The notes beneath the pieces are model-generated. The model was not told where the DNA came from. It worked only from the letters and a program-made list of their open reading frames with translations, and searched no databases. A stretch of 64,000 bases of DNA from assembly GCA_040753795.1 (NCBI GenBank), contig JBFMDX010000013.1:1-64000 (forward strand), in the 5' to 3' direction. Origin of the DNA: Thermodesulfobacteriota bacterium. Its GTDB lineage: Bacteria > Desulfobacterota > Desulfobacteria > Desulfobacterales > Desulfosudaceae. A program made the translations under genes and the position numbers. Position 1 is the stretch's first letter, and every line of letters begins with the position of its first letter. Below, in pieces: positions 1 to 64,000 of this stretch.

Positions 1-976
1 TGCAGGTATTAAACCAGAACTGGCGGAAGGAGCCATGGGCCCCGGTGTTGTCGGGATTGAAATAAAAACTGGACAGGGACCAGTACTGATCCATGATCGG
101 ATCCCGCTGGACCTGAAAACAGGTCTGCCGCACCAGCGGCATGACGGCGTTATTGAGCCGGGCCATTTCAGCGTTCAGCCAGCCGCTGCTCACCAGGGGC
201 CGGGCCGAAGCATAACCGTAAAGATTGTTGGAGCCGATCACGAATCGCCGTAACTGCTGACGGGACGTGCCCCAGTGATCAAACTCCGCCCTCAACACCA
301 GACCGTAAATCCGCAAGGGGTATTCGGCGGAAAGCCCGGTTTTCATGGCCTCCCAGTTGATGTCCCACTGAGTTTCAGGATAATGGGTGGCCAGGTAGGA
401 CCCGAAGTTCTGCCAGGGGGCGTTGGTGGACTGCAGATAGGCGGATGTGCCCAGATCGAGGGTGCCGGAGCCGGTGCCCATGTAACGGTCATGAATCCGG
501 TCGACCCGGTTGGTATTGGTCATGTAGGGGTTATCGGTCCCGGTACCCGTGTAACTTGCATTAATTTGACTCCCCCCACCCCTCGGGCCGGCGCGGTCTT
601 GCGGACCGAAAACCATGGTGTAGTTGGAGTCCATGGAGGCCATGTCCCCCAGTTCGGCCACCGAGCGGGGGTAGTCCCCCATTTTGAGGGCACCGACTTC
701 TCCGTATGCTTCCAGGTAAATATCGCTGGCAAACCGGACCACGGTAACGGAGGTGGTGGAGCTGTAATAGTTCGGGTCGCTGATGGCCAGTTCACACATT
801 TTGCCGCCTTCCAGCTCACCCATTTCATGATTGGTCATGACGTCCATACCGGCCATACCGGGTAACGGCATAAATGTCGCCAGCAGCAACAGGAGCATTA
901 TCCGAAAGGTCATCTCTAGCCGGACCTTGAATCCGAAACGAATCATCTCCCGCCATCGTACAGCGTGATCGATCAT
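1..976 (-). CDS. Secreted DUF6160/FilA-like protein (partial, runs off left edge)
   Basis: This reading frame is open from an ATG at 976 to the window edge, about 325 codons without a stop. The ATG is preceded by AGGTG with 7-nt spacing. Residues 1-43 form a long basic n-region, a leucine core and a PGMAG end, which reads as a Sec signal peptide. Immediately after it comes M-T-N-H-E-M-G-E-L-E-G-G, the same segment seen in the small secreted proteins at 37-39 kb and a good match to a double-glycine leader. The rest is rich in Tyr, Asn, Ser and Trp, without a domain I recognise. It is probably an exported substrate of the 36.8-46.5 kb secretion locus, placed at the far end of the glycosyltransferase array. 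The family name rests on the N-terminal motif only; the frame and the signal peptide are secure. Confidence 0.7.
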   Translation of the reverse strand, partial: MIDHAVRWREMIRFGFKVRLEMTFRIMLLLLLATFMPLPGMAGMDVMTNHEMGELEGGKMCELAISDPNYYSSTTSVTVVRFASDIYLEAYGEVGALKMGDYPRSVAELGDMASMDSNYTMVFGPQDRAGPRGGGSQINASYTGTGTDNPYMTNTNRVDRIHDRYMGTGSGTLDLGTSAYLQSTNAPWQNFGSYLATHYPETQWDINWEAMKTGLSAEYPLRIYGLVLRAEFDHWGTSRQQLRRFVIGSNNLYGYASARPLVSSGWLNAEMARLNNAVMPLVRQTCFQVQRDPIMDQYWSLSSFYFNPDNTGAHGSFRQFWFNTC

Positions 977-1001
977 AATCAAGCACCTGAATTTGTATCC
1001 G

Positions 1002-1014
1002 CGAACAGTGTTTA
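1002..1014 (-). promoter_or_regulatory. Near-copy of the TAAACA-N-TGTTTA dyad
   Basis: The minus strand reads TAAACACTGTTCG, 11 of 13 positions identical to the perfect dyads at 36844 and 40224. It starts 35 nt downstream of the -35 start, almost the same geometry as at 40 kb (37 nt), so it would cover the transcription start. It is a possible operator for a shared, unidentified regulator. Confidence 0.4.
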
Positions 1015-1017
1015 TGA

Positions 1018-1049
1018 ATTATGGTTGCCGAATCGCGAAAAAATGTCAA
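1018..1049 (-). promoter_or_regulatory. Candidate sigma70 promoter for the minus-strand secreted gene
   Basis: On the minus strand TTGACA (1044-1049) is a perfect -35. CATAAT (1018-1023) is a 5/6 -10, but the spacer is 20 nt, which is long. It lies about 45-70 nt upstream of the ATG at 976 and directly abuts the dyad at 1002-1014. Confidence 0.4.
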
Positions 1050-1130
1050 GGAGAAATTTTGGTTAAGTGATCAAGTAACTTGAAGGTTCTTGAATTCACC
1101 TGACACTTATGCGATGTATAACCCCGTAGC

Positions 1131-1166
1131 CACTTAACACTTAACACTTAACCACTTAACACTTAA
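1131..1166 (+). repeat. Five tandem CACTTAA heptamers ending in a start codon
   Basis: CACTTAA occurs at 1131, 1138, 1145, 1153 and 1160, with one extra C at 1152. The last A of the fifth copy is the A of the ATG of the first TMTC-like gene. No Shine-Dalgarno sequence is visible, so copy-number change would alter the translation start region. Confidence 0.85.
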
Positions 1167-3595
1167 TGTCCTCTTGCATGCACGCGATCATCGAACCTCT
1201 GGCGCCCGGGAAAGAGCGGTGGCGGATACCGGTCGTCTTTATTGCCCTGGGTCTGTTGTGTCTGGCCGTCTACGGCAATACCCTCCGGGCCCCCTTTGTT
1301 TTTGACGACATCCTCAACATCCCGAAAAATCCTCATATCCGGGTACGGGACCTGTCCCTGTCCTTCCTGGCCGACGTTTTCCGGAGCCGCTCCATCACCC
1401 GCCCGATTCCCGTGCTGTCCTTCGCCCTGAATTATTATTTTCACGGCTACCAGGTTTCCGGCTATCATGCGGTCAACTGGCTCATTCATCTGATCAACGG
1501 GCTGCTGGTTTATCTTCTGACCCGGCAGACCCTGGCATTGCTGAAAAAAGAAATTCCGGCGGCGCCTTTTCTGACCGCCGCCCTGTGGCTGGTCAATCCG
1601 GTTCACACCCAGTCGGTCACCTACATTATCCAGCGGATGACCTCCCTGTCCGCCCTGTTTTACCTCGCCGCTCTGGTCATGTACATCCGGGCCAGAACGG
1701 TTTCACCGGACGCCGGGCGCCCCAGGGCCGTCGCGTTTCTGTGGCTGATCGGCAGCGGGGTATCGGGAATATGCGCCCTGGCCTCCAAGGAAAGCGCCAT
1801 CACCCTGCCGCTGATGATTTTCCTCTATGAATGGTTTTTTATCCGCGATCTGGAAGCCGGTTTCATCCGCAGACAGGCCACGACCCTGTTTGCCATGGCG
1901 GCCGCCCTCACCGTCCTTGTCTTCATCTACCTCAAAGGCGACCCGGTCACGGCCATCCTGGCCACCTATGAGAAGAAGCCCTTTACCATGGGGGAGCGCC
2001 TGCTGACCCAGCCCCGGGTGATCGTTCATTATATTTCCCTGCTGCTGCTGCCCCTGCCGGAACGACTGACCGTCGATCACTGGGTGACGGTTTCCACGGC
2101 CCTGACCCGTCCCGCCACCACCCTGCCCGCGCTGGTTCTGCTGCCGCTGGCCGTTATCGCCGCCGTCCGCAAGGCCCGCGGCAACCGCCTGTTCTCTTTT
2201 GCCATCCTGTGGTTTCTGGGGGTCCTGGCGGTGGAATCGTCCGTCATTGGCCTGGCCATGCTGGTCGAGCACCGCACCTATCTTCCTTCGGTTTTTCCGT
2301 TCATGGCCATGGTCTGCGTTCTCATGCAACGCATCGCCCCCCGTCGGCTGGCCATGGCAACGATCGTTCTGCTGATCGCCGTTTGCGGGTTCTGGACCCG
2401 GCAGCGGAACGGGGTCTGGACCGACGACGTCCGCCTCTGGCAGGACGCCATTGAAAAGTCGCCCGCCAGTTTCATCGCCTACAACAACCTGGGCATGGCC
2501 CTCGGCAAACAATGCCGGAACGAAGAAGGGATCACCGCCTGTCTTCGATCCATCGCCCTTTCCCCGCCCAAAGTCAACACGGCTGACGCCTATAACAATA
2601 TCGCCAGAATGTATGATGCCCTGGGCGACACCGAAAAGGCCATTGAATACGGCCAGCGGGCCGTCCAGATCAATCCGAACCTGGCGGAAGCGCACATGAA
2701 CCTGGGCAGCGCCCTGCTGGCGTCAAATCGTCTGGACGAGGCCGTCACCCACCTGGAGACCTCGGTCCGTCTGTCCCCATGGCTGACACCCGCCTATCCC
2801 CTGCTGGCCCGGGCCGGTTACCAGAAAGACGGAAACATCAACCGGGCCATGGATCTCTGCCGCCGGGCCCTGGCGGTGGATCCCGATTTCGCCGACGCCG
2901 AAGTCATGCTGGGCGCCCTGCTGCAGCATGGGGGGAATCCGCACCAGGGGCTGTTTCACCTGAAACGGGTGCTCGACCGGTTACCGTCCCATCCCCAGGC
3001 CAATTTAAACGCCGGCATCGCCTTAAACCGGCTGAACCGGCCGGAAGAGGCCGTCGCCTGTCTCACCCGGGCCGCGGAAGCCCTGCCGAAAATGGCCCTG
3101 GCCCGGGCCGAACTGGGATCGGGGCTGCTGGCCGCCAACCGCCTGGATGAGGCCCGGACGGAGCTGACCCGGTCTCTGGATCTGTCACCGGACGATCCCG
3201 CGGTTCTGGCAAAACTGGCCCTGATCAGCGAAAAAAAACAGCAATGGAACGAAGCCGTCTACTACTACCGCAGGGCTTTGTCGGTCGTTCCCGACACCCC
3301 GGAACTGCTCAACCAGCTGGCGGTAGCACTGGCCAACGGCCAGGCATTCAATGAAGCCGCCGGGATCCTGGAAAAACTGGAAAAACTGCTGCCCGAAGCC
3401 CCGACGGTGTCATTCAACCTGGCCTGCCTGTATGCCCGGCAGAACCAGACCGACAGGGCCCTGGGTCAACTGGAAAAGGCGATGGAAAAAGGATACCATG
3501 ATATTAAGGCGTTGCGGACGGATCCGGATCTGGAATCGATCCGCGGCACGCCTCGCTTTCAACAGATGATGAATAACCTGAAAGACACCCCATGA
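1166..3595 (+). CDS. TMTC-like GT-C glycosyltransferase with TPR domain (array member 1)
   Basis: This 809-residue inner-membrane protein has about ten hydrophobic segments in residues 20-415 and TPRs from about 425 to the end. The membrane half carries blocks that align with eukaryotic TMTC O-mannosyltransferases: FVFDD (Asp47/Asp48) in the first loop, NPVHTQSVTYIIQRM near 143, SKE near 205 and EHRTYLPS near 367 (TMTC has HPVHTEAV and ERVLYIPS). The expected reaction is transfer of a lipid-linked sugar to protein on the periplasmic face, with the TPRs selecting acceptor or partner. The TPRs are of the 34-residue type and end in the NLACLYA...GY...DPDLESIR cap. The ATG at 1166 lacks an SD; ATG 1178 is an alternative. 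Its stop overlaps the next gene. Enzyme chemistry is inferred. Confidence 0.85.
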   Translation: MSSCMHAIIEPLAPGKERWRIPVVFIALGLLCLAVYGNTLRAPFVFDDILNIPKNPHIRVRDLSLSFLADVFRSRSITRPIPVLSFALNYYFHGYQVSGYHAVNWLIHLINGLLVYLLTRQTLALLKKEIPAAPFLTAALWLVNPVHTQSVTYIIQRMTSLSALFYLAALVMYIRARTVSPDAGRPRAVAFLWLIGSGVSGICALASKESAITLPLMIFLYEWFFIRDLEAGFIRRQATTLFAMAAALTVLVFIYLKGDPVTAILATYEKKPFTMGERLLTQPRVIVHYISLLLLPLPERLTVDHWVTVSTALTRPATTLPALVLLPLAVIAAVRKARGNRLFSFAILWFLGVLAVESSVIGLAMLVEHRTYLPSVFPFMAMVCVLMQRIAPRRLAMATIVLLIAVCGFWTRQRNGVWTDDVRLWQDAIEKSPASFIAYNNLGMALGKQCRNEEGITACLRSIALSPPKVNTADAYNNIARMYDALGDTEKAIEYGQRAVQINPNLAEAHMNLGSALLASNRLDEAVTHLETSVRLSPWLTPAYPLLARAGYQKDGNINRAMDLCRRALAVDPDFADAEVMLGALLQHGGNPHQGLFHLKRVLDRLPSHPQANLNAGIALNRLNRPEEAVACLTRAAEALPKMALARAELGSGLLAANRLDEARTELTRSLDLSPDDPAVLAKLALISEKKQQWNEAVYYYRRALSVVPDTPELLNQLAVALANGQAFNEAAGILEKLEKLLPEAPTVSFNLACLYARQNQTDRALGQLEKAMEKGYHDIKALRTDPDLESIRGTPRFQQMMNNLKDTP

Positions 3596-5760
3596 CCCCC
3601 GGCCATTCCGACAGCGCCATGGTTTTCCGGAAAGCGGCTCCGGCCGTTTTTCTGATGATTTACGCCATCGGCGCGCTGGTCTACGGCAATTCTCTTACGG
3701 CGCCGTTTTATTGCGATGACCTCTCCCTGATCAGCGAAAATCCCCATATCCGCCTGACCCGGCTAACCAAAGAGCAACTCACTGATGCCATAAGGAACAA
3801 CCCCGCGGGCAGGATCCTGCCCCTAATGACTTTTGCCGCCAATTACTACCTGCATCAATATCGGGAAAGCGGTTACCATCTGACCAATCTTCTTCTGCAT
3901 GTATTTAACGGCTGGCTGGTTTTCTGTCTGGCCTGGCAGACCTTTCGCCTGACGGGAAGCAAGCCCTTTTTCCCGTCTCTGGTGACCGCTATGCTCTGGC
4001 TGGTCCAGCCCGCGCATACCCAGTCCGTAACCTATATTGTCCAGCGCATGAACGCCATGGCCGTCCTGTTCTACCTCCTGGCCATGATCTGCTATGTCCG
4101 GGCCCGAACCCGTCAGGAGCGGGACGCCCGCAAAGGCGTCACCGCCCTGTGGTTTTCCGGCTGCTGCCTGGCCGGGCTGGCCGGCCTGATGTCCAAGCAG
4201 ATTGTCGCCACCCTGCCGGCATTTATCTTCCTGTATGAGTGGTTTTTTTTCCGGAACCTGGACAGCGGCTGGCTGCGGCGGCGTTGGCGGTGGCCGCTTC
4301 TGGCGATCCTGTTGTGCGTTTTCTTCGCCGGCATCTATCTGGGCGGCCACCCCCTGGCGCGGATAGCGGACACCTATCAAGGCAAACCGTTCACCCCCGG
4401 ACAGCGCCTGCTGACCCAGCCGTCGGTTCTGGTCTATTATCTGTCTTTGCTGTTCTATCCCCATCCGGACCGGCTGACCCTGAACTATGATTTCCCCATC
4501 TCCCGTGCTGTCACCGACCCGGTGACAACCGCGCTGGCCCTGGCGGCCCTGGCGGCCCTGGTCGTCCTGGCCGTAAAAACGGCCCGGCGACAGCGGCTGC
4601 TGTCATTTGCCGTTTTCTGGTATCTGGGGTCCCTGGCGGTCGAGTCTTCCCTGATCGGTCTGGCCATGGCTTTCGAACACCGCCTGTATCTTCCCTCAAT
4701 CTTCCCGGCCATGGCCGCGGCCGCCCTCCTGATCCGGCTCGTCCGGTCCAGGGGGGTGGCGATCATTCTGGCCGGTGGGATCATCATTGCCGGCGGGTAC
4801 TGGACGTACCAGCGGAACATCACCTGGCAGGACCGGGTCTCCTTCTGGCGAGACGGCTGCATGAAGTCGCCGCGGCTGGTCTCCCCCCGGAATGACTACG
4901 GACTGGCCCTGGCCGAAGCCGGGGAGGTGGAAAAGGCCAGGGACGAGTATGAAAAAGCCCTGGCTCTCCCCCATGGCGAAAAAGGGCCGGTTCACTACAA
5001 CCGGGGGTTGCTCTCCTATCAATCCGGAGATATGGCGGCGGCGGAAAACGAATTCCGGCAGGCCATTTCATTGCAGCCGGATTTCGCCGGAGCCCTGACA
5101 AGCATGGGTATCATCGCGACCGAAAAGGGAAGCCCGGTGGAAGCCTTGCCGCTGCTGGAAACCGCCGTTCGCCTTTGCCCGAGCGATTCCGAAGCTCATA
5201 ACGCCCTGGGCAGGGCCTATTATCAGGCCGGTCAGGTGGAACCGGCCATCCGCCACGGCCGCCGGGCACTGGAACTGGACCCGGGAAACGCCGCCGCAGC
5301 AAACAATCTTGGGGCCATCTTCCTGGGGACCGGCGATGCCGGGGAAGCCCTGCCCCACTTGAAAAGAGCCCTGGAGCTGTCGCCCGACCTGGCGGAAACC
5401 AATATTAATATCGGCATCGCTTACGACAAGCTGAACGACCCCGTGACGGCGGCGTTTCATCTTTTCCGGGCGGTCTACCTGGCGCCGGACGCTCCGGTCG
5501 CCCGCGCCGAACTCGGTCTTTTCCTGGTGCGGCAGGAAAAATACCAGGACGCGAGGACGCACCTGGAAAAGGCCCTGGCCCTGCGGCCCGATTTTTCCAA
5601 GGCGCGGCTGGCCCTGTCGGCGGCTCTGGCCGGACAGGGCCTGACGGACGAGGCCGTTGCCCAGTGCCGGAAAGTCCTCGCCGACCACCCGGAACATGCC
5701 GGTGCCAGCCAACAAATGAGAGCGCTTACGACCAGATCCGGTGAAAAGGCCGATGAATAG
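3592..5760 (+). CDS. TMTC-like GT-C glycosyltransferase with TPR domain (array member 2)
   Basis: This 722-residue paralogue starts at the ATG of an ATGA overlap with the preceding stop, so translation is probably coupled. Its first-loop acidic pair is kept, but in the form FYCDD (Asp42/Asp43). The second block reads QPAHTQSVTYIVQRMN and the third SKQ instead of SKE. EHRLYLPSIFP is intact. TPRs of the 34-residue type run from about residue 420 to 710. Unlike member 1 it lacks the end-of-group cap and finishes with a short charged tail. Its gene overlaps the next in the same way, placing it in one operon with 1166-13842. Confidence 0.85.
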   Translation: MTPGHSDSAMVFRKAAPAVFLMIYAIGALVYGNSLTAPFYCDDLSLISENPHIRLTRLTKEQLTDAIRNNPAGRILPLMTFAANYYLHQYRESGYHLTNLLLHVFNGWLVFCLAWQTFRLTGSKPFFPSLVTAMLWLVQPAHTQSVTYIVQRMNAMAVLFYLLAMICYVRARTRQERDARKGVTALWFSGCCLAGLAGLMSKQIVATLPAFIFLYEWFFFRNLDSGWLRRRWRWPLLAILLCVFFAGIYLGGHPLARIADTYQGKPFTPGQRLLTQPSVLVYYLSLLFYPHPDRLTLNYDFPISRAVTDPVTTALALAALAALVVLAVKTARRQRLLSFAVFWYLGSLAVESSLIGLAMAFEHRLYLPSIFPAMAAAALLIRLVRSRGVAIILAGGIIIAGGYWTYQRNITWQDRVSFWRDGCMKSPRLVSPRNDYGLALAEAGEVEKARDEYEKALALPHGEKGPVHYNRGLLSYQSGDMAAAENEFRQAISLQPDFAGALTSMGIIATEKGSPVEALPLLETAVRLCPSDSEAHNALGRAYYQAGQVEPAIRHGRRALELDPGNAAAANNLGAIFLGTGDAGEALPHLKRALELSPDLAETNINIGIAYDKLNDPVTAAFHLFRAVYLAPDAPVARAELGLFLVRQEKYQDARTHLEKALALRPDFSKARLALSAALAGQGLTDEAVAQCRKVLADHPEHAGASQQMRALTTRSGEKADE

Positions 5761-7867
5761 GCGCTGCCCCCACTCCAACCTGCTGCATCACCCGCTGGCC
5801 GCGGCGGGTATAGTGGTTCTGGTTGCCCTGGCGGTCTATGGCCATACGCTGTCGGCGCCGTTCGTGTTTGACGATGACGGTATTATTGCCGACAACCCCC
5901 AGATCATGGTCAGCGGCCTTACCTGGCAGGCGTTGACCAATTTATTTGAAGGCCCTTCCGCCCGCCGCCCCCTGGCCAAACTGACGTTTCTACTGAACTA
6001 CGCTCTACACCGCCTGGATGTCACCGGTTACCGCCTCGTCAATCTTGCTCTCCATATTGTCAACGCCCTGCTGGTATATTATCTGACGCGGCTTACTCTG
6101 GGCATGATGCATCAGAACACGCGATCGACACCGCTGCTGGCCTGCCTTCTCTGGCTGGCGCTGCCGCCGCACATTCAATCCGTCACCTATATCGTCAAAC
6201 GCATGAACCTGCTGGCCACGGTGTTCTACCTGCTGGCACTGATATGCTATATTCAGGGGCGGATCCGTCTGGGCATGAACGCCGGCAAAAAAAAAGCGGC
6301 CATCCTGTTTTCCGGATGCGCCCTGTGCGGATTGGTCGGCCTGACCGCCAGGGAAACGATCGTCGCCCTGCCGGCATTCCTCTTTCTGTATGAATGGTAC
6401 TTCTTCCGGAACCTGGACGCCGCCTGGTTGAAAAAACGTTTCCCCTGGCTGTTGATCATCGGAATTTTATGCGGGTTTCTTGCCGTTGTCTGTCTTGGCG
6501 GCCACCCCCTGGAACGGATAGCCGAGACGTACCGGGACAAGCCGTTCACCCCCGGCCAGCGGTTGCTGACCCAGCCGCGGGTGGTCATCTACTTTGTGTC
6601 ATTGCTGCTCTACCCCCATCCGGACCGGCTGACCCTGGATTACGACTTTCCTCTGTCGCTGTCGCTGATGGACCCGCTTCCCACGATAGCGGCCCTGGCA
6701 GCCCTGGCCGGGCTGATCGTCCTGGCAATAGCCGCGGCCCGGGAACACCCGCTGCCGTCGTTCGCCATTTTCTGGTTTCTGGGCAACCTGGCTATCGAGT
6801 CCTCGTTCATCGGCCTGCCCCTCATCTTCGAACACCGCACCTACCTGCCGTCGATATTTCCGGTCATGGCCGTTGTCGCGTCGGCAGCCGCTCATATCCG
6901 GCCCGCCAGAACAGGGGTTTTTGTCCTGACGGCAGCGATCTGCCTGTGCGGCCTGTGGACCTGGCAGCGAAATGGCGTGTGGCTGACCCATATCGATCTC
7001 TGGCGGGACAGTGTCAAAAAAGCGCCGGGAAACGCCAGGGCCTGCCATAACCTCGGTCTGGCGCTGGAACGTTCCGGTGATTACCCCCAGGCCATCCAAT
7101 GGTTTCGCAGAAGCCTGGACCTGGCCGGCCGCCGGTTGGAAAAAGGGTCCCCGGCAATCGCCCAGATCAACAACAGCCTCGGCGCGGCGCTGCTGGAAAC
7201 AGGAGCTTATCAGGAGGCCATCACAAGCCTGCGGACGGCCTTAAGCGTTCAGACGGAAAGCTTCGCGGCCGAGGGGCTGGATACCGCTGAAATTCACAAT
7301 AACCTGGGGGTGGCTTATCTCCGGACCGGCGATGTGGACCTGGCCCTGTCCCATGCCCGCCAGGCGTTGGAAATGAGGATTTCAGGGGCCGGAGCGGACA
7401 GCATGGAGGCCGCCGAGTCGCTGAACAATCTGGGACTGGTTTACGAGCGCCAGAGGGATTATAATCGGGCCGCGGCCTGTTTTCAGGAAGCGCTGCGGGT
7501 GTTTCGTCATAAAGCGGGGGATGAAGACAACCGCACGGCCACCGCCTGGAATAATCTGGGGATGGTGGCCCTGCGCCAGAACGACGTACCCCGGGCACTC
7601 GCCTGTTTCAACCAGGCCCTGGCCATCCGGCTCCGGCTCCTGGGGCCCCGGCATCCTTCTTCCGCGGAAATTGATTACAACCTGGGCCTGGCCTGCCTGG
7701 CCCGGGGCGACGCCGGTCTGGCGGCAACCCATTTCCGACAGGCCCTGACCGTTTTCCGGGACCGGTTCGGCGACGGCCATCCCGCCACCCGGACCGTCCT
7801 GGAAAGGTTATCCGGCCTGGAACCGGCCGCCGGCCCGGAATCGGAGGAAACGGCCCATGACGATTAG
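5753..7867 (+). CDS. TMTC-like GT-C glycosyltransferase with KLC-type TPRs (array member 3)
   Basis: This is about 704 residues. I start it at ATG 5753, which overlaps the upstream stop; an in-frame GTG at 5741 adds four residues. The first-loop block is FVFDDDG. The second block diverges (LPPHIQSVTYIVKRMN, with Lys for the usual Gln), the third is ARE, and EHRTYLPSIFP is kept. From about residue 420 the TPRs change type: units of about 42 residues with ALEMR/ALAIRLRLLG-like second helices and a loop ending in HP, as in kinesin-light-chain-like TPR_12 repeats. There is no end-of-group cap. This TPR class is shared with the next two genes only. Confidence 0.83.
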   Translation: MNRRCPHSNLLHHPLAAAGIVVLVALAVYGHTLSAPFVFDDDGIIADNPQIMVSGLTWQALTNLFEGPSARRPLAKLTFLLNYALHRLDVTGYRLVNLALHIVNALLVYYLTRLTLGMMHQNTRSTPLLACLLWLALPPHIQSVTYIVKRMNLLATVFYLLALICYIQGRIRLGMNAGKKKAAILFSGCALCGLVGLTARETIVALPAFLFLYEWYFFRNLDAAWLKKRFPWLLIIGILCGFLAVVCLGGHPLERIAETYRDKPFTPGQRLLTQPRVVIYFVSLLLYPHPDRLTLDYDFPLSLSLMDPLPTIAALAALAGLIVLAIAAAREHPLPSFAIFWFLGNLAIESSFIGLPLIFEHRTYLPSIFPVMAVVASAAAHIRPARTGVFVLTAAICLCGLWTWQRNGVWLTHIDLWRDSVKKAPGNARACHNLGLALERSGDYPQAIQWFRRSLDLAGRRLEKGSPAIAQINNSLGAALLETGAYQEAITSLRTALSVQTESFAAEGLDTAEIHNNLGVAYLRTGDVDLALSHARQALEMRISGAGADSMEAAESLNNLGLVYERQRDYNRAAACFQEALRVFRHKAGDEDNRTATAWNNLGMVALRQNDVPRALACFNQALAIRLRLLGPRHPSSAEIDYNLGLACLARGDAGLAATHFRQALTVFRDRFGDGHPATRTVLERLSGLEPAAGPESEETAHDD

Positions 7868-9692
7868 TCAAAAGCCTTTCCGGGTCATGATCAGCCTGGC
7901 GGGTTTCATCGTTCTTGCCGTAATGGCCGCGGGGATTTACGCCAATTCTTTCCCGGCCTCGTTCGTATTCGACGATTACGGGCTGATCGTCGACAATCCC
8001 CAGATCCGGATGAAGGGCGTCACGGCGGAAGCGTTCAGGGATTTGTGCCGGCCGCCATGCAACCGTATCCTGGCTATGGCCTCTTTTGCGCTCAATTACG
8101 CCGTTCACGGGCTTAACGCCCACGGATACCGCCTGGTCAACCTGCTCATTCACGTGATCACCGCCTGGCTGATCTTTCGCCTGACCCGGCAAACCCTCCG
8201 CCGCTCCGGAACGGAAAGCGACCTGGCGGCTTTTTTCACCGCCTTAATCTGGCTGGTCATACCGATCCATACCCAGTCCGTAACCTACATCGTCCAGCGC
8301 ATGAACGCTCTGGCGGCCCTGTTCTACCTTCTTTCTCTGTCATGTTATGTTCAGGCCAGAGAATCCCGGGTCAGCGGTGCCGGAGGAGGAAAGGTCGCCG
8401 CCGGCTTTGTCGGCTGCCTCCTGGCCGGCGTGCTCGGCCTGGTTTCCAAGGAAACGGTCGCCACCCTGCCGGCGTTTCTTTTTCTGTATGAATGGTTTTT
8501 CTTTCAGAATCTGGACCGGAAATGGCTGAAAAAGCATCTTCCCCGCCTGGGCATGGTCATCCTGGTGTGCGGCCTGATCGCCTTCTTCTATCTCGGAGGG
8601 CATCCGCTGGAAAGGATCGCCGCGACATATCAGGACCAGCCGTTCACGCCGGTGCAACGGTTACTCACCGAGCCGGCGGTGATCGCCTACTATCTGTCCC
8701 TGCTGGTTTACCCGCACCCGAACCGGCTGATTTTAGACTATGATTTCCCCCAGGCCCGGGCGCTGACCGATCCGGCCACCACCCTGCTGTCACTGGCGGC
8801 CCTGGCGGCCCTGGTGATCATGGCCGTTGTCTCGGCCCGTAAGAACCGGCTCCTGTCGTTTGCCATTGCCTGGTTTTTCGGCAATCTGGCCATCGAATCA
8901 TCGGTCATCGGACTGGCGCCGGTCTTCGAACATCGTCTCTATCTGCCCACGGTCATGCCGGTCATGGCCGGCGTCACCCTGATGTTACGGTACGTTCACC
9001 CCCGCCGGGCGGGAGTACTTCTCATGGCAGTCGCCATCGGTGTCGGCGGACTCTGGACCTGGCAGCGCAACCGTCACTGGCAAAACGAGTACTCACTCTG
9101 GCGGGACGGCGTCATGAAAACGCCGGCCAACCCCCGGGCCTGCCACAACCTGGCGCTGGCCCTGGACCGCGCCGGCGATTCTGCCGGAGCCATCGATTTC
9201 TACCGTCAAAGCCTGGGCCTGGCCATCAGCCGTCTGGGCGGCGGTCATCCGGAAATCGCCAATATCGGCAACAATCTCGGCGCTTCCCTGCTGAAAACCA
9301 GACGGTTCCAGGAAGCCAGGGAGTATTTTGAGCTGGCATTACGGCACGATGAAAAGGCCGGCCGGCCGGATCGAACATTGACCGTTCAGATCTTCAAAAA
9401 CCTGGGCATAACGGAACAGCGTCTGGGAAACCCCGGCGCCGCTATCGGGCTCTATCAACAGGCCCTGGCCGTCTGGACTGGCGCGACCAGCCCGCCGGAT
9501 GCGGATATCGCCGAAATTTACAACAACCTGGGCGTGGCCTACGGCGCCGTTGGCGATCGCCGCCAGGCGGAAGCGTGCTACCGCCGGGCGCTGATGCTGT
9601 TCCGCCTCCTTCTTGGTGAAGATCATCCCTACACCAGAACCGCCCAAGACAACCTGTCCGCCCTGGAAGTCCCGGCGGATGGTGAGCCGTAA
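7857..9692 (+). CDS. TMTC-like GT-C glycosyltransferase with KLC-type TPRs (array member 4)
   Basis: At 611 residues this is one of the shortest members. The ATG at 7857 has a strong GGAGGAA SD and overlaps the upstream gene by 11 nt. Motifs are FVFDDYG, IPIHTQSVTYIVQRMN, SKE and EHRLYLPTVMP. The membrane half (to about residue 415) is full length; only the TPR part is short, with about four 42-residue repeats that include LGGGHPE and LGEDHPYTRT loops. The sequence ends directly after the last repeat. Substrate or partner choice probably differs from the members with 34-residue repeats. Confidence 0.83.
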   Translation: MTISQKPFRVMISLAGFIVLAVMAAGIYANSFPASFVFDDYGLIVDNPQIRMKGVTAEAFRDLCRPPCNRILAMASFALNYAVHGLNAHGYRLVNLLIHVITAWLIFRLTRQTLRRSGTESDLAAFFTALIWLVIPIHTQSVTYIVQRMNALAALFYLLSLSCYVQARESRVSGAGGGKVAAGFVGCLLAGVLGLVSKETVATLPAFLFLYEWFFFQNLDRKWLKKHLPRLGMVILVCGLIAFFYLGGHPLERIAATYQDQPFTPVQRLLTEPAVIAYYLSLLVYPHPNRLILDYDFPQARALTDPATTLLSLAALAALVIMAVVSARKNRLLSFAIAWFFGNLAIESSVIGLAPVFEHRLYLPTVMPVMAGVTLMLRYVHPRRAGVLLMAVAIGVGGLWTWQRNRHWQNEYSLWRDGVMKTPANPRACHNLALALDRAGDSAGAIDFYRQSLGLAISRLGGGHPEIANIGNNLGASLLKTRRFQEAREYFELALRHDEKAGRPDRTLTVQIFKNLGITEQRLGNPGAAIGLYQQALAVWTGATSPPDADIAEIYNNLGVAYGAVGDRRQAEACYRRALMLFRLLLGEDHPYTRTAQDNLSALEVPADGEP

Positions 9693-9709
9693 GGAGAGGG
9701 GGGAAAGAC

Positions 9710-11557
9710 ATGATCCGCAAGGCCACCCGATCTCAAAGGGGTGTTGCCATGGCCGTCCCGGTCTTTTTCGCCCTGGCGACCATCCTGCTCTATGCCAACG
9801 TCCTCAAAGCCCCTTTTGTTCTGGATGATTTCGGGTTTTTAAACGATCCGCATCTTCTGCTGACTGAAATAACGCCGGGAAACATCGCCGACGTGACCCG
9901 GATCACCATGGAAAATATTTCCCCCCGGATCCTGCCCAGCCTGACTTTCGCCTTCAACTACCGCCTCGGCCGCCGGGACGTTACGGGTTACCACCTGTTC
10001 AACCTCCTGATCCATGCCGTCACGGCCTGGCTCGTCTTTCTGGTCTGCCGCCGCACCCTCGTCCGCTGCCGGAATTCATCCCTTGTTATCCCCGTCATGG
10101 CCGGCCTGCTGTGGCTGGTCAATCCACTTCACGTCCAGTCGGTAACCTATATCTGGCAACGCATGAACTCAATGGCCGCGCTTTTTTTCATACTCTCCCT
10201 GTACGGTTATATCCGGGCCAGGGAAACCGCCCTGTCCGCCCGCGGCAGCAGATCCGCCGGCATCGTCCTGTTCGCCTTCAGTCTTATTGCCGGCCTTCTG
10301 GCCCTGGCTTCCAAACAGAACGCCGCCACCCTCCCGGTCATGCTGGCCCTGTACGAATGGTTTTTCTTTCAGGACTTGAGCGTCGATTGGCTGAAGAAAA
10401 AACTGCCGTGGGCATGCCTGGCGGTCCTGGTCGCAGCCGGCCTGGCGCTGTTCTTCCTGGATGCCTCTCCGGTTCAGGCCATCCTGCGATCTTATGCGGA
10501 CAAGCCCTTTACCATGGGCCAACGACTGCTGACCGAACCCCGGGTCATCCTTTATTATATTACCCTGCTGCTCTTTCCTTATCCGTCCCGGCTCAGCCTG
10601 GACTATGATTTTCCCCTGTCCTCTTCCCTGATTTCTCCGGCCGTCACCCTCTTGGCCGGCATTGCCCTGGCCGCGCTGTTCGCCGGCGCCGTCATCACGG
10701 CCAGACGACATCGACTCCTGTCTTTCGCCGTCATCTGGTTTCTGGCCAACCTGGTCATCGAATCATCGGTCATCGGGCTGGAACTGATGTGGGGATACCG
10801 GACTTATCTTCCGTCCATCTTCCCTTTCATGGCCCTGACCGCGTTCGTGTTTCATATCGTCAAATCCAGGCCGGCGGCCGTCTGCCTTCTAGTCGCCGCC
10901 ATTATTCTGTCCGGCTTCTGGACCCGTCAGCGCAACCGGGTCTGGCAGGATGAACTGACTCTCTGGCAGGACGCCGCCGCAAAATCCCCGCACTCGGCCA
11001 GGCCCTATCATAACCTGGGTCGGGCTTATCAGGCTGGCGGGGATGACCGGAAAGCCGTCGCGGCGTACCGCCAGGCGTTGAGCATACGGCTGGACACCGT
11101 CGGCCCGGATCATTACCGGACCGGGGAAACCTGGAACGACCTGGGCGTTGCCTACGACCGCCTGGGTGACGTCGAAAACGCCGCCGACAGTTACCGCCGG
11201 GCGTTGAACATCTTAAGCCGCCGCCTGGGTCCTGCCCACCTCATGACCTCCGGGGTGTATAACAACCTCTGCGTCCTGTACGGCCGAAACGGGGATTTTG
11301 ACCAGGCCGTCTACTGGTGCCGGAAAGCCCTGACCGCCCGAACAGCGGCCGTGGGCTCCAACCATCCGGAAGTGGCCGACCTGCACAACAACCTGGGCCT
11401 GGCCCTGGCCGGCGCGGGATTCATCGACCAGGCCCGGGACCACCTGGAAACCGCCCTGAATATTTACCGCCGGCATCTGGGAGAACAACACCCCCGGACC
11501 GGGCAGTGCCGGGAAAACCTTTACAACCTTTCCAATTCGATTAAAATAACTCCATGA
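9710..11557 (+). CDS. Divergent TMTC-like GT-C protein with KLC-type TPRs (array member 5)
   Basis: This 615-residue protein has a very strong SD (AAGGAGAGGGG) upstream of ATG 9710. It departs from the array consensus at several conserved places. The first loop is FVLDDFGFLNDP, with the Asp pair kept but the N-P-x-I-R part lost. The second block is NPLHVQSVTYIWQRMN and the third SKQ. Most notably EHRTYLPS becomes GYRTYLPS, losing the acid and the His. Four or five 42-residue TPRs follow from about residue 420, with LGPAHLMT and LGEQHPRT loops. It may have altered donor use or reduced activity; this is inference. Confidence 0.8.
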   Translation: MIRKATRSQRGVAMAVPVFFALATILLYANVLKAPFVLDDFGFLNDPHLLLTEITPGNIADVTRITMENISPRILPSLTFAFNYRLGRRDVTGYHLFNLLIHAVTAWLVFLVCRRTLVRCRNSSLVIPVMAGLLWLVNPLHVQSVTYIWQRMNSMAALFFILSLYGYIRARETALSARGSRSAGIVLFAFSLIAGLLALASKQNAATLPVMLALYEWFFFQDLSVDWLKKKLPWACLAVLVAAGLALFFLDASPVQAILRSYADKPFTMGQRLLTEPRVILYYITLLLFPYPSRLSLDYDFPLSSSLISPAVTLLAGIALAALFAGAVITARRHRLLSFAVIWFLANLVIESSVIGLELMWGYRTYLPSIFPFMALTAFVFHIVKSRPAAVCLLVAAIILSGFWTRQRNRVWQDELTLWQDAAAKSPHSARPYHNLGRAYQAGGDDRKAVAAYRQALSIRLDTVGPDHYRTGETWNDLGVAYDRLGDVENAADSYRRALNILSRRLGPAHLMTSGVYNNLCVLYGRNGDFDQAVYWCRKALTARTAAVGSNHPEVADLHNNLGLALAGAGFIDQARDHLETALNIYRRHLGEQHPRTGQCRENLYNLSNSIKITP

Positions 11558-13842
11558 TCAGACCGATTCGCTTCCTGTCCGGAATCATTCTTGTCGCGGC
11601 CTTATGCACCGCCGCCGGCTGGTCTCTGTACGCGCCGGCACTCCGGGCGCCCTTTGTATTCGACGACATCGACAACATCGTCAACAACCCGCGCATCCGC
11701 CTGACGGCCGTCACCCCGGACGCCTTGGCCGTGGTGATGGAAAACCAGTTCGGCAACCGGCCCCTGGCCTACGCCTCCTTTGCCCTCAATTATTACATCG
11801 GCCGATATGACGTGGCCGGATACCGCCTGGTCAACCTGGCCATCCATATCTTCTCGGCCCTGCTGGTGTTTCTGGTCGCCCGGCTCACCCCCGGACCGGA
11901 CGGTAAACAGGGGGCGGGGACGGCCTTTCTGGCCGCGGCCCTGTGGCTGGTCAACCCCGTGCATACCCAGTCGGTCACTTATATCGTCCAGCGCATGAAC
12001 GCCCTGTCGGCCATGTTCGTGCTCCTGGCCATGGTCTGCTACATCACGGCCCGGCGGCTGCAGCGGCAAGGCCGGACCGGTTACCGGCCGCTGATCCTGC
12101 TGGCCGGAACCGCGCTTTCCGGCCTGTGCGGCCTGGCCGCCAAGGAGACCGCCGCCATCCTGCCGGTCCTCCTCCTGCTCTATGAATGGTTCTTTTTCCA
12201 GGACTTGAGCCGGGCCTGGCTGAAAAAGCAGCTCGCCTGGATAGGCCCGGCCGCTCTGGCCGCGGTTGTCGCCGCGCTCGTGCTGACGGCGGGGCACCCC
12301 TTTGAAAAACTGGCGGGAATGTACGCCAAACTGGATTTCACGCCAGGCCAGCGGCTGCTGACCGAGCCCGGGGTCATCCTGTATTATCTGACGCTGCTGC
12401 TGTTTCCCCACCCGGACCGGCTCAACCTGGATTACCGGTTTCCCGCAGCCGACTCCATGCTGCAGCCGGCCATTACCCTGCCGGCTATTTGCGCCCTGGC
12501 GGCCCTGGCGGCCGTCGCCGTGGTCGCGGCCGGGAAACACCGGCTTTACGCTTTTTCCGTTTTCTGGTTTCTGGCCGCCCTGGCCATCGAGTCGTCGTTT
12601 CTGGGGCTGGCCCTGATTTTTGAGCACCGCACCTACCTGCCCTCGGTTTTTCCGGCCATCGCGGCGGCCCATTTCCTGACCCGCCGGATCAAACCGGCCC
12701 CGGCCGGAGCCATAGCGATCTGCCTGCTGATCGCCCTCTGCGCCTGGGGCACATACCGGCGCAACCGGGTCTGGGCCGATCCCCTCACCTTCTGGCAGGA
12801 CTGCAACACCAAAACCCCCTTCAGCCCCCGCATCCTGAACAATCTGGGAGTCGCGTTCAAGGACATTAACAAAATCGAAGCCGCCCGCCAATCCTTTCAG
12901 GAAGCACTGCGATATGATCCCGAGTGGCTCAGTGCATTGAGCAACCTGGGAACCATCCTGATGGATCAGAACCGGCCGAATGAAGCCCTGGGCCTTTTTG
13001 ACAAAGCCGTCGCCATTGAACCCGAATACTATGACGGCCACTATAACCGCGGCCTCGCCCTGATGGCCATGAACAAAATTTTAACCGCTATTACGGCCTT
13101 CCGGGAAGCCCTCCGGCTCAACCCTTTTTATGAAAAGGCTCACAACAACCTGGGGGTGGCCCTGATGCGGCAGCTCAACATCGAGCAGGCCATTGTTCAC
13201 CTTCATCGTGCCCTGGAACTGGATCCCTATTTTGTCAAAGCCTGGAGCAACCTGGGCATTGCCTGTTTCAAGAAAGGCATGACGGACGAAGCCAGGGCCT
13301 GTTTCAACCGGGCGCTGGACATCGATCCCTTTCATGTCGAGGCGTATAACAACTTGAAACGGATTACATATCTAATTGATACCCAGGTGGAAGAGATCTC
13401 CCGGCTGCGACAGGAACTCCTGCGGCAGCCGGACCATCCGCAGACGCATTTCCGCCTGGCGGAAACATACGAAAAAGCCGGCATGCCCGTCCCGGCCCTG
13501 GAGCATTACCTTCGCGTTCTTTCCCTGCAGCCGGACGCGGTTGACTGTTTAAGCCGACTGGGCAGCCTGTATGCCGCTCATTATCAATACCCGCAGGCCG
13601 TAACCATGTTCGAACGCATGCTGGAGTTACTGCCGGATTCAGCCAAGATTCATTACAATCTGGCCTGTGTATACTCTCTGCAGGAACAGCCGGAAAAAGC
13701 CCTTTACCATCTGCAAACCGCCCTCGAGAAGGGATACAACGACTGGAACCAGATAATGACCGACAAAGACATTGAATTTATCCGGAACACGGAGTATTTT
13801 AAAAAAATAATCGCCAACCATCAGACGAAAGAGAGGGAGTAA
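11554..13842 (+). CDS. TMTC-like GT-C glycosyltransferase with TPR domain (array member 6)
   Basis: This 762-residue member has intact FVFDDIDNIVNNPRIR, NPVHTQSVTYIVQRMN, AKE and EHRTYLPSVFP blocks. About nine 34-residue TPRs follow from residue 425, interrupted near residue 610 by a short charged linker (DTQVEEISRLRQELL). The C-terminus has the full end-of-group cap (NLACVYS...GYNDWNQI...IRNTEYF). It overlaps the previous stop by 4 nt, and the next gene, the first of glycan block A, starts one base after its stop, which ties the array to sugar biosynthesis. Confidence 0.85.
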   Translation: MIRPIRFLSGIILVAALCTAAGWSLYAPALRAPFVFDDIDNIVNNPRIRLTAVTPDALAVVMENQFGNRPLAYASFALNYYIGRYDVAGYRLVNLAIHIFSALLVFLVARLTPGPDGKQGAGTAFLAAALWLVNPVHTQSVTYIVQRMNALSAMFVLLAMVCYITARRLQRQGRTGYRPLILLAGTALSGLCGLAAKETAAILPVLLLLYEWFFFQDLSRAWLKKQLAWIGPAALAAVVAALVLTAGHPFEKLAGMYAKLDFTPGQRLLTEPGVILYYLTLLLFPHPDRLNLDYRFPAADSMLQPAITLPAICALAALAAVAVVAAGKHRLYAFSVFWFLAALAIESSFLGLALIFEHRTYLPSVFPAIAAAHFLTRRIKPAPAGAIAICLLIALCAWGTYRRNRVWADPLTFWQDCNTKTPFSPRILNNLGVAFKDINKIEAARQSFQEALRYDPEWLSALSNLGTILMDQNRPNEALGLFDKAVAIEPEYYDGHYNRGLALMAMNKILTAITAFREALRLNPFYEKAHNNLGVALMRQLNIEQAIVHLHRALELDPYFVKAWSNLGIACFKKGMTDEARACFNRALDIDPFHVEAYNNLKRITYLIDTQVEEISRLRQELLRQPDHPQTHFRLAETYEKAGMPVPALEHYLRVLSLQPDAVDCLSRLGSLYAAHYQYPQAVTMFERMLELLPDSAKIHYNLACVYSLQEQPEKALYHLQTALEKGYNDWNQIMTDKDIEFIRNTEYFKKIIANHQTKERE

Positions 13843-14838
13843 ATGCGGGTACTGGTCACCGGCGGAGCCGGCTATATCGGGTGCCTGGTCGTGGACGAAC
13901 TGCTGAAAAGCGGCCATCGGCCGGTTGTCTTGGATCTGTTCAACTGGGGGCGTGAGTCCATTGACCCCTTCGGCGATCAGATCGACGTTATTGAAGGTGA
14001 CTGCCGTAATTCCCGGGACATCATCTACGCCCTGGAGGGCGTGGACGCCATCATTCATCTGGCCGGAATCGTCGGTGAATTCGCCTGCCAGAGCAACCAC
14101 AAGGCCCATTTTTCCATCAATGTGGAGAGCACCCGCACCCTGATCAACTGCTGCACCGATCCGGAACTGGACCTGGTGCGGGATTTTATTTTCGCCTCCT
14201 CCTGCTCGGTTTACGGCAATGTCAAGGGGCTCTACCGGGAAGTAACGGAAGAAACGCCGACGGCGCCGCTGTCCGATTACGCTCATGCCAAGCTCCGGGC
14301 GGAACAGATTATCTTTGACCGGGCCCGGGAAATCCCTCACTTCCACCCCACGGTACTGCGACTGACCACGGTCTTCGGCTGGTCTCCCCGGCCCCGGCTG
14401 GACCTGGTCACCAACCTTTTTACCTATAAAGCATGGAAAACCGGGAAAATGACCATCTTCGGCGACGGCAAGCAATACCGCTCGCTGATCCATGTTCACG
14501 ACGTCGCCCGCGCCCTGGTGCAGACGTTAAACGCCCCCCGGTTCATGCGCGACCGGAAGATCTTTCATCTGGGCGAGGAAGAGAACAACAAGACCGTCAA
14601 GGAAATCGCCGAAATCGTTCAGCAGCGCCTGCCCCGGGCCGTCATCGAGGTCAGCGAGGGCAAGCCCACCGACCGGCGCGACTACCAGATCAACTGCCAG
14701 CGGCTGAAGAACACCATCGGCTGGGAGGCCCGGTACAGCGTGGCCGACGGCATCAGCGAACTGGTGGAAAAATTCGAAAGCCTGGGTCTGGACTGGGAAT
14801 CATGGAAATACCGCAACAACAATTTCAAATATATATGA
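13843..14838 (+). CDS. NAD(P)-dependent sugar epimerase/dehydratase (extended SDR)
   Basis: This 331-residue protein belongs to the NDP-sugar epimerase family. It has an N-terminal Rossmann motif GGAGYIG (residues 7-13), a Ser-rich active-site strand (FASSCSVYG) and the catalytic Y-A-H-A-K, with Tyr and Lys spaced as in UDP-glucose 4-epimerase relatives. It probably epimerises, reduces or dehydrates a nucleotide sugar in the cytoplasm. GAGAGGGAG directly precedes the ATG. It opens glycan block A, with an aminotransferase and a PglD-like acetyltransferase behind it, which points to an N-acylated amino sugar. The exact substrate cannot be read from the sequence. Confidence 0.85.
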   Translation: MRVLVTGGAGYIGCLVVDELLKSGHRPVVLDLFNWGRESIDPFGDQIDVIEGDCRNSRDIIYALEGVDAIIHLAGIVGEFACQSNHKAHFSINVESTRTLINCCTDPELDLVRDFIFASSCSVYGNVKGLYREVTEETPTAPLSDYAHAKLRAEQIIFDRAREIPHFHPTVLRLTTVFGWSPRPRLDLVTNLFTYKAWKTGKMTIFGDGKQYRSLIHVHDVARALVQTLNAPRFMRDRKIFHLGEEENNKTVKEIAEIVQQRLPRAVIEVSEGKPTDRRDYQINCQRLKNTIGWEARYSVADGISELVEKFESLGLDWESWKYRNNNFKYI

Positions 14839-14850
14839 AGGCTTCCGAAT

Positions 14851-15960
14851 ATGTCCGATTCCCTCATCAAAGTCGCCGAGCCGATCGTGGGCGAAGAAGA
14901 GGCCGAAGCCGTCCGGCAGGTGCTCCTGTCCGGCAACTACGTTTCCGGCGCGAAGGTAGCGGCCTTTGAAGCCGCCTTTGCCGACTATATCGGCACGACA
15001 TACGCAGTGGCCGTCAGCAACGGCACCTCGGCCCTGTACATCGCCCTGGAGGCCATGGGCATCGGCCCGGGCGACGAAGTCATCGTCCCCCCCCTGACCT
15101 TTTTCGCCACGGTTTCCTCGGTGCTTTACCTGGGCGCGGTGCCGGTGTTTGCCGATCTGAATCTGGACGACCTGTGCCTCTCTCCGGCAAGCGTGCAAGA
15201 CAGGATCACCCCCCGGACAAAGGCCATCCTGCCGGTGCACCTGTTCGGGGCCGCCGCCAAGATGGACCGGTTGCTGGAAATCGCCGGACGCCACGGAATT
15301 CCCGTCCTGGAAGACTGCGCCCAGGCGCACGGGACTGAATTCCGGGGCAAAAAAACGGGCAGCCTGGGTCGGGCCGGGGCTTTTTCCTTTTTCGCCACCA
15401 AACATATGACCACCGGCGAAGGCGGCATGATCACCACCAACGACCCGGATATCGTCAAAACGGCCAAAATCCTCCGCAGTCACGGCATGACCGGCCGGGA
15501 CGATCATGTGCTGCTGGGCTACAACAACCGTATGACCGAAATGGAGGCAGCCATGGGGCTGGTGCAGCTCGGGAAACTCGACGAGCTGAACCGGAAACGG
15601 ATCGCCAACTCGGAGTATCTGCTGGAACGGGTCAGAGAACTGGCCTGGGCACATGTTCCGGTGCCTGCACAGAACGTCAAGCACACTTATTTCTGGTGCC
15701 CGGTCATGATCCGGGAAGAATCCGGGAAAACCATCCAGGGGTTGAAGGATCACCTGAAAACAAACCGCATCGAGTTCCGGCAGCGGTATGATTCGCCTCT
15801 CTACCGGCAGCCGGTGATGAAAAAAATCGACCCCGGTTACGCCGACCTGCGGCTACCCAACGTGGAAAAGGTGGCCGGGCAGGTGATCGGCCTGCCCAAC
15901 CACCCGGGTCTGACGAAAGAAATGCTGGAACGCATTGTAGCGGTGTTGCGGAAATTTTAA
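14851..15960 (+). CDS. DegT/DnrJ/EryC1 family PLP aminotransferase
   Basis: This 369-residue protein is a sugar aminotransferase of the PglE/PseC/ArnB type. Visible features are SNGTSALYIAL for phosphate binding, DCAQAHGTEF with the Asp that contacts the PLP pyridine nitrogen, and FFATKHMTTGEGG with the Schiff-base lysine. It would transfer an amino group from glutamate to a 4-keto (or 3-keto) nucleotide sugar. It lies 12 nt downstream of the SDR gene and upstream of a PglD-like acetyltransferase, an arrangement resembling bacillosamine-type amino-sugar synthesis; no PglF-type dehydratase is seen in this window. Confidence 0.9.
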   Translation: MSDSLIKVAEPIVGEEEAEAVRQVLLSGNYVSGAKVAAFEAAFADYIGTTYAVAVSNGTSALYIALEAMGIGPGDEVIVPPLTFFATVSSVLYLGAVPVFADLNLDDLCLSPASVQDRITPRTKAILPVHLFGAAAKMDRLLEIAGRHGIPVLEDCAQAHGTEFRGKKTGSLGRAGAFSFFATKHMTTGEGGMITTNDPDIVKTAKILRSHGMTGRDDHVLLGYNNRMTEMEAAMGLVQLGKLDELNRKRIANSEYLLERVRELAWAHVPVPAQNVKHTYFWCPVMIREESGKTIQGLKDHLKTNRIEFRQRYDSPLYRQPVMKKIDPGYADLRLPNVEKVAGQVIGLPNHPGLTKEMLERIVAVLRKF

Positions 15961-15999
15961 AGCAACCTGTTTTTTCTACTCAAACATGATGACCGTATA

Positions 16000-16650
16000 A
16001 TGAGTCCAATCGGCACAAGACATATCATCATCGGTTGCGGCGCCCAGTGCAAATACGTTCTTGATATTTTTTCAAAAACCGGCGCGAAGGCGGAAGCGAT
16101 ACTGGACCCCATCGGGAAAAGGGCAGGCGGACAAATCAACGGCATACCGATCCGGCGATTTGACCCGGAGGAGATCCGTGAACTGCTGAAGGACGAAAGA
16201 CGCGCCGTTATCATCGGCGTCAGCGACAATCATTTAAAAATGGAATTGTTCAATTTGCTGGCGCCGCTGGCTGAAATCGACAACGCCATCCATCCGGCCG
16301 GCGTCATCTCTTCGCTGGCCACCGTCGGCCGCGGGGTCATTATCAATGCCGGAGCGGTGATTCAGCCCTTTGCCGCCATCGGGAACGGGGTAATGGTCCA
16401 TGCCGGCGTCATCGTCGAACACGACAACCGCATCGCCGATTTCGTCAACCTGGCGCCCGGTGTCACCCTGGCCGGCGGCGTTTCCGTCGGGCAGGGGGCC
16501 ACGATCTATTCCGGCACAGTGGTCGCGCCCAACGTATCCATCGGCGCCGGCACGGTGGTCGGGGCCGGATCCTTAGTCCTCCAAGACCTGCCGGACAACA
16601 TCGTCGCCTATGGCTCGCCGGCCAGAATCACGGAGAAGAAGATCGGATGA
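16000..16650 (+). CDS. PglD/NeuD-type sugar O/N-acetyltransferase (left-handed beta-helix)
   Basis: This 216-residue protein has an N-terminal nucleotide-sugar-binding Rossmann-like part (HIIIGCGAQCKYVLDIF) and then hexapeptide repeats from about residue 100. These contain V-E-H-D-N-R-I, whose His matches the catalytic base of PglD, and end in GSPARI. It probably acetylates the amino sugar made by the preceding aminotransferase, using acetyl-CoA. It follows the aminotransferase after 39 nt and overlaps the next gene by 4 nt. NeuD-like O-acetylation is the main alternative. Confidence 0.87.
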   Translation: MSPIGTRHIIIGCGAQCKYVLDIFSKTGAKAEAILDPIGKRAGGQINGIPIRRFDPEEIRELLKDERRAVIIGVSDNHLKMELFNLLAPLAEIDNAIHPAGVISSLATVGRGVIINAGAVIQPFAAIGNGVMVHAGVIVEHDNRIADFVNLAPGVTLAGGVSVGQGATIYSGTVVAPNVSIGAGTVVGAGSLVLQDLPDNIVAYGSPARITEKKIG

Positions 16651-17363
16651 ACGTTATCGTCACCCTGACCGCCCTGAACGAGGCCAAAAACATCGGCCGT
16701 GTTATTACGGCCATCCGGGAAAGCGGCTATGGATGCATCCTGGTGGATGACGGTTCCACCGATAACACCCGGGAGATTGCCGCCTCCCTGGGCGCAGCGG
16801 TCATCCGCCACGCGGTCAACCTCGGGCAGGGCTACGCGGTGCTGACCAGCTTCAAGGCGGCCCTGACGGAGGACTGCGACATCATCATTGAAATGGATGC
16901 CGACGGACAGCACGATCCGGCGCAGATTCCCCGGTTCATTGAAAAACTGGAAACCACCCGCGCCGATATCGTGGTCGGTTCCCGCATTCTCGGCTCAAAC
17001 TACAGCACCGCCCCGTTTTTCCGCAGAACGTTTCTGCCGTATTTCACCTGGATCATCAACCGGCTCAGCGGCTATACCATGACGGATTCCATGTGCGGCT
17101 TCCGGGCCTTCCGGAAAGAATCCCTGGTCCGGGTGGCGGGGCTGCTCAACGACATGCTGGAACCCCAGTACCTGGCGGCGGAAATGTTTCTGCGTTTCGC
17201 CAGGGCCGGCCTGACCGTGGCCGAAGTTCCCATCGATCTTAAGGAACGTTCCAGCGGTATTTCGTATAAAGGACTGGCGCGCTATGGTTTTGGCGTCATT
17301 AAAGCCATCACCCGCGTGCTGGTCGACAAATCTTACCGACATTTGAGGCAGCCATGCGAATAA
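16647..17363 (+). CDS. GT2 glycosyltransferase, polyprenyl-phosphate-sugar synthase type
   Basis: This 238-residue GT-A fold protein has LNEAKNI at the N-terminus, VDDGSTDNT for UDP binding and the metal site DADGQHDP near residue 85. It resembles DPM1-like enzymes, which load a sugar onto polyprenyl phosphate on the cytoplasmic side. No membrane segment follows the catalytic domain, which suits its overlap with the small membrane gene DUF2304 directly downstream. The same two parts are one protein at 28661-29704. A role as donor supplier for the TMTC-like enzymes is inferred. Confidence 0.87.
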   Translation: MNVIVTLTALNEAKNIGRVITAIRESGYGCILVDDGSTDNTREIAASLGAAVIRHAVNLGQGYAVLTSFKAALTEDCDIIIEMDADGQHDPAQIPRFIEKLETTRADIVVGSRILGSNYSTAPFFRRTFLPYFTWIINRLSGYTMTDSMCGFRAFRKESLVRVAGLLNDMLEPQYLAAEMFLRFARAGLTVAEVPIDLKERSSGISYKGLARYGFGVIKAITRVLVDKSYRHLRQPCE

Positions 17364-17716
17364 CACCCGTAACCGTCTTTATCGCCTTTTTTGCGGTTCT
17401 TATTATTGCCGTGGTTCTCTCCAAGATCAAAAAAGAGACCATCGGTATCCGTTCCGCCGTGGTGTGGCTCTGTCTGATGAGCGGCATCGGTTTCTTCGGG
17501 CTCTTCCCTGAACTGCTGGACTGGTTCATCCGGCTGGTTCATCTGGAGGAAAGGCTGCTGTTCGTTCTGCTGTCGGCTATCTTCATCCTTCTGGCCCTGA
17601 TCTTCAACCTCAGCACCCGATTCGACCGGATGGAGCGTAACTGGGCCAAAACCATTCAGGAACTGGCGCTGCTCACCTACCAGCTGGAGAAAAAGGACAA
17701 GGAAAGCAAAAAATGA
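17354..17716 (+). CDS. DUF2304 family membrane protein
   Basis: This 120-residue protein has three hydrophobic helices (about 3-22, 34-52 and 62-84) and a short cytoplasmic tail rich in Lys and Glu (QLEKKDKESKK). Length, topology and the position next to a GT2 gene fit DUF2304. It overlaps the GT2 stop by 10 nt and the next start by 4 nt. In this window the equivalent segment is fused to the N-terminus of the GT2 at 28661, which strongly suggests that the two proteins form a membrane-bound synthase. No enzymatic motif of its own is visible. Confidence 0.82.
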   Translation: MRITPVTVFIAFFAVLIIAVVLSKIKKETIGIRSAVVWLCLMSGIGFFGLFPELLDWFIRLVHLEERLLFVLLSAIFILLALIFNLSTRFDRMERNWAKTIQELALLTYQLEKKDKESKK

Positions 17717-19140
17717 ACGCGGGTCTCAATAACTGCCGGATACTGCTGTTAAACCCGCGGATATCCGGAGACGTACGCTACGGTAAATTCAAATCCGTGG
17801 GAAGCTACCTGCCGCCTTACGGGCTGCTGTCCATCGCCGGTGTCCTGGAAGAAAAGGGCCATATCGTTCGCGTCATCGACGCCGATACCCAGCAGGGATT
17901 GACGCTGGACAATATCCGGAAAATCATTGTCGATTTCAAGCCGGATATCATCGGCATGACCGCATACTCGATCGCCAGACGGCAGGTGATCGATACCGCC
18001 GTCTTTATCAAAAGCATATCGCCGGCGGTCATCGTTGTCGGCGGTCCTCATGTCATCGTCTTTCCGGAAGATCTGGCCGATTGTGACAGTATCGATATCC
18101 TCGCTTACGGCGAGGGCGAGTACACCATGTCCGACATAGCCGACTATTATTTATCGCTCAAAGACATTTCACAAATAGACGGAATCTTATACCGAAAAGA
18201 CGGGCAGGTCATCAAAACGAAAAACAGAGAATTTATCAGCGATCTTGATTCCCTGCCCTATCCCGCCTATCACCTGCTCGACAATCTTGAAGATTACAAG
18301 CCCATGCAGCTTCTATATAAACGGCTGCCGATGGTGACCTTTATCACGGGAAGGGGCTGCCCCTTTAATTGTATTTTCTGCAATTCCATATGGGGCAAAA
18401 AAATAAGATTGAATTCACCGGAATATATTGCCGGTTTCATAAGAAAAATGGTGCGGGATCACCATATCAGGGAAATCCTGTTTTATGAGGATACCTTCCT
18501 GATCGATAAAAAACGAATCGAAATATTATGTGACATCCTCATCAATGAAAACATAAAAATTGTCTGGTCCTGTTCGGCCAATGTCAGAACCGTGGACAAA
18601 CCGATTTTATTGAAAATGAAACAGGCGGGCTGCTGGCTGATTTCTTTCGGGATCGAGAGCGGGAACAATGACGTCCTGAAATTCATTAAAAAACCGTTAA
18701 CCGTGGAAGAATCCAGACAGGCCTGCCGCTGGGCGAATGAAGCAGGCCTTAAAATCAGGGGGTTCTTCATCATCGGTCATCTGGTCGATACCAGGCAGAC
18801 CATACGAGATACGATTAATCTGGCCAAGTCGCTGCCCCTCTTCACGGTGAATATCTGTATTCTGCAGCTTCTGCCGGGTTCAAAGGTCCGGGAAATAGCG
18901 CACGACTATGGAGAGGTGAACTACGACCTTTCCCTGGGCACCGGTCATCCCGGCGACACCTTGAGTTTCGTGCCCAAGGGGCTGACCGTGGAATATTTAC
19001 ATAAAATGCAGCGCCAGGCCTATTTTGAATTTTTTGTCAGGCCCGTTCAGGTGTGGCGACTGGTCAGATCCATTGACTCCCTGGAGGATGTGAAGAAATA
19101 CGTTGTGCTGCTGAGAACCTTTCTGGGGTTGTATTTATAA
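17713..19140 (+). CDS. Cobalamin-binding-type radical SAM protein
   Basis: This 475-residue protein has an N-terminal B12-binding-like Rossmann domain (LLLNPRISGD, then IIGMTAYSIAR and VVGGPHV), followed by a radical SAM core from about residue 205 with C-P-F-N-C-I-F-C, the CxxxCxxC iron-sulfur motif. The DxHxxG cobalamin signature is not obvious, so B12 binding is uncertain. The family includes methyltransferases and many uncharacterised enzymes in glycan and lipid loci. It starts inside the DUF2304 stop and is followed by a membrane protein after 3 nt. A role in modifying the lipid-linked sugar is possible but unproven. Confidence 0.85.
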   Translation: MNAGLNNCRILLLNPRISGDVRYGKFKSVGSYLPPYGLLSIAGVLEEKGHIVRVIDADTQQGLTLDNIRKIIVDFKPDIIGMTAYSIARRQVIDTAVFIKSISPAVIVVGGPHVIVFPEDLADCDSIDILAYGEGEYTMSDIADYYLSLKDISQIDGILYRKDGQVIKTKNREFISDLDSLPYPAYHLLDNLEDYKPMQLLYKRLPMVTFITGRGCPFNCIFCNSIWGKKIRLNSPEYIAGFIRKMVRDHHIREILFYEDTFLIDKKRIEILCDILINENIKIVWSCSANVRTVDKPILLKMKQAGCWLISFGIESGNNDVLKFIKKPLTVEESRQACRWANEAGLKIRGFFIIGHLVDTRQTIRDTINLAKSLPLFTVNICILQLLPGSKVREIAHDYGEVNYDLSLGTGHPGDTLSFVPKGLTVEYLHKMQRQAYFEFFVRPVQVWRLVRSIDSLEDVKKYVVLLRTFLGLYL

Positions 19141-19143
19141 AAA

Positions 19144-20082
19144 TTGATCTTCAAATATATCATCCGTATACTATTTTCCTGCCTGATACTCGTTTATATC
19201 AGCGGCAAGGTCGACTGGCGGATCATAGCCGAGATTCTCAGCCGCACCGATATGTTCTGGTATTTTCTGTCCACCGGCGTCATGCTGGTGTGCGCCTTTA
19301 TCGCCACCGCTAAATTTCATCGGCTGATACGAAAAACCCATCTGTCGCTTTCGATGGCGCGCCTGATGGTCATCTTTTTCATTGGCCAGTTCTTCGCGCT
19401 GTTTCTGCCCATGGCCGTGGGGACCGAGGCGGTGCGCTGGTATAAGGTCACCCGCGGCAAGCAGGGCAAGAGTTTTTTCCTGGCCGTCACCGCCTATGAA
19501 CGGATTCTGTTCGTCCTGACGATGATCGGCTTCGGCCTGATCCCGCTGCTGTTTGATCATGGGACCCCGGGGATAACCGTCCTGCGAGACCGGCTGATCC
19601 CGCTGGCACTGGGCGCCGGTACCATCCTGATGGGCGGCTGGCTGTATCTCTTCAACGCCAAAGTCCAATCCGTCACCAACCGTTTTCTCAAAAAAACATT
19701 ACACCTCAAAGAGAGCAGCCGGCTTTATCTGCTAATGAATAATCTGGAGCTCAAGGACCGGTCATGGAAACTGCTGGGTCTACTGTTTTTTTTGACCGTC
19801 TGCTGGCAAATCTTCTATATCGTCCGCATCTACTTTCTGTTTTTCGCCATGGGGTTATCCTTCGGAATTGTACAGGCCGCCTGGATGGGTTCGCTGGTGC
19901 TGATGATCCAGGTGCTGCCCGTCACCTTCGCCGGCCTGGGGCTTCGCGAGGGGGCCTATGCCTACCTTTTCACGCTATACGGTCTGCCTTCGGAACAGGG
20001 CGTTGTCGTGGGGCTGCTGTTTTTCACGCAGATGCTGGTTTTCGCCTTCATCGGCGGCATTTTAAACCTGCTTGAAAAATGA
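19144..20082 (+). CDS. UPF0104/LPG_synthase_TM family membrane protein
   Basis: This 312-residue protein has about seven transmembrane segments, with the family signatures FIGQFFALFLPMAVGTEAVRWY near residue 80 and LPVTFAGLGLREGAY near 258 (the loop with G-L-G-x-R-E). The family includes MprF's flippase half and the membrane half of archaeal AglD. It is often encoded beside GT2 enzymes. It may flip, or help synthesise, a polyprenyl-linked sugar. The start is TTG at 19144, 3 nt after the previous stop, with no clear SD; a later start is possible. It closes glycan block A. Confidence 0.8.
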   Translation: MIFKYIIRILFSCLILVYISGKVDWRIIAEILSRTDMFWYFLSTGVMLVCAFIATAKFHRLIRKTHLSLSMARLMVIFFIGQFFALFLPMAVGTEAVRWYKVTRGKQGKSFFLAVTAYERILFVLTMIGFGLIPLLFDHGTPGITVLRDRLIPLALGAGTILMGGWLYLFNAKVQSVTNRFLKKTLHLKESSRLYLLMNNLELKDRSWKLLGLLFFLTVCWQIFYIVRIYFLFFAMGLSFGIVQAAWMGSLVLMIQVLPVTFAGLGLREGAYAYLFTLYGLPSEQGVVVGLLFFTQMLVFAFIGGILNLLEK

Positions 20083-20090
20083 AAATACGG

Positions 20091-20138
20091 TTTAAGTTTT
20101 AAGTTTTAAGTTTTAAGTATTAAGTATTAAGTTTTAAG
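20091..20138 (+). repeat. Tandem TTTTAAG heptamers
   Basis: A partial copy at 20091 is followed by six heptamers to 20138, TTTTAAG four times and TATTAAG twice. The unit length (7) and the core TTAAG equal those of the tract at 1131-1166 read on the other strand. The remaining bases to 20261 hold no gene that I can see; a purine-rich AAGGGAAAAGGGG stretch precedes the next reading frame. Confidence 0.85.
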
Positions 20139-20261
20139 CGTCCGAACCGGGCCGGGCACGGAACCAAACCGACAACTAACAATGACTTGCAGTCTTGTTA
20201 GTCAGAAGGTTTAAGGGAAAAGGGGTTGAAGGGAAGAAGCGTTTCAGGTGATAATATCCGG

Positions 20262-22352
20262 ATGCTGAATCATCATCTAACGGTTACCCCTTCGCCGGTA
20301 TCGGGCTTTGGCCGCGTGCTTCGGTTGCTGCCGGCGGTTATCATCCTGGCAGCCCTGGCCCTGGTGACATATGCCAACACCTTTACCGCGCCGTTTGTTT
20401 TTGACGACCTCCCCCATATCACGGAAAACCCCTGCATCCGGGTGAGCGAGATTACGCCGGGAGCAATGATCCGGATACTGGACAGCCGGTTAATCACCCG
20501 CCCACTGGCCAACTTCAGCCTGGCCGTCAACTTCTTCTTTCACCAATACGACGTCAGAGGATATCACGCGGTCAACCTGGCCATCCATATTATTACCGCC
20601 CTGCTGGTGATGCTGGTGGCCCGGGAAACCTTGCGGCTAGGCGGATACGATACCACCTGGACCCCGCTTCTGGCCGCGGCCCTGTGGCTGGTCAACCCTG
20701 TCCACACCCAATCGGTCACCTATATCGTCCAGCGCATGAATTCAATGGCGGCTCTGTTCTATCTGCTGGCCCTGTACCTGTATATCCGGGCGCGGATGAA
20801 CGCCGGGAGTAGTCAGGGCCGGAGCATCCTGCTGTACGCCCTCTGCCTGACGGCCGCCGTCCTGGCCCTGGCCTCCAAGGAAAACGCCGCCACCCTGATA
20901 GTGGTTCTGCCGCTGTATGAATGGTTTTTCTTTTACCGCCCGGGCACCGCCCGGCCGAAGCATTGGCTCTTTGGCACAGAGCTGGCGGCCGCGTTTCTCA
21001 TCGCCCTGGCCATCCTTTACCTGGGGCTAAACCCGGACATGCTTCACGGCCGATTCAACCGGCTGGGCTTTACCATGGGCCAGCGGCTGCTGACCGAAGC
21101 CGGTGTGGTCATTTATTATGTCAGCCTGATCTTTTTCCCCCATCCGGCCCGTCTCAACCTGGATCCGGACTTTCCTCTCTCGCGGGCCATGACGGCTCCC
21201 CTTTCCACATTTCCGGCCATGATTGCCCTGGGCCTGATGCTGGCGGCGGCCCTGTACGGCGCCCGGCGGCACCGCCTCTGCTCCTTTGCCGCTCTCTGGT
21301 TTCTGATCACCCTGTCCATCGAGTCGTCCGTCCTACCTCTGGCGCTGATCTATGAACACCGCACCTACCTGCCCTCGGTCTTTCCGCTGATCGCCCTGAC
21401 GGCTTTCGCCGACCGGCACATCCGCCCCCAATTCGCGGCCGTCGTCCTTCTAAGCCTCTGCATCGGCGTCTGCGGCTTCTGGACATACCGGCGAAACGCG
21501 GTCTGGACGGATGCGATCCGTTTGTGGCAAGATACCGCCGCTAAATCCCCAGGCCAAGCCAGGCCTTACTGCAATATCGGGTCCGAACTGCTGCTGGCCG
21601 GAAAACCCGGAGAAGCCATCGCCCCCCTGGCCCGGGGGCTGGTGCTGGACCCTTATTACACGGACATCCACAACGCCATGGCCATCGCCTGCCATCTGAC
21701 CGGCAACGACGAAAAAGCCCTGGCCCATTGCCGCGCGGCCCTTGATACCGACCCCGGCCATCTCGAAGCCCTCAACACCATGGGTTTCATCCTGCGGGAG
21801 CAGGGGAACCTGGACCAGGCCCGGGAGCGCTTCGACCGGGTGCTGGAACAAACACCGGACAACTTCGAGGCGCTCATGAATTTGGGACTGATCGAACGGG
21901 CCCGTAAAGATATTCCCGGGGCCGTGTCATGGTTCCAAAAAGCCGTTGCGATTCATCCCGCCAACGACCAGGCGCTCTATTATCTGAGCAGCAGCCTGGC
22001 GCAAAGCGGCCGGACCGATGAGGCCATCGAATACCTGCAAAAGGCACGGAAACTTTCACCAAACGATCCCGCCCTGATCTGGGAAATGGTCCTGATCTTC
22101 AGCGAGGCCGGCAATTACGGAAAAGCCGCCGAATGGATGGAAACCCTGGTCGCCTTACAGGCGGGCAACCCCAAACTTCTTTACAACCTGGCCTGCCTGT
22201 ATGCCCTGCAGCACGACCGGAGCAGAGCCGTGGAGACCCTGCGAAAAGCCGTGGACGGCGGATATAACGACTGGCCGCGGCTGCGGACCGATAAAGACCT
22301 TGAAAATATCAGGGGCACAACGTATTATCAAAATTTAATTCAAAACCATTGA
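20262..22352 (+). CDS. TMTC-like GT-C glycosyltransferase with TPR domain (array member 7)
   Basis: This is about 696 residues from ATG 20262 (AGGTG about 10 nt upstream); an in-frame TTG at 20226 would add 12 residues. Motifs are FVFDDLPHITENPCIR, NPVHTQSVTYIVQRMN, SKE and EHRTYLPSVFP, all intact. Residues after about 425 hold seven 34-residue TPRs and the end-of-group cap (NLACLYALQ...GYNDWPRLRTDKDLENIRGT). It opens the second array after the intergenic heptamer tract, so it probably has its own promoter. The membrane half is closest to the next two genes. Confidence 0.85.
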   Translation: MLNHHLTVTPSPVSGFGRVLRLLPAVIILAALALVTYANTFTAPFVFDDLPHITENPCIRVSEITPGAMIRILDSRLITRPLANFSLAVNFFFHQYDVRGYHAVNLAIHIITALLVMLVARETLRLGGYDTTWTPLLAAALWLVNPVHTQSVTYIVQRMNSMAALFYLLALYLYIRARMNAGSSQGRSILLYALCLTAAVLALASKENAATLIVVLPLYEWFFFYRPGTARPKHWLFGTELAAAFLIALAILYLGLNPDMLHGRFNRLGFTMGQRLLTEAGVVIYYVSLIFFPHPARLNLDPDFPLSRAMTAPLSTFPAMIALGLMLAAALYGARRHRLCSFAALWFLITLSIESSVLPLALIYEHRTYLPSVFPLIALTAFADRHIRPQFAAVVLLSLCIGVCGFWTYRRNAVWTDAIRLWQDTAAKSPGQARPYCNIGSELLLAGKPGEAIAPLARGLVLDPYYTDIHNAMAIACHLTGNDEKALAHCRAALDTDPGHLEALNTMGFILREQGNLDQARERFDRVLEQTPDNFEALMNLGLIERARKDIPGAVSWFQKAVAIHPANDQALYYLSSSLAQSGRTDEAIEYLQKARKLSPNDPALIWEMVLIFSEAGNYGKAAEWMETLVALQAGNPKLLYNLACLYALQHDRSRAVETLRKAVDGGYNDWPRLRTDKDLENIRGTTYYQNLIQNH

Positions 22353-22360
22353 TATCCGGC

Positions 22361-24550
22361 ATGGCGACGTCTTCCTTCAACAAATTCAATAGCCTCCACA
22401 CCGGAGCGGCGATAATCCTGATGGCGGTTTTGGCGCTGCTGACCTACGCCAACACCTTTACCACGCCGTTTGTTTTCGATGATCTGCCCCATATCGTCGA
22501 GAACGCCCGGATCCGGTTCACGCCGTCCATTCCGGGAAGCGCCTCCCGCCTGATGGAAGTGCTCACCTCCACCCGGTCCCTGGCCTTCCTCACTTTTGCC
22601 CTCAATTACTATTTTCACGGGTATGACGTCCGGGGCTTTCATGCCGTCAACCTGATCATTCATCTCATCACGGCCCTGCTCGTGTTCCTGGTCGCCCGGC
22701 GCACCCTGCGCCTGTGCAATGCCGGAAACGACCCGGCCGCGCTGCTGGCCGCGGCCCTGTGGCTGGTCAACCCGGTTCACACCCAGTCGGTCACGTATAT
22801 CGTCCAACGTATGAACGCCATGGCGGCCATGTTCTATATGCTGGCCCTGTACCTGTATATCCGGACACGGATGAAGACCGGCGGGAGCCACGGCCGCGTC
22901 CGGGACGCCCTGGGGTACGTCCTCTGCCTGGCGGCGACCGCCCTCGCCCTGGCCTCCAAGGAAAACGCCGTCACCCTGCCGGTGGTTCTGCTGCTGTATG
23001 AATGGTACTTCTTTCAGAACCTGGACCGGACCTGGCTGAAAAAGCAGCTTCCCTGGATGGGGATTGCGGCGGCCGCGGCCGCGGCGCTGGTCCTTTTTCT
23101 GATGCGGGAGACCTCCCTGGCCGGAATACTCAATGATCTCTACGACCAGCAGGGGTTCACCATGGGACAGCGGCTGTTGAGCGAAGCCGGCGTGGTCGTC
23201 TACTATATCAGCCTGCTGATCTTTCCCCACCCGGGCCGGCTGGTCATCAATTACGATTTCCCCCTGTCGCGAACGCCCATCGATCCGCTTTCCACCGCCC
23301 CGGCCCTGGCCGCCCTGTTCATGCTCGTTCTGGCGACGGTATACGGCGCCAGACGGCATCGGCTGATGTCCTTTGCCGTTCTCTGGTTTCTGATCACCCT
23401 GTCCGTCGAATCCTCGGTCATCGGCCTGGCCCTGATCTATGAACACCGCACTTATCTGCCGTCGGTCTTCCCGCTGATCGCCATGACGGCACTTGCGGTC
23501 CGGCACCTCCGGCCCCGGCCAGCGGCCGTCGTTCTTCTGTGCGCCGCCATCGCCGTCAGCGGCCTCTGGACCTGGCGCAGAAACAGCATCTGGTGCGACG
23601 ATCTCTCCTTCTGGCAGGACGCCGTCGCCAAATCCCCCGGATTGGCGATTCCCTATGTCAATCTCGGCATTATTTACAAGGACAAGGGTGAAATCGACCA
23701 GGCCATGGACTGCTATACCCGGGCATGGCAGCATTCCAAACCACAACAGGAAACGGCCGTCATCGCCCTGTCCAACAGCTGCGAACTGCTGCTGCTGCAA
23801 AACCGCTATAAGGAAGCAGCCGACTGTTCACAACAGGCCATCGCCGCTTATCCCGAGTTTGTGAATGCCCATCTCAATCTGGGCATCGCCATGATGCGCC
23901 TGGGGCGGACCGATGAGGCCATAAAAAGCAACCTCCGCGCCCTGGAAATACACCCGTATCTGGACAAAGCGTTCAATAACCTGGGAAACGCCTGGTTCAT
24001 AAAAGGCGACACAGAACTGGCGCTGGCTTATTTCAATAAGACGCTGGCCGTCAACCCCTATCATCAGGGAGCAATCGCCAACATTAAAACCATCGAGAGA
24101 GTCGTCAGCAAATACGGCAGGGAAATCGACCGGTTGAAAACCGCCGCCCAGGCGCAACCTGAAAATTCGCAATTGGCCTATGAAACAGGACAGATCAGCC
24201 AGGCCGCCGGCATGACAGACCAGGCCGTCTTCTGGTATGAAAATGCCCTGACACTTGAGCCCGACCGGGCCTTATACCTTAATGCCCTGGGAAATGCATA
24301 CGCCGACGCGGGCCGCATCGGCGATGCCGCGGAGATATTTGAAAAACTGGCGACACAGATATCGAACAAGGCGACCGTATTTTACAACCTGGCCTGTCTC
24401 TACGCGCGTCTGAATGAAAAAGAAAAAGCCTTAGAAAAGCTTCAAGAAGCCGTGGAAAACGGTTATAATAACTGGAACCATCTGGAAGCCGACAAGGATC
24501 TGGAGAACATCTCCGACACGACGTATTACCAAACGCTCCTGAAACGATAA
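22361..24550 (+). CDS. TMTC-like GT-C glycosyltransferase with TPR domain (array member 8)
   Basis: This is about 729 residues from ATG 22361; TTG 22349 overlaps the upstream stop and is an alternative. The motifs are FVFDDLPHIVENARIR (Ala replaces the usual Pro), NPVHTQSVTYIVQRMN, SKE and EHRTYLPSVFP. Bases 22406-23286 are identical to 24634-25514 in the next gene, and the two stay similar to about 23492. They then encode unrelated TPR regions. This copy has about eight TPRs, with a linker (RVVSKYGREIDRLKTAA) before the last three and a complete end-of-group cap. Confidence 0.86.
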   Translation: MATSSFNKFNSLHTGAAIILMAVLALLTYANTFTTPFVFDDLPHIVENARIRFTPSIPGSASRLMEVLTSTRSLAFLTFALNYYFHGYDVRGFHAVNLIIHLITALLVFLVARRTLRLCNAGNDPAALLAAALWLVNPVHTQSVTYIVQRMNAMAAMFYMLALYLYIRTRMKTGGSHGRVRDALGYVLCLAATALALASKENAVTLPVVLLLYEWYFFQNLDRTWLKKQLPWMGIAAAAAAALVLFLMRETSLAGILNDLYDQQGFTMGQRLLSEAGVVVYYISLLIFPHPGRLVINYDFPLSRTPIDPLSTAPALAALFMLVLATVYGARRHRLMSFAVLWFLITLSVESSVIGLALIYEHRTYLPSVFPLIAMTALAVRHLRPRPAAVVLLCAAIAVSGLWTWRRNSIWCDDLSFWQDAVAKSPGLAIPYVNLGIIYKDKGEIDQAMDCYTRAWQHSKPQQETAVIALSNSCELLLLQNRYKEAADCSQQAIAAYPEFVNAHLNLGIAMMRLGRTDEAIKSNLRALEIHPYLDKAFNNLGNAWFIKGDTELALAYFNKTLAVNPYHQGAIANIKTIERVVSKYGREIDRLKTAAQAQPENSQLAYETGQISQAAGMTDQAVFWYENALTLEPDRALYLNALGNAYADAGRIGDAAEIFEKLATQISNKATVFYNLACLYARLNEKEKALEKLQEAVENGYNNWNHLEADKDLENISDTTYYQTLLKR
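22406..23286 (+). repeat. 881-bp identical duplication, copy 1
   Basis: Line-by-line comparison shows no mismatch or gap against 24634-25514, at a constant offset of 2228 bp. The repeat covers most of the membrane half of array member 8, from the first transmembrane segment to after the FTMGQRLL block. Confidence 0.95.
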
Positions 24551-24588
24551 CCAAACAAACCGGCTTTACCCTCGGGAACGAACTCTTT

Positions 24589-26367
24589 ATGACGGAACCA
24601 TATGCCGACACCCCCTCCGTTTCCCGAACAATGGCGGCGATAATCCTGATGGCGGTTTTGGCGCTGCTGACCTACGCCAACACCTTTACCACGCCGTTTG
24701 TTTTCGATGATCTGCCCCATATCGTCGAGAACGCCCGGATCCGGTTCACGCCGTCCATTCCGGGAAGCGCCTCCCGCCTGATGGAAGTGCTCACCTCCAC
24801 CCGGTCCCTGGCCTTCCTCACTTTTGCCCTCAATTACTATTTTCACGGGTATGACGTCCGGGGCTTTCATGCCGTCAACCTGATCATTCATCTCATCACG
24901 GCCCTGCTCGTGTTCCTGGTCGCCCGGCGCACCCTGCGCCTGTGCAATGCCGGAAACGACCCGGCCGCGCTGCTGGCCGCGGCCCTGTGGCTGGTCAACC
25001 CGGTTCACACCCAGTCGGTCACGTATATCGTCCAACGTATGAACGCCATGGCGGCCATGTTCTATATGCTGGCCCTGTACCTGTATATCCGGACACGGAT
25101 GAAGACCGGCGGGAGCCACGGCCGCGTCCGGGACGCCCTGGGGTACGTCCTCTGCCTGGCGGCGACCGCCCTCGCCCTGGCCTCCAAGGAAAACGCCGTC
25201 ACCCTGCCGGTGGTTCTGCTGCTGTATGAATGGTACTTCTTTCAGAACCTGGACCGGACCTGGCTGAAAAAGCAGCTTCCCTGGATGGGGATTGCGGCGG
25301 CCGCGGCCGCGGCGCTGGTCCTTTTTCTGATGCGGGAGACCTCCCTGGCCGGAATACTCAATGATCTCTACGACCAGCAGGGGTTCACCATGGGACAGCG
25401 GCTGTTGAGCGAAGCCGGCGTGGTCGTCTACTATATCAGCCTGCTGATCTTTCCCCACCCGGGCCGGCTGGTCATCAATTACGATTTCCCCCTGTCGCGA
25501 ACGCCCATCGATCCCCTTTCCACCGCCCCGGCCCTGGCCGCCATGCTCATGCTTACCCTGGCGGCGGTGTACGGCGCCAGACGGCATCGGCTGATTTCCT
25601 TTGCCGTTCTCTGGTTTCTGATCACCCTGTCCGTCGAATCATCGGTCATCGGCCTGGCCCTGATCTATGAACACCGCACTTATCTGCCGTCGGTCTTCCC
25701 GCTGATCGCCATGACGGCATTGTTGTTCCACAGGCTGCCGGCGCAAAAGCGGTCTTTTATCATTTCAGGAGTCCTGATCGTCATCTGCGCCTTCTGGACA
25801 CACCAGCGCAACGCCGTCTGGAATGATGCCGCAAGGTTCTGGCAGGACAGCCTGGCCAAAACACCGAACGATTCTAATACACACAACCACCTGGGAATCG
25901 CTTTAAGCCGGGCCGGACAATATGAGGCGGCCATCAGCCATTTCCGGATTGCCCTGCGCGCGATTGTTAATCCCGACGTTGCCAGTGTTCACAACAATCT
26001 TTGCGCTGCCCTGGTCGGGGCCGGGAGATACGCGGAGGCCATCGACCATTGCCGTGCTGCCCTGCGCCTGAACCCCGATTACGTCAACGCCCATTTTAAC
26101 CTGGGATTCGCGCTTTATAAAACGGGGTGCCGCCTTGAAGCAATCAGGCATTACAGAACCGGTCTGCTGTCGGCACCGGACCCGAAAGATCCGAATCTGG
26201 TAAGTGTTTATAACAATTTGGGAGCGGCTTTAGCGGCCCAGGGCGAAATTGATGAGGCGGTTGTATTTTTTCATAAAGCGGTTGAACTTGATCCGGATAA
26301 TATTGACGCGTGTTATAATCTGGGGGTAATCTTGAAGACTGAAAACCGCTTGACAGAGGGCCCGTAA
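24589..26367 (+). CDS. TMTC-like GT-C glycosyltransferase with shortened TPR domain (array member 9)
   Basis: This 592-residue protein has a membrane half nearly identical to that of member 8, followed by a different and shorter TPR part of about five repeats. It stops shortly after the last TPR with KTENRLTEGP and has no end-of-group cap, so it may have lost its 3' end or been rebuilt by recombination. Catalytic blocks are intact (FVFDD, NPVHTQ, SKE, EHRTYLPS). ATG 24589 lies 38 nt after the preceding stop, and the next gene begins 4 nt after its stop. Confidence 0.84.
   Translation: MTEPYADTPSVSRTMAAIILMAVLALLTYANTFTTPFVFDDLPHIVENARIRFTPSIPGSASRLMEVLTSTRSLAFLTFALNYYFHGYDVRGFHAVNLIIHLITALLVFLVARRTLRLCNAGNDPAALLAAALWLVNPVHTQSVTYIVQRMNAMAAMFYMLALYLYIRTRMKTGGSHGRVRDALGYVLCLAATALALASKENAVTLPVVLLLYEWYFFQNLDRTWLKKQLPWMGIAAAAAAALVLFLMRETSLAGILNDLYDQQGFTMGQRLLSEAGVVVYYISLLIFPHPGRLVINYDFPLSRTPIDPLSTAPALAAMLMLTLAAVYGARRHRLISFAVLWFLITLSVESSVIGLALIYEHRTYLPSVFPLIAMTALLFHRLPAQKRSFIISGVLIVICAFWTHQRNAVWNDAARFWQDSLAKTPNDSNTHNHLGIALSRAGQYEAAISHFRIALRAIVNPDVASVHNNLCAALVGAGRYAEAIDHCRAALRLNPDYVNAHFNLGFALYKTGCRLEAIRHYRTGLLSAPDPKDPNLVSVYNNLGAALAAQGEIDEAVVFFHKAVELDPDNIDACYNLGVILKTENRLTEGP
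24634..25514 (+). repeat. 881-bp identical duplication, copy 2
   Basis: This is the second copy of 22406-23286. No insertion sequence or inverted repeat flanks either copy. The first mismatch after the block is a synonymous G to C change. Confidence 0.95.
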
Positions 26368-26371
26368 AACC

Positions 26372-28573
26372 ATGATCCGTTCTTACCCAGATAACAAACA
26401 GTCGCGGCTTCGATTGTTCGCAGGTGTCATTCTCCTGGCATTGACCGCTTTATTGACCTATGCCCATACCCTGGAAGCGCCTTTTTTGTTCGACGATATT
26501 CCCAATATTACTCAAAACCCCCATATCCGCATGACGGAGCCTTCCCTGGAGCGGATTATCGGCGCCACCAGAGGGCCCTGCCCGTTCAGGCCCGTGGCCA
26601 ATTTCTCTTTCGCCCTGAATTATTACTTTTCCGGTTACGACACCACCGGCTATCACCTGACCAATATCACCATCCACCTGGCCATTGCCGTGCTGCTGTT
26701 TCTTATCGCCGGTCCCACCCTGCAATTGGCCGGGGTCAGAAGGGGCGCGATCCCGGAACTGGCTGCCGCGGCCTGGCTGATCCATCCCCTTAACGCGCAG
26801 TCCGTCACCTATATCATCCAGCGCATGAACTCCCTGGCGACCTTGTTCTTCATGCTGGGTCTGTACCTTTATATTCAGGCCCGGCTGACGCGGCAAAACG
26901 GCAGAGGAGATAAGGTAAAACGCCTTCTCCTGTTCTGCGGATGCGCGGTTTCAGGACTGCTGGCCGTTTTTTCCAAGGAAATTGCCGCCACTCTGCCGGT
27001 CTGCATATTCATGTACGAATGGTTTTTCTTCCGGAACCTGGACAGCGCCTGGCTGAAAACCCGGATCAAGTGGATCGTCCTGGTCGTGGCAGTCTTCCTA
27101 TCCATCGCCATGCTGTACCTCAAAGGCGATCCTATCGGCGGCATCCTCGCCTCATACGACAAACAGCCGTTTACGCCGCTGCAACGGCTTCTGACCGAAC
27201 CGCGGGTGATCGTCTACTATCTGTCACTGTTGTTCTTCCCGCACCCGTCCCGGCTTAACGTGGACTGTGATTTTCCGCTCTCCGTTTCATCGCTGGGACC
27301 GGCCGGCAGCGGTCTGGCCATGGCGGCCATTGCCGCGCTGCTGGCAGCGGCCTTTTACAAACCCGGACGGCACCGGCTGCTGTCTTTTTCCATTCTCTGG
27401 TTCCTGGGCAATCTGGTCATCGAATCCTCGGTGATCGGTCTGGCCATCATATTTCAGCACCGGACTTACCTGCCTTTCCTGTTTCCCGTTCTCCTCATTA
27501 CGACACTCCTGCTCCGGCGTCTTCCCCGGCACGCGGCCGTCATCGGCTTTGGCCTGGTAATGATCACCGGCGGCGTCTGGACATATCAATACAATGCCTT
27601 ATGGACCGACGCGCTCGATTTCTGGCGGGATTGCGCCGGCAAATCTCCACGGAAAGCCAGGCCTGCCCTTGGAGTCGGCATGGCCTTCCAGAAACACGAT
27701 CAGCCGGAAAAGGCCCTGGAGTGGTTTCAGAAAGCGGCCCGGCTCGAACCTGATTACGATGAAGCCTACACCAATATCGGCGGGATCCTGGTCAACCTGG
27801 GACGCCCCGCCGCAGCCCTGCCGTATATGGAAAAAGCCATTTCCCTGGCGCCGGACAATCACGAGGCTTACAGCAACCTGGGTTCCGCCATGCAGCATCT
27901 GCAGAGACTCGACGAAGCCATCGTATATTACCAAAAGGCTCTTCATATTTATCCGGATTACGAAACCGCCCATAACAACCTCGGCGCCGTTTTAATTAAA
28001 AAAGGCGATCTGGAAGGCGCCCGTTACCATATCGAATGGGCCATCCGCATTAACCCTGAATATGACGAAGCATATAACAATCTGGGACTGGTTATGTCGC
28101 AGCTGGGACGAATCGATGAAGCCATCGGATACTATGAACAGGCCCTGCGGCTGAACCCGAAAAACGATACCACCCACTTCAATCTGGGCACGGCCTGGTT
28201 TCAACGACAGGATCTGGAGCGCGCCAGCCAGCATTTGGTGCAGGCCGACCGGCTGAATCCCGGGTCGGTGCTTGTCCTCAACAACCTGTCCACCGTCCTG
28301 GTCATGCAAGGCAGGTACGCGGAAGCGATTCCCTTTCTGACCCGTCTGGCGGATCTGCTGCCGGGGAACCCGATCGCGTCTTACAACCTGGCCTGCGCGT
28401 TTGCGCTTCAGGGGAAAAAGGAAGCGGCGGTGGCCGAGCTGAAAAAAGCCGTGGACATGGGCTATGACCGGTGGGATCATTTAAAAAGTGATCCGGATCT
28501 GAAAAATATTCATGATACCGACTATTTTCAGGGGCTGTTTCCGGACCGGGAAGCGACGATATTAAAAAATTAG
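26372..28573 (+). CDS. TMTC-like GT-C glycosyltransferase with TPR domain (array member 10)
   Basis: This 733-residue member has FLFDDIPNITQNPHIR and SKE intact. The second block is changed to HPLNAQSVTYIIQRMN (Val-His-Thr becomes Leu-Asn-Ala), and EHRTYLPS becomes QHRTYLPF. Eight consecutive canonical 34-residue TPRs (repeated AYNNLG/AHNNLG first helices) run from about residue 425, and the end-of-group cap is present (NLACAFALQ...GYDRWDHLKSDPDLKNIHDTDYF). It is the last gene of the second array; 87 nt separate it from glycan block B. Confidence 0.85.
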   Translation: MIRSYPDNKQSRLRLFAGVILLALTALLTYAHTLEAPFLFDDIPNITQNPHIRMTEPSLERIIGATRGPCPFRPVANFSFALNYYFSGYDTTGYHLTNITIHLAIAVLLFLIAGPTLQLAGVRRGAIPELAAAAWLIHPLNAQSVTYIIQRMNSLATLFFMLGLYLYIQARLTRQNGRGDKVKRLLLFCGCAVSGLLAVFSKEIAATLPVCIFMYEWFFFRNLDSAWLKTRIKWIVLVVAVFLSIAMLYLKGDPIGGILASYDKQPFTPLQRLLTEPRVIVYYLSLLFFPHPSRLNVDCDFPLSVSSLGPAGSGLAMAAIAALLAAAFYKPGRHRLLSFSILWFLGNLVIESSVIGLAIIFQHRTYLPFLFPVLLITTLLLRRLPRHAAVIGFGLVMITGGVWTYQYNALWTDALDFWRDCAGKSPRKARPALGVGMAFQKHDQPEKALEWFQKAARLEPDYDEAYTNIGGILVNLGRPAAALPYMEKAISLAPDNHEAYSNLGSAMQHLQRLDEAIVYYQKALHIYPDYETAHNNLGAVLIKKGDLEGARYHIEWAIRINPEYDEAYNNLGLVMSQLGRIDEAIGYYEQALRLNPKNDTTHFNLGTAWFQRQDLERASQHLVQADRLNPGSVLVLNNLSTVLVMQGRYAEAIPFLTRLADLLPGNPIASYNLACAFALQGKKEAAVAELKKAVDMGYDRWDHLKSDPDLKNIHDTDYFQGLFPDREATILKN

Positions 28574-28660
28574 CCGCGGGAATGATTGACTCCCCCGGCA
28601 CCTGCGATTAAGATAAAAATACAGGCGGTCTTGAAAATTCAACCACACGGGGAAACGTGA

Positions 28661-29704
28661 ATGTCAAACCTCAGGCTGATCGGAATGATCGCGGGTTTTG
28701 CCCTTTTCATTCTGAGCTTCCGCATCTTTCGCGGCCAGCGATGGAACCGGGCGAATTTTTTCCTCTTTGCCGCCTCGGGTTTGTTCCTCTCCGCCCTCTC
28801 CCTGAACCCCGCCCTGATCAATATCCTCCAGCGCATGCTGGCCCTGGACGACGCGGAAAAAGGACGGCTGCTGGCCCTGCTGATCTTCGCGGTCATCATC
28901 CTGTGGTTTTCCCTCATTCTGCTGCGCACCTCATTTTTAAAGCAAAAATATCAGTTTGACCGGCTGGTGCGGGCCGTGAGCATTGCCGACCACCTGGAAA
29001 AAATCCGCGGCGGACTGGCCGGGTGTGACGCGGCCGTGATTATCCCGGCCTACAACGAGGCCGCCAATCTGCGGGAGGTCATTCCCCGCATTCCCGAAAA
29101 GGTGGGGGATCTGAAGCTGGGCGTGGTGGTGGTCGACGACGGCAGCGAGGACGACACCTTTGACGGCGCGATTTCCGCCGGGGCCTTGGCGGTCCGGAGC
29201 CCCATCAACCGGGGGGGCGGCGCCGCGCTGCGGATGGGGTATGATATCCTGAAAAAAGCCGGCATCGGCATCTGCGTCACCATGGACGCGGACGGCCAGC
29301 ACAACCCGGAAGAGATCCCCGGCCTTCTCCGGCCACTGCTGGAAAATGAAAGCGATATCGTTATCGGCTCGCGTATTGTCGGCTCCCGGGAAAAGGACAG
29401 TCTCTTCCGGCTGGCCGGGGTCTATTTCTTCAGTTTTATCATCAACCGGCTGACCGGGCTTGCCATCACCGACCCGTCCAGCGGATTCCGGGCCTTCAAA
29501 ATGGATGTGGTCCGGCGCATCCCCCTGGACGAAGACCAGTTTCACACCAGTGAACTGATCATCAACGCCGCCAAGGCCGGCTTCCGGATCCGCGAAGCGC
29601 CGGTCACCATAATGAAACGCAAATACGGCAAGAGCAAGAAGGGACGGAACTGGTTTTACGGTCTTAATTTCGCGAAAATTGTCATCAGGAGCTGGTGGCG
29701 ATAG
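28661..29704 (+). CDS. DUF2304-GT2 fusion: membrane-anchored polyprenyl-phosphate-sugar synthase
   Basis: In this 347-residue protein, residues 1-110 carry three hydrophobic helices of DUF2304 type. Residues 125-347 are a GT2 domain with IIPAYNEA, VDDGSEDDT and the metal site DADGQHNP. The GT2 part is similar to the stand-alone enzyme at 16647 (both have the INRLxG...TDxxxGFRAF block). It would transfer a sugar from a nucleotide to polyprenyl phosphate at the membrane. It opens block B, and its stop is directly followed by the next start. The fusion order (DUF2304 first) is the reverse of the gene order in block A. Confidence 0.88.
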   Translation: MSNLRLIGMIAGFALFILSFRIFRGQRWNRANFFLFAASGLFLSALSLNPALINILQRMLALDDAEKGRLLALLIFAVIILWFSLILLRTSFLKQKYQFDRLVRAVSIADHLEKIRGGLAGCDAAVIIPAYNEAANLREVIPRIPEKVGDLKLGVVVVDDGSEDDTFDGAISAGALAVRSPINRGGGAALRMGYDILKKAGIGICVTMDADGQHNPEEIPGLLRPLLENESDIVIGSRIVGSREKDSLFRLAGVYFFSFIINRLTGLAITDPSSGFRAFKMDVVRRIPLDEDQFHTSELIINAAKAGFRIREAPVTIMKRKYGKSKKGRNWFYGLNFAKIVIRSWWR

Positions 29705-30685
29705 ATGAAAGCGAGCGTGATTATTCCGGCCTATAATAATCTGGAAGACCTCCGCCTGCTGCTGCCGAGTGTTGAGCGGCAGGAACTGGGCCACCACGAA
29801 CTGGAGGTCATCCTCAGGGATGACGGCTCCCGGGACGATACCTGCGCCTGGGTCAAAGCGCATTATCCCCGGATGCTGCTTTTGTCCGGAGAGAATGTCG
29901 GTTTTTCAAAATGCAACAATATCGCCGTCCAGCACGCCACCGGCAGCGTTCTGGTTTTCATCAATGCCGATACGGTCCTGGATCCGAAATTCATCTCCGC
30001 AGGACTGAACCGGTTTGAACAGGAAACGCGCCTGGGGGGGATAAACAGCAACATGATCATGCCCTGGGTAATGGATCTGCAGCGGTTTATTGACGGAGAA
30101 CGGCCCGCCGCCGGCTGCGGATACTTTCTGAACCGTTATGGCTTCGCCGATTACCGGGATACGGAGTCCTCCAGCCGCGACACCGGATTTATCAGCGGCG
30201 GCGGGTGTTTTGTCCGCCGGGAAGCCCTGGAAGGCGAAGATCCGTTTTTTGAGGATCTGTGGGGGGGGACCGCCTATTGCGAGGACCTGGACCTGTCGTT
30301 GCGGATTCTGTCAAAAGGATGGCGGCTCAGCTTTGAACCAGCCGCGATTCTGTATCACAACCAGAGACCCATCCGGGGATCGGGATTAAGCCAGTTAAAA
30401 AAATTTGCCCGGGTCAGCGCCAATCGCATCACGGTCTATGCCATCAATCTTTCTTTTCTCTCCTTTATGCGAATTGTTCCCGACCTGTTTTACGGTCTGT
30501 TTCGAAAAATCGATTTCCTGCCCCTGTCCGAAAAAATGAAAAAAAAAGCGACAGTGGCGGTGGCCCTGATGCTCCCGCTGTTTGGCATGCTCCTGCCCTA
30601 CTGGATCTACCGAAACTTGAGATCGGGGGCCTCTCGAAAACATATCCAGGAGTTGTCTTTCCTTAACAGGTCCACTCATGAATGA
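29705..30685 (+). CDS. GT2 glycosyltransferase (rhamnosyltransferase-like) with C-terminal membrane segment
   Basis: This 326-residue GT-A protein starts at once with VIIPAYNN. It has RDDGSRDDT and NADTVLDP for nucleotide-sugar and metal binding, SGGGCFVRREAL in the acceptor region, and one hydrophobic helix near residues 285-303. Such enzymes build oligosaccharides on lipid carriers. An uninterrupted G8 tract at 30261-30268 lies in the coding sequence and could slip. The gene abuts the fusion upstream and overlaps the next start by 8 nt. The sugar specificity is unknown. Confidence 0.85.
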   Translation: MKASVIIPAYNNLEDLRLLLPSVERQELGHHELEVILRDDGSRDDTCAWVKAHYPRMLLLSGENVGFSKCNNIAVQHATGSVLVFINADTVLDPKFISAGLNRFEQETRLGGINSNMIMPWVMDLQRFIDGERPAAGCGYFLNRYGFADYRDTESSSRDTGFISGGGCFVRREALEGEDPFFEDLWGGTAYCEDLDLSLRILSKGWRLSFEPAAILYHNQRPIRGSGLSQLKKFARVSANRITVYAINLSFLSFMRIVPDLFYGLFRKIDFLPLSEKMKKKATVAVALMLPLFGMLLPYWIYRNLRSGASRKHIQELSFLNRSTHE

Positions 30686-31610
30686 AAATCAGGCATCTTT
30701 ATGTCCCGTTTGTAACGAAAAAGGAGTCCTTTTCCATAAGTCCACTTTTCCGGGAAAGGACAATACGATCTATCAATTATTTCAGTGCGGAGAATGCCGG
30801 ACGGTTTTTACCTGCCCGAGGCCGACCCTGGATGCCCTTACCAAAGCCTATGACGCGTATTATTGGAGTGAGACAGATATCGACAAGAAAAAAAAAGGGC
30901 TGAAGCGGTTGGTGGCCGGGTTTAATTCATGGCGGCTGAAACAGGTCATACGCCCGCTTGTAAAGGTTCTCCCCCCCCGTGCGACCGTCCTGGAAGTCGG
31001 TTGCGGAGCCGGTCAATTAAGCCGTATCCTGCTGGAACATGATTTCCAGGTGGAGGTAACCGAATATTCTCACCAGATGCTTTCATTGGTTACTGAAACA
31101 CTTGGCGTCAAAGGATACCCGGGGGATCTTACGGAAATCGAACTGAACAAACGCTACGACGCGATTATTTTCAACAATGTGCTGGAGCATGTCCTGTCTC
31201 CAGCGGACAATTTGCGGCGAGCGGTATCGATCCTGAATCCGGGGGGGTTCGTTTTCATAGAAGTCCCCAATATAGACAGCTGGCAGTTCGCTGTTTTCAG
31301 GCAGCACTGGTATCCGCTGGACATTCCGATTCATTTAACCCATTTCGGACCGGCTACCCTTGATTCTCTGGCCGGACAGGCGGGCGTCACTCTTTATAAA
31401 CGATCTTTTTTTTCCATGAGAAGTTCCATGGCGGGTATCGTGGTCAGCCTCTTTCCCTCATTTGACCCGAGGAACATCAGACACAAAAGTTCATCATGGA
31501 TCCTTTTTGTCTACCTGGGGATGCAGGTTGCTGCTCTCCCTCTGGCTCTCATAGAAAGTCTGTCGGGAAAAGGGGGAATCATGAGAAGTATTTACAGGAG
31601 TTATCAGTAA
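30678..31610 (+). CDS. Class I SAM methyltransferase with N-terminal zinc ribbon
   Basis: In this 310-residue protein the first 45 residues hold CPVC and CGEC pairs, which would form a small zinc-binding ribbon. The Rossmann-type methyltransferase core has motif I VLEVGCGAGQLS near residue 104 and an acidic end of strand 2. The type (Methyltransf_23 with zinc ribbon) is common in surface-polysaccharide loci, where it methylates sugars. A C8 tract occurs at 30971-30978. Its start overlaps the GT2 stop, so it is in the block B operon. The C-terminal 60 residues are hydrophobic and may touch the membrane. Confidence 0.85.
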   Translation: MNENQASLCPVCNEKGVLFHKSTFPGKDNTIYQLFQCGECRTVFTCPRPTLDALTKAYDAYYWSETDIDKKKKGLKRLVAGFNSWRLKQVIRPLVKVLPPRATVLEVGCGAGQLSRILLEHDFQVEVTEYSHQMLSLVTETLGVKGYPGDLTEIELNKRYDAIIFNNVLEHVLSPADNLRRAVSILNPGGFVFIEVPNIDSWQFAVFRQHWYPLDIPIHLTHFGPATLDSLAGQAGVTLYKRSFFSMRSSMAGIVVSLFPSFDPRNIRHKSSSWILFVYLGMQVAALPLALIESLSGKGGIMRSIYRSYQ

Positions 31611-31614
31611 AAAT

Positions 31615-32097
31615 ATGACAACCAGTCTTAAAAAGTCACTGATGGACATTATCGTGGAGATAGTGAATTTTTTTCTGCTGATGGGGTTGCACAGTTACGG
31701 CAGAAGAGTATATGTGGATCCCCCCTGCCGATTGCGCGGGAAAAAAAACATCACCATCGGGGACGACGTTTCCATCGCGGCGTTTGTTCATATGTGGGGG
31801 CACGGAGGAATAACCATCGGCAATCGCGTTATGATAGGATCGCACACAGCGATTACCAGCCTGACCCACAATCCGGAGGCGGAACATATGTATTTCTCAA
31901 AAATTTCAAAGCCGGTTGTAATTGAGGATGATGTCTGGATCGGGTCGCACGCAATGATTATGCCGGGGGTTACCATCGGCAAAGGAACGGTGATCGGAGC
32001 GGGGGCGATAGTGACTTCAGACATCCCTCCCATGGTGATAGCGATGGGATCTCCAGCTAAAGTGATAAGACCCCGGAGATCAAGGAGGGAAATGTGA
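31615..32097 (+). CDS. Hexapeptide-repeat acyltransferase (WcaF/maltose O-acetyltransferase type)
   Basis: In this 160-residue protein a short hydrophobic N-terminus is followed by left-handed beta-helix hexapeptides (ITIGDDV, ITIGNRV, VVIEDDVWIGSHAMI, VTIGKGTVIGAGAIV) and the closing GSPAKVI. The His in SLTHNPEAE is placed as the catalytic base of this family. It would O- or N-acetylate a sugar using acetyl-CoA. It lies 4 nt after the methyltransferase, so acetylation and methylation of the same glycan are plausible. Confidence 0.86.
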   Translation: MTTSLKKSLMDIIVEIVNFFLLMGLHSYGRRVYVDPPCRLRGKKNITIGDDVSIAAFVHMWGHGGITIGNRVMIGSHTAITSLTHNPEAEHMYFSKISKPVVIEDDVWIGSHAMIMPGVTIGKGTVIGAGAIVTSDIPPMVIAMGSPAKVIRPRRSRREM

Positions 32098-32137
32098 ATA
32101 TCAGGTCCATTACAGGTTACGACATGAGGACGATCAG

Positions 32138-33142
32138 ATGGATCAATTACAGAAGGCGATGAAACGACGGCGCGTCTCAAGATTTGGCAGACAGCTTGAG
32201 GGGGCGTTGTTGAAATCCTTGGGAATAATTGCCGGCCTTGCAACAGGGCATGGCCGTTACCGGAAAACAGTCCCGCACAAAATCGGCAGCATTAAAGGCG
32301 CAATAATTGAGGCCATAAACATCTTTTACTATTCTGTTCGTTCGGATCGTTCATTCGGGTATACCAGCCTCACGGTGGAACCTCTTAACCAGTGCAATAT
32401 CCGTTGTCTGCAATGTCCGGTAAACCGGGGGATGAAAAGGCCAAAGGAAAAAATGAACATGGGCCTTTTTTCCCGTATTCTGGATCATTCCCCTGTTCTG
32501 GAACGGGTACATTTGACCGGATGGGGCGAACCGCTGCTGCACAAGGATATTTTCCGAATGATTGAGCTGGCACGCGAAAAAGGGCTAATCGCGACCATAG
32601 TAAGCAATGCCACCCTGCTGGACCAGGAGAAATCATCCGAGTTGCTGGATTCCAAGGTCAGCGTTGTCACCTTCAGCCTGGACGGAGTGGGCCAGGTCTA
32701 TGAACAAGTCAGAGGCATGCCTTACGACAAGATCAGGGCGAATATCATCAATTTTCTGAAATTGCGGGAGAATCACGCTGAAAAGCCTTTCGTGGAAATC
32801 AACGTCGTTATATTTGAACAAACAACGGGGGGAGGAGAAAAAGAAGTCCGCCGGGAATGGGAGACCAGAGTCGACCTTGTTACCGCCCAACCGCTGGTAA
32901 GTCAGAAGGAAAACCGTCGGAAAAAGCGCTGTATGCATCTGTGGCGACGCATGGTTGTCCTTTCTGACGGCCGGGTCGTGCCATGCTGTGTGGATGCTGA
33001 AGGCGAATTGATTTTGGGCGATGCAAAACTGGAAAGCGTGGGAAAAATATTCAACGGCCCGGCAATGCGCCGGCTGCGCCGACTGCATATACGGGGTCAA
33101 TTTCCGAAGTTATGCTCCCATTGCAATGAATTTTATGGCTGA
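32138..33142 (+). CDS. Radical SAM/SPASM domain protein
   Basis: In this 334-residue protein the iron-sulfur motif is C-N-I-R-C-L-Q-C near residue 87, followed by GWGEPLLH. The C-terminus has SPASM-type cysteines (CMHLW, PCC, CSHC) that would hold an auxiliary cluster. This subfamily modifies peptides, sugars or lipids by radical chemistry. Block A has a radical SAM protein of another subfamily at the same relative place, just before a UPF0104 gene. No precursor-peptide gene is visible next to it, so a glycan or lipid substrate is more likely. Confidence 0.85.
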   Translation: MDQLQKAMKRRRVSRFGRQLEGALLKSLGIIAGLATGHGRYRKTVPHKIGSIKGAIIEAINIFYYSVRSDRSFGYTSLTVEPLNQCNIRCLQCPVNRGMKRPKEKMNMGLFSRILDHSPVLERVHLTGWGEPLLHKDIFRMIELAREKGLIATIVSNATLLDQEKSSELLDSKVSVVTFSLDGVGQVYEQVRGMPYDKIRANIINFLKLRENHAEKPFVEINVVIFEQTTGGGEKEVRREWETRVDLVTAQPLVSQKENRRKKRCMHLWRRMVVLSDGRVVPCCVDAEGELILGDAKLESVGKIFNGPAMRRLRRLHIRGQFPKLCSHCNEFYG

Positions 33143-34160
33143 CAGCGCTACCATTTTTAAAAGAATGAATACGATAAACGCCGGCTCAACAGAAAAGTCC
33201 AGAATCCATTACTGGATCAGGCAGATGATTTCCGCCGGTCTGCTGTTGGCAGCCGGTTTCATTTATTCAAAGCACATTGAGCTGAATGCGGTTAACAATC
33301 TCCTCAAGGGAGCCGATCCGGGCTTGCTTGTCATCGGTTATCTCATCGCCGTAATAGTCGTACTATTGAGGGTTCTCCGCTGGCGCAGCCTTCTTAAAGA
33401 TTTCTTCATCACGACCAAAGGGACCAGCCTCTTTTTAATGTACCTGGTCGATATTTTTCTGAACAATTTTATTTCCGGTCTGTCCATCGCGGTCCGCGGG
33501 CTCTATCTCAAAGAAGAATTCAAAAACTCGGGCCAAATGGTCCGGTTGTTACTGTTGGACAAATTATTTGACTGGGTTATCCCTCTTGGACTCGGCTTCA
33601 TCTCCCTGCTGTTTGTTTTATCGAAGGCAAGCCCTTCTGATATCTGGAAAATATGGGGCGTATTCCTTGTCGTGCTGCCTTGTGCTGTATGGCAACTGCT
33701 TGTCTGGCTTCAGCACGGATTCAGAAACTCCTTTGAAGGCGGAAGGTTTGCTGCGTTGGGCGGCAAAATTCGTTTGTTGGTCTCTGCTGATCCGGGAAAA
33801 TATAACTGCCGCATTTTTGTACGCATGTCGATTTTCTCGATTGCCGCTTTCTCCGCTTACTACATAACGCTTTTTCTGCTGGCGAAATGTTTTTCTCTCC
33901 CGATCCGTCCCGTGGAACTGATCATGGTGGACACCATGGCCACCATCGCCGTCGTCGTTCCATTGAATTTTGCCGGCATCGGTACCAGGGATGTGGCCCT
34001 GACGGGGCTTTTAGCCTATTACGGCTGCCCGCATGAAAATATCGTCCTGTTTATCGCCAGCCTGATTCTGCTCCGCCTGGCGATATCTCTCTTGGGATGG
34101 TTCAGCATGTATATTCTCAAATGGAAGGGCTATTCCATAAAGATAAAAAAGCAGCCATGA
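33135..34160 (+). CDS. UPF0104/LPG_synthase_TM family membrane protein
   Basis: This is about 341 residues from ATG 33135, which overlaps the radical SAM stop; ATG 33165 is an alternative with a weak purine stretch upstream. It has about eight hydrophobic segments and the family signature VVPLNFAGIGTRDVALTG near residue 278 (G-x-G-x-R-D). It is the counterpart of 19144-20082 and probably acts in flipping or making a lipid-linked sugar. It overlaps the start of the eleventh TMTC-like gene by 4 nt, linking the flippase-like and GT-C functions directly. Confidence 0.8.
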   Translation: MADSATIFKRMNTINAGSTEKSRIHYWIRQMISAGLLLAAGFIYSKHIELNAVNNLLKGADPGLLVIGYLIAVIVVLLRVLRWRSLLKDFFITTKGTSLFLMYLVDIFLNNFISGLSIAVRGLYLKEEFKNSGQMVRLLLLDKLFDWVIPLGLGFISLLFVLSKASPSDIWKIWGVFLVVLPCAVWQLLVWLQHGFRNSFEGGRFAALGGKIRLLVSADPGKYNCRIFVRMSIFSIAAFSAYYITLFLLAKCFSLPIRPVELIMVDTMATIAVVVPLNFAGIGTRDVALTGLLAYYGCPHENIVLFIASLILLRLAISLLGWFSMYILKWKGYSIKIKKQP

Positions 34161-36556
34161 ACATTCTATTATCAACAGCCGCTGCCACCCGCCGAATGCT
34201 GCCATCGGCAGCCATCCTGGTCCTCATCGCCCTGCTGGTCTACGCCAACATATCCGACGCGCCCTTCGTGTTTGACGACCGGCTCAACATCACTCAAAAC
34301 ACCCACATCCGGATGACCGCCGTAACTTGTGACAGCATCCTGGACGTGCTCAACAGTCCCGTTCCCACCCGTCCCATGGCCAACCTGACGCTGGCCTTGA
34401 ACTACTATCTCCATGGTTACGACGTGCGGGGCTATCATGCCGTCAACCTGCTCATTCATGTGGTCACGGCCCTGCTGATGTTCCTGGTCGCCAGGCAGAC
34501 GCTGCGACTGTGCGGCGCGGGAAACACGCCCGCGCCACTCATGGCCGCGGCCCTGTGGCTGGTCAACCCCGTCCATACCCAGTCGGTCACCTACACCATC
34601 CAGCGCATGAATTCCCTGGCGGCCATGTTCTTTATGATGTCCCTGTTCCTTTATATCCGGGCTCGAACGGCAGACCGGACCGGACGGGGTCTGATCCGGC
34701 GGGTTCCGCTCTACGTCTTCAGCCTGGCCGCCGGCCTGGCCGGTCTGACTTCCAAGGAGATCGTCGCCGTCCTGCCGGTTATCCTGTTTCTCTATGAATG
34801 GTATTTTTTTCAGAATCGTGACCCGTTCTGGCTGAAACGCCGGCTCCGCTGGATCGGCCTGGCGGCCGTCGCCTGCCTGTTGCCGGCGGCCGTTTTGCTG
34901 GGAACCAGCCCGGTGGACCAGATTCTAAAAGACTATCAGAAACACGATTTCACTCCAGTCCAGCGGCTGTTAACCGAACCGGCCGTGGTGCTCTACTATA
35001 TCAGCCTCCTGTTCTTCCCCCACCCGGACCGGCTGATCCTGCTCTATGACTTTCCCGTCTCCGCCTCTTGCTTTAAGCCCCTGACAACAGCAACGGCCTT
35101 CATGGGCCTCATCGCCCTTGCCCTGTGCGGCCTCCGCCTGTCCGCCAGACACCGGTTGCTGTCCTTCTCTGTTTTCTGGTTTCTGATCACCCTGGTCATC
35201 GAGTCTTCGGTGCTGGGTCTGGCGATAGCGTATGAGCATCGGACCTACCTGCCGTCCATTTTTCCGTTTATTGCCCTGACCGCGCTGGTGACCGCGCCAT
35301 CCCGCACACGCAACATAGCCGTGGCAATTCTCTGCCTTCTCATCGCCGTTTGCGGTTTATGGACCTGGCAACGCAATTCCGCCTGGAACGACGCCGTTCT
35401 GCTCTGGCGCGACAATGTCGCCAAGGCACCTGACGTGGCCGAGGCCGGTAACAATCTGGGCCAGGCCCTCCTGGCCGCGGGCGATACCGAACAGGCGGTG
35501 TCATCCTTTAACACCGCCCTGGCTAAGGACCCGTCCCTTGATTCCGCCCGCGTGAACCTGGGGGTCGCCCTGATGCGTCTGGGCCGGCCCGATCAGGCCA
35601 TAGACCTTTTCCGGACAGCCCTGGAAAACAATCCCCTCAACATCCAGGCCCGATACAACCTGGCCGGTTTGCTGAAAGAGCTGGGCCGGCCGGATGACGC
35701 CATAGCCCAGCTGCGGCAAATCATCGCCCTTGATCCGGTTTGTGTCGAAGCCTTGCTCAATCTGGGAGGACTGCTGCTCGACCGTGGTCAGGAAAAAGAA
35801 GCGCTGGAGTGGCTGGAAAAGGCCGCCGCCCTGAATCCTGGCGATCCGGGAATATCCAACAACCTCGGCATCGCGCTTCACCGTCTGGACAGAATGGATG
35901 AAGCCATCGACATCCTGAAACACGGCCTGTCCCAAAATCCCGACCATCCTGGACTCCACAACAGCCTGGGGCTGGTCCTGCTCGACCGGAACCGGTACGA
36001 AGACGCCTCCCGGGAATTTCAGATGGCGCTGGCGGCCGCGCCCATGATGCCCGAAGCCCACAATAACCTGGGACTGGCGGCCGAAAGACAGGGCGACATC
36101 ATTCAGGCCGTTGGCCACTATCGCCAGGCGCTGGAGCTGGCACCGACCTACCACCTGGCCCGATACAATCTGGCATCGCTGTTTCTGAAAACCGGGCAAT
36201 CGGATAAAGTCATACCCCTGATTGAGGAAAGCACCGACCTGAAGAGGGAAGACGGGGCCATGCTCCGGCATTTGTTAATGGATCTGATTGATGCGCAGAA
36301 ACTGGAAGAGGCCGCGATTCTGGCCGAAAAGATGGCGGCGGCGGAACCGGACAACCCCATGATCCATTATAATCTGGCCTGCCTGTATGCTCGAATGAAC
36401 AACCCGGGAAACGCCATCGACCATCTCAGGAGAGCCGTATCTCTCGGATATGACCATTGGGACCACCTGAGAGCCGATCCTGACCTGAACAACATCCGGA
36501 ATTCGGACTATTTTAAAACCCTGATGCCATTGCTGCCCGCCGAACCGGGGATATGA
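34157..36556 (+). CDS. TMTC-like GT-C glycosyltransferase with long TPR domain (array member 11)
   Basis: This is about 799 residues from ATG 34157, in an ATGA overlap with the UPF0104 gene. Motifs are FVFDDRLNITQNTHIR, NPVHTQSVTYTIQRMN, SKE and EHRTYLPSIFP. The TPR part is the longest of the second half of the array, about eleven 34-residue repeats from residue 425, closing with the end-of-group cap (NLACLYARM...GYDHWDHLRADPDLNNIRNSDYF). It ends the glycan part of the window. A strong hairpin follows its stop, and then the secretion locus begins with its own promoter. Confidence 0.86.
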   Translation: MNILLSTAAATRRMLPSAAILVLIALLVYANISDAPFVFDDRLNITQNTHIRMTAVTCDSILDVLNSPVPTRPMANLTLALNYYLHGYDVRGYHAVNLLIHVVTALLMFLVARQTLRLCGAGNTPAPLMAAALWLVNPVHTQSVTYTIQRMNSLAAMFFMMSLFLYIRARTADRTGRGLIRRVPLYVFSLAAGLAGLTSKEIVAVLPVILFLYEWYFFQNRDPFWLKRRLRWIGLAAVACLLPAAVLLGTSPVDQILKDYQKHDFTPVQRLLTEPAVVLYYISLLFFPHPDRLILLYDFPVSASCFKPLTTATAFMGLIALALCGLRLSARHRLLSFSVFWFLITLVIESSVLGLAIAYEHRTYLPSIFPFIALTALVTAPSRTRNIAVAILCLLIAVCGLWTWQRNSAWNDAVLLWRDNVAKAPDVAEAGNNLGQALLAAGDTEQAVSSFNTALAKDPSLDSARVNLGVALMRLGRPDQAIDLFRTALENNPLNIQARYNLAGLLKELGRPDDAIAQLRQIIALDPVCVEALLNLGGLLLDRGQEKEALEWLEKAAALNPGDPGISNNLGIALHRLDRMDEAIDILKHGLSQNPDHPGLHNSLGLVLLDRNRYEDASREFQMALAAAPMMPEAHNNLGLAAERQGDIIQAVGHYRQALELAPTYHLARYNLASLFLKTGQSDKVIPLIEESTDLKREDGAMLRHLLMDLIDAQKLEEAAILAEKMAAAEPDNPMIHYNLACLYARMNNPGNAIDHLRRAVSLGYDHWDHLRADPDLNNIRNSDYFKTLMPLLPAEPGI

Positions 36557-36577
36557 TCGCCGACAGAAGGGAGAGAT

Positions 36578-36611
36578 GCCGCTTTTTGTCACGCCCGGGA
36601 CAAAAAGCGGC
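36578..36611 (+). terminator. 13-bp perfect inverted repeat after the array
   Basis: GCCGCTTTTTGTC (36578-36590) pairs with GACAAAAAGCGGC (36599-36611) across an 8-nt loop, 22 nt after the last array gene. No T-run follows directly (a T5 comes about 12 nt later), so it is a probable transcription stop or mRNA-stabilising hairpin rather than a textbook terminator. Confidence 0.55.
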
Positions 36612-36788
36612 AGAAATTTGGCTTTTTGATTCTCAATCAATTGACCGGTTCCGTTCCCGGTGTCCAACATAACGAAATAGTTGATTTTAAAAAACAGTCG
36701 CTGGGAGAGCCAAATGGCATTGAATTTGCTCTTATTCTTTTGGCTACCATCAGCGACGGAAGCCAGCGACGGGGGAAACAAAAAAAGC

Positions 36789-36818
36789 TTGACAGAGAAA
36801 AAATATAAAGGGTAACAT
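36789..36818 (+). promoter_or_regulatory. Candidate sigma70 promoter of the secreted-protein operon
   Basis: TTGACA (36789-36794) is a perfect -35, with an 18-nt spacer to TAACAT (36813-36818). It would give a 5' leader of about 190 nt ahead of the gene at 37014. The stretch 36557-37013 holds no reading frame that looks coding. Confidence 0.5.
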
Positions 36819-36843
36819 AAAAAAGTTTTTTAACGTAAACGGC

Positions 36844-36856
36844 TAAACAGTGTTTA
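36844..36856 (+). promoter_or_regulatory. Perfect TAAACA-G-TGTTTA dyad (operator candidate)
   Basis: This is a 13-bp palindrome with 6-bp arms and a single central base. It overlaps the larger inverted repeat AACGTAAAC (36832-36840) / GTTTACGTT (36852-36860). The identical 13-mer recurs at 40224. It lies 25 nt after the candidate -10. Confidence 0.5.
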
Positions 36857-36859
36857 CGT

Positions 36860-36950
36860 TCGCGAAAGGGGGTGATGCAAAGGGGTAGGAAACCGCTGGC
36901 CCACTGAGCAATATCAAGGTGGGATCTTGCCGGTATGTTTCTGAAAACAG
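36860..36950 (+). promoter_or_regulatory. Structured 5' leader, weak candidate for a c-di-GMP-I-like riboswitch
   Basis: The leader contains CGCGAAAGG, then GGTGATGCAAAGG and a 3' CTTGCCGG, which recall the GNRA loop, GACGCAAAG joint and GGTTGCCG end of GEMM (c-di-GMP-I) aptamers. CCCAC/GTGGG (about 36898-36926) pairs in the middle. However, I cannot build the P1b stem that should enclose the GAAA loop, and GATGCAAAG differs from the consensus C. The leader is clearly structured, but the aptamer call is tentative. Confidence 0.22.
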
Positions 36951-37013
36951 AAACAAAAATCAGTTAGAAGTCAAACAAACCACAGTTGTCTAACCGTTTT
37001 GGAGGAAATTTGA

Positions 37014-37535
37014 ATGAAAAAATTAATCGTTACACTGCTTTTATTAGTGCTTCCGCTATCGGTAATGGCCATGGACGCCGTTACCAACGCCGAGCTCGAC
37101 GGTGTTGCCGGCCAGGCCGGCGTGACCATCGCCTTTGGCGGTAACAGCACCACCGTCATCGACTTTTCCCAGCTTGCCTGGGGTGACCCGGACGGCCTGA
37201 CCGCCTGCAGCAGCACCGCCGGCTGGCTCATCATCAACGGCGTCGTCACCATCACTCAAGTTATCGCCGACGGCCAGCGCCTGGTTCTGGACATCGGCAC
37301 CACCGCCGCTGCTGCTTCTTGTAATGTCGGCGGCGCTGTCTACATTCCGGCCAACGAAACCTTCGTGGCGGTCGGACTGCCTGATGTCACCATGACGATA
37401 ACCGTTCCTTCCACGCTGAACATCGGTCTGGCGGATACTTCCAGCCCCATTGACGGCACTCTCGGCATCCTGAACCTGCGGGGCTTGAGTGTTACGGCCG
37501 GAACTCCGAACTCCCTGTACATCTGGGCGCACTAA
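37014..37535 (+). CDS. Small secreted DUF6160/FilA-like protein, paralogue 1
   Basis: This 173-residue protein has GGAGG 9 nt before its ATG. Residues 1-19 are a Sec signal peptide ending SVMA. The mature chain starts MDAVTNAELDGVAGQAGVTIAF, whose V-T-N-A-E-L-D-G-V-A-G-Q fits a double-glycine leader. The rest is Gly/Ser/Thr/Ala-rich and beta-strand-like, with W-G-D-P-D-G, two Cys (near residues 63 and 102) and the C-terminal LYIWAH. It is about 80% identical to 38280-38807. It is likely an exported filament or surface subunit secreted through the barrel at 41086. Many Ser/Thr could carry O-glycans; that is inference. Confidence 0.8.
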   Translation: MKKLIVTLLLLVLPLSVMAMDAVTNAELDGVAGQAGVTIAFGGNSTTVIDFSQLAWGDPDGLTACSSTAGWLIINGVVTITQVIADGQRLVLDIGTTAAAASCNVGGAVYIPANETFVAVGLPDVTMTITVPSTLNIGLADTSSPIDGTLGILNLRGLSVTAGTPNSLYIWAH

Positions 37536-37597
37536 TTCGACTAAAGGCAGTACGGGGATAATGATGGCCTGAAAATTGTAAGACAGGTTCAGCGTAC

Positions 37598-38233
37598 ATG
37601 GAAAAAGGCAGAAAAAAGAGCGTCGGAAAGAAGTGGATCAAATCGCTGGCCGGAGCGATTCTCTTTTCGGGAATCGCTTTTCAGTGGTGTCCTCCCGGTT
37701 ACGGCATGGATGCCCTGACCTATTCGGAGTTGAATCAAGTCTCCGGAAAGTCCGGCATTAACATAGCGTTTCGTGACGCCGTTACGGTGCAGGCGTCTTT
37801 CCGTTCCCTGAGCCAAGGAGACACGGACGGATGGGGCGGTAAAGCTGCCGTATGGGCCGCCAACCCGGATGACAATCCCGGCTGGATCGTGTTGATCGGC
37901 ACCGGGTCCAACAGCGGTTACTTGCGGACTACCATTCCGGCGAACGCAGTACTGACAGTAGATGTGGCTACCACAGGGGCTTCTACCTGCCAGGTTGCCG
38001 GCGGCGCCCCGTACGCGGGGATCACTGTTCCACCGAACACGCCTTTTTTCTCCTTCAGCCTGACGAAAACCACCATCGGTCTTCAAACACCGTACACGGT
38101 TAATGTCATGATGAGCAACGATGCCACTCTGGCGCCAGGCTCCATGGATATCGTCGGTATAATGCACGCTGAAAACCTGATGATTAATAAGGCCGACATG
38201 AAAAGCACATGTTATATATGGGCCCGTCCCTGA
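37598..38233 (+). CDS. Secreted DUF6160-like protein, divergent member
   Basis: This 211-residue protein has a basic N-terminus and a hydrophobic core (residues 15-36) that form a signal peptide ending PGYG. The motif L-T-Y-S-E-L-N-Q-V-S-G-K (40-51) then replaces that of its neighbours. Q-G-D-T-D-G follows near residue 72, aligned with W-G-D-P-D-G in the flanking genes. The chain ends S-T-C-Y-I-W-A-R-P, so the YIWA end is kept. It sits between two near-identical paralogues, 62 nt after the first. It could be a minor or tip/nucleator subunit, by analogy with FapB beside FapC. Confidence 0.75.
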   Translation: MEKGRKKSVGKKWIKSLAGAILFSGIAFQWCPPGYGMDALTYSELNQVSGKSGINIAFRDAVTVQASFRSLSQGDTDGWGGKAAVWAANPDDNPGWIVLIGTGSNSGYLRTTIPANAVLTVDVATTGASTCQVAGGAPYAGITVPPNTPFFSFSLTKTTIGLQTPYTVNVMMSNDATLAPGSMDIVGIMHAENLMINKADMKSTCYIWARP

Positions 38234-38279
38234 TGCTGCCGACCATTTAAAAACTTTACTGTTTTGGAGGAAAATAATA

Positions 38280-38807
38280 ATGAAGAGATTTGGATTGACT
38301 GTATTGATTATCGCCCTGCTGGCATTGCCCATGTCCGCCCTGGCTCTGGAAAAGATGTCCGGCGGCGACCTCAGCGGTGTCACCGGCCAGGCCGGCGTGA
38401 CCATCGCCTTTGGCGGCAACAGCACCACCACCATCGACTTCTCCCAGCTCGCCTGGGGTGACCCTGACGGTCTGACCGCCTGCAGCAGCACCGCCGGCTG
38501 GATCATCATCAACGGCGCCGTCACCATTGCCCAGTCCATTGCCGACGGCGAGAGACTGGTCCTGGATATCGGCACCACCGGCGCCGCTTCTTGTAACGTC
38601 GCCGGCGCTGTCTACATCCCGGCTTCCGAAACCTTTATCGCGGTCAGCCTGCCCAACACGACCATGGCCATCACCGTTCCGGCTACCCTGAACGTCGGCC
38701 TGGCCGATACTTCAGCCGCCATCGACGGCACCCTCGGCATCCTGAACCTGCGGGGCCTGAGTGTTACCGCCGGCACCCCGGACGCCCTGTACATCTGGGC
38801 TCATTGA
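38280..38807 (+). CDS. Small secreted DUF6160/FilA-like protein, paralogue 2
   Basis: This 175-residue protein has a TTTTGGAGGAAA ribosome site that repeats the one at 37014. The signal peptide (residues 1-22) ends SALA, and M-S-G-G-D-L-S-G-V-T-G-Q follows. From GQAGVTIAFGGNSTT on it matches 37014-37535 almost residue for residue, including W-G-D-P-D-G, both Cys and the C-terminal LYIWAH. Most differences lie in the signal peptide and leader segment, so the mature domain is under stronger constraint or was homogenised. It is probably the second major subunit. A GC-rich hairpin follows the stop. Confidence 0.8.
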   Translation: MKRFGLTVLIIALLALPMSALALEKMSGGDLSGVTGQAGVTIAFGGNSTTTIDFSQLAWGDPDGLTACSSTAGWIIINGAVTIAQSIADGERLVLDIGTTGAASCNVAGAVYIPASETFIAVSLPNTTMAITVPATLNVGLADTSAAIDGTLGILNLRGLSVTAGTPDALYIWAH

Positions 38808-38870
38808 TAACCGGGTCGGATGATGATGGTATTGCTTAAAAGCAATAGCATCAGTTAAAAATTGGATAAT

Positions 38871-38915
38871 CCCCGGGCAGGTGCCTGCGTTGATCATCGC
38901 ATCGCCTGTCCGGGG
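38871..38915 (+). terminator. GC-rich hairpin after the small secreted genes
   Basis: CCCCGGGCAGG (38871-38881) pairs with CCTGTCCGGGG (38905-38915) with one G-U pair, followed by TTTA. A smaller ATTGCTT/AAGCAAT hairpin lies at 38831-38846. The pair may end or attenuate transcription, giving less of the downstream 38942 product. Confidence 0.5.
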
Positions 38916-38941
38916 TTTACCCATATCGGACGTAATGCGCT

Positions 38942-40069
38942 ATGACGTCTTATCATCTAAATAATATATTATCTGTCTTTTCCCGACCGGCGATTTTATC
39001 CTTTCTGATTCTTGCCGCAACCGCTTTCCCTTCCATCGGCGGCACGGTAGCGCCCGAACTGCTTTCCGATACGTGTATCGATGAAATAACGGCCGGCACC
39101 ACTGACAACTGCGTGACCGCTTTTTATGAAACCCCTTCTTCCGCATATATCGACCCCGAGCCCAGCTGGTGGGGAGATATGGACGGCTTTACAAACGAAG
39201 GAGCAGGTTGCGGGTTCAGGCCCGGCTTTGTCGTCACCGATGTTCCCTACATGGATTATCAATATGATACATTTAAATACAGCTTTCAAAGCCAGGCGGA
39301 TGTGGACCGGTTTTTAAAGGCCCTCCCCTCTCTGGGGGGGCTCCCGATCAATGTGATCGGCACTGACTATATCCGGGGCAATCCCAACGCCGGCAACACC
39401 TTTTCCGGAGACGGTTCCGGGCCACGGACCCGGGAAGTCATCATCACCACTGACCAGAAAATAAATGGTGACTTCGTCCGTTCCTATAACGGCGAAGTCA
39501 TTACACAGCCCGTTCGAATTGACCTGGAATTCCTGCCTCCCTATGCGTTAAGTTACACAGAACACAAGGGCGGCGGTAAATACAAAAATGAAAAAACAGT
39601 GCTGCTGGAACGTTCGGCCACATTCAGAAGTTATAACCGGTATGAATGGGTCCAGCGAAGGCCGAGAATGGAAATGGTCCGCAATAGCGATGGCACTTTT
39701 TCCATCATCACTCTCCAGGACACTACCCATAATTTTGGCGCCGTTTTTCTCGAGTCCGGCGCTACCGGAGACGACCCCATCCTGTCCGATTCCGGCCGTA
39801 TCGTTGTCCCTCCCGATACCGTTTACTTGAGAAACACCATATTCAATGACCTTCATATTTCCAGTCCCAGTTTAGCCATGAGTATCGGTCTTGCTCCTAT
39901 GGGACTTCCCGTCGCACCGGGTGAGGTGATCGGGGATCAGACCCATTATCCCGACTTTAACCGATATCAGGAACTCGGCATGATGGATATCCGGGATCTC
40001 GATGTTTTTCTCAAAGGCGGCAACAATATTTACATCTACACCAATGAAGATTTGGATATTTGCCAATAA
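38942..40069 (+). CDS. Large secreted protein of the filament locus (DUF6160-like N-terminus)
   Basis: This 375-residue protein has a signal-peptide-like hydrophobic stretch at residues 14-33. L-S-D-T-C-I-D-E-I-T-A-G (41-52) follows and keeps the L-S-x-x-x-I-x-x-I-x-[GA]-G pattern with Cys for Glu. W-G-D-M-D-G near 80 aligns with the smaller subunits. The body is acidic and Tyr-rich, and the end reads NIYIYTNEDLDICQ, a diverged YIW end. No enzyme motif is visible. It may be an adhesin, a tip protein or a substrate-specific factor. The following 205 nt hold a promoter and the dyad. Confidence 0.7.
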   Translation: MTSYHLNNILSVFSRPAILSFLILAATAFPSIGGTVAPELLSDTCIDEITAGTTDNCVTAFYETPSSAYIDPEPSWWGDMDGFTNEGAGCGFRPGFVVTDVPYMDYQYDTFKYSFQSQADVDRFLKALPSLGGLPINVIGTDYIRGNPNAGNTFSGDGSGPRTREVIITTDQKINGDFVRSYNGEVITQPVRIDLEFLPPYALSYTEHKGGGKYKNEKTVLLERSATFRSYNRYEWVQRRPRMEMVRNSDGTFSIITLQDTTHNFGAVFLESGATGDDPILSDSGRIVVPPDTVYLRNTIFNDLHISSPSLAMSIGLAPMGLPVAPGEVIGDQTHYPDFNRYQELGMMDIRDLDVFLKGGNNIYIYTNEDLDICQ

Positions 40070-40186
40070 GGACTCTTCCCTGATGAACATACTGGTTCCT
40101 CCGGTCCTGTCCGAATCTTATCCCCAACGCCCGCCCGCAGGCCGCAGTTTACTGAGTTCCGGTCCCTTTTTTCCCTTATTTTTTGC

Positions 40187-40215
40187 TTTACAAAACAGGT
40201 TTGATCCTTTATCAT
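40187..40215 (+). promoter_or_regulatory. Strong candidate sigma70 promoter of the secretion operon
   Basis: TTTACA (40187-40192), a 17-nt spacer and TATCAT (40210-40215) match the consensus at 5/6 in each box with ideal spacing. It separates the export machinery (40275 onwards) from the substrate genes as its own transcription unit. Confidence 0.6.
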
Positions 40216-40223
40216 TGTAATGA

Positions 40224-40236
40224 TAAACAGTGTTTA
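40224..40236 (+). promoter_or_regulatory. Perfect TAAACA-G-TGTTTA dyad at the transcription start
   Basis: This 13-mer is identical to the one at 36844. It begins 9 nt after the -10, so it would cover the first transcribed bases. That position suits a repressor or start-site regulator. Confidence 0.55.
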
Positions 40237-40274
40237 TTTGATATTTTTGAAACCGGGGGCAGGGGAATAATTTT

Positions 40275-41057
40275 ATGCATGTACTCATTGCTTTTATAAT
40301 CAGCGCGTCTTTGCTGGCCGGTATTCTTCCTGTCAGGGAAGCGCCGGACAATGAGATCCGCTTTACCGTTGCTCCTGACGATGGAATTATCAGCAACACC
40401 GACAATTACCTGCCTCATGTTTTGCAGCCTGTTGAAATGCGCTTTGAGATGAGAACCGCTAAGGATATCGAGTATTCCCGTATCGTCAGCCAGAAATATG
40501 ATTACAGTTGCGGATCGGCGGCGCTGGCCACCCTGCTCAAATATCATGTGGCAGAAGATTTCGAGGAAGGCCAAATCATTCACGGCCTGTTGAAATACGG
40601 CGACAAGGAGAAAATTATCGAACGGCGGGCGTTCTCCCTGCTGGACATGAAAAGTTTCGTTAACGCCATCGGTTACCAGGGAGTAGGTTACAAGGCTGAA
40701 ATTGACGACCTGGCATCCCTTGACATGCCCTGCATTCTCCCTATGGAACTATATGGTTACCGCCATTTTACCGTTTTCAAGGATATCCGTGAAGGACATG
40801 TCTTTCTGGCCGACCCCTTCCAGGGCAATACCAGTTACCCTGTTGAACAATTCAAGAAGCTCTGGCATCAGAATGTCATTTTCGTGGTTTACCCTTCAGG
40901 TGAAGAACAATTAAAACTGTTGCAACTGAAAAACGACGACCTCCGTTTCATGGATGAAGACCGGACACTGGATATCATGTTCCGTGACCGAATGGTTGAA
41001 ATGGAAAAGATGCCGATTGAAACGGATCCGGACGAAAGACAATATTACAAAAGATAA
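40275..41057 (+). CDS. Periplasmic C39-family peptidase (FapD-like)
   Basis: In this 260-residue protein a hydrophobic N-terminus (residues 1-17) serves as signal peptide or anchor, and AGGGG precedes the ATG. The catalytic Cys lies in Y-D-Y-S-C-G-S-A-A (near residue 78), the His in GYRHFTVF and the Asp in FLADPFQG. This triad order belongs to C39, the double-glycine-leader peptidases. No ABC transporter is fused or nearby, unlike bacteriocin exporters; the same holds for FapD of the Pseudomonas Fap amyloid system. Its likely substrates are the L-[ST]-x-x-E-L-x-x-x-x-G segments of the secreted proteins upstream. Processing itself is inferred. Confidence 0.85.
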   Translation: MHVLIAFIISASLLAGILPVREAPDNEIRFTVAPDDGIISNTDNYLPHVLQPVEMRFEMRTAKDIEYSRIVSQKYDYSCGSAALATLLKYHVAEDFEEGQIIHGLLKYGDKEKIIERRAFSLLDMKSFVNAIGYQGVGYKAEIDDLASLDMPCILPMELYGYRHFTVFKDIREGHVFLADPFQGNTSYPVEQFKKLWHQNVIFVVYPSGEEQLKLLQLKNDDLRFMDEDRTLDIMFRDRMVEMEKMPIETDPDERQYYKR

Positions 41058-41085
41058 ACCGCAATGCTCTTCAGGAGGTAATATT

Positions 41086-42978
41086 TTGAAGGCAAATATC
41101 AAAATAATTCTTGTGGGGGCCCTGTTTCTCCTGGCAGCACTGGCGATCAGCAGCAGCGGGCAGGAAAATCAACCGGACGACAGTGCGACTAAAAAATCCG
41201 ATCCATCGTCTGGATCCGGCTTTACCAGAAGCCTCAACTCCAATGAACTTGACAGGGAAACCGCCGCCGGCCTCAAAAAAGATATGACCAGCGATGAACT
41301 CAATAATGCCAGTGGCGCCGGTCTCAAAAAAGATATGACCAGCGATGAACTCAATCAGACCACCGGTGCCGGTATCAAACATGTGACCTCTCTGGAACTG
41401 TCCATGTCTTCCGGTCGTGGTTTTGGTTCCGACCTTTCTCTGACCGAACTGGAAAACATGGTTGGTTACGGGTTTATCAATAAACTGACGCCCGATGAAA
41501 TAGATAAAATAAACGCCCGGGGAACTCTTTCCGACGAGCAGGCCCGGCTCACGGTAAAAGACCTGGCTGCCATTAACGCCCAGGGTGTTAAATTTATTAT
41601 CGATACATCAAAATTTTCACCCGAAGAAATGGGAGAAATCGAAGGGAGAGGGACCCTGCAGGATATCGGGAAATACCCTTATTCAATTCAGGTAGGTATA
41701 TTCAGAGACAAGGAAAATGCCATTGCCATGCTGGAATCGGTCAAGGCCAGAGGGTATGATCCCTATATCTTCAGGACCAGGGATGAACTCGGGAATGCAA
41801 TCTTCGCGGTTCGCCTGGGAGATTACGAGACGGTCCAGGAAGCCTATGCCGAGGTAACCCATTACATGGGGAAAGAACACAAGGAAGCATTTGTCACCTA
41901 CATCAACTCCACCCAGAGCATACAACGGGAGGATCTGATCAACGAAGAAGAGGATTTCGTCCACTCTGGAAAGGAAGAGAAAGTCGACCTTGACAAAGAG
42001 TATGCCAGTGAAGATCTCCGAACTTTGTATAAGCAGATTCAATCCCTTCAGGGAGAAGTCGAAAAGCTGCGCACTGAATCGGAGGCCAGAAAAAAACTGA
42101 AAATGACGGAGGCTGAACAGCAGCAGGAAGAAGAGGAGATCCTTTCCGCCGCCGGCCGGGAATACGTCCTGTCTCCGGCCAGAACATTAAGTTTTGACTA
42201 CAGTTTCGGATACTCCCATAACAGTTTCGACGAAGCTGAATGGAATGCCCAGCGCATCATCCATACTGCTGATCATACCCTGACCAACACCATCAGCGCC
42301 GCCTACGCTCTTTATGACAACCTTACCCTGGCCACATCCATCCCCTTTAAATATAAATATAATGATATGGGCGCCAGCGGCTCCAAGGATGTCAGTGATA
42401 TCGGCGACGTTTCCTTCAGCGGCAGCTGGCAGCCGACCAAATCTGATCAAAAGATTCCGCCGCTCATTCTCAGCGCCAGCGTCGCCGCACCCACCGGCAG
42501 GGGGCCTTATGAAATCAACCCGGAAATCGATCTTTCCACCGGCGCCGGCCTCTACTCTTTATCTATGGGTGTAAATACCAACAAAAAAATTGATCCGGTT
42601 GTCGCCTACGGAGGATTGGCCTATTCCTATCAATTCAAGGATTCAGGACTGAACTATTACCTGGGTGACGGCAGGGTTCTTGACGAGGTTGAACCCGGAA
42701 GCGGGCTTGGTATGAGCCTGGGGATGGGATATGCCATGTCCTACGCGGCAACCATCAACGCCTCTTTCAGCCTGTCTTACGCCTTTGGAACGAAGTACCA
42801 TTATGAAGACGGCGAATCCTCCGAGACCGATGATACTGTAACCGCCAGCCTCAGCCTGGGTACCGGCTGGCGCTTTTCCGCCAAACGAACGATCAGCTTT
42901 AACGTTGGTCTCGGTCTAACCAATGATGCTTCTGACTTTTCGTTTGCCTTCAGAATTCCTTTTGATTACCAACTGTAA
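41086..42978 (+). CDS. Outer-membrane channel protein with leader-motif repeats, SPOR domain and coiled coil (FapF-like)
   Basis: This is 630 residues from TTG 41086, which has AGGAGG 7 nt upstream. Residues 1-25 are a signal peptide. Residues 45-190 hold about eight repeats of about 17 residues with the pattern L-[ST]-x-x-E-L-x-x-x-x-[GA]-x-G. Residues 197-271 (YSIQVGIFRDKENA...) form a SPOR domain, which binds peptidoglycan. Residues 308-355 form a coiled coil. Residues 362-630 alternate as an outer-membrane barrel and end in Leu after aromatic strands. The coiled-coil-plus-barrel plan is that of FapF; the repeats and SPOR domain are additions. It likely exports the small secreted proteins across the outer membrane. 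Confidence 0.8.
   Translation: MKANIKIILVGALFLLAALAISSSGQENQPDDSATKKSDPSSGSGFTRSLNSNELDRETAAGLKKDMTSDELNNASGAGLKKDMTSDELNQTTGAGIKHVTSLELSMSSGRGFGSDLSLTELENMVGYGFINKLTPDEIDKINARGTLSDEQARLTVKDLAAINAQGVKFIIDTSKFSPEEMGEIEGRGTLQDIGKYPYSIQVGIFRDKENAIAMLESVKARGYDPYIFRTRDELGNAIFAVRLGDYETVQEAYAEVTHYMGKEHKEAFVTYINSTQSIQREDLINEEEDFVHSGKEEKVDLDKEYASEDLRTLYKQIQSLQGEVEKLRTESEARKKLKMTEAEQQQEEEEILSAAGREYVLSPARTLSFDYSFGYSHNSFDEAEWNAQRIIHTADHTLTNTISAAYALYDNLTLATSIPFKYKYNDMGASGSKDVSDIGDVSFSGSWQPTKSDQKIPPLILSASVAAPTGRGPYEINPEIDLSTGAGLYSLSMGVNTNKKIDPVVAYGGLAYSYQFKDSGLNYYLGDGRVLDEVEPGSGLGMSLGMGYAMSYAATINASFSLSYAFGTKYHYEDGESSETDDTVTASLSLGTGWRFSAKRTISFNVGLGLTNDASDFSFAFRIPFDYQL
41218..41649 (+). repeat. Eight in-frame 48-66-bp repeats coding the leader-like motif
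   Basis: The second and third units (41269-41370) are nearly identical at DNA level and encode GLKKDMTSDELN twice. The others are conserved only in protein. Units 1-6 are 16-17 residues, units 7-8 are 21-22. Each keeps Glu/Asp-[Leu/Ile/Met] and ends before a Gly. Confidence 0.85.
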
Positions 42979-42996
42979 AACGGGACAGGAGAATTA

Positions 42997-44790
42997 ATGC
43001 GACCACGACCACAGGCCAAACGGGGATGGTTTTTCTTAATTGCCTGTTTTCTATTAATTACATTTGCCCACGATATCTGCCTGGCAACGTTGTTTGAAGA
43101 CCTGGCTGTCTGCTCCAAGGCAATCTCCCTTGCAAACACCTGCACCGCCTACCCTCCGGATCAGCTATCCATCCATTACAATCCGGCCGGGCTGTCCGAC
43201 CTGCATGACGGCCTTTATTTAAGTCAGGGACTTCTCACCGCTGAATTTGCCATCAAATCAAAATTCAAAGCCGATCCTGATTTCCCGGGTTGGCTGGGTG
43301 GCATTCACTCCGGTTCGCCAGGCGATCCGAATTATTATGATTACCGGCCCCAGGCCGATCCGGTTAATGGACAGAGTGGAACCACCCAGGGTGTCCATTT
43401 GTATATTCCCCTGATGGGTCCCCAGGATATGGATTCCGTCGGCATGCCCACGCCATTCGGCTTTTCCCTGGCCGCCGCTCCCTTCCCCTTCGGTCTGTCT
43501 TACCGAAAACCCAATACCCGCTGGACTTTCGGCTTCGGCGTATACGCGCCGGCCATGGGAGGGTATTACCGGGATGATGATGATCCGGCCCGATACAACG
43601 GTCGTGAGGTTTCCATGCAGCATATAGTTTATGCAGCGCCGGCCGTCAGTTATCAGTTGAGCGATACCGTGTCTGTTGGAGTGACCATGGGCCTCGGACA
43701 GGGCGCCACCCAGCTGGACACGGATATGCGCCTGCCCAACGACATGACGGCACTGACGGAAATAATGGGCATATCCACTCAAGGATTGAATATCCCTATC
43801 ATCTCACAGTTGACCCTGCCCCCCCCCTGGTTCGGGGGTGGTGTGGGCCCCTGGGACGATATCGGCAACCTGGATCTCCAGGTCCGCGATGATTACACGC
43901 CCAATTACAACCTGGGGTTAATGTGGCATCCCAGAAACTGGTTATCGTTCGGTCTGTGCTACAAAAGCGAAGTCAAAATGGAACAGGAAGGGACCTTTCG
44001 ATTCACCTACAGCGAAGAATTTCAGCGGTTTGTCGCCTGGATGGGCAGCTCGCCGCTGCTGCTGGCCGTATCCAATCTGCTGGATCTTCCCTACCGGGCC
44101 ACCCCTTCCCAGAACGGAAGCGTTTATATGAAAGGGATGGACCTGCCGCAACGGCTGGAAGCCGGCGTCATGGTCAGACCTACCCGCAAATTACGGCTGC
44201 TGTGTGACCTTCACTGGATCGATTATTCCAATACAAGAGCATATACAATTCAGTTTGACCAGGACGTTCAGCCGTTGATGATTTCCAAATTCGTGGGGCA
44301 TCTGGATGGAAACGACCGGTTGATACTTGAAATGAACATGAAGGATGAGACCCATGTAAGCCTGGGTGCCGAATACCAATTGCTGGACTGGCTTGCCCTG
44401 CGGTGCGGCTGGGAAGACAGAAAAACTTCCATTGACATGGATTATTTCTCCGTACTGGCGCCGTTGCCGGACACCGATTATTATGGTGTGGGAATGGGAT
44501 TGAATTTCAAGAGCGGATTAAAAGTCGACCTGGCGGCAGGATTTCTCACCGGATCATGGCGGGTACCGAACAACGGCAGTAAAAATTTGAACTCAACTGA
44601 TTTTATAAATTCAGTATATAACCCTTACGGCGGCATGGATGTTTCCGGTAGTATCGATGCCACGATCCTGTCGGCTAACTTTTCCATGCCGTTCAAATAT
44701 CTCTACCGTGTCGGTCAGGTTTTACGAAAGACCGGCCGCGACATCAAAGACCAGATACCATTCCTGAACAAACCAGTTCATCCGGAATAG
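42997..44790 (+). CDS. FadL/OmpP1-family outer-membrane protein
   Basis: This 597-residue protein has a signal peptide (residues 1-30), then the family hallmark IHYNPAGLSDL near residue 63 and a long barrel with many Gly/aromatic strands. Classical FadL imports hydrophobic compounds. Here it lies 18 nt after the FapF-like gene and so may assist export, anchoring or lipid handling of the filament. The coding sequence includes a C9 run at 43819-43827 (Leu-Pro-Pro-Pro-Trp), the longest homopolymer I noticed in the window and a possible slippage switch. It does not end in the usual C-terminal Phe; a cytoplasm-like KTGRDIKDQI tail follows. Confidence 0.8.
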   Translation: MRPRPQAKRGWFFLIACFLLITFAHDICLATLFEDLAVCSKAISLANTCTAYPPDQLSIHYNPAGLSDLHDGLYLSQGLLTAEFAIKSKFKADPDFPGWLGGIHSGSPGDPNYYDYRPQADPVNGQSGTTQGVHLYIPLMGPQDMDSVGMPTPFGFSLAAAPFPFGLSYRKPNTRWTFGFGVYAPAMGGYYRDDDDPARYNGREVSMQHIVYAAPAVSYQLSDTVSVGVTMGLGQGATQLDTDMRLPNDMTALTEIMGISTQGLNIPIISQLTLPPPWFGGGVGPWDDIGNLDLQVRDDYTPNYNLGLMWHPRNWLSFGLCYKSEVKMEQEGTFRFTYSEEFQRFVAWMGSSPLLLAVSNLLDLPYRATPSQNGSVYMKGMDLPQRLEAGVMVRPTRKLRLLCDLHWIDYSNTRAYTIQFDQDVQPLMISKFVGHLDGNDRLILEMNMKDETHVSLGAEYQLLDWLALRCGWEDRKTSIDMDYFSVLAPLPDTDYYGVGMGLNFKSGLKVDLAAGFLTGSWRVPNNGSKNLNSTDFINSVYNPYGGMDVSGSIDATILSANFSMPFKYLYRVGQVLRKTGRDIKDQIPFLNKPVHPE

Positions 44791-44855
44791 CAGTAACCCT
44801 TAAATTTCTTGAAGTGTTTGTTTTTCTGTTTCATCCATCTGAAAGGACAAAAAAA

Positions 44856-46532
44856 ATGAGGCGGTATGTCGTTTTTGCGCTGATTTTACTCCCCCTGCTG
44901 GTATCAGCAAATCCTCAACACTCGGCGGTAAAAGAAACGGTCGTTTCTCTCGGTCACGGCATCAGCGGCGAAGAGATCTATGTAAATTCTCTGAAAATCA
45001 GTTCGAATTTAAAACACATCAGCTATGTGTCCAGAATTGGAAAAACTTTCCGGGTATGGCTTGATGGCGTCTCAAACAAGACTCACGACGGCGTTACCGA
45101 GCAATCTCCTTTTTTTTCTCCCCAAAATAATCGCCTGGCATATATCGCGCAGGAAAATGCTAAAATGTTCGTGGTTATAGACGACCAGGAACATGCCCGT
45201 TACAAATTCGTCGGGACCATCACCTTCAGCCCTGATGGCTCAAGGCTTGCTTACCGGGTGGAAAATGAAAATAAAAAACAGCAGGTGGTTGTCGATGGTC
45301 AACCGGGTCCATTGTTTGATTGGGGAATCACCAAAGAGGTCGGCATCATCTTCAGCCCGGATTCGCAACATATGGCGTATGTGGGAATCAACGATAATAG
45401 CTCTTTTGTTCTTGTTAAGGACAACAAGAAAATGAGCAGTTATGAAAAAATTGAAAATGTTATTTTTTCTCCGGATTCACGGCATATTGCCTATAAGGCC
45501 ATGGAAAAAGGGAAATGGTTTGTAGTGCTGGACGATAAAAAAGGTGCCGCATACAATGAAATCAACGACCTGTTATTCTCTCCTGACGGGAGCCAGCTGG
45601 TCTATTCTGCCATGAAAAACAACCGCCGCCTGATTGTCAAAAACAATGAGGAAATCAGCGAGGGCTCGGGAACGCTTGCCCCGTCATTTTCTCCGGATGG
45701 CAGGCGATTTGCTTATCTGGCGGTAGAGAAGGACAATAAATTCTGTTATGTGGTAGACGGAAAAAAAGAATTATCAATGGATGTACCGGGCCGACTGCTC
45801 TTCAGCAGTGACGGGACCAGCGCGGCCTATGCCGCCGGTATCGAAGGAAAATGGCATATCATTAAAGACGGCATCAGAGGTCCGGCCTTTAAAGAGATCG
45901 AGGCGTTTACCTATGCCAAGGCGACTAATAACATCCTCTATGCGGTCAAAAATGAAGACGGAAAATACAGTGTCATCAAGGATGAAACCGCTGGAAAATT
46001 TTACCATGCCATCGGGACGCCACTCTTCAGTCCCGATGGAAAACAATACGCTTATGCGGCCATGCAGCAGGGCAGTACGGACATGTTCATGGTGATTAAT
46101 AACGTGGAGCAACCCAGCCGATATCCGGTAATTGGGATCCCCGCGGAAGAAAAACCGGGAAAATTCGGATTTGCCTTCCAGCAGCCCTATTTCAGCCCCA
46201 AAGGAAGCCGGATGGTCTTTCCGGTTTATGACCCGGATAAAAAAACCGCTTACATGGTCGTTGACGGAAAACCGCACCCTTCGTTTGAATCCATTATGCA
46301 GCCCATCTTTTCCGATGATGAAAAGCATGTCGCCTATATGGCAAGAAAAGACGGCCGCTGGCGAATGGTGGTGGACGGCGAAGCGGGCATTAACGCTTTC
46401 GATGGCATCATCCGCGGGTCCATTATCGCCTTCGATGCCCGGGAGCGCTGTTTCTTCATCCTGGTTGCCAGCCAGAAGGAATCCGGACTGTCGTTCTTCC
46501 GGCTGGAAGCGAAAATAAACGAACCATCATAA
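44856..46532 (+). CDS. Periplasmic WD40-like (PD40) beta-propeller protein
   Basis: This is about 558 residues from ATG 44856 (AAAGGACA SD); an earlier in-frame ATG at 44814 lacks one. The signal peptide (residues 1-19) ends VSA. At least nine F-S-P-D-[GS]-x-x-x-A-Y motifs spaced about 40-45 residues mark PD40/TolB-like blades. Many blades also carry a V-[VI]-D-[GD] strand. Such propellers bind partners in the periplasm. It is the last gene of the secretion operon, 65 nt after the FadL-like gene, and converges on the thiamine genes. A scaffold or chaperone role for the exported proteins is a guess from context. Confidence 0.82.
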   Translation: MRRYVVFALILLPLLVSANPQHSAVKETVVSLGHGISGEEIYVNSLKISSNLKHISYVSRIGKTFRVWLDGVSNKTHDGVTEQSPFFSPQNNRLAYIAQENAKMFVVIDDQEHARYKFVGTITFSPDGSRLAYRVENENKKQQVVVDGQPGPLFDWGITKEVGIIFSPDSQHMAYVGINDNSSFVLVKDNKKMSSYEKIENVIFSPDSRHIAYKAMEKGKWFVVLDDKKGAAYNEINDLLFSPDGSQLVYSAMKNNRRLIVKNNEEISEGSGTLAPSFSPDGRRFAYLAVEKDNKFCYVVDGKKELSMDVPGRLLFSSDGTSAAYAAGIEGKWHIIKDGIRGPAFKEIEAFTYAKATNNILYAVKNEDGKYSVIKDETAGKFYHAIGTPLFSPDGKQYAYAAMQQGSTDMFMVINNVEQPSRYPVIGIPAEEKPGKFGFAFQQPYFSPKGSRMVFPVYDPDKKTAYMVVDGKPHPSFESIMQPIFSDDEKHVAYMARKDGRWRMVVDGEAGINAFDGIIRGSIIAFDARERCFFILVASQKESGLSFFRLEAKINEPS

Positions 46533-46575
46533 CCGGAAACCGCCGGGAAATTATAGAACGGGATGCCGTTGGAGG

Positions 46576-47358
46576 TTATGAGGCCTTCAGCCTGCGGCTG
46601 ATTTCCAGCGCCGTTTTTTCTCCTGACAGCAGCATGCCGCCGAAAATCGGTCCCATGCGGGGTCCGCCGAAGGTGGCGTTGGCGGCCATGCCGGCCACAT
46701 ACAGGCCGGGATAGACTTCGCGGGTATTTTCCAGCGTCAGCGACTCGGCCCGCTCCGACCACATGGATTTCTCCCCCTCCACCCCGCCGCAGGCGGTGTT
46801 CAACGTTCCCGGCACTTTTCTGCAAACGACCTTGACCACCTCGGTGGCATGCCCGGTGGCGTCCACTACATATCCGGCCCGGATAGCCAGCGGGTCCACA
46901 TGAAGCCCGGCCATTTCCACCGGAGACCAGTTGAGCACCAGCCCGGTCACCCGCCCCGGCCTCATGATCACATCTTCCACGGTAATGCAGTTAAAAATAA
47001 CCATACCCGCCTTGACCGCCCGGCTTGTCAGTGTAGCGACCGCCTCCACAGCATCGGCGGTATAGTAATCCTCCTGATAATTCCGGTAGCCGATCCCGAC
47101 TTCATCCAGAATGTGCAGCGCGCTCTTCTGGACCACAATTTCGTTGAACATCATACCGCCGCCCCACATACCGCCGCCGATGCTCAACTTCCGCTCGTAC
47201 ATGGCCACTTTGTGGCCGGCCCCGGCCAGATAATATCCCGCTATCAAACCGGACGGACCCCCGCCGACAATAGCCACGTCAAGTTCAAGGTTGGCCGTCA
47301 ACTTTTCATAAAACCGGTCCACAATGGCCCGGGTGATGGTGACTTCATTGAGCTCCAT
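46576..47358 (-). CDS. thi4: Sulfide-dependent adenosine diphosphate thiazole synthase (Thi4/Thi1 family)
   Basis: This 260-residue FAD/NAD-binding enzyme makes the thiazole moiety of thiamine from NAD, glycine and sulfide. It has [15 protein letters not shown] near residue 30, [12 protein letters not shown] near 60 and [10 protein letters not shown]. At the place of the sulfur-donating cysteine of yeast Thi4 it has A-G-L-H-V-D-P with His153, as in the methanogen enzyme, which uses free sulfide and iron as a true catalyst. This fits an anaerobic, sulfide-rich habitat. It lies 3 nt downstream of thiC in the same TPP-controlled operon. Confidence 0.93.
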
Positions 47359-47361
47359 TGG

Positions 47362-48660
47362 TTACTCTCCTTGCGATTCGACAATGGTATTATGCAATTT
47401 CACCGCGCACAGTTCGCCGCACATGGTGCAAACCGGTTTCCCGCTGGCTTCGCTTCGACCGCGCCTAACTCGGGGAAGCTCCGGATCCAGGGCCAGGCGG
47501 TACATGCCCTCCCAGTCCAGTTCTTTGCGGCAGACCGACATTCTGATGTCCCGCTCTAACGCGCCCGCAATGCCTTTGGCAATATCTCCGGAATGGGCGG
47601 CGATGCGGGCCGCGATCACTCCCATCCTGACATCTTCCAGGTCCGGCAGGCATAAATGCTCGGAAGGCGTGACGTAACACAGAAAATCCGCTCCGGCCGA
47701 CGCCGCCAGGGCGCCGCCGATGGCGGCGGTGATATGATCGTATCCCGGAGCACAATCCGTGGTCAATGGTCCGAGCACATAAAACGGCGCGCCGTCGCAT
47801 AGCTCTTTTTCCAATTGGATGTTGGCGGCGATCTGATTCAGGGGGACATGCCCCGGTCCTTCAATCATGACCTGAACACCAGCCTCACGGGCCCTCCTCG
47901 ACAATCCGGCCAGGGTCACCAGTTCCTCGATCTGGGCGCCGTCAGTGGCGTCGGCTACCGCTCCCGGACGCAATCCGTCTCCCAGGCTCAAGGTCACGTC
48001 ATATTCAAGGGCGATTGTCAGAAGCCGGTCAAACTCTTCAAACAGAGGATTCTCCCGTTGCCGGCGATGCATCCAGGACGCCAGCAGAGCGCCTCCCCGG
48101 CTGACAATCCCGCAGATCCGGCCGGATCCGGTGGCAAGAGCGCTGGCCTGTCTGGTCACGCCGCAGTGCACGGTGATATAGTCCACGCCCTGTCGGCATT
48201 GATCCGCGATGGAATCAAACAGCATATCCGGTTCCATTTCGTAAAACGGGCGCCCCCGGCGGTTCAGCTCGGCGGCCACGGCATAGACGGGCACTGTTCC
48301 GACCATCACGGGAGACTCCTCAAGAATGCGTTTGCGAGTGGTCGCCAGATCCCCGCCGGTGGACAGGTCCATGACGCTGTCGGCACCTGCGGCCACGGCA
48401 ACCCCCAGCTTCCGGACCTCTTCTGCCGTGTCGTAATGTTCCGGTGAAGTGCCGATGTTGGCATTGACTTTAGTACGCAGGTTTTTCCCGATGCCGAGGG
48501 CGGAAAACTTGCGGCCGACGTTTCTGGGTATAACGATAGTCCCGGCGGTTACGCCATCCCGGATCGTTTCCGGAGACAAATGTTCGCTCGCGGCCACCTG
48601 TTTCATGGCTTCGGTAATGACGCCTTGTCGCGCCTGAATAAGTTGAGTCATATCGCTCAT
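47362..48660 (-). CDS. thiC: Phosphomethylpyrimidine synthase ThiC
   Basis: This 432-residue radical SAM enzyme converts aminoimidazole ribotide to HMP phosphate for thiamine. I start it at ATG 48660 ([18 protein letters not shown] just upstream). ATG 48651 and 48672 are alternatives. Family blocks are [30 protein letters not shown]-like TVHCGVT, SRGG and EGPGHVP. The C-terminal cluster motif reads C-T-M-C-G-E-L-C, C-x2-C-x3-C, one residue shorter than the E. coli spacing; this is the short ThiC form without the long N-terminal domain. It is followed by thi4. Confidence 0.95.
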
Positions 48661-48700
48661 TCGCCCTATCATTCTCTTATATTTACGAATAACATCACAA

Positions 48701-48736
48701 AACAAAAAGGCTGTTCCCGAAAAGGGGAACAGCCTT
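48701..48736 (-). terminator. Rho-independent terminator of the TPP riboswitch
   Basis: On the minus strand AAGGCTGTTCCC (48736-48725) pairs perfectly with GGGAACAGCCTT (48718-48707) across a 6-nt loop and runs into TTTGTTTTG. It lies between the aptamer and the thiC start, so TPP binding would be expected to favour it and stop transcription. Confidence 0.9.
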
Positions 48737-48751
48737 GCGCGACTTCCGTTC

Positions 48752-48836
48752 GATCCTCTCTGCATCTCCCTTCGCTGGCATTACCCAGATCAGGTTCAAC
48801 GGGTATAATCTCAGGCAAAACTGCCACCCCTGGCCG
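48752..48836 (-). promoter_or_regulatory. TPP riboswitch (THI box)
   Basis: The minus strand carries GGGGTGGC, then CTGAGA, ACCC, GAACCTGATCTGGGTAATG and CCAGCGAAGGGA in the order and spacing of the thi-box aptamer. It senses thiamine pyrophosphate and, through the adjacent terminator, would repress thiC-thi4. Confidence 0.95.
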
Positions 48837-48871
48837 GGACATACGATAAAAATCGCCTGCCCGTGATATGT

Positions 48872-48947
<76 letters not shown>

Positions 48948-49130
48948 CATATCCTGTGACCTTCTGCTTGGTCACAATTACCGAGTCACTATAATAACCG
49001 GAAAAACACAAGTCAAGGGAAAATGGAGCCGTTTCAGGAGAAAGACGGGCTTTCAATGAAGGTTTCGACCCGCATATACCCGCTTATCCCATTGACGGCC
49101 ATTTTGCCCTGCGGTATATTGAGTCATAAC

Positions 49131-49262
49131 CCGTATAGAAATCCTGCGGATCTGGCGCGAACGTATGATTGGGAACTAGTATTCATTCATTATTCCAACA
49201 GCGACGACGCCGCGGGTAACCGCGACCGCGTCGTCGGATATTCAGTCATCGCAATTTACGGA
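49131..49262 (+). pseudogene. Remnant of a Memo-domain (AmmeMemoRadiSam system protein B) C-terminus
   Basis: The frame upstream of the AMMECR1 gene encodes LARTYDWELVFIHYSNS and RDRVVGYSVIAIYG. These match the end of Memo proteins, which typically read HYANSGD, then DRSxVVGYAA. The remaining ~250 residues of Memo are absent; the bases before it (49023-49130) encode nothing recognisable. The frame is open into AMMECR1, so a translated fusion is formally possible, but a good SD and ATG at 49272 argue that it is a relic. Confidence 0.6.
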
Positions 49263-49271
49263 GGGCAGTTC

Positions 49272-49847
49272 ATGACCAAAAAAATCACGAAGAAACAGGG
49301 AACCGCCCTGGTTCATCTGGCCCGGAAAACAATCTTTGAACGGCTCGGAATGAAAGCGGAAGAACCGGAATTTGATCCGGAGAAAGAACCGGCTTTTTCG
49401 GAACGGGCGGGAACATTTGTCACGCTGACCCTCAATGGATCCCTTCGCGGGTGCATCGGCAGCCTGACCGCCGATGAATCCATCCTCTCCGGCGTTAAAC
49501 GAAACGCCGTGAACGCCGCCTTCCAGGATCCCCGCTTCCCTCCGTTGACAACGGAGGAAGCGACCCGTGTGGCAGTGGAAGTCAGCGTTCTCACGGAACC
49601 GCAGCCGCTGGTCTACAAGAATCCAAAGGACCTGCTGGCCAAACTGACCCCCCATGCGGACGGCGTCATCATCCAGAAAGGCTTGGCCCGGGCGACGTTT
49701 CTGCCCCAGGTATGGGAACAGCTTACGGACAAAGTCGCCTTCATGGAGAATCTCTGCACCAAAGCCGGCCTGCCGCCGAACGCCTGGGAGCATCAGGATC
49801 TGAAAGTCCTCACCTATCAGGTTCAATCCTTTGAGAGCAAAAAATGA
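49272..49847 (+). CDS. AMMECR1 domain protein (AmmeMemoRadiSam system protein A)
   Basis: This is 191 residues from ATG 49272 with GGAGGG 7 nt upstream. The hallmark block G-S-L-R-G-C-I-G-S near residue 56 is present, followed by FQDPRFPPLT and VEVSVL, all typical of AMMECR1. The biochemical role is unknown; the family is genomically linked to Memo and to a radical SAM enzyme, here at 51926. An in-frame upstream start at 49023 would add a degenerate Memo fragment. It overlaps the next gene by 17 nt. Confidence 0.9.
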   Translation: MTKKITKKQGTALVHLARKTIFERLGMKAEEPEFDPEKEPAFSERAGTFVTLTLNGSLRGCIGSLTADESILSGVKRNAVNAAFQDPRFPPLTTEEATRVAVEVSVLTEPQPLVYKNPKDLLAKLTPHADGVIIQKGLARATFLPQVWEQLTDKVAFMENLCTKAGLPPNAWEHQDLKVLTYQVQSFESKK

Positions 49848-51939
49848 TCGCGTCATAAATTTCGTCATTCTGGCCACCGGCGTTTCATCGGTGGTCACCC
49901 AGCTACTGACCATCCGGGAATTTCTGGCGCTCCTGGCCGGTAATGAATTCGTCATCGCCCTCATTTTTTTTATCTGGCTCATGGCTGGCGGTGCCGGTAC
50001 GCTGCTGGCCTATCGGATCACCCATCGTCTCTTTCTCCCTTCAATCCCGCGGCTGGCAGGTGTCTCCCTGCTGGCCGCGGCCATGTCGCCGGCGCTTCTC
50101 CTGACGATTCGTCTTCTCAGGGACGTTGTGTTCGTCCACGGCAGCGAGGCCGGATTTTATCCGACCCTTCTTTATACCCTGGTTACGGTCAGCCCCTACT
50201 CCCTTCTGATCGGGTTCGCCCTGCCCTACAGCCTCTTCGTTCTCCGGCGGGAATCGCCCGGATACACGGGAACGACGGTTTACATCATGGACAATATCGG
50301 CGATGTCGCCGGCGGGGCGCTATTCTCATTTGTGCTGCTGTTTATCGCCACGCCGCTTCAGAGCGCATGCCTGGCATCGCTGCTTCTCACGGCCGCGGCC
50401 ATCCTGCTCCTGGCAGGCCGCGGCCTGAAATCCACCGCCGCGTTAATCGGGATCCTGATCACCCTGGTTGTCGTCCTCGCACCGGTCTGGATTGAAACCC
50501 GGACCCTGACGCCTCCCGGCGGAGACCTGGCCTGGTACCGGGAATCCCGCAGTGGAAGGATTAAAGTGGAACACCAGGCCGATCAGTTTACCCTCTTTCT
50601 GGACGGTGTACCTGTCGCCAGTTCCAGCGACCGCCAGGGCGCGGAGGAAGCGGCCCACTATCCTCTGTCCCAGGTAGACGAACCCGAGGACGTCCTGATC
50701 ATTGCCGCCGAGTCCGGAATCATGCAGGAGATTGACAAGCATCACCCTCGACGCATTGATTACGTGGAAATCGATCCGGAAGTGGCCGGGGCCATGTTCC
50801 GCTTCAACCTGCTTGAAAAGACCGACCGGATGAACGTCATCCATGACGACGCCCGGGCTTTTCTGTCCCGTTCAACCCGTCATTATGACGCCATTATCAT
50901 GTGTCTGCCGGAGCCTGAAACCTATCAGTTGAACCGGTTTTATACGCTCTCCTTCTTTTCTCTCGTACGGCAACGTTTGACTGCAAAGGGCGTTTTTTCC
51001 TTCAGCCTGCAGGGATTCGACAACTATCCATCCGAACCGGACCGTCAGAAGCTCTCTACCGTATACAACACGGCGGCCGCCTCTTTTCCTGAAGTCCTCG
51101 TGCTTCCCGGAGAAGTCATCTCCTTCATCTGCGGTCCGGGCCCCTTGACCGCGGACATCCCCCGACGGCTGCGACAGAAAGGCATTGAGACCGACTACAT
51201 TGCCGCCTATTTTGACGGGAACATCACCTCCGAACGGACGAATTACCTGAAAAGCATCATCGACGCCGACGCTCCCGTCAACGTAGATACCCGCCCCCGG
51301 CTGATGCGGCTGATGTTCTCCCGCTGGTTTTCCCTGTTCGCCTCCTCACCGGCGTTCTTTTATGCCGTCACCGGCCTTTTCCTTCTGGTTTACTGGTCAC
51401 GACTCTCCCGCGGCCAGTTTGTTCTGTTCTCCAGCGGCTTTGCCAATATGGCTTCGGAGATCCTGGCCATATTTGCCTTCCAGATCTTTTTCGGATATAT
51501 CTATTTTCAGATCGGATGGATAGTGACCGTATTCCTGGCGGGGCTCTTTCCTGGCGCCTGGCTTGGCGGACACGCCCGTTACCATTCACGGCAAGCCGTC
51601 ATGCTGCTTGACGGCTTGCTGGTTGTGCTGTCAGGAGTCTTCGCCGCCGCCGTCATGATTATCGGACACGGTCTGTCCCTGCCTTTTTTCCTTGCTTACG
51701 GATTTGTTTTTTCCTGTCTCTGCGGCTTCCAATTCCCGGCCATCCTGAAATTGTTCGGGGACAGGGACCGTCAGACAACCGGCGCTTTTTCAGCCGACCT
51801 GATCGGCGCCGCTTTCGGTGCGTTGATAACCAGCACGCTTTTGATCCCATACACCGGGCTGGGGGGAACCGCCCTGGCGATCATGGGCCTGAAAACCGCC
51901 AGCATGGCGATGATCGGAACAAGTCATGACACCCATTAA
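49831..51939 (+). CDS. Multi-membrane protein with spermidine-synthase-like domain
   Basis: This is 702 residues from TTG 49831, inside the AMMECR1 gene. Six or seven transmembrane helices (residues 10-220) precede a Rossmann domain (about 230-480) with YVEIDPEVAGAMFRF and DDARAFL, and a second group of about six helices follows (500-695). The active-site strand reads M-C-L-P-E-P where true spermidine synthases have a catalytic Asp in a D-[ST]-x-D-P block, so polyamine synthesis is doubtful. Such fused proteins often stand beside AmmeMemoRadiSam genes. The product is unknown. Confidence 0.85.
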   Translation: MRAKNDRVINFVILATGVSSVVTQLLTIREFLALLAGNEFVIALIFFIWLMAGGAGTLLAYRITHRLFLPSIPRLAGVSLLAAAMSPALLLTIRLLRDVVFVHGSEAGFYPTLLYTLVTVSPYSLLIGFALPYSLFVLRRESPGYTGTTVYIMDNIGDVAGGALFSFVLLFIATPLQSACLASLLLTAAAILLLAGRGLKSTAALIGILITLVVVLAPVWIETRTLTPPGGDLAWYRESRSGRIKVEHQADQFTLFLDGVPVASSSDRQGAEEAAHYPLSQVDEPEDVLIIAAESGIMQEIDKHHPRRIDYVEIDPEVAGAMFRFNLLEKTDRMNVIHDDARAFLSRSTRHYDAIIMCLPEPETYQLNRFYTLSFFSLVRQRLTAKGVFSFSLQGFDNYPSEPDRQKLSTVYNTAAASFPEVLVLPGEVISFICGPGPLTADIPRRLRQKGIETDYIAAYFDGNITSERTNYLKSIIDADAPVNVDTRPRLMRLMFSRWFSLFASSPAFFYAVTGLFLLVYWSRLSRGQFVLFSSGFANMASEILAIFAFQIFFGYIYFQIGWIVTVFLAGLFPGAWLGGHARYHSRQAVMLLDGLLVVLSGVFAAAVMIIGHGLSLPFFLAYGFVFSCLCGFQFPAILKLFGDRDRQTTGAFSADLIGAAFGALITSTLLIPYTGLGGTALAIMGLKTASMAMIGTSHDTH

Positions 51940-53116
51940 TCGAAGAAAATTCCTCAAGTCAGGCGCTGCCGGCGCCATACTGTTTTCCCTGGCCGCCCCG
52001 GCTGCCCCATTTTCTTTGTTTGGCGGGAACGATCCGGCATCCTCCGGACGGGATGACATCAGCGGCCATGTCTTTGAAAATGACGCGCCGGCAACCCTCT
52101 GGAAATGGTCGCGGGAGGCACGGCATTACGAGGTCTTCCGGGCGGACCAGACCGTCTGCGGGCTCTGCCCCAATTCCTGCCAGCTCTCACCCGGAGACCG
52201 CGGAATTTGCCGTTCCCGGGTCAACATCGGCGGCCGCATGTACACCCTGGGTTACGGCAATCCCTGTTCTGTCAATGTCGATCCCATCGAAAAAAAGCCC
52301 CTGCTGCATTTCAAACCTCTTTCCAAAGCGTTTTCCATTGCGGTGGCAGGATGTAATTTGCGGTGCCTGAATTGCCAGAACTGGCAGATATCCCAGGTTC
52401 GTCCGGAAGATGTCCGCCATTATGACCTCTTTCCGGAGGCCGTGGTGCAGTCGGCCCGGCAGGCAGACGCCGCCTCCATCGCCTACACCTATTCGGAAGC
52501 GACCACCTTCTTTGAATACATGATCGACACGGCCGCTCTTGCCCGCGGCAGCGGACTGTCCAACCTGTGGATCTCCAACGGCTACATCAGCCCTGAACCG
52601 CTGAAGGACCTGTGCCGGGTGATGGATGCCGCCAATGTCAATCTGAAAGCCTATAGCGACGCCATTTACAGAAAGCTTAACGGGGGAAGACTGCAGCCGG
52701 TACTGGACACTTTCTGCGCCCTGCACCGGCAGAAAGTCCATTTTGAGATAACCAATCTGGTCGTGCCCGACTATACGGACGACGACAAGATGGTGAAGCA
52801 AATGTGCGGCTGGATCCTGGAAGCGCTGGGGCCCGACCATCCCCTTCATTTTTCCCGGTTCTCTCCTCAATACCAGTTAAAGCGTCTGCCGCCGACCCCG
52901 GTGTCGACCCTGACCCGTTTCCGGGAAATCGCTCTGGCCGCTGGCATCCATTACGTCTATGTGGGCAATGTGCCGGGGCACGACGGTTGCCACACCTATT
53001 GTCATAACTGCCGGAGAATGGTGGTTGAAAGAAACGGCTACCAGATCGGCGGCTGGCACCTCGAGAACGGGAAGTGCCGGTTCTGCGGCACCCCGATACC
53101 CGGCATCTGGGCTTGA
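51926..53116 (+). CDS. amrS: AmmeMemoRadiSam system radical SAM enzyme (AmrS)
   Basis: This 396-residue protein has the cluster motif C-N-L-R-C-L-N-C near residue 145 and the family context CGLCPNSCQL near 77, VDPIEKKPLLHF and CHNCRRMVVER with a C-terminal CRFCGTPIPG. The first 35 residues form a twin-arginine signal (N-R-R-K-F-L-K-S-G plus a hydrophobic stretch), which would place a radical SAM enzyme outside the cytoplasm or tether it to the membrane; this is unusual because such enzymes need reductant and SAM. It overlaps the upstream gene by 14 nt. Confidence 0.9.
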   Translation: MTPINRRKFLKSGAAGAILFSLAAPAAPFSLFGGNDPASSGRDDISGHVFENDAPATLWKWSREARHYEVFRADQTVCGLCPNSCQLSPGDRGICRSRVNIGGRMYTLGYGNPCSVNVDPIEKKPLLHFKPLSKAFSIAVAGCNLRCLNCQNWQISQVRPEDVRHYDLFPEAVVQSARQADAASIAYTYSEATTFFEYMIDTAALARGSGLSNLWISNGYISPEPLKDLCRVMDAANVNLKAYSDAIYRKLNGGRLQPVLDTFCALHRQKVHFEITNLVVPDYTDDDKMVKQMCGWILEALGPDHPLHFSRFSPQYQLKRLPPTPVSTLTRFREIALAAGIHYVYVGNVPGHDGCHTYCHNCRRMVVERNGYQIGGWHLENGKCRFCGTPIPGIWA

Positions 53117-53178
53117 ATAACAGTAAAACCCGCTATCGTTTACAACCCGGTACCGGCCGCCTCCGCAGAATATTCAAA

Positions 53179-53208
53179 TTGACATAGATGCCTGATTTGC
53201 ATTATCTT
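53179..53208 (+). promoter_or_regulatory. Candidate promoter of the AT-richer sugar operon
   Basis: TTGACA (53179-53184), an 18-nt spacer and TATCTT (53203-53208) lie 50-80 nt upstream of the first gene. The intergenic stretch 53117-53260 holds nothing else that I recognise. Confidence 0.4.
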
Positions 53209-53260
53209 TAACAAAATATCGATCCGCGGCCTGGTGCCTTTTGCTGACGATTTTTGATGT

Positions 53261-53680
53261 ATGCGGGGGGGCCTGATGCTGTTGGAGTCCGGGGGAAATT
53301 TTAGTTTTACTCAAAAACCCCCCGCTTCTGTGAGATTTAATGAATTGAAATTCTTATATATTATAAGTTGCGTCGTCTTTACCGTCATCGGCCAGTTATT
53401 AATAAAAAAAGGCGCGATTGATTTAAAATCAGCCCCATCCTTTTGGGCATACGGCTACAATATATTTATTATTTCAGGCTTTATGGCCGCTTTTGCGGCA
53501 GCGGTATCTTGGATTAGAGCAGTACAGCACTACCAATTAAGTTATGCTTATCCATTCATGAGCTTATCCTTTCCTCTGGTTGCCATCCTTTCATTAGTTG
53601 TTTTTAACGAACAGGTCCGCCCAAATCAATGGCTCGGATTGTCCATTGTCCTTTTCGGGTTGTATCTTGGAAGCAGATGA
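53261..53680 (+). CDS. Small DMT/SMR-type membrane transporter (ArnE/EamA-like)
   Basis: This 139-residue protein has four transmembrane helices starting near residue 30. The GQLLIKKGA segment after helix 1 and PFMSLSFPLVAILSLVVFNEQ in helix 3-4 are typical of half-size EamA/SMR transporters such as ArnE, which flip lipid-linked sugars. The first 25 residues (with a G7 run in the DNA) look uncharacteristic. A GTG at 53330 or ATG 53276 may be the real start. Its stop overlaps the aminotransferase start, so it probably moves a lipid-linked amino sugar. Confidence 0.75.
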   Translation: MRGGLMLLESGGNFSFTQKPPASVRFNELKFLYIISCVVFTVIGQLLIKKGAIDLKSAPSFWAYGYNIFIISGFMAAFAAAVSWIRAVQHYQLSYAYPFMSLSFPLVAILSLVVFNEQVRPNQWLGLSIVLFGLYLGSR

Positions 53681-54819
53681 TGATTCCTTTCAACAAACCG
53701 TTTATTGCCGGAAAAGAACTCTTCTATATTTCCCGGGCCGTGCTTGAAGGCAACCTCGCGGGCAACGGCAGATTCACAAAAAGCTGTCAGAAATGGATGG
53801 AGGATAATTTCGGTTCCAAAAAAGTCCTGTTAACCAACTCCTGCACGGCGGCGCTGGAAATGAGCGCGCTGCTTTGCAATGTCGGGCCGGAAGACGAGGT
53901 CATCATGCCCTCGTTTACCTTCGTGTCGACGGCCAACGCCTTTGCCTTGAGAGGCGCGAAAATACGCTTTGTCGATATCAGGCCTGACACCTTGAATATA
54001 GATGAAAACCATATTGAAGCGGCCATAACAAAAAAGACGAAAGTCATCGTCCCTGTTCATTATGCCGGTGTCGGATGCGAGATGGACAGGATTATGGAAA
54101 TCGCCCGTCATTACCACTTGACTGTAATCGAGGATGCCGCCCAGGGGGTTCAGTCAACCTACAAAAACCGGTTTCTCGGGACAATCGGGAATCTGGGCGC
54201 ATACAGTTTTCATGAAACAAAAAATATTATCAGCGGTGAAGGCGGCGCTTTGCTCATCAATGATGACTGCTTTATTGAGCGAGCTGAAATCATAAGAGAC
54301 AAAGGCACCAACCGACGCAACTTCCTGCGCGGTGAAGTCGATAAGTATTCCTGGGTGGACCTGGGTTCATCGTTTTTGCCGTCTGAACTGGTGGCGGCAT
54401 TTCTCTATGCTCAACTTGAACAGATTGAAGCGATAACCCGGAAACGTCTTCAAATCGTTGACTACTACCATCAGCATTTGTCGTTACTGCAGGAAAAAGG
54501 CCTGATTCGTTTACCGGTGTGCCCTTCCCACTGCCGGCACAACTCTCACATGTTTTATATTCTTGTTTCCGGCAATCAGGAAATCAGAGACAAGCTGCTC
54601 GCGCACTTACAGCTGAAAGGGGTCTGGGCGGTTTTTCATTATATCCCCCTTCACACATCCCCAATGGGGAAAAAAACAGGTCGGACGATACCGGACTTAC
54701 CCGTGACGGATGATTTAAGCGCCAGGCTTCTGCGTCTTCCCTGTTATTTCGAAATTACAAGAGAGGAGCAGGACAAAACAATTGCTGAAATTTACAAATT
54801 TTTCAGGAACATGAAATGA
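53677..54819 (+). CDS. wecE: dTDP-4-amino-4,6-dideoxygalactose transaminase (WecE/RffA)
   Basis: This 380-residue PLP enzyme aligns with E. coli WecE nearly end to end: MIPFNKP start, LLTNSCTAALEM, PSFTFVSTANAF, PVHYAGVGCEMD, DAAQGVQSTY, FHETKN with the Schiff-base Lys, GGALLIND, DKGTNR and AVFHYIPLH. It transfers an amino group from glutamate to dTDP-4-keto-6-deoxyglucose to give dTDP-Fuc4N, a building block of enterobacterial-common-antigen-like glycans. ATG 53677 or 53680 can start it. The dTDP-glucose pathway (RmlA/B) is not in this window. Confidence 0.93.
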   Translation: MMIPFNKPFIAGKELFYISRAVLEGNLAGNGRFTKSCQKWMEDNFGSKKVLLTNSCTAALEMSALLCNVGPEDEVIMPSFTFVSTANAFALRGAKIRFVDIRPDTLNIDENHIEAAITKKTKVIVPVHYAGVGCEMDRIMEIARHYHLTVIEDAAQGVQSTYKNRFLGTIGNLGAYSFHETKNIISGEGGALLINDDCFIERAEIIRDKGTNRRNFLRGEVDKYSWVDLGSSFLPSELVAAFLYAQLEQIEAITRKRLQIVDYYHQHLSLLQEKGLIRLPVCPSHCRHNSHMFYILVSGNQEIRDKLLAHLQLKGVWAVFHYIPLHTSPMGKKTGRTIPDLPVTDDLSARLLRLPCYFEITREEQDKTIAEIYKFFRNMK

Positions 54820-55877
54820 TACTGGTCTTCGGAGCAGGCGGTTTCATCGGGACATATTTAATCGATGAACTGGTAAAGAGAAAATTCAATGTGATCGCTT
54901 CGGATACCTGTGAAGAAGGCGAAACCTTCTATAAAAATCGAAATATCCCTTATGTTCAGATTGATATTACGAACAATAATGATTTTAAAAAAATTGCCGG
55001 TACGGATATCACCACGGTCATTTGTCTTGCCGCTTTGCAGCCGGCCAATATAAGTACCGAGCGATACGATCCGGTGGATTATATTAAGGTGAATACCATA
55101 GGGTGTTTGCATATACTCGAATTTGCTAAAACCATTAAGGCCCGTAAAACCATTTTTGCCTATTCACACAGGAACACCAGCGCTCTATGGGAAAAAGGAG
55201 TCCCCATAAAAGAGGACGATGGCAGAAAATTCAAATATGATGGCGAATACGCGATGTTCAGTATTTCAGAAAGCGCCGCTCAAGATTGCATTGAACACTA
55301 TAGAACCCAATATGGCATGCCATGCATTTTATTTCGATTGCCTCCGGTTTATGGATATGGACCGCATATTGAAATTTACAAAAACGGGAAATATTTTAAA
55401 ACAGGTTTCCTTACCTTTATTGAAAACTCCATGACATGTAAACCGATCGAAGTCTGGGGGGACAGCAATGCCGGCAGGGATATTATCTACGTCAAAGATG
55501 TGGTGTCGGCTTTTATCAAAGCGATTACCACTGATAGAGCGGATGGATTATACAATATCGCGTCCGGGAAATTATTGACATTAAAGGAAGAGGTGGCCGC
55601 AATCGCAAAGGTTTTCTGGGGAGATGCCGGCCGGCCGGTTGTTATTATCGAACGCCCGGACAAGCCTCACTTCATTGAAACTTACCTTTATGATATCAGC
55701 AGGGCGAAACGGGATTTGAACTGGACACCTGAATATGATTTTGAATCCATGTTAACCGATTATAAAAAAGAGATGCAATCGGACAGGTTTGGTCATCTGG
55801 TCTGCAAGCGTAAAAAAATGTTTAATACCCGGCCCCAATGTAATGGTACGCATGAGGATAAAGATGGATTATTTTAA
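54816..55877 (+). CDS. Extended SDR NAD-dependent epimerase/dehydratase, atypical active site
   Basis: This 353-residue protein has FGAGGFIGTYL for NAD binding, a D-rich strand end, and GRDIIYVKDVVSAF plus YNIASGK as in sugar epimerases. The usual Y-x-x-x-K is missing: the aligned segment is E-Y-A-M-F-S-I-S-E-S, where Lys is replaced by Ser. It may be inactive, use another residue or serve as a binding protein. It starts in an ATGA overlap with wecE and overlaps the next gene by 14 nt. Codon use is AT-rich compared with the array genes. Confidence 0.82.
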   Translation: MILVFGAGGFIGTYLIDELVKRKFNVIASDTCEEGETFYKNRNIPYVQIDITNNNDFKKIAGTDITTVICLAALQPANISTERYDPVDYIKVNTIGCLHILEFAKTIKARKTIFAYSHRNTSALWEKGVPIKEDDGRKFKYDGEYAMFSISESAAQDCIEHYRTQYGMPCILFRLPPVYGYGPHIEIYKNGKYFKTGFLTFIENSMTCKPIEVWGDSNAGRDIIYVKDVVSAFIKAITTDRADGLYNIASGKLLTLKEEVAAIAKVFWGDAGRPVVIIERPDKPHFIETYLYDISRAKRDLNWTPEYDFESMLTDYKKEMQSDRFGHLVCKRKKMFNTRPQCNGTHEDKDGLF

Positions 55878-56403
55878 AGATATTGAAAATATGGGCGAAA
55901 ACGTAATAAATAAATTAAAATCCTGCGGCACCGGTGTGCGTATTAACCCCCTGGCAAAAATTGCTCTTCCCGACCGTGTTGATCTGGGTGATCATTGCCG
56001 CATCTGTGATTTTGTCTTTATCTTTGCCGGGAAAGGGGTAAAAATTGGATGTTATACCGATATTCAGCCCCATGTCACTTTCTGGGGCGGGGGGGAGACC
56101 ATCATCGGCGACCGCGTTTCGGTCGGGCCGGGCACAGTCCTATTATCCGCCGTATATGCTCATGATGAAGGGCTGATGATGGTTGACGGTCTGCCGGAAG
56201 GTTCTGCCCGTGCGTTATACGGAAAACTGGTTATCCAGAATGATGTTTATATAGGCGCCAATTGTACCCTGATGCCGGAAATTATTGTCGGTGAAGGAGC
56301 TATCTTGGGGGCGGGAAGCTTCGCGAACCGGGACCTGGATCCCTGGGGCATTTATGCGGGAAGTCCGGCGCGGAAAATAGGAGAAAGAAAGCCCTTAAGG
56401 TAA
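55864..56403 (+). CDS. Hexapeptide-repeat acetyltransferase
   Basis: This is 179 residues from ATG 55864, with GAGGA 5 nt upstream; in-frame ATGs at 55843 and 55852 are alternatives. Left-handed beta-helix repeats run through the chain (VDLGDHCRICDFVFI, VKIGCYTDIQPHV, TIIGDRVSVGPGTVLL, LVIQNDVYIGANCTLM, IIVGEGAILGAG) and end GSPARKIG. A His in AVYAHDEG is the likely base. Next to wecE, acetylation of the 4-amino sugar (as WecD does in E. coli by another fold) is the simplest role. Confidence 0.85.
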   Translation: MDYFKDIENMGENVINKLKSCGTGVRINPLAKIALPDRVDLGDHCRICDFVFIFAGKGVKIGCYTDIQPHVTFWGGGETIIGDRVSVGPGTVLLSAVYAHDEGLMMVDGLPEGSARALYGKLVIQNDVYIGANCTLMPEIIVGEGAILGAGSFANRDLDPWGIYAGSPARKIGERKPLR

Positions 56404-56405
56404 AT

Positions 56406-57095
56406 ATGATCAAAGGCGCCCTTTTACAATCAAACTATATCCCCTGGAAAGGCTATTTTGACATAATCAATCAAGTCGATATTTTTATAGTTTATGATAC
56501 TGTTCAGTATACAAAAAATGACTGGCGCAATCGCAATAGGATTAAAACGCCGACAGGTGTTAAATGGCTTACCATTCCCGTAATTCAGGAAAAGCTTGGC
56601 CAACCGATCAATCTGACTCGAGTGGCCGATTCACGCTGGCGAAGAAAACACTGGAAGGCCATATGTCAGAATTACAACAAATCCGAATTTTTTAAAAATT
56701 ATTATCAATGCTTTGAAGAGGCATATTTAAACTGCGATCAAGTCATGCTGAGCGCGATAAACCTGAAATTTATAAAATTAATTTGTGAGTTGCTGGGTAT
56801 CAAGACGGAAATCCTTGATGCGTCTGATTTTATTGTTTCCGGCAATAAGTCTGAACGAATTGTTGAAATATGCAAAAACGCCGGGGTTCAACATTATATT
56901 TCAGGTCCTGCGGCCAGAGATTATATCGATGAAACCGTTTTTTCCGATAACCATATTGTCTTATCCTATATGGATTACACCGGTTACCTTGAGCATCCGC
57001 AGCTTTATCCTCCTTTTGACCACTCTGTCAGCATTATCGATCTCATATTCAATACCGGCCCTAATTACAAACAATATATGAAGAGCTTTTCGTAA
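56406..57095 (+). CDS. WbqC-like family protein
   Basis: This 229-residue protein has the family hallmark at the N-terminus: LLQSNYIPWKGYFDIINQVD, then YDTVQYTKNDWRNRN and WLTIPV. In WbqC-like proteins (found in O-antigen loci) the enzymatic role is not firmly established; a part in amino-sugar modification or transfer has been suggested by context. It lies 2 nt after the acetyltransferase and 2 nt before a GT2 gene. The C-terminus keeps SGPAARDYID and YPPFD blocks. Confidence 0.88.
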   Translation: MIKGALLQSNYIPWKGYFDIINQVDIFIVYDTVQYTKNDWRNRNRIKTPTGVKWLTIPVIQEKLGQPINLTRVADSRWRRKHWKAICQNYNKSEFFKNYYQCFEEAYLNCDQVMLSAINLKFIKLICELLGIKTEILDASDFIVSGNKSERIVEICKNAGVQHYISGPAARDYIDETVFSDNHIVLSYMDYTGYLEHPQLYPPFDHSVSIIDLIFNTGPNYKQYMKSFS

Positions 57096-57097
57096 AC

Positions 57098-58021
57098 ATG
57101 GACATCTCTGTTGTAACCACTCTTTACTACTCCGAACCTTATATTAATGAATTTTACGAGAGGATCAGCGGAGCGCTCCAATCCATCACAAATGATTATG
57201 AAATCGTCTTTGTTAATGATGGGTCTCCCGACAATTCTCTCGGGGCGGCGCTGGGTATCCATGAAAAAGACTCAAGGGTAAAAATTGTGGATTTGTCGAG
57301 GAACTTCGGTCACCATAAGGCCGTTATGACCGGCCTGTCATTAACCACGGGAGACCTTGTCTTTCTGATAGACATCGATCTTGAAGAAGAACCCGAGCTG
57401 TTAAACAAGTGCCATGAAGTTTTCAAAAAAACCAATGATGTTGATGTCGTTTATTGTGTCCAGGAAAAACGCAAGGGAAAATTGTTCGAGAGAATCAGCG
57501 GGTCCGCTTATTACTTTCTTTTCAATCTGTTATCCTCAAATTATCTCCCGCCCAATCTCATTATGGCCAGGCTGATGACCAGAAAATATGTACAAGCCTT
57601 GATCATGCACAAAGAAAGCGAAGTCGAACTGGGGGGCATATATTCGATAACAGGTTTCAAACAGATCTCATTAACAGTAAAAAAAGGAAGCAAGGATAAA
57701 ACCACCTACACACTAAGGAAAAAGTTGTCCCTGACCATAAAATCAATTACCGGTTTCAGCAATAGGCCGCTAATCTATATTGCCGTATTGGGGGCGTTTA
57801 TATTGTTCCTGTCATTTCTATATGCGCTATATGTTTTCCTGGTGAGAGTATTTGTCGGGGAGGCGCCCAGCGGATACATGACAATCGTTTTATCCATATG
57901 GTTTTTAGGAGGTCTGACGATTTTCAGCATAGGCGTAATTGCCATTTATCTGTCTGTGATATTTACTGAAGTAAAAAACAGGCCATATACGATAATTAAG
58001 AATATTTATCAGAAAAAATAA
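57098..58021 (+). CDS. GT2 glycosyltransferase with two C-terminal membrane helices (GtrB/DPM1 type)
   Basis: This 307-residue protein has VVTTLYYSE at the start, FVNDGSPDNSL for nucleotide binding and D-I-D-L-E-E-E near residue 91 in place of the usual DxD loop. NFGHHKAVMTGL follows the pattern of bactoprenol glucosyl/mannosyl transferases. Two hydrophobic helices at about 228-255 and 268-292 complete the GtrB topology. It would make an undecaprenyl-phosphate sugar and serve the GT-C protein directly downstream (58077). Confidence 0.88.
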   Translation: MDISVVTTLYYSEPYINEFYERISGALQSITNDYEIVFVNDGSPDNSLGAALGIHEKDSRVKIVDLSRNFGHHKAVMTGLSLTTGDLVFLIDIDLEEEPELLNKCHEVFKKTNDVDVVYCVQEKRKGKLFERISGSAYYFLFNLLSSNYLPPNLIMARLMTRKYVQALIMHKESEVELGGIYSITGFKQISLTVKKGSKDKTTYTLRKKLSLTIKSITGFSNRPLIYIAVLGAFILFLSFLYALYVFLVRVFVGEAPSGYMTIVLSIWFLGGLTIFSIGVIAIYLSVIFTEVKNRPYTIIKNIYQKK

Positions 58022-58076
58022 AGATCTCCGCACTGGGAATTGTTTTCCAACGGACTGACAGGTTACTCTTACAAAA

Positions 58077-60467
58077 ATGAAATGCGCTGGAAATAATTCA
58101 ACCTTATTCCTGAATCCCCTCGCTTCGCTATTTCTTTTTCTATTATTACTGGTCACACTCGCGGTGAATCTCGCCGTTCCTATCCGGGAAGGTGATCTGT
58201 GGTGGCAAATGGCATATGGGCGCTATCTGTTAGCCAACAACACGCTGATACCCGACCATACGGCTTTCTCCTGGACACCATCAGACGGCAGCATCATCTA
58301 TTGCGCCTGGATTGCCGAAATATTTCTTTATGTTTTATATAAAATCGGCGGGCTCGCCACTCTCTATCTACTTAAATACGGTTGTTTTCTTTTCTTCCTA
58401 TATATACTCTGGCGCCAGGCTCTCAAATATCAGATCAATTCACTCCCGCTCACATGGCTTATTTGTCTCTTAAGCCTCCTGATGATTGACCAGGCGGCTT
58501 ATATCAAGCCTGAAATCTTCTCGTTTGTATTTATTCTTCTAACCGCCTGGACCTGGGAAAATTTTAAAAGTACGGATAAGCATGGTTATTCCTGTTACCT
58601 TTTCCCCTTCTATATATTACTTTGGGTTAATATCCATGGAGGGTTTATTTTCGGATTGACTTATCTTGTCTGTCTTGGCTGCGGGGAAATATTAAATATA
58701 TTATTTTCCTCTCAGCAGAAACTACCTCTCAAAAAACAGACGCGCTTTTTCTTTTCACTGTTTCTTTGTTTTGTTGCGATATTCATAACGCCATATGGAT
58801 GGAAGTATCCGATCCAATTGGTTAACAACCTTTTTTTAGGCGGATTGGATGTCGAACATTATGAAATGGTTTTTGCCTACAAATCGATTTTAGACAGACA
58901 GCTATGGCCCCTTCATTTTATTGATTATCTGGTTCTGGCCATCATTATATTTCTCTTTTTATTAGTGGTGAATATCAGGAAAAGAGGAATTGACTATTCA
59001 CTGATTCTTTCCAATATTATTTTTTTATGGCTTTTTACCCGTTTTCTGCGTACCACATACTTCTGGGGTGTCATTTTTGCTTTCAGTGGTTTTAATCTGC
59101 TTTACCAGCTTGAGCCGCAGAAGGCGCTGTGGAATAAGCAACGGCAAAAATTTACCAAGTATTTTATTGTTATCCTGTTCCTGTTTCTCGCGTTTAGGAG
59201 CAATTACGAATCCGTCTTTTGTTTGCATGGCCCCAACTGGTTGGGTTTTGGTAACAGTTATATAAACCCCCAAGACGAGTCCCGTTTTATCAAAGAAAAT
59301 TTTGCCGGTTTACGCCTTGGCAATGACTATGACACGGGTGGATACTTGTTGTGGGATCTCTGGCCTGATACAAAAGTTTTCATTGACCCCCGCTATTTCC
59401 CTTTTCGTGACTGGTTTGTTGAATACCGTGAATTTGTCTCCGGCAAAAATCCATCCTTTATTGACAAGTTTCCCTGTGATGTGTGGTGTCTTAACCTGAT
59501 ATATCCTGTTGTCAGCGATTTCTTGCAATCCAATAACTGGAGATTAGTATACTACGGCCCTTCAGCCTGCATATTCGCTAGAAAAGAATTGTTAAAAGGC
59601 AACCCGGCGATACAGGTTTCTGATTCTCTATCAAACATCAAATCACTTGCCCAGGCTATGATCGCCCTTCAGTTCACGGTAAGGATTAATGATCTAAATA
59701 CATCCAAAAAAATTGTCGATAGTTTTAATTTCAACAAATTTATTCCCACACACCGATCCCTGGTTGCCCAGGCATACAATTCATTCGGTGGCGTCCTTCT
59801 AAAGAATCATCAATATGACGAAGCAAAAAAATATTTTGACAAATCATTAAAACTCGCTCCCCAATATGCCCCTGCTTATGGCAATCTGGGAGCCGCGTCT
59901 TTTATCGAGGAAAGGTATGATAAGGCAATAGAGTATTATAATATAGCGATAGCAATTGAGCCTACCAACCCGGAATATTACTTCAATCTTGCCTTGATTA
60001 TGCAATCTCAGGGTGACGTTGAAAATGCCGTTATAAACTACCGGCATTCCTTGCGATTGGATCCCAATCAGGCCAATATCTATTTTTTTCTCGGAAATAT
60101 TTTTTTAGACAAGAATAATAATCAAGAATCTATTGCGTATTTTCTTGAGGCATTAAAAATATCTCCGAATTTTCTTCCAGTTTTAATCAAGTTGGGGCAG
60201 ATATATTATCAAAACAGGGAATATAATAAATCCATCGAATATTTTAAGAGAGTTTTAGAACTACAGCCTGATTTAAAAAAGACATACTTTAATATTGCCT
60301 GTTTATATGCAAAACTGAATGATCTTGACATGGCCATTCACTGGCTGCAGCTTGCTGTAGATAAGGGATACGATAACTGGGATAATATAAAAAAAGACCC
60401 GGACTTGAACAGCATCAGGCAGACTGATGATTACCGGCGTATCATTGAATCTTCCCCCCCGCTGTGA
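58077..60467 (+). CDS. GT-C-like membrane protein with C-terminal TPRs (second family)
   Basis: In this 796-residue protein about ten transmembrane helices lie in residues 15-370. The first periplasmic loop has E-G-D-L-W-W-Q-M-A-Y-G-R (near 38), with its acid as the probable GT-C catalytic residue, then PDHTAFSWTP, KPEIFS and WVNIHGGFIFGL. A soluble domain (390-540) and about six 34-residue TPRs follow. It shares no TMTC blocks with the array but ends in the same cap (NIACLYAKL...GYDNWDNIKKDPDLNSIR). The DNA is AT-rich. Its 3' end overlaps the convergent gene by 26 bp. Confidence 0.82.
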   Translation: MKCAGNNSTLFLNPLASLFLFLLLLVTLAVNLAVPIREGDLWWQMAYGRYLLANNTLIPDHTAFSWTPSDGSIIYCAWIAEIFLYVLYKIGGLATLYLLKYGCFLFFLYILWRQALKYQINSLPLTWLICLLSLLMIDQAAYIKPEIFSFVFILLTAWTWENFKSTDKHGYSCYLFPFYILLWVNIHGGFIFGLTYLVCLGCGEILNILFSSQQKLPLKKQTRFFFSLFLCFVAIFITPYGWKYPIQLVNNLFLGGLDVEHYEMVFAYKSILDRQLWPLHFIDYLVLAIIIFLFLLVVNIRKRGIDYSLILSNIIFLWLFTRFLRTTYFWGVIFAFSGFNLLYQLEPQKALWNKQRQKFTKYFIVILFLFLAFRSNYESVFCLHGPNWLGFGNSYINPQDESRFIKENFAGLRLGNDYDTGGYLLWDLWPDTKVFIDPRYFPFRDWFVEYREFVSGKNPSFIDKFPCDVWCLNLIYPVVSDFLQSNNWRLVYYGPSACIFARKELLKGNPAIQVSDSLSNIKSLAQAMIALQFTVRINDLNTSKKIVDSFNFNKFIPTHRSLVAQAYNSFGGVLLKNHQYDEAKKYFDKSLKLAPQYAPAYGNLGAASFIEERYDKAIEYYNIAIAIEPTNPEYYFNLALIMQSQGDVENAVINYRHSLRLDPNQANIYFFLGNIFLDKNNNQESIAYFLEALKISPNFLPVLIKLGQIYYQNREYNKSIEYFKRVLELQPDLKKTYFNIACLYAKLNDLDMAIHWLQLAVDKGYDNWDNIKKDPDLNSIRQTDDYRRIIESSPPL

Positions 60468-62445
60468 TATTCTCCAGAAGAGTCCTGGCTTGATGACAAT
60501 CAGGATCGACCTCTAAAACTCTGCGATAATATTTTTCGGCCGACAGCAGATCACCCCTGGAATGGTAACAGATCCCTGCTGTCATGAGCGCATAAATATT
60601 AGCGGGATGTTCCTTGATCGCCTTAAGACAGAATTCTATCGTTTTATCTTTGGCCTTTTCATTATATGCACTTCTTCCCAGAATGGCATATAGCTCACTT
60701 TTCAGTTTGAGATTATGCCGTATGATGTTCGTATCTTCTATAAGTGATTGAGCGGTGTCATAATCCTTGATCATCACCGTAAAATCAAAAAGGCGCCTGA
60801 AGTGCCTGTGCTCGCTGACTTCGTTGATGGTTTTGGCAACACTTCTATCCCGGGCATCAACCGATTGACTGCCTTTTTTCACAAAAATACAACAAGACGG
60901 TCCATAGAATATTAACTCCCAGTCGCTTGAGTTAACAAAATAAGGAATAACACCGGAACCGATTTCCAGACACCAGAGATCACACGGGTGCTTTTGCAGA
61001 AAAGCCTCTACATCCACACCATCAATGAATTTCAGATATTGTCCATACCAGTCCTTAAAAGGAAAGTATCTTGCATCGATCATTGTTTTTATCTCCGGCC
61101 ATAGCACCCATGAAAGGTAACTGCCGCTATTGTCATCATTGCCGATGTCTCTTCCGGAGTAATGTTCCTTTATAAATCCGGATTCCTCTACCGGCAGGGG
61201 GCACAGCGTTCCAAAACCAAGCCGGAGACCGGAAAAACGTTCCCCATTCATTATATTTACAGATAACAATACCCCCACGAATAATATCAGCGGTAAGCGA
61301 TGAGCCATCACCCGTTTCCATCTTGATAAAACCGGTGAGAAACGAACGGATGATATAAGATAAAATGAACTGAAAGCGAAAACCGGGGCATGCAGAAACA
61401 TCGTTCTGATAAATGTCAGGTACAACCCCGAAAAAAGAAGCATGGGAAGGACGATTGTCCAATCCGGAGCACGGGACTTGAGCTGAGTCCAAAGCAAAAC
61501 CATGATGATGACAACAGATATCAAAAAGTACAGCAGATAACTGATTGCTGCCCGTCTGGCTCCGGCGTTTATACCCATTATTTGAAACAATGACTGATAT
61601 TCCATAATTACATTCAAGTGGTTCTGAATTCCAGGCTTGTCCAGCAGTTCAGCCAGAATATAGGCGGGGTATTTCCACCCATGCGGGGTGACAAACAGGG
61701 CAATTGAACACAGGGCGAATGAAATAAAAAAATGTTTTTGAATAACCGGCTGGAGCGTTTTATCAGGGGAAGTAAAAATATTCAGAAGTTCTCCGATACA
61801 AACGCAAATCAAATACGTATAACCGAATATCCACCCGCCATGAGTGTTAACCCAGACCAGCATCAAAACAGGCAGGATATAACATCGACCGCGTTCCCTG
61901 ATGGAAGCCGTTTTCAACTGAAACCAGAGAAAAACCAGCACGGTCATATAAAGGCATGAAAACAGATTGGGCTTTATGTTGCTGGCGCAAATCGTAATGG
62001 TCAGGGATAATAAGATGATAAACCAGGTCATCGGTTGATCGATAATCATCCGCGTTCTGGCATACCTGATCAGAAAAAACAGATGGAGGATATAAACAGC
62101 GTAGCGGAATACAAATAACAGCGACAGGCCGCCTATCTGGTAACACAGATAAAAAAAGATCTGCGCCAGCCAGGTCGCGTAAGGGATATCTTTACCGGCA
62201 GGCGTCCAGGTAAACGCCTGATGATCGACTACCAGCGTATGGTTCTTGACGATATATTTACCATAAGAAAGATGGAACCAGATATCACCGTCGGTTATGG
62301 GCCGGGTACCGAAGTTGACGACGGTAAAAAACAGCGACAGGGTAAAAATGACGGTCAATAAACCGGACCGGGATGAGGGAAAAACCGTTTCCCCGTGGGC
62401 ATTCAGTTGTTGAAAAGTTAGTTTCCGCTGGCTGATATGGCCCAT
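60442..62445 (-). CDS. GT-C-like membrane protein with short TPR tail (second family)
   Basis: This 667-residue paralogue of 58077 lies on the opposite strand. It keeps D-G-D-I-W-F-H-L-S-Y-G-K in the first loop, DHQAFTWTPAG, KPNLFS and WVNTHGGWIFGYTYL, and the matching soluble segment with IDARYFPFKDWYGQY (58077 has IDPRYFPFRDWFVEY). Only about two TPRs remain at the C-terminus, and the end-of-group cap is absent. The two genes meet tail to tail with a 26-bp overlap, so their messages are antisense at the 3' ends. Confidence 0.82.
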   Translation of the reverse strand: MGHISQRKLTFQQLNAHGETVFPSSRSGLLTVIFTLSLFFTVVNFGTRPITDGDIWFHLSYGKYIVKNHTLVVDHQAFTWTPAGKDIPYATWLAQIFFYLCYQIGGLSLLFVFRYAVYILHLFFLIRYARTRMIIDQPMTWFIILLSLTITICASNIKPNLFSCLYMTVLVFLWFQLKTASIRERGRCYILPVLMLVWVNTHGGWIFGYTYLICVCIGELLNIFTSPDKTLQPVIQKHFFISFALCSIALFVTPHGWKYPAYILAELLDKPGIQNHLNVIMEYQSLFQIMGINAGARRAAISYLLYFLISVVIIMVLLWTQLKSRAPDWTIVLPMLLFSGLYLTFIRTMFLHAPVFAFSSFYLISSVRFSPVLSRWKRVMAHRLPLILFVGVLLSVNIMNGERFSGLRLGFGTLCPLPVEESGFIKEHYSGRDIGNDDNSGSYLSWVLWPEIKTMIDARYFPFKDWYGQYLKFIDGVDVEAFLQKHPCDLWCLEIGSGVIPYFVNSSDWELIFYGPSCCIFVKKGSQSVDARDRSVAKTINEVSEHRHFRRLFDFTVMIKDYDTAQSLIEDTNIIRHNLKLKSELYAILGRSAYNEKAKDKTIEFCLKAIKEHPANIYALMTAGICYHSRGDLLSAEKYYRRVLEVDPDCHQARTLLENITAGGKIQ

Positions 62446-62497
62446 CTATCGTACCGTTCTTATCCGCATCTTGTCCGGACGAAAATTGTTTTTGCCT

Positions 62498-64000
62498 TTA
62501 TCCTGATTGGTTCCGGCTAACCCGATTACTCATTTTTGATTTTCTGAACATAAATATCAGCGCTTGAAAGGCGTGAATGGAAAACGTCCGCAGGAATTTG
62601 GGATCTTGCAGCAGTTGGCGGGAATAATAGTCCAGAAAGCCCCTGGGATTGATGAAGGGAAAACGGCAGAGATTGGTGAAATAGGTCAGGACCTGAATCC
62701 GACGCAGATCGGCGGTGGTAAAATCTCCCGTGGCCAGATCCGACTGAAAATAATTATTGGCCTCATGGTAGGCGTAGTCGGCACGGATATATCCCTCCTG
62801 CAGGCACTTTTCCCAGAGTTCAGAGCCCGGCAGGGGGTTGAAAATAAACGGGCAGATATAATCCAGCTTCAGATCCAGGGCAAACCGCATTGATTTTCTG
62901 ATGGCGGCCAGGCTTTCGCCGGGAAACCCGATAATAAAATAGCCGACGGTCCCGATCCCGTGTTTTTTGGCCAGGCCAGCCACTTCCCGGACCTTATCAA
63001 AGGAGAACGGCTTTTTAACGAAAGCGTCAAATGATTCCCGGCTCCCGGACTCTATGGCCAGAGTGATTTCATAACAGCCGCTTTTCTTCATCAGCCGGAT
63101 CATCTCTTCATCCAGCGTCCATAGGGCAATGCCATTGGGCGTGTTCCAGGGCATGGCCAGACCGCGCTCGACCATACCGGAAAAAATCGCCCGGGCCCTT
63201 GGCCGGTCGATGGTGAGATTATCGTCCTGCCATTTCAGTTCTTCAACGCCAAATTTCTCTCTAAGATGAGTGATTTCCGCCAGCACGTTTTCGGCCGAAC
63301 GCTTGCGGAAACGCCCCCCCCAGTGCCGCCAGGAGGAACAGAAGGGACAGGCGTGAGGACATCCGCGGCTGGAGACAATCGGCGTGTTCCGTTTTTTACG
63401 CCAGTGCAACCCCATGGGGACCATGGCGTCAAAATACTTTTCCATGGGCAGCAGGTCCCGGGCAGGAAACGGCAGGGTATCCAGGTTTGCTATCCACTTT
63501 GTCCGCGGATTGATTTTGACCTGTCCGTTTTCCCGCCAGGCGATTCCGTCGATGGCCTCCCGGCCTCCGCCCCGGTTATGGGCCTCGATGATAGCCCGCA
63601 GACCGAGTTCGCCCTCACCCAGCACGACATAATCCACGTCCGTGGATGTCAGAACGAACTCCGGCAGAAAAGAGGGATGCGTCCCCCCCGCCACCACGAC
63701 TATATCCCGATCGATATCTTTCTTGAGCCTGCGACTGATTTCGGCGATACAGGCGGCCTGCCCGGAAAACAGGCAGGACAGGCCGACCATATCCGGTGAA
63801 AACGCCCGGATACGGGCAATGATGTCTTCATAGGAGAGGCCCACCCGCTCCATGATCCCCCGCACCGGTATTCTTCTGTCCGGTGCTTCCGCCAGGCAGT
63901 CCAGCAGTGCGACATCGACCATGTCCCGGATATATGCGGCCAGAGAGGCGATGCCCATGGGCGGGCACACCATGGTATCGACCTGCCGGATATCATACAT
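62498..64000 (-). CDS. B12-binding-type radical SAM protein (probably partial at right edge)
   Basis: At least 500 residues are visible. The visible N-terminus MYDIRQVDTMVCPPMGIASLAAYIRD corresponds to a point shortly after the usual start of this family, and no stop precedes it, so the gene likely begins beyond the window. The B12-binding-like domain (MVGLSCLFSGQ, VVVAGGTHPSF, VVLGEGE) is followed by S-R-G-C-P-H-A-C-P-F-C, a CxxxCxxC cluster site, and a TIM-barrel core with ESGSRES and GFPGES. Many relatives act on lipids or glycans (hopanoid, phosphonate or sugar methylation). The substrate is unknown. Confidence 0.87.
   Translation of the reverse strand: MYDIRQVDTMVCPPMGIASLAAYIRDMVDVALLDCLAEAPDRRIPVRGIMERVGLSYEDIIARIRAFSPDMVGLSCLFSGQAACIAEISRRLKKDIDRDIVVVAGGTHPSFLPEFVLTSTDVDYVVLGEGELGLRAIIEAHNRGGGREAIDGIAWRENGQVKINPRTKWIANLDTLPFPARDLLPMEKYFDAMVPMGLHWRKKRNTPIVSSRGCPHACPFCSSWRHWGGRFRKRSAENVLAEITHLREKFGVEELKWQDDNLTIDRPRARAIFSGMVERGLAMPWNTPNGIALWTLDEEMIRLMKKSGCYEITLAIESGSRESFDAFVKKPFSFDKVREVAGLAKKHGIGTVGYFIIGFPGESLAAIRKSMRFALDLKLDYICPFIFNPLPGSELWEKCLQEGYIRADYAYHEANNYFQSDLATGDFTTADLRRIQVLTYFTNLCRFPFINPRGFLDYYSRQLLQDPKFLRTFSIHAFQALIFMFRKSKMSNRVSRNQSG

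Follow-up and report, generated by a model that had tools for sequence, protein, structure and literature searches.

A Fil/Fap-type locus whose secreted proteins carry a candidate C39-type leader behind the Sec signal peptide

What do the lone C39 peptidases of bacterial surface-fibre systems recognize? Work of 2017 established FapD as a periplasmic C39 protease that Pseudomonas needs for amyloid secretion, with no known recognition site (PMC5557850), and in reviews from 2018 and 2025 its substrate is still called 'undetermined' or 'presumed'. The window, a 64,000-nucleotide stretch of Thermodesulfobacteriota DNA, encodes a relative of this enzyme together with several secreted proteins:

2..982, - strand: S5, secreted protein truncated by the contig end (relatives in L241, L231 and L255 with the same segment)
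803-838, - strand: S5 leader MTNHEMGELEGG (leader matrix 7.0 bits; true double glycine)
37014..37535, + strand: S1, secreted DUF6160/FilA-like protein, 173 aa (PF19657 27.8 bits, cut-off 27)
37080-37115, + strand: S1 leader VTNAELDGVAGQ (leader matrix 24.6 bits)
37598..38233, + strand: S2, secreted protein, 211 aa (A3 profile E 5.5e-5)
37715-37750, + strand: S2 leader LTYSELNQVSGK (leader matrix 17.0 bits)
38280..38807, + strand: S3, secreted DUF6160/FilA-like protein, 175 aa, duplicate of S1 (PF19657 37.6 bits)
38355-38390, + strand: S3 leader MSGGDLSGVTGQ (leader matrix 24.8 bits)
38942..40069, + strand: S4, secreted protein, 375 aa (relative L230|1988 with LSDKAISQISAG)
39062-39097, + strand: S4 leader LSDTCIDEITAG (leader matrix 14.5 bits; Cys at -8, where Glu/Asp is usual)
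40275..41057, + strand: FilB/FapD-type lone C39 peptidase, 260 aa (PF03412 65 bits; NF050078 FilB 200 bits; NF058616 FapD 125 bits)
40479-40886, + strand: C39 domain of the FilB-type peptidase (PF03412)
41086..42978, + strand: FilC/FapF-type outer-membrane channel, 630 aa (NF050079 FilC 205 bits; NF058560 FapF about 72 bits; PDB FapF 5o65-5o68 E 3e-13)
41233..41649, + strand: eight leader-like repeats at the channel N-terminus (matrix scan)
41674..41853, + strand: SPOR (peptidoglycan-binding) domain of the channel (PF05036 36 bits)
42997..44790, + strand: FilD-like FadL/OmpP1-family outer-membrane barrel (NF050080 FilD 299 bits; PF03349 136 bits)
44814..46532, + strand: secreted WD40-like (PD40) beta-propeller (relatives behind FilD in L033, L034, L035, L036, L039, L040, L041 and L045)

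Judged by its predicted proteins, the locus is of Fil/Fap type: it combines DUF6160 proteins with a C39 peptidase resembling FilB/FapD, a channel like FapF and a barrel like FadL. For the channel, the most likely start is the TTG at 41086, behind AGGAGGT, rather than 40954, where the longer reading frame begins. From N- to C-terminus it comprises a signal peptide, the repeat array, the SPOR domain, a coiled coil and the barrel. The position of the PD40 propeller 3' of FilD is kept in related loci. At the DNA level S1 and S3 are 81-87% identical, and both pass the PF19657 cut-off of 27 bits, which S2, S4 and S5 miss. An AlphaFold model of cargo S3, built from 21 sequences, reached a pLDDT of only 57.7, and a PDB search with it returned no match.

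A sequence-only reading of this DNA had claimed that the secreted proteins carry a double-glycine-like segment behind the signal peptide, and both coordinates and matrix scores agree with it, S5 being the weaker case. In each of S1-S5 an N-terminal hydrophobic signal precedes the segment, which follows [LMV]-[ST]-x-x-[ED]-[LM]-x-x-[VI]-x-[GA]-x in S1-S4 and, more weakly, in S5. We scored it with a position matrix trained on the leaders of other genomes, leaving out the window and its nearest relative. In shuffled proteins, a stretch of at least 14 bits has a chance of p = 5e-6 and one of at least 7 bits a chance of p = 3e-4; S5, at 7.0 bits, falls into the latter class and is therefore weak when taken alone. 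Its relatives from two other genomes score 15.5-15.9 bits and likewise have GG.

The segment extends well beyond this locus. Across 83 loci, 177 Sec proteins have it directly after the signal peptide, with L/M/I at -7 and G/A at -2 in all 177, L/M/I/V at -12 in 172, an acidic residue at -10 in 159, V/I at -4 in 152 and E/D at -8 in 118. Conservation extends past the site, as G-V-[ST]-I. The mature parts of these proteins fall into 18 unrelated clusters, which argues that the segment is a portable signal. At -1, Gln predominates (110 of 177), followed by Arg (26), Gly (14), Glu (10), Ala (7) and Ser (4). Known C39 enzymes require Gly or Ala at this position, and most of the 177 leaders lack Gly (or Ala/Ser) there. 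The published C39 consensus reads L(-12)xxxE(-8)L(-7)xxxxG(-2)G(-1), with -7/-12 as the hydrophobic knot and specificity arising from -4 (PMC6959990). The Sec-protein segments agree with it at -12, -8, -7, -4 and -2, but usually not at -1. When 54 leader 20-mers were compared with 18950 NCBIfam models, the matches were limited to FilA and seven families of double-glycine peptides, while 54 shuffled copies gave zero matches. Against Pfam, the leaders matched DUF6160, Lactococcin, ComC, Bacteriocin_IIc and type-A lantibiotic, along with three single hits of an unrelated kind.

Proteins of this kind also travel with the peptidase. Within the phylum, DUF6160 occurred in all 18 genomes whose FilB scores at least 170 bits, versus 4 of 377 others (Fisher p 1e-27). 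Of 375 signal-peptide proteins near FilB, 116 have the motif, as counted with a regular expression tuned on the same loci, versus 6.5 expected from shuffles; far from FilB the count is 10 of 199. The A3 profile, which S2 matches, includes sequences of some of the FilB-positive genomes on which it was tested. We considered 48 loci with no leader gene nearby as counter-evidence and rejected them as such: 36 FilB genomes, mostly those, were tested, and all 36 have DUF6160 elsewhere. DUF6160 matches number up to 12 per genome, most of them distant from the peptidase gene. Four genomes have DUF6160 and no FilB, which was sought down to E 1e-5. Its absence even at that level led us to reject assembly breaks as the reason, and the four stand as exceptions.

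The peptidase itself has the Gln-Cys-His-Asp active site and the C39 fold of a leader peptidase. Q73, C79, H164 and D180 are invariant in 22 aligned FilB relatives, and K126, a conceivable partner for the acidic -10 residue of the leaders, is kept in 21 of them. The predicted model resembles C39 leader peptidases, including the leader-bound structure 6mpz (TMt 0.81). A Pfam search of the 260-residue protein found no ABC domain, as a peptidase-ABC fusion would have. Near its N-terminus the protein has only a short hydrophobic stretch, with no clear charged n-region; with so weak a signal, export of FilB to the periplasm is something we infer.

Fap loci offer a second view of the segment. FapE carries the leader after its signal peptide in three of three Fap loci, and FapA has an internal leader-like segment; the full leader was not found in FapB, FapC or FapF of the Fap loci examined. 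FapF, tested in its own right as a leader carrier, was rejected on that result. A C38A substitution in FapD abolishes secretion, and FapE alone among the Fap proteins shows complete N-terminal processing (PMC5557850). The FapE peptide gap spans ~70 residues, exceeding the length of the leader, and FapA peptides were detected along the whole protein despite its internal leader-like segment (PMC5557850). The authors of the 2017 study found canonical C39 sequences to be absent from Fap proteins (PMC5557850).

The proposal, already made in the sequence-only reading, that the periplasmic C39 enzyme recognizes this segment is thus well supported by independent comparisons: it is backed by anchors kept over 18 families, matches to double-glycine families, DUF6160-FilB co-occurrence, fold and triad, and the FapE leader. 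The periplasm is the expected site of recognition, since a Sec signal precedes the segment. We consider it probable that this is a Fil/Fap-type export system whose cargo bears two signals in succession at the N-terminus: a Sec signal peptide, then a double-glycine-like, C39-type leader read by FilB in the periplasm. Sec would export the precursor and signal peptidase would expose the leader. FilB, periplasmic and probably membrane-tethered, would then bind the leader helix via -12, -8, -7 and -4 and cut at or beside G/A(-2)-x(-1), and the mature protein would thereby be cleared to pass through the FapF-like channel or to assemble there. In this scheme, recognition in the periplasm, the cut and its exact bond, and the exit of cargo via the channel are presumed.

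Two other accounts of the segment have to be weighed. It might be a structural element that stays on the protein, either a cap at the N-terminus or an oligomerization helix, in a large family of fibre proteins such as DUF6160; the resemblance to C39 leaders would then be coincidental or ancestral. Conservation running on past the site, the prevalence of Gln at -1 and the four genomes with DUF6160 but without FilB would fit such an element. However, the segment is common to 18 unrelated mature clusters, its NCBIfam matches besides FilA are confined to double-glycine peptides while shuffles match nothing, a true GG occurs in some copies, and DUF6160 is coupled to FilB over 395 genomes, so that we regard this account as unlikely. 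Alternatively, FilB could be a docking chaperone that binds the leader without cutting, like the C39-like domains of haemolysin-type exporters. C39-like domains that have lost catalysis and act as chaperones do exist (PMC5557850), and a residue other than Gly at -1 would suit binding without cleavage; yet the active-site Gln, Cys, His and Asp are invariant in 22 of 22 aligned relatives, and secretion is lost in FapD C38A (PMC5557850), which makes a non-cutting FilB quite improbable. We therefore favor a leader that is read, and presumably cut, by FilB.

The channel N-terminus holds further copies of the pattern. About eight had been claimed, and the matrix found eight, starting at residues 49, 66, 83, 99, 116, 133, 154 and 176 and scoring 6.7-14.2 bits each, with a period of ~17, then 21-22 residues. 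Across 2000 shuffles of the region, the mean was 0.17 windows and the maximum 3. All eight units retain -12, -8, -7 and -2; the hydrophobic -4 is lost in the first four and kept as M/I in the last four. Within the array, 41260-41379 is a tandem repeat of 51-bp units and of recent origin. Single units match double-glycine peptide families weakly. The array occurs in two of about 100 FilC/FapF channels examined, plus two stand-alone proteins, and is confined to one bacterial family (3 of 389 genomes of the order). The stand-alone proteins are secreted and adjoin a PilZ gene (L224 and L225), and their units 3-4 lack the leader pattern. At -10 in genome G001, the four leaders read have Asp versus N/Q/P/T/P in five channel repeats; with only two repeat-bearing channels, no co-variation is visible.

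The earlier view of these repeats as substrate mimics is thus borne out in part: the repeats are real and keep most anchors, but their occurrence in two of about 100 channels and in stand-alone secreted proteins indicates that they are not a general part of the machinery. We tentatively entertain the idea that, in this one family, they are tethering sites holding the peptidase or cargo at the channel. The chances are close to even that they instead form a helical domain specific to the family, with a function of its own and no peptidase binding; its resemblance to leaders would be convergent or left over from an ancestral leader duplication. Restriction to one family, the stand-alone versions beside PilZ with their aberrant units and the loss of -4 in recently copied units all favor such a domain; against it stand the four anchors kept throughout, the weak matches to double-glycine families and the fact that the array belongs to a channel encoded beside the C39 gene. 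FilB might also cut the repeats and, by processing the periplasmic arm of the channel, open or close the pore, in line with a proposal for the FapF linker, whose cleavage by FapD has been suggested (PMC5557850; PMC12822426). This is rather unlikely, given the redundancy of eight cut sites and the lack of any such segment in genuine FapF linkers and about 100 other channels. The most inclusive picture, a widespread Sec-plus-C39-leader sorting signal read in the periplasm by lone FilB/FapD and, here, eight channel pseudo-leaders capturing peptidase or cargo at the pore, is doubtful as a whole.

These results provide a concrete candidate recognition sequence, in FapE, FilA and DUF6160 proteins, for the FilB/FapD question raised in 2017. 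If correct, they would explain DUF6160, a family to which Pfam assigns no function, connect the surface-fibre systems Fil and Fap, and make the segment a sequence flag for dispersed cargo.

Among known systems, the Acinetobacter Fil locus (NCBIfam FilA-FilD, 'putative pilus system') has the same A-B-C-D order of DUF6160 protein, C39 peptidase, FapF-like channel and FadL-like barrel, matched in order over 37014-44790 (FilA 29-40 bits, FilB 200, FilC 205, FilD 299). All four fall below the Acinetobacter-specific cut-offs (220/475/630/970 bits), placing the window locus outside that family as a relative, and it adds several cargo genes, the channel SPOR domain and repeat array, and the PD40 propeller after FilD. 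With Pseudomonas Fap (FapA-F) it has in common a periplasmic lone C39 enzyme and a trimeric-barrel-type channel, and FapE bears the same leader as the window cargo. That cargo is DUF6160-like, however, no FapA, FapB, FapC or FapE match was recognized among the window proteins tested at E up to 1, and FapD (125 bits, cut-off 330) and FapF (about 72, cut-off 700) identify relatives only. The peptidase-containing ABC transporters PCAT1, LahT and ComA share the C39 fold and triad with the window enzyme, and double-glycine leader peptides share the anchors -12, -8, -7, -4 and -2, but the window system has no ABC transporter and its cargo consists of large proteins. Classical C39 leaders lie at the extreme N-terminus, are read in the cytosol, have no Sec signal and end in double glycine, whereas the window leader follows a Sec-type signal peptide and leaders of this Sec-protein class usually have Gln at -1.

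The sequence-only reading described the locus accurately: C39 peptidase, channel and five leader proteins are all present.

S1, S2 and S3, first in locus order, forward strand: small secreted proteins
S4, after S1-S3, forward strand: larger secreted protein
40275-41057, forward strand: lone C39 peptidase (FilB)
Likely start TTG 41086, preceded by AGGAGGT, forward strand: channel (FilC)
3' of the channel, forward strand: FadL-like barrel (FilD), then a PD40 propeller
2-982, at the contig end, reverse strand: S5, the fifth leader protein

S1 and S3 are duplicates with 81-87% DNA identity. The leader genes are flanked by large membrane proteins, eleven in all and for the most part arranged in tandem, whose C-terminal parts hold TPR repeats (1166-28573 and 34097-36556; TPR found by Pfam in four of the eleven). 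They resemble TMTC/PMT-type glycosyltransferases. In a related genome, similar genes also adjoin leader genes (L230, L241); given this placement, the cargo may be glycosylated.

As that reading claimed, S1-S5 all carry L/M/V-[ST]-x-x-[E/D/C]-[L/M/I]-x-x-[V/I/L]-x-[G/A]-x close behind the signal peptide. The comparison covered 31 regions from within the phylum and another 80 FilB loci (Desulfobacterota, Pseudomonas, Marinobacter, Acinetobacter, Massilia and others); in total, 177 Sec proteins in 83 loci have the segment after the hydrophobic core of their signal. Positions -7 (L/M/I) and -2 (G/A) are invariant in class (177/177 each), followed by -12 (L/M/I/V, 172/177), -10 (D/E, 159/177) and -4 (V/I, 152/177). 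The C39 leader consensus from cryo-EM of PCAT1 is L(-12)xxxE(-8)L(-7)xxxxG(-2)G(-1), in which a helix spans -10 to -4, residues -7 and -12 form a hydrophobic knot and -4 sets specificity (PMC6959990). Spacing is identical, and the Sec-protein segments depart only at -1, which is Q in 110, R in 26 and G in 14 of the 177; a true GG occurs in some, such as VPEEELGEVRGGY, LSDTELAGVSGGG and S5. In a test of portability, the sequences past the leader fell into 18 clusters without BLAST relation to each other. The window's own genome holds further leader proteins distant from the C39 gene: a 188-residue protein with ITDAELDKITGQ (L248:1054-1620, contig C12) and, on contig C10 (L255), a paralogue of S5 and, next after it, a protein bearing LSTTDMGGVTGM.

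Searched against NCBIfam, 54 leader 20-mers matched FilA and seven families, every one of the seven double-glycine peptides (bacteriocin_sig TIGR01847, lactococcin G-beta, cerein 7B, lacticin 481, BlpC, mersacidin and LSEI_2386 bacteriocin-like); individual matches were weak (best E 0.008), and 54 shuffled 20-mers gave none. Pfam matches were to DUF6160 (27 members), Lactococcin, ComC, Bacteriocin_IIc and type-A lantibiotic, besides three unrelated families with one match each.

The leader is also coupled to FilB. By Pfam's own model, DUF6160 occurs in 18/18 genomes of the phylum with FilB at 170 bits or more, compared with 4/377 others (p 1e-27), and those four gave no FilB match even at E 1e-5. 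Where no leader gene was obvious within 6 kb of FilB, DUF6160 was found elsewhere in all 36 genomes searched, in 1-12 copies each. A leader profile at E <0.05 hit 6/6 FilB genomes and 0/10 without FilB within the order, only the negatives being independent because the profile was built partly from the tested FilB genomes' own leaders. Of the 375 signal-peptide proteins encoded no more than 6 kb from FilB, 116 have the motif (6.5 expected), versus 10/199 farther off; its pattern was picked after inspection of the data, so the likeness to NCBIfam and Pfam families and the DUF6160-FilB coupling weigh more than this count. In one genome without FilB, an in-frame TGA interrupts the DUF6160 gene (G369:C5:86458-86679), which may reflect decay following peptidase loss.

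FilB retains Gln73, Cys79, His164 and Asp180 in 22/22 aligned relatives. Its predicted model (core pLDDT >90) best matches C39 leader peptidases, among them PCAT1, ComA and leader-bound LahT (6mpz, TM 0.81 normalised to the target). The N-terminal hydrophobic stretch of FilB is short and carries little charge. We therefore infer a periplasmic, perhaps tethered, location from FapD, which has been shown to be periplasmic (PMC5557850), and from the leader's place after a Sec signal. In one peptidase (L041:6458-7213), residues ~23-34 form a leader-like stretch, IPKDEISLNIGG, that keeps P-x-x-E-[IML] in relatives and might be an autoinhibitory segment. Two homologues of ~500 residues (L048:9516-11027, L049:8913-10436) carry a very long low-complexity GNGYGNG insert after the C39 domain.

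Overall, the segment very probably serves as a signal that a C39 enzyme recognises in the periplasm. The recognition part of the earlier proposal is supported by the conserved C39 positions, the likeness to double-glycine families and the FilB coupling; cleavage, the scissile bond and exit of S1-S5 via this channel are steps that we infer.

The proposed eight or so channel repeats are borne out. A matrix built without any channel repeat finds eight ~17-residue units at 6.7-14.2 bits, and 2000 shuffles yielded at most three such windows. The nearest relative, from the same family (L033), has five repeats, four at 13.9 bits or more, with a bacterial SH3 domain in front; all other channels among ~100 FilC/FapF examined lack repeats. 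The region occurs in 3/389 genomes of the order, all of one family, where it forms part of these two channels and of a pair of small secreted proteins that stand alone; the array is therefore a lineage-specific addition. The window's own genome has the channel form and no stand-alone version. The stand-alone proteins (L224:9127-9627, L225:9178-9603) consist mainly of leader-like repeats as in the channel N-terminus, each with a PilZ-type gene directly after it (confirmed by Pfam for L224). Because the repeats keep -12, -8, -7 and -2, it is plausible that they dock peptidase or cargo; against this, the four upstream repeats have lost the hydrophobic -4 residue, and the pattern is gone from the last units of the stand-alone proteins.

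Several Desulfobacterota channels appear to have SPOR without repeats. An added SPOR domain is apparent in FilC of L038, L041, L064, L066, L067, L068, L071, the window and L033 (by Pfam in the last two, by sequence likeness in the rest) and is absent from the gammaproteobacterial channels examined. These domains, with SH3 in L033, suggest peptidoglycan anchoring of Desulfobacterota channels. Another locus has one FilB followed by two FilC-type channels in tandem (L040:7054-9296).

In library searches, the FilA-, FilB-, FilC- and FilD-like genes follow the order of the Acinetobacter 'putative pilus' (Fil) locus, but each scores far under the curated cut-offs. FilB additionally matches FapD and FilC additionally matches FapF, whose solved structure the channel's barrel part matches. 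Rouse et al. (2017) found FapD Cys38 essential, described its target as unclear and stated that a canonical C39 sequence was absent (PMC5557850); reviews of 2018 and 2025 still treat the substrate as undetermined or presumed. In mainly openly accessible journal literature, we found no publication describing this leader. We scanned three genuine fap operons, defined by FapD and FapE above NCBIfam cut-offs. FapC and FapF scored <6 bits, FapB matched partially at most, without the G/A, and FapA has a similar but internal segment (9.5-16.3 bits). FapE, in all three, carries the leader directly after the signal peptide (ELKDQELAQLRGK, ELKDAEMAQLRGR, ELSDQELSQLRGR). Among the Fap proteins, Rouse et al. 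(2017, PMC5557850) found N-terminal processing to be complete in FapE alone, whose first ~70 residues yielded no peptides. The leader finding thus extends beyond the window to both Fil and Fap systems.
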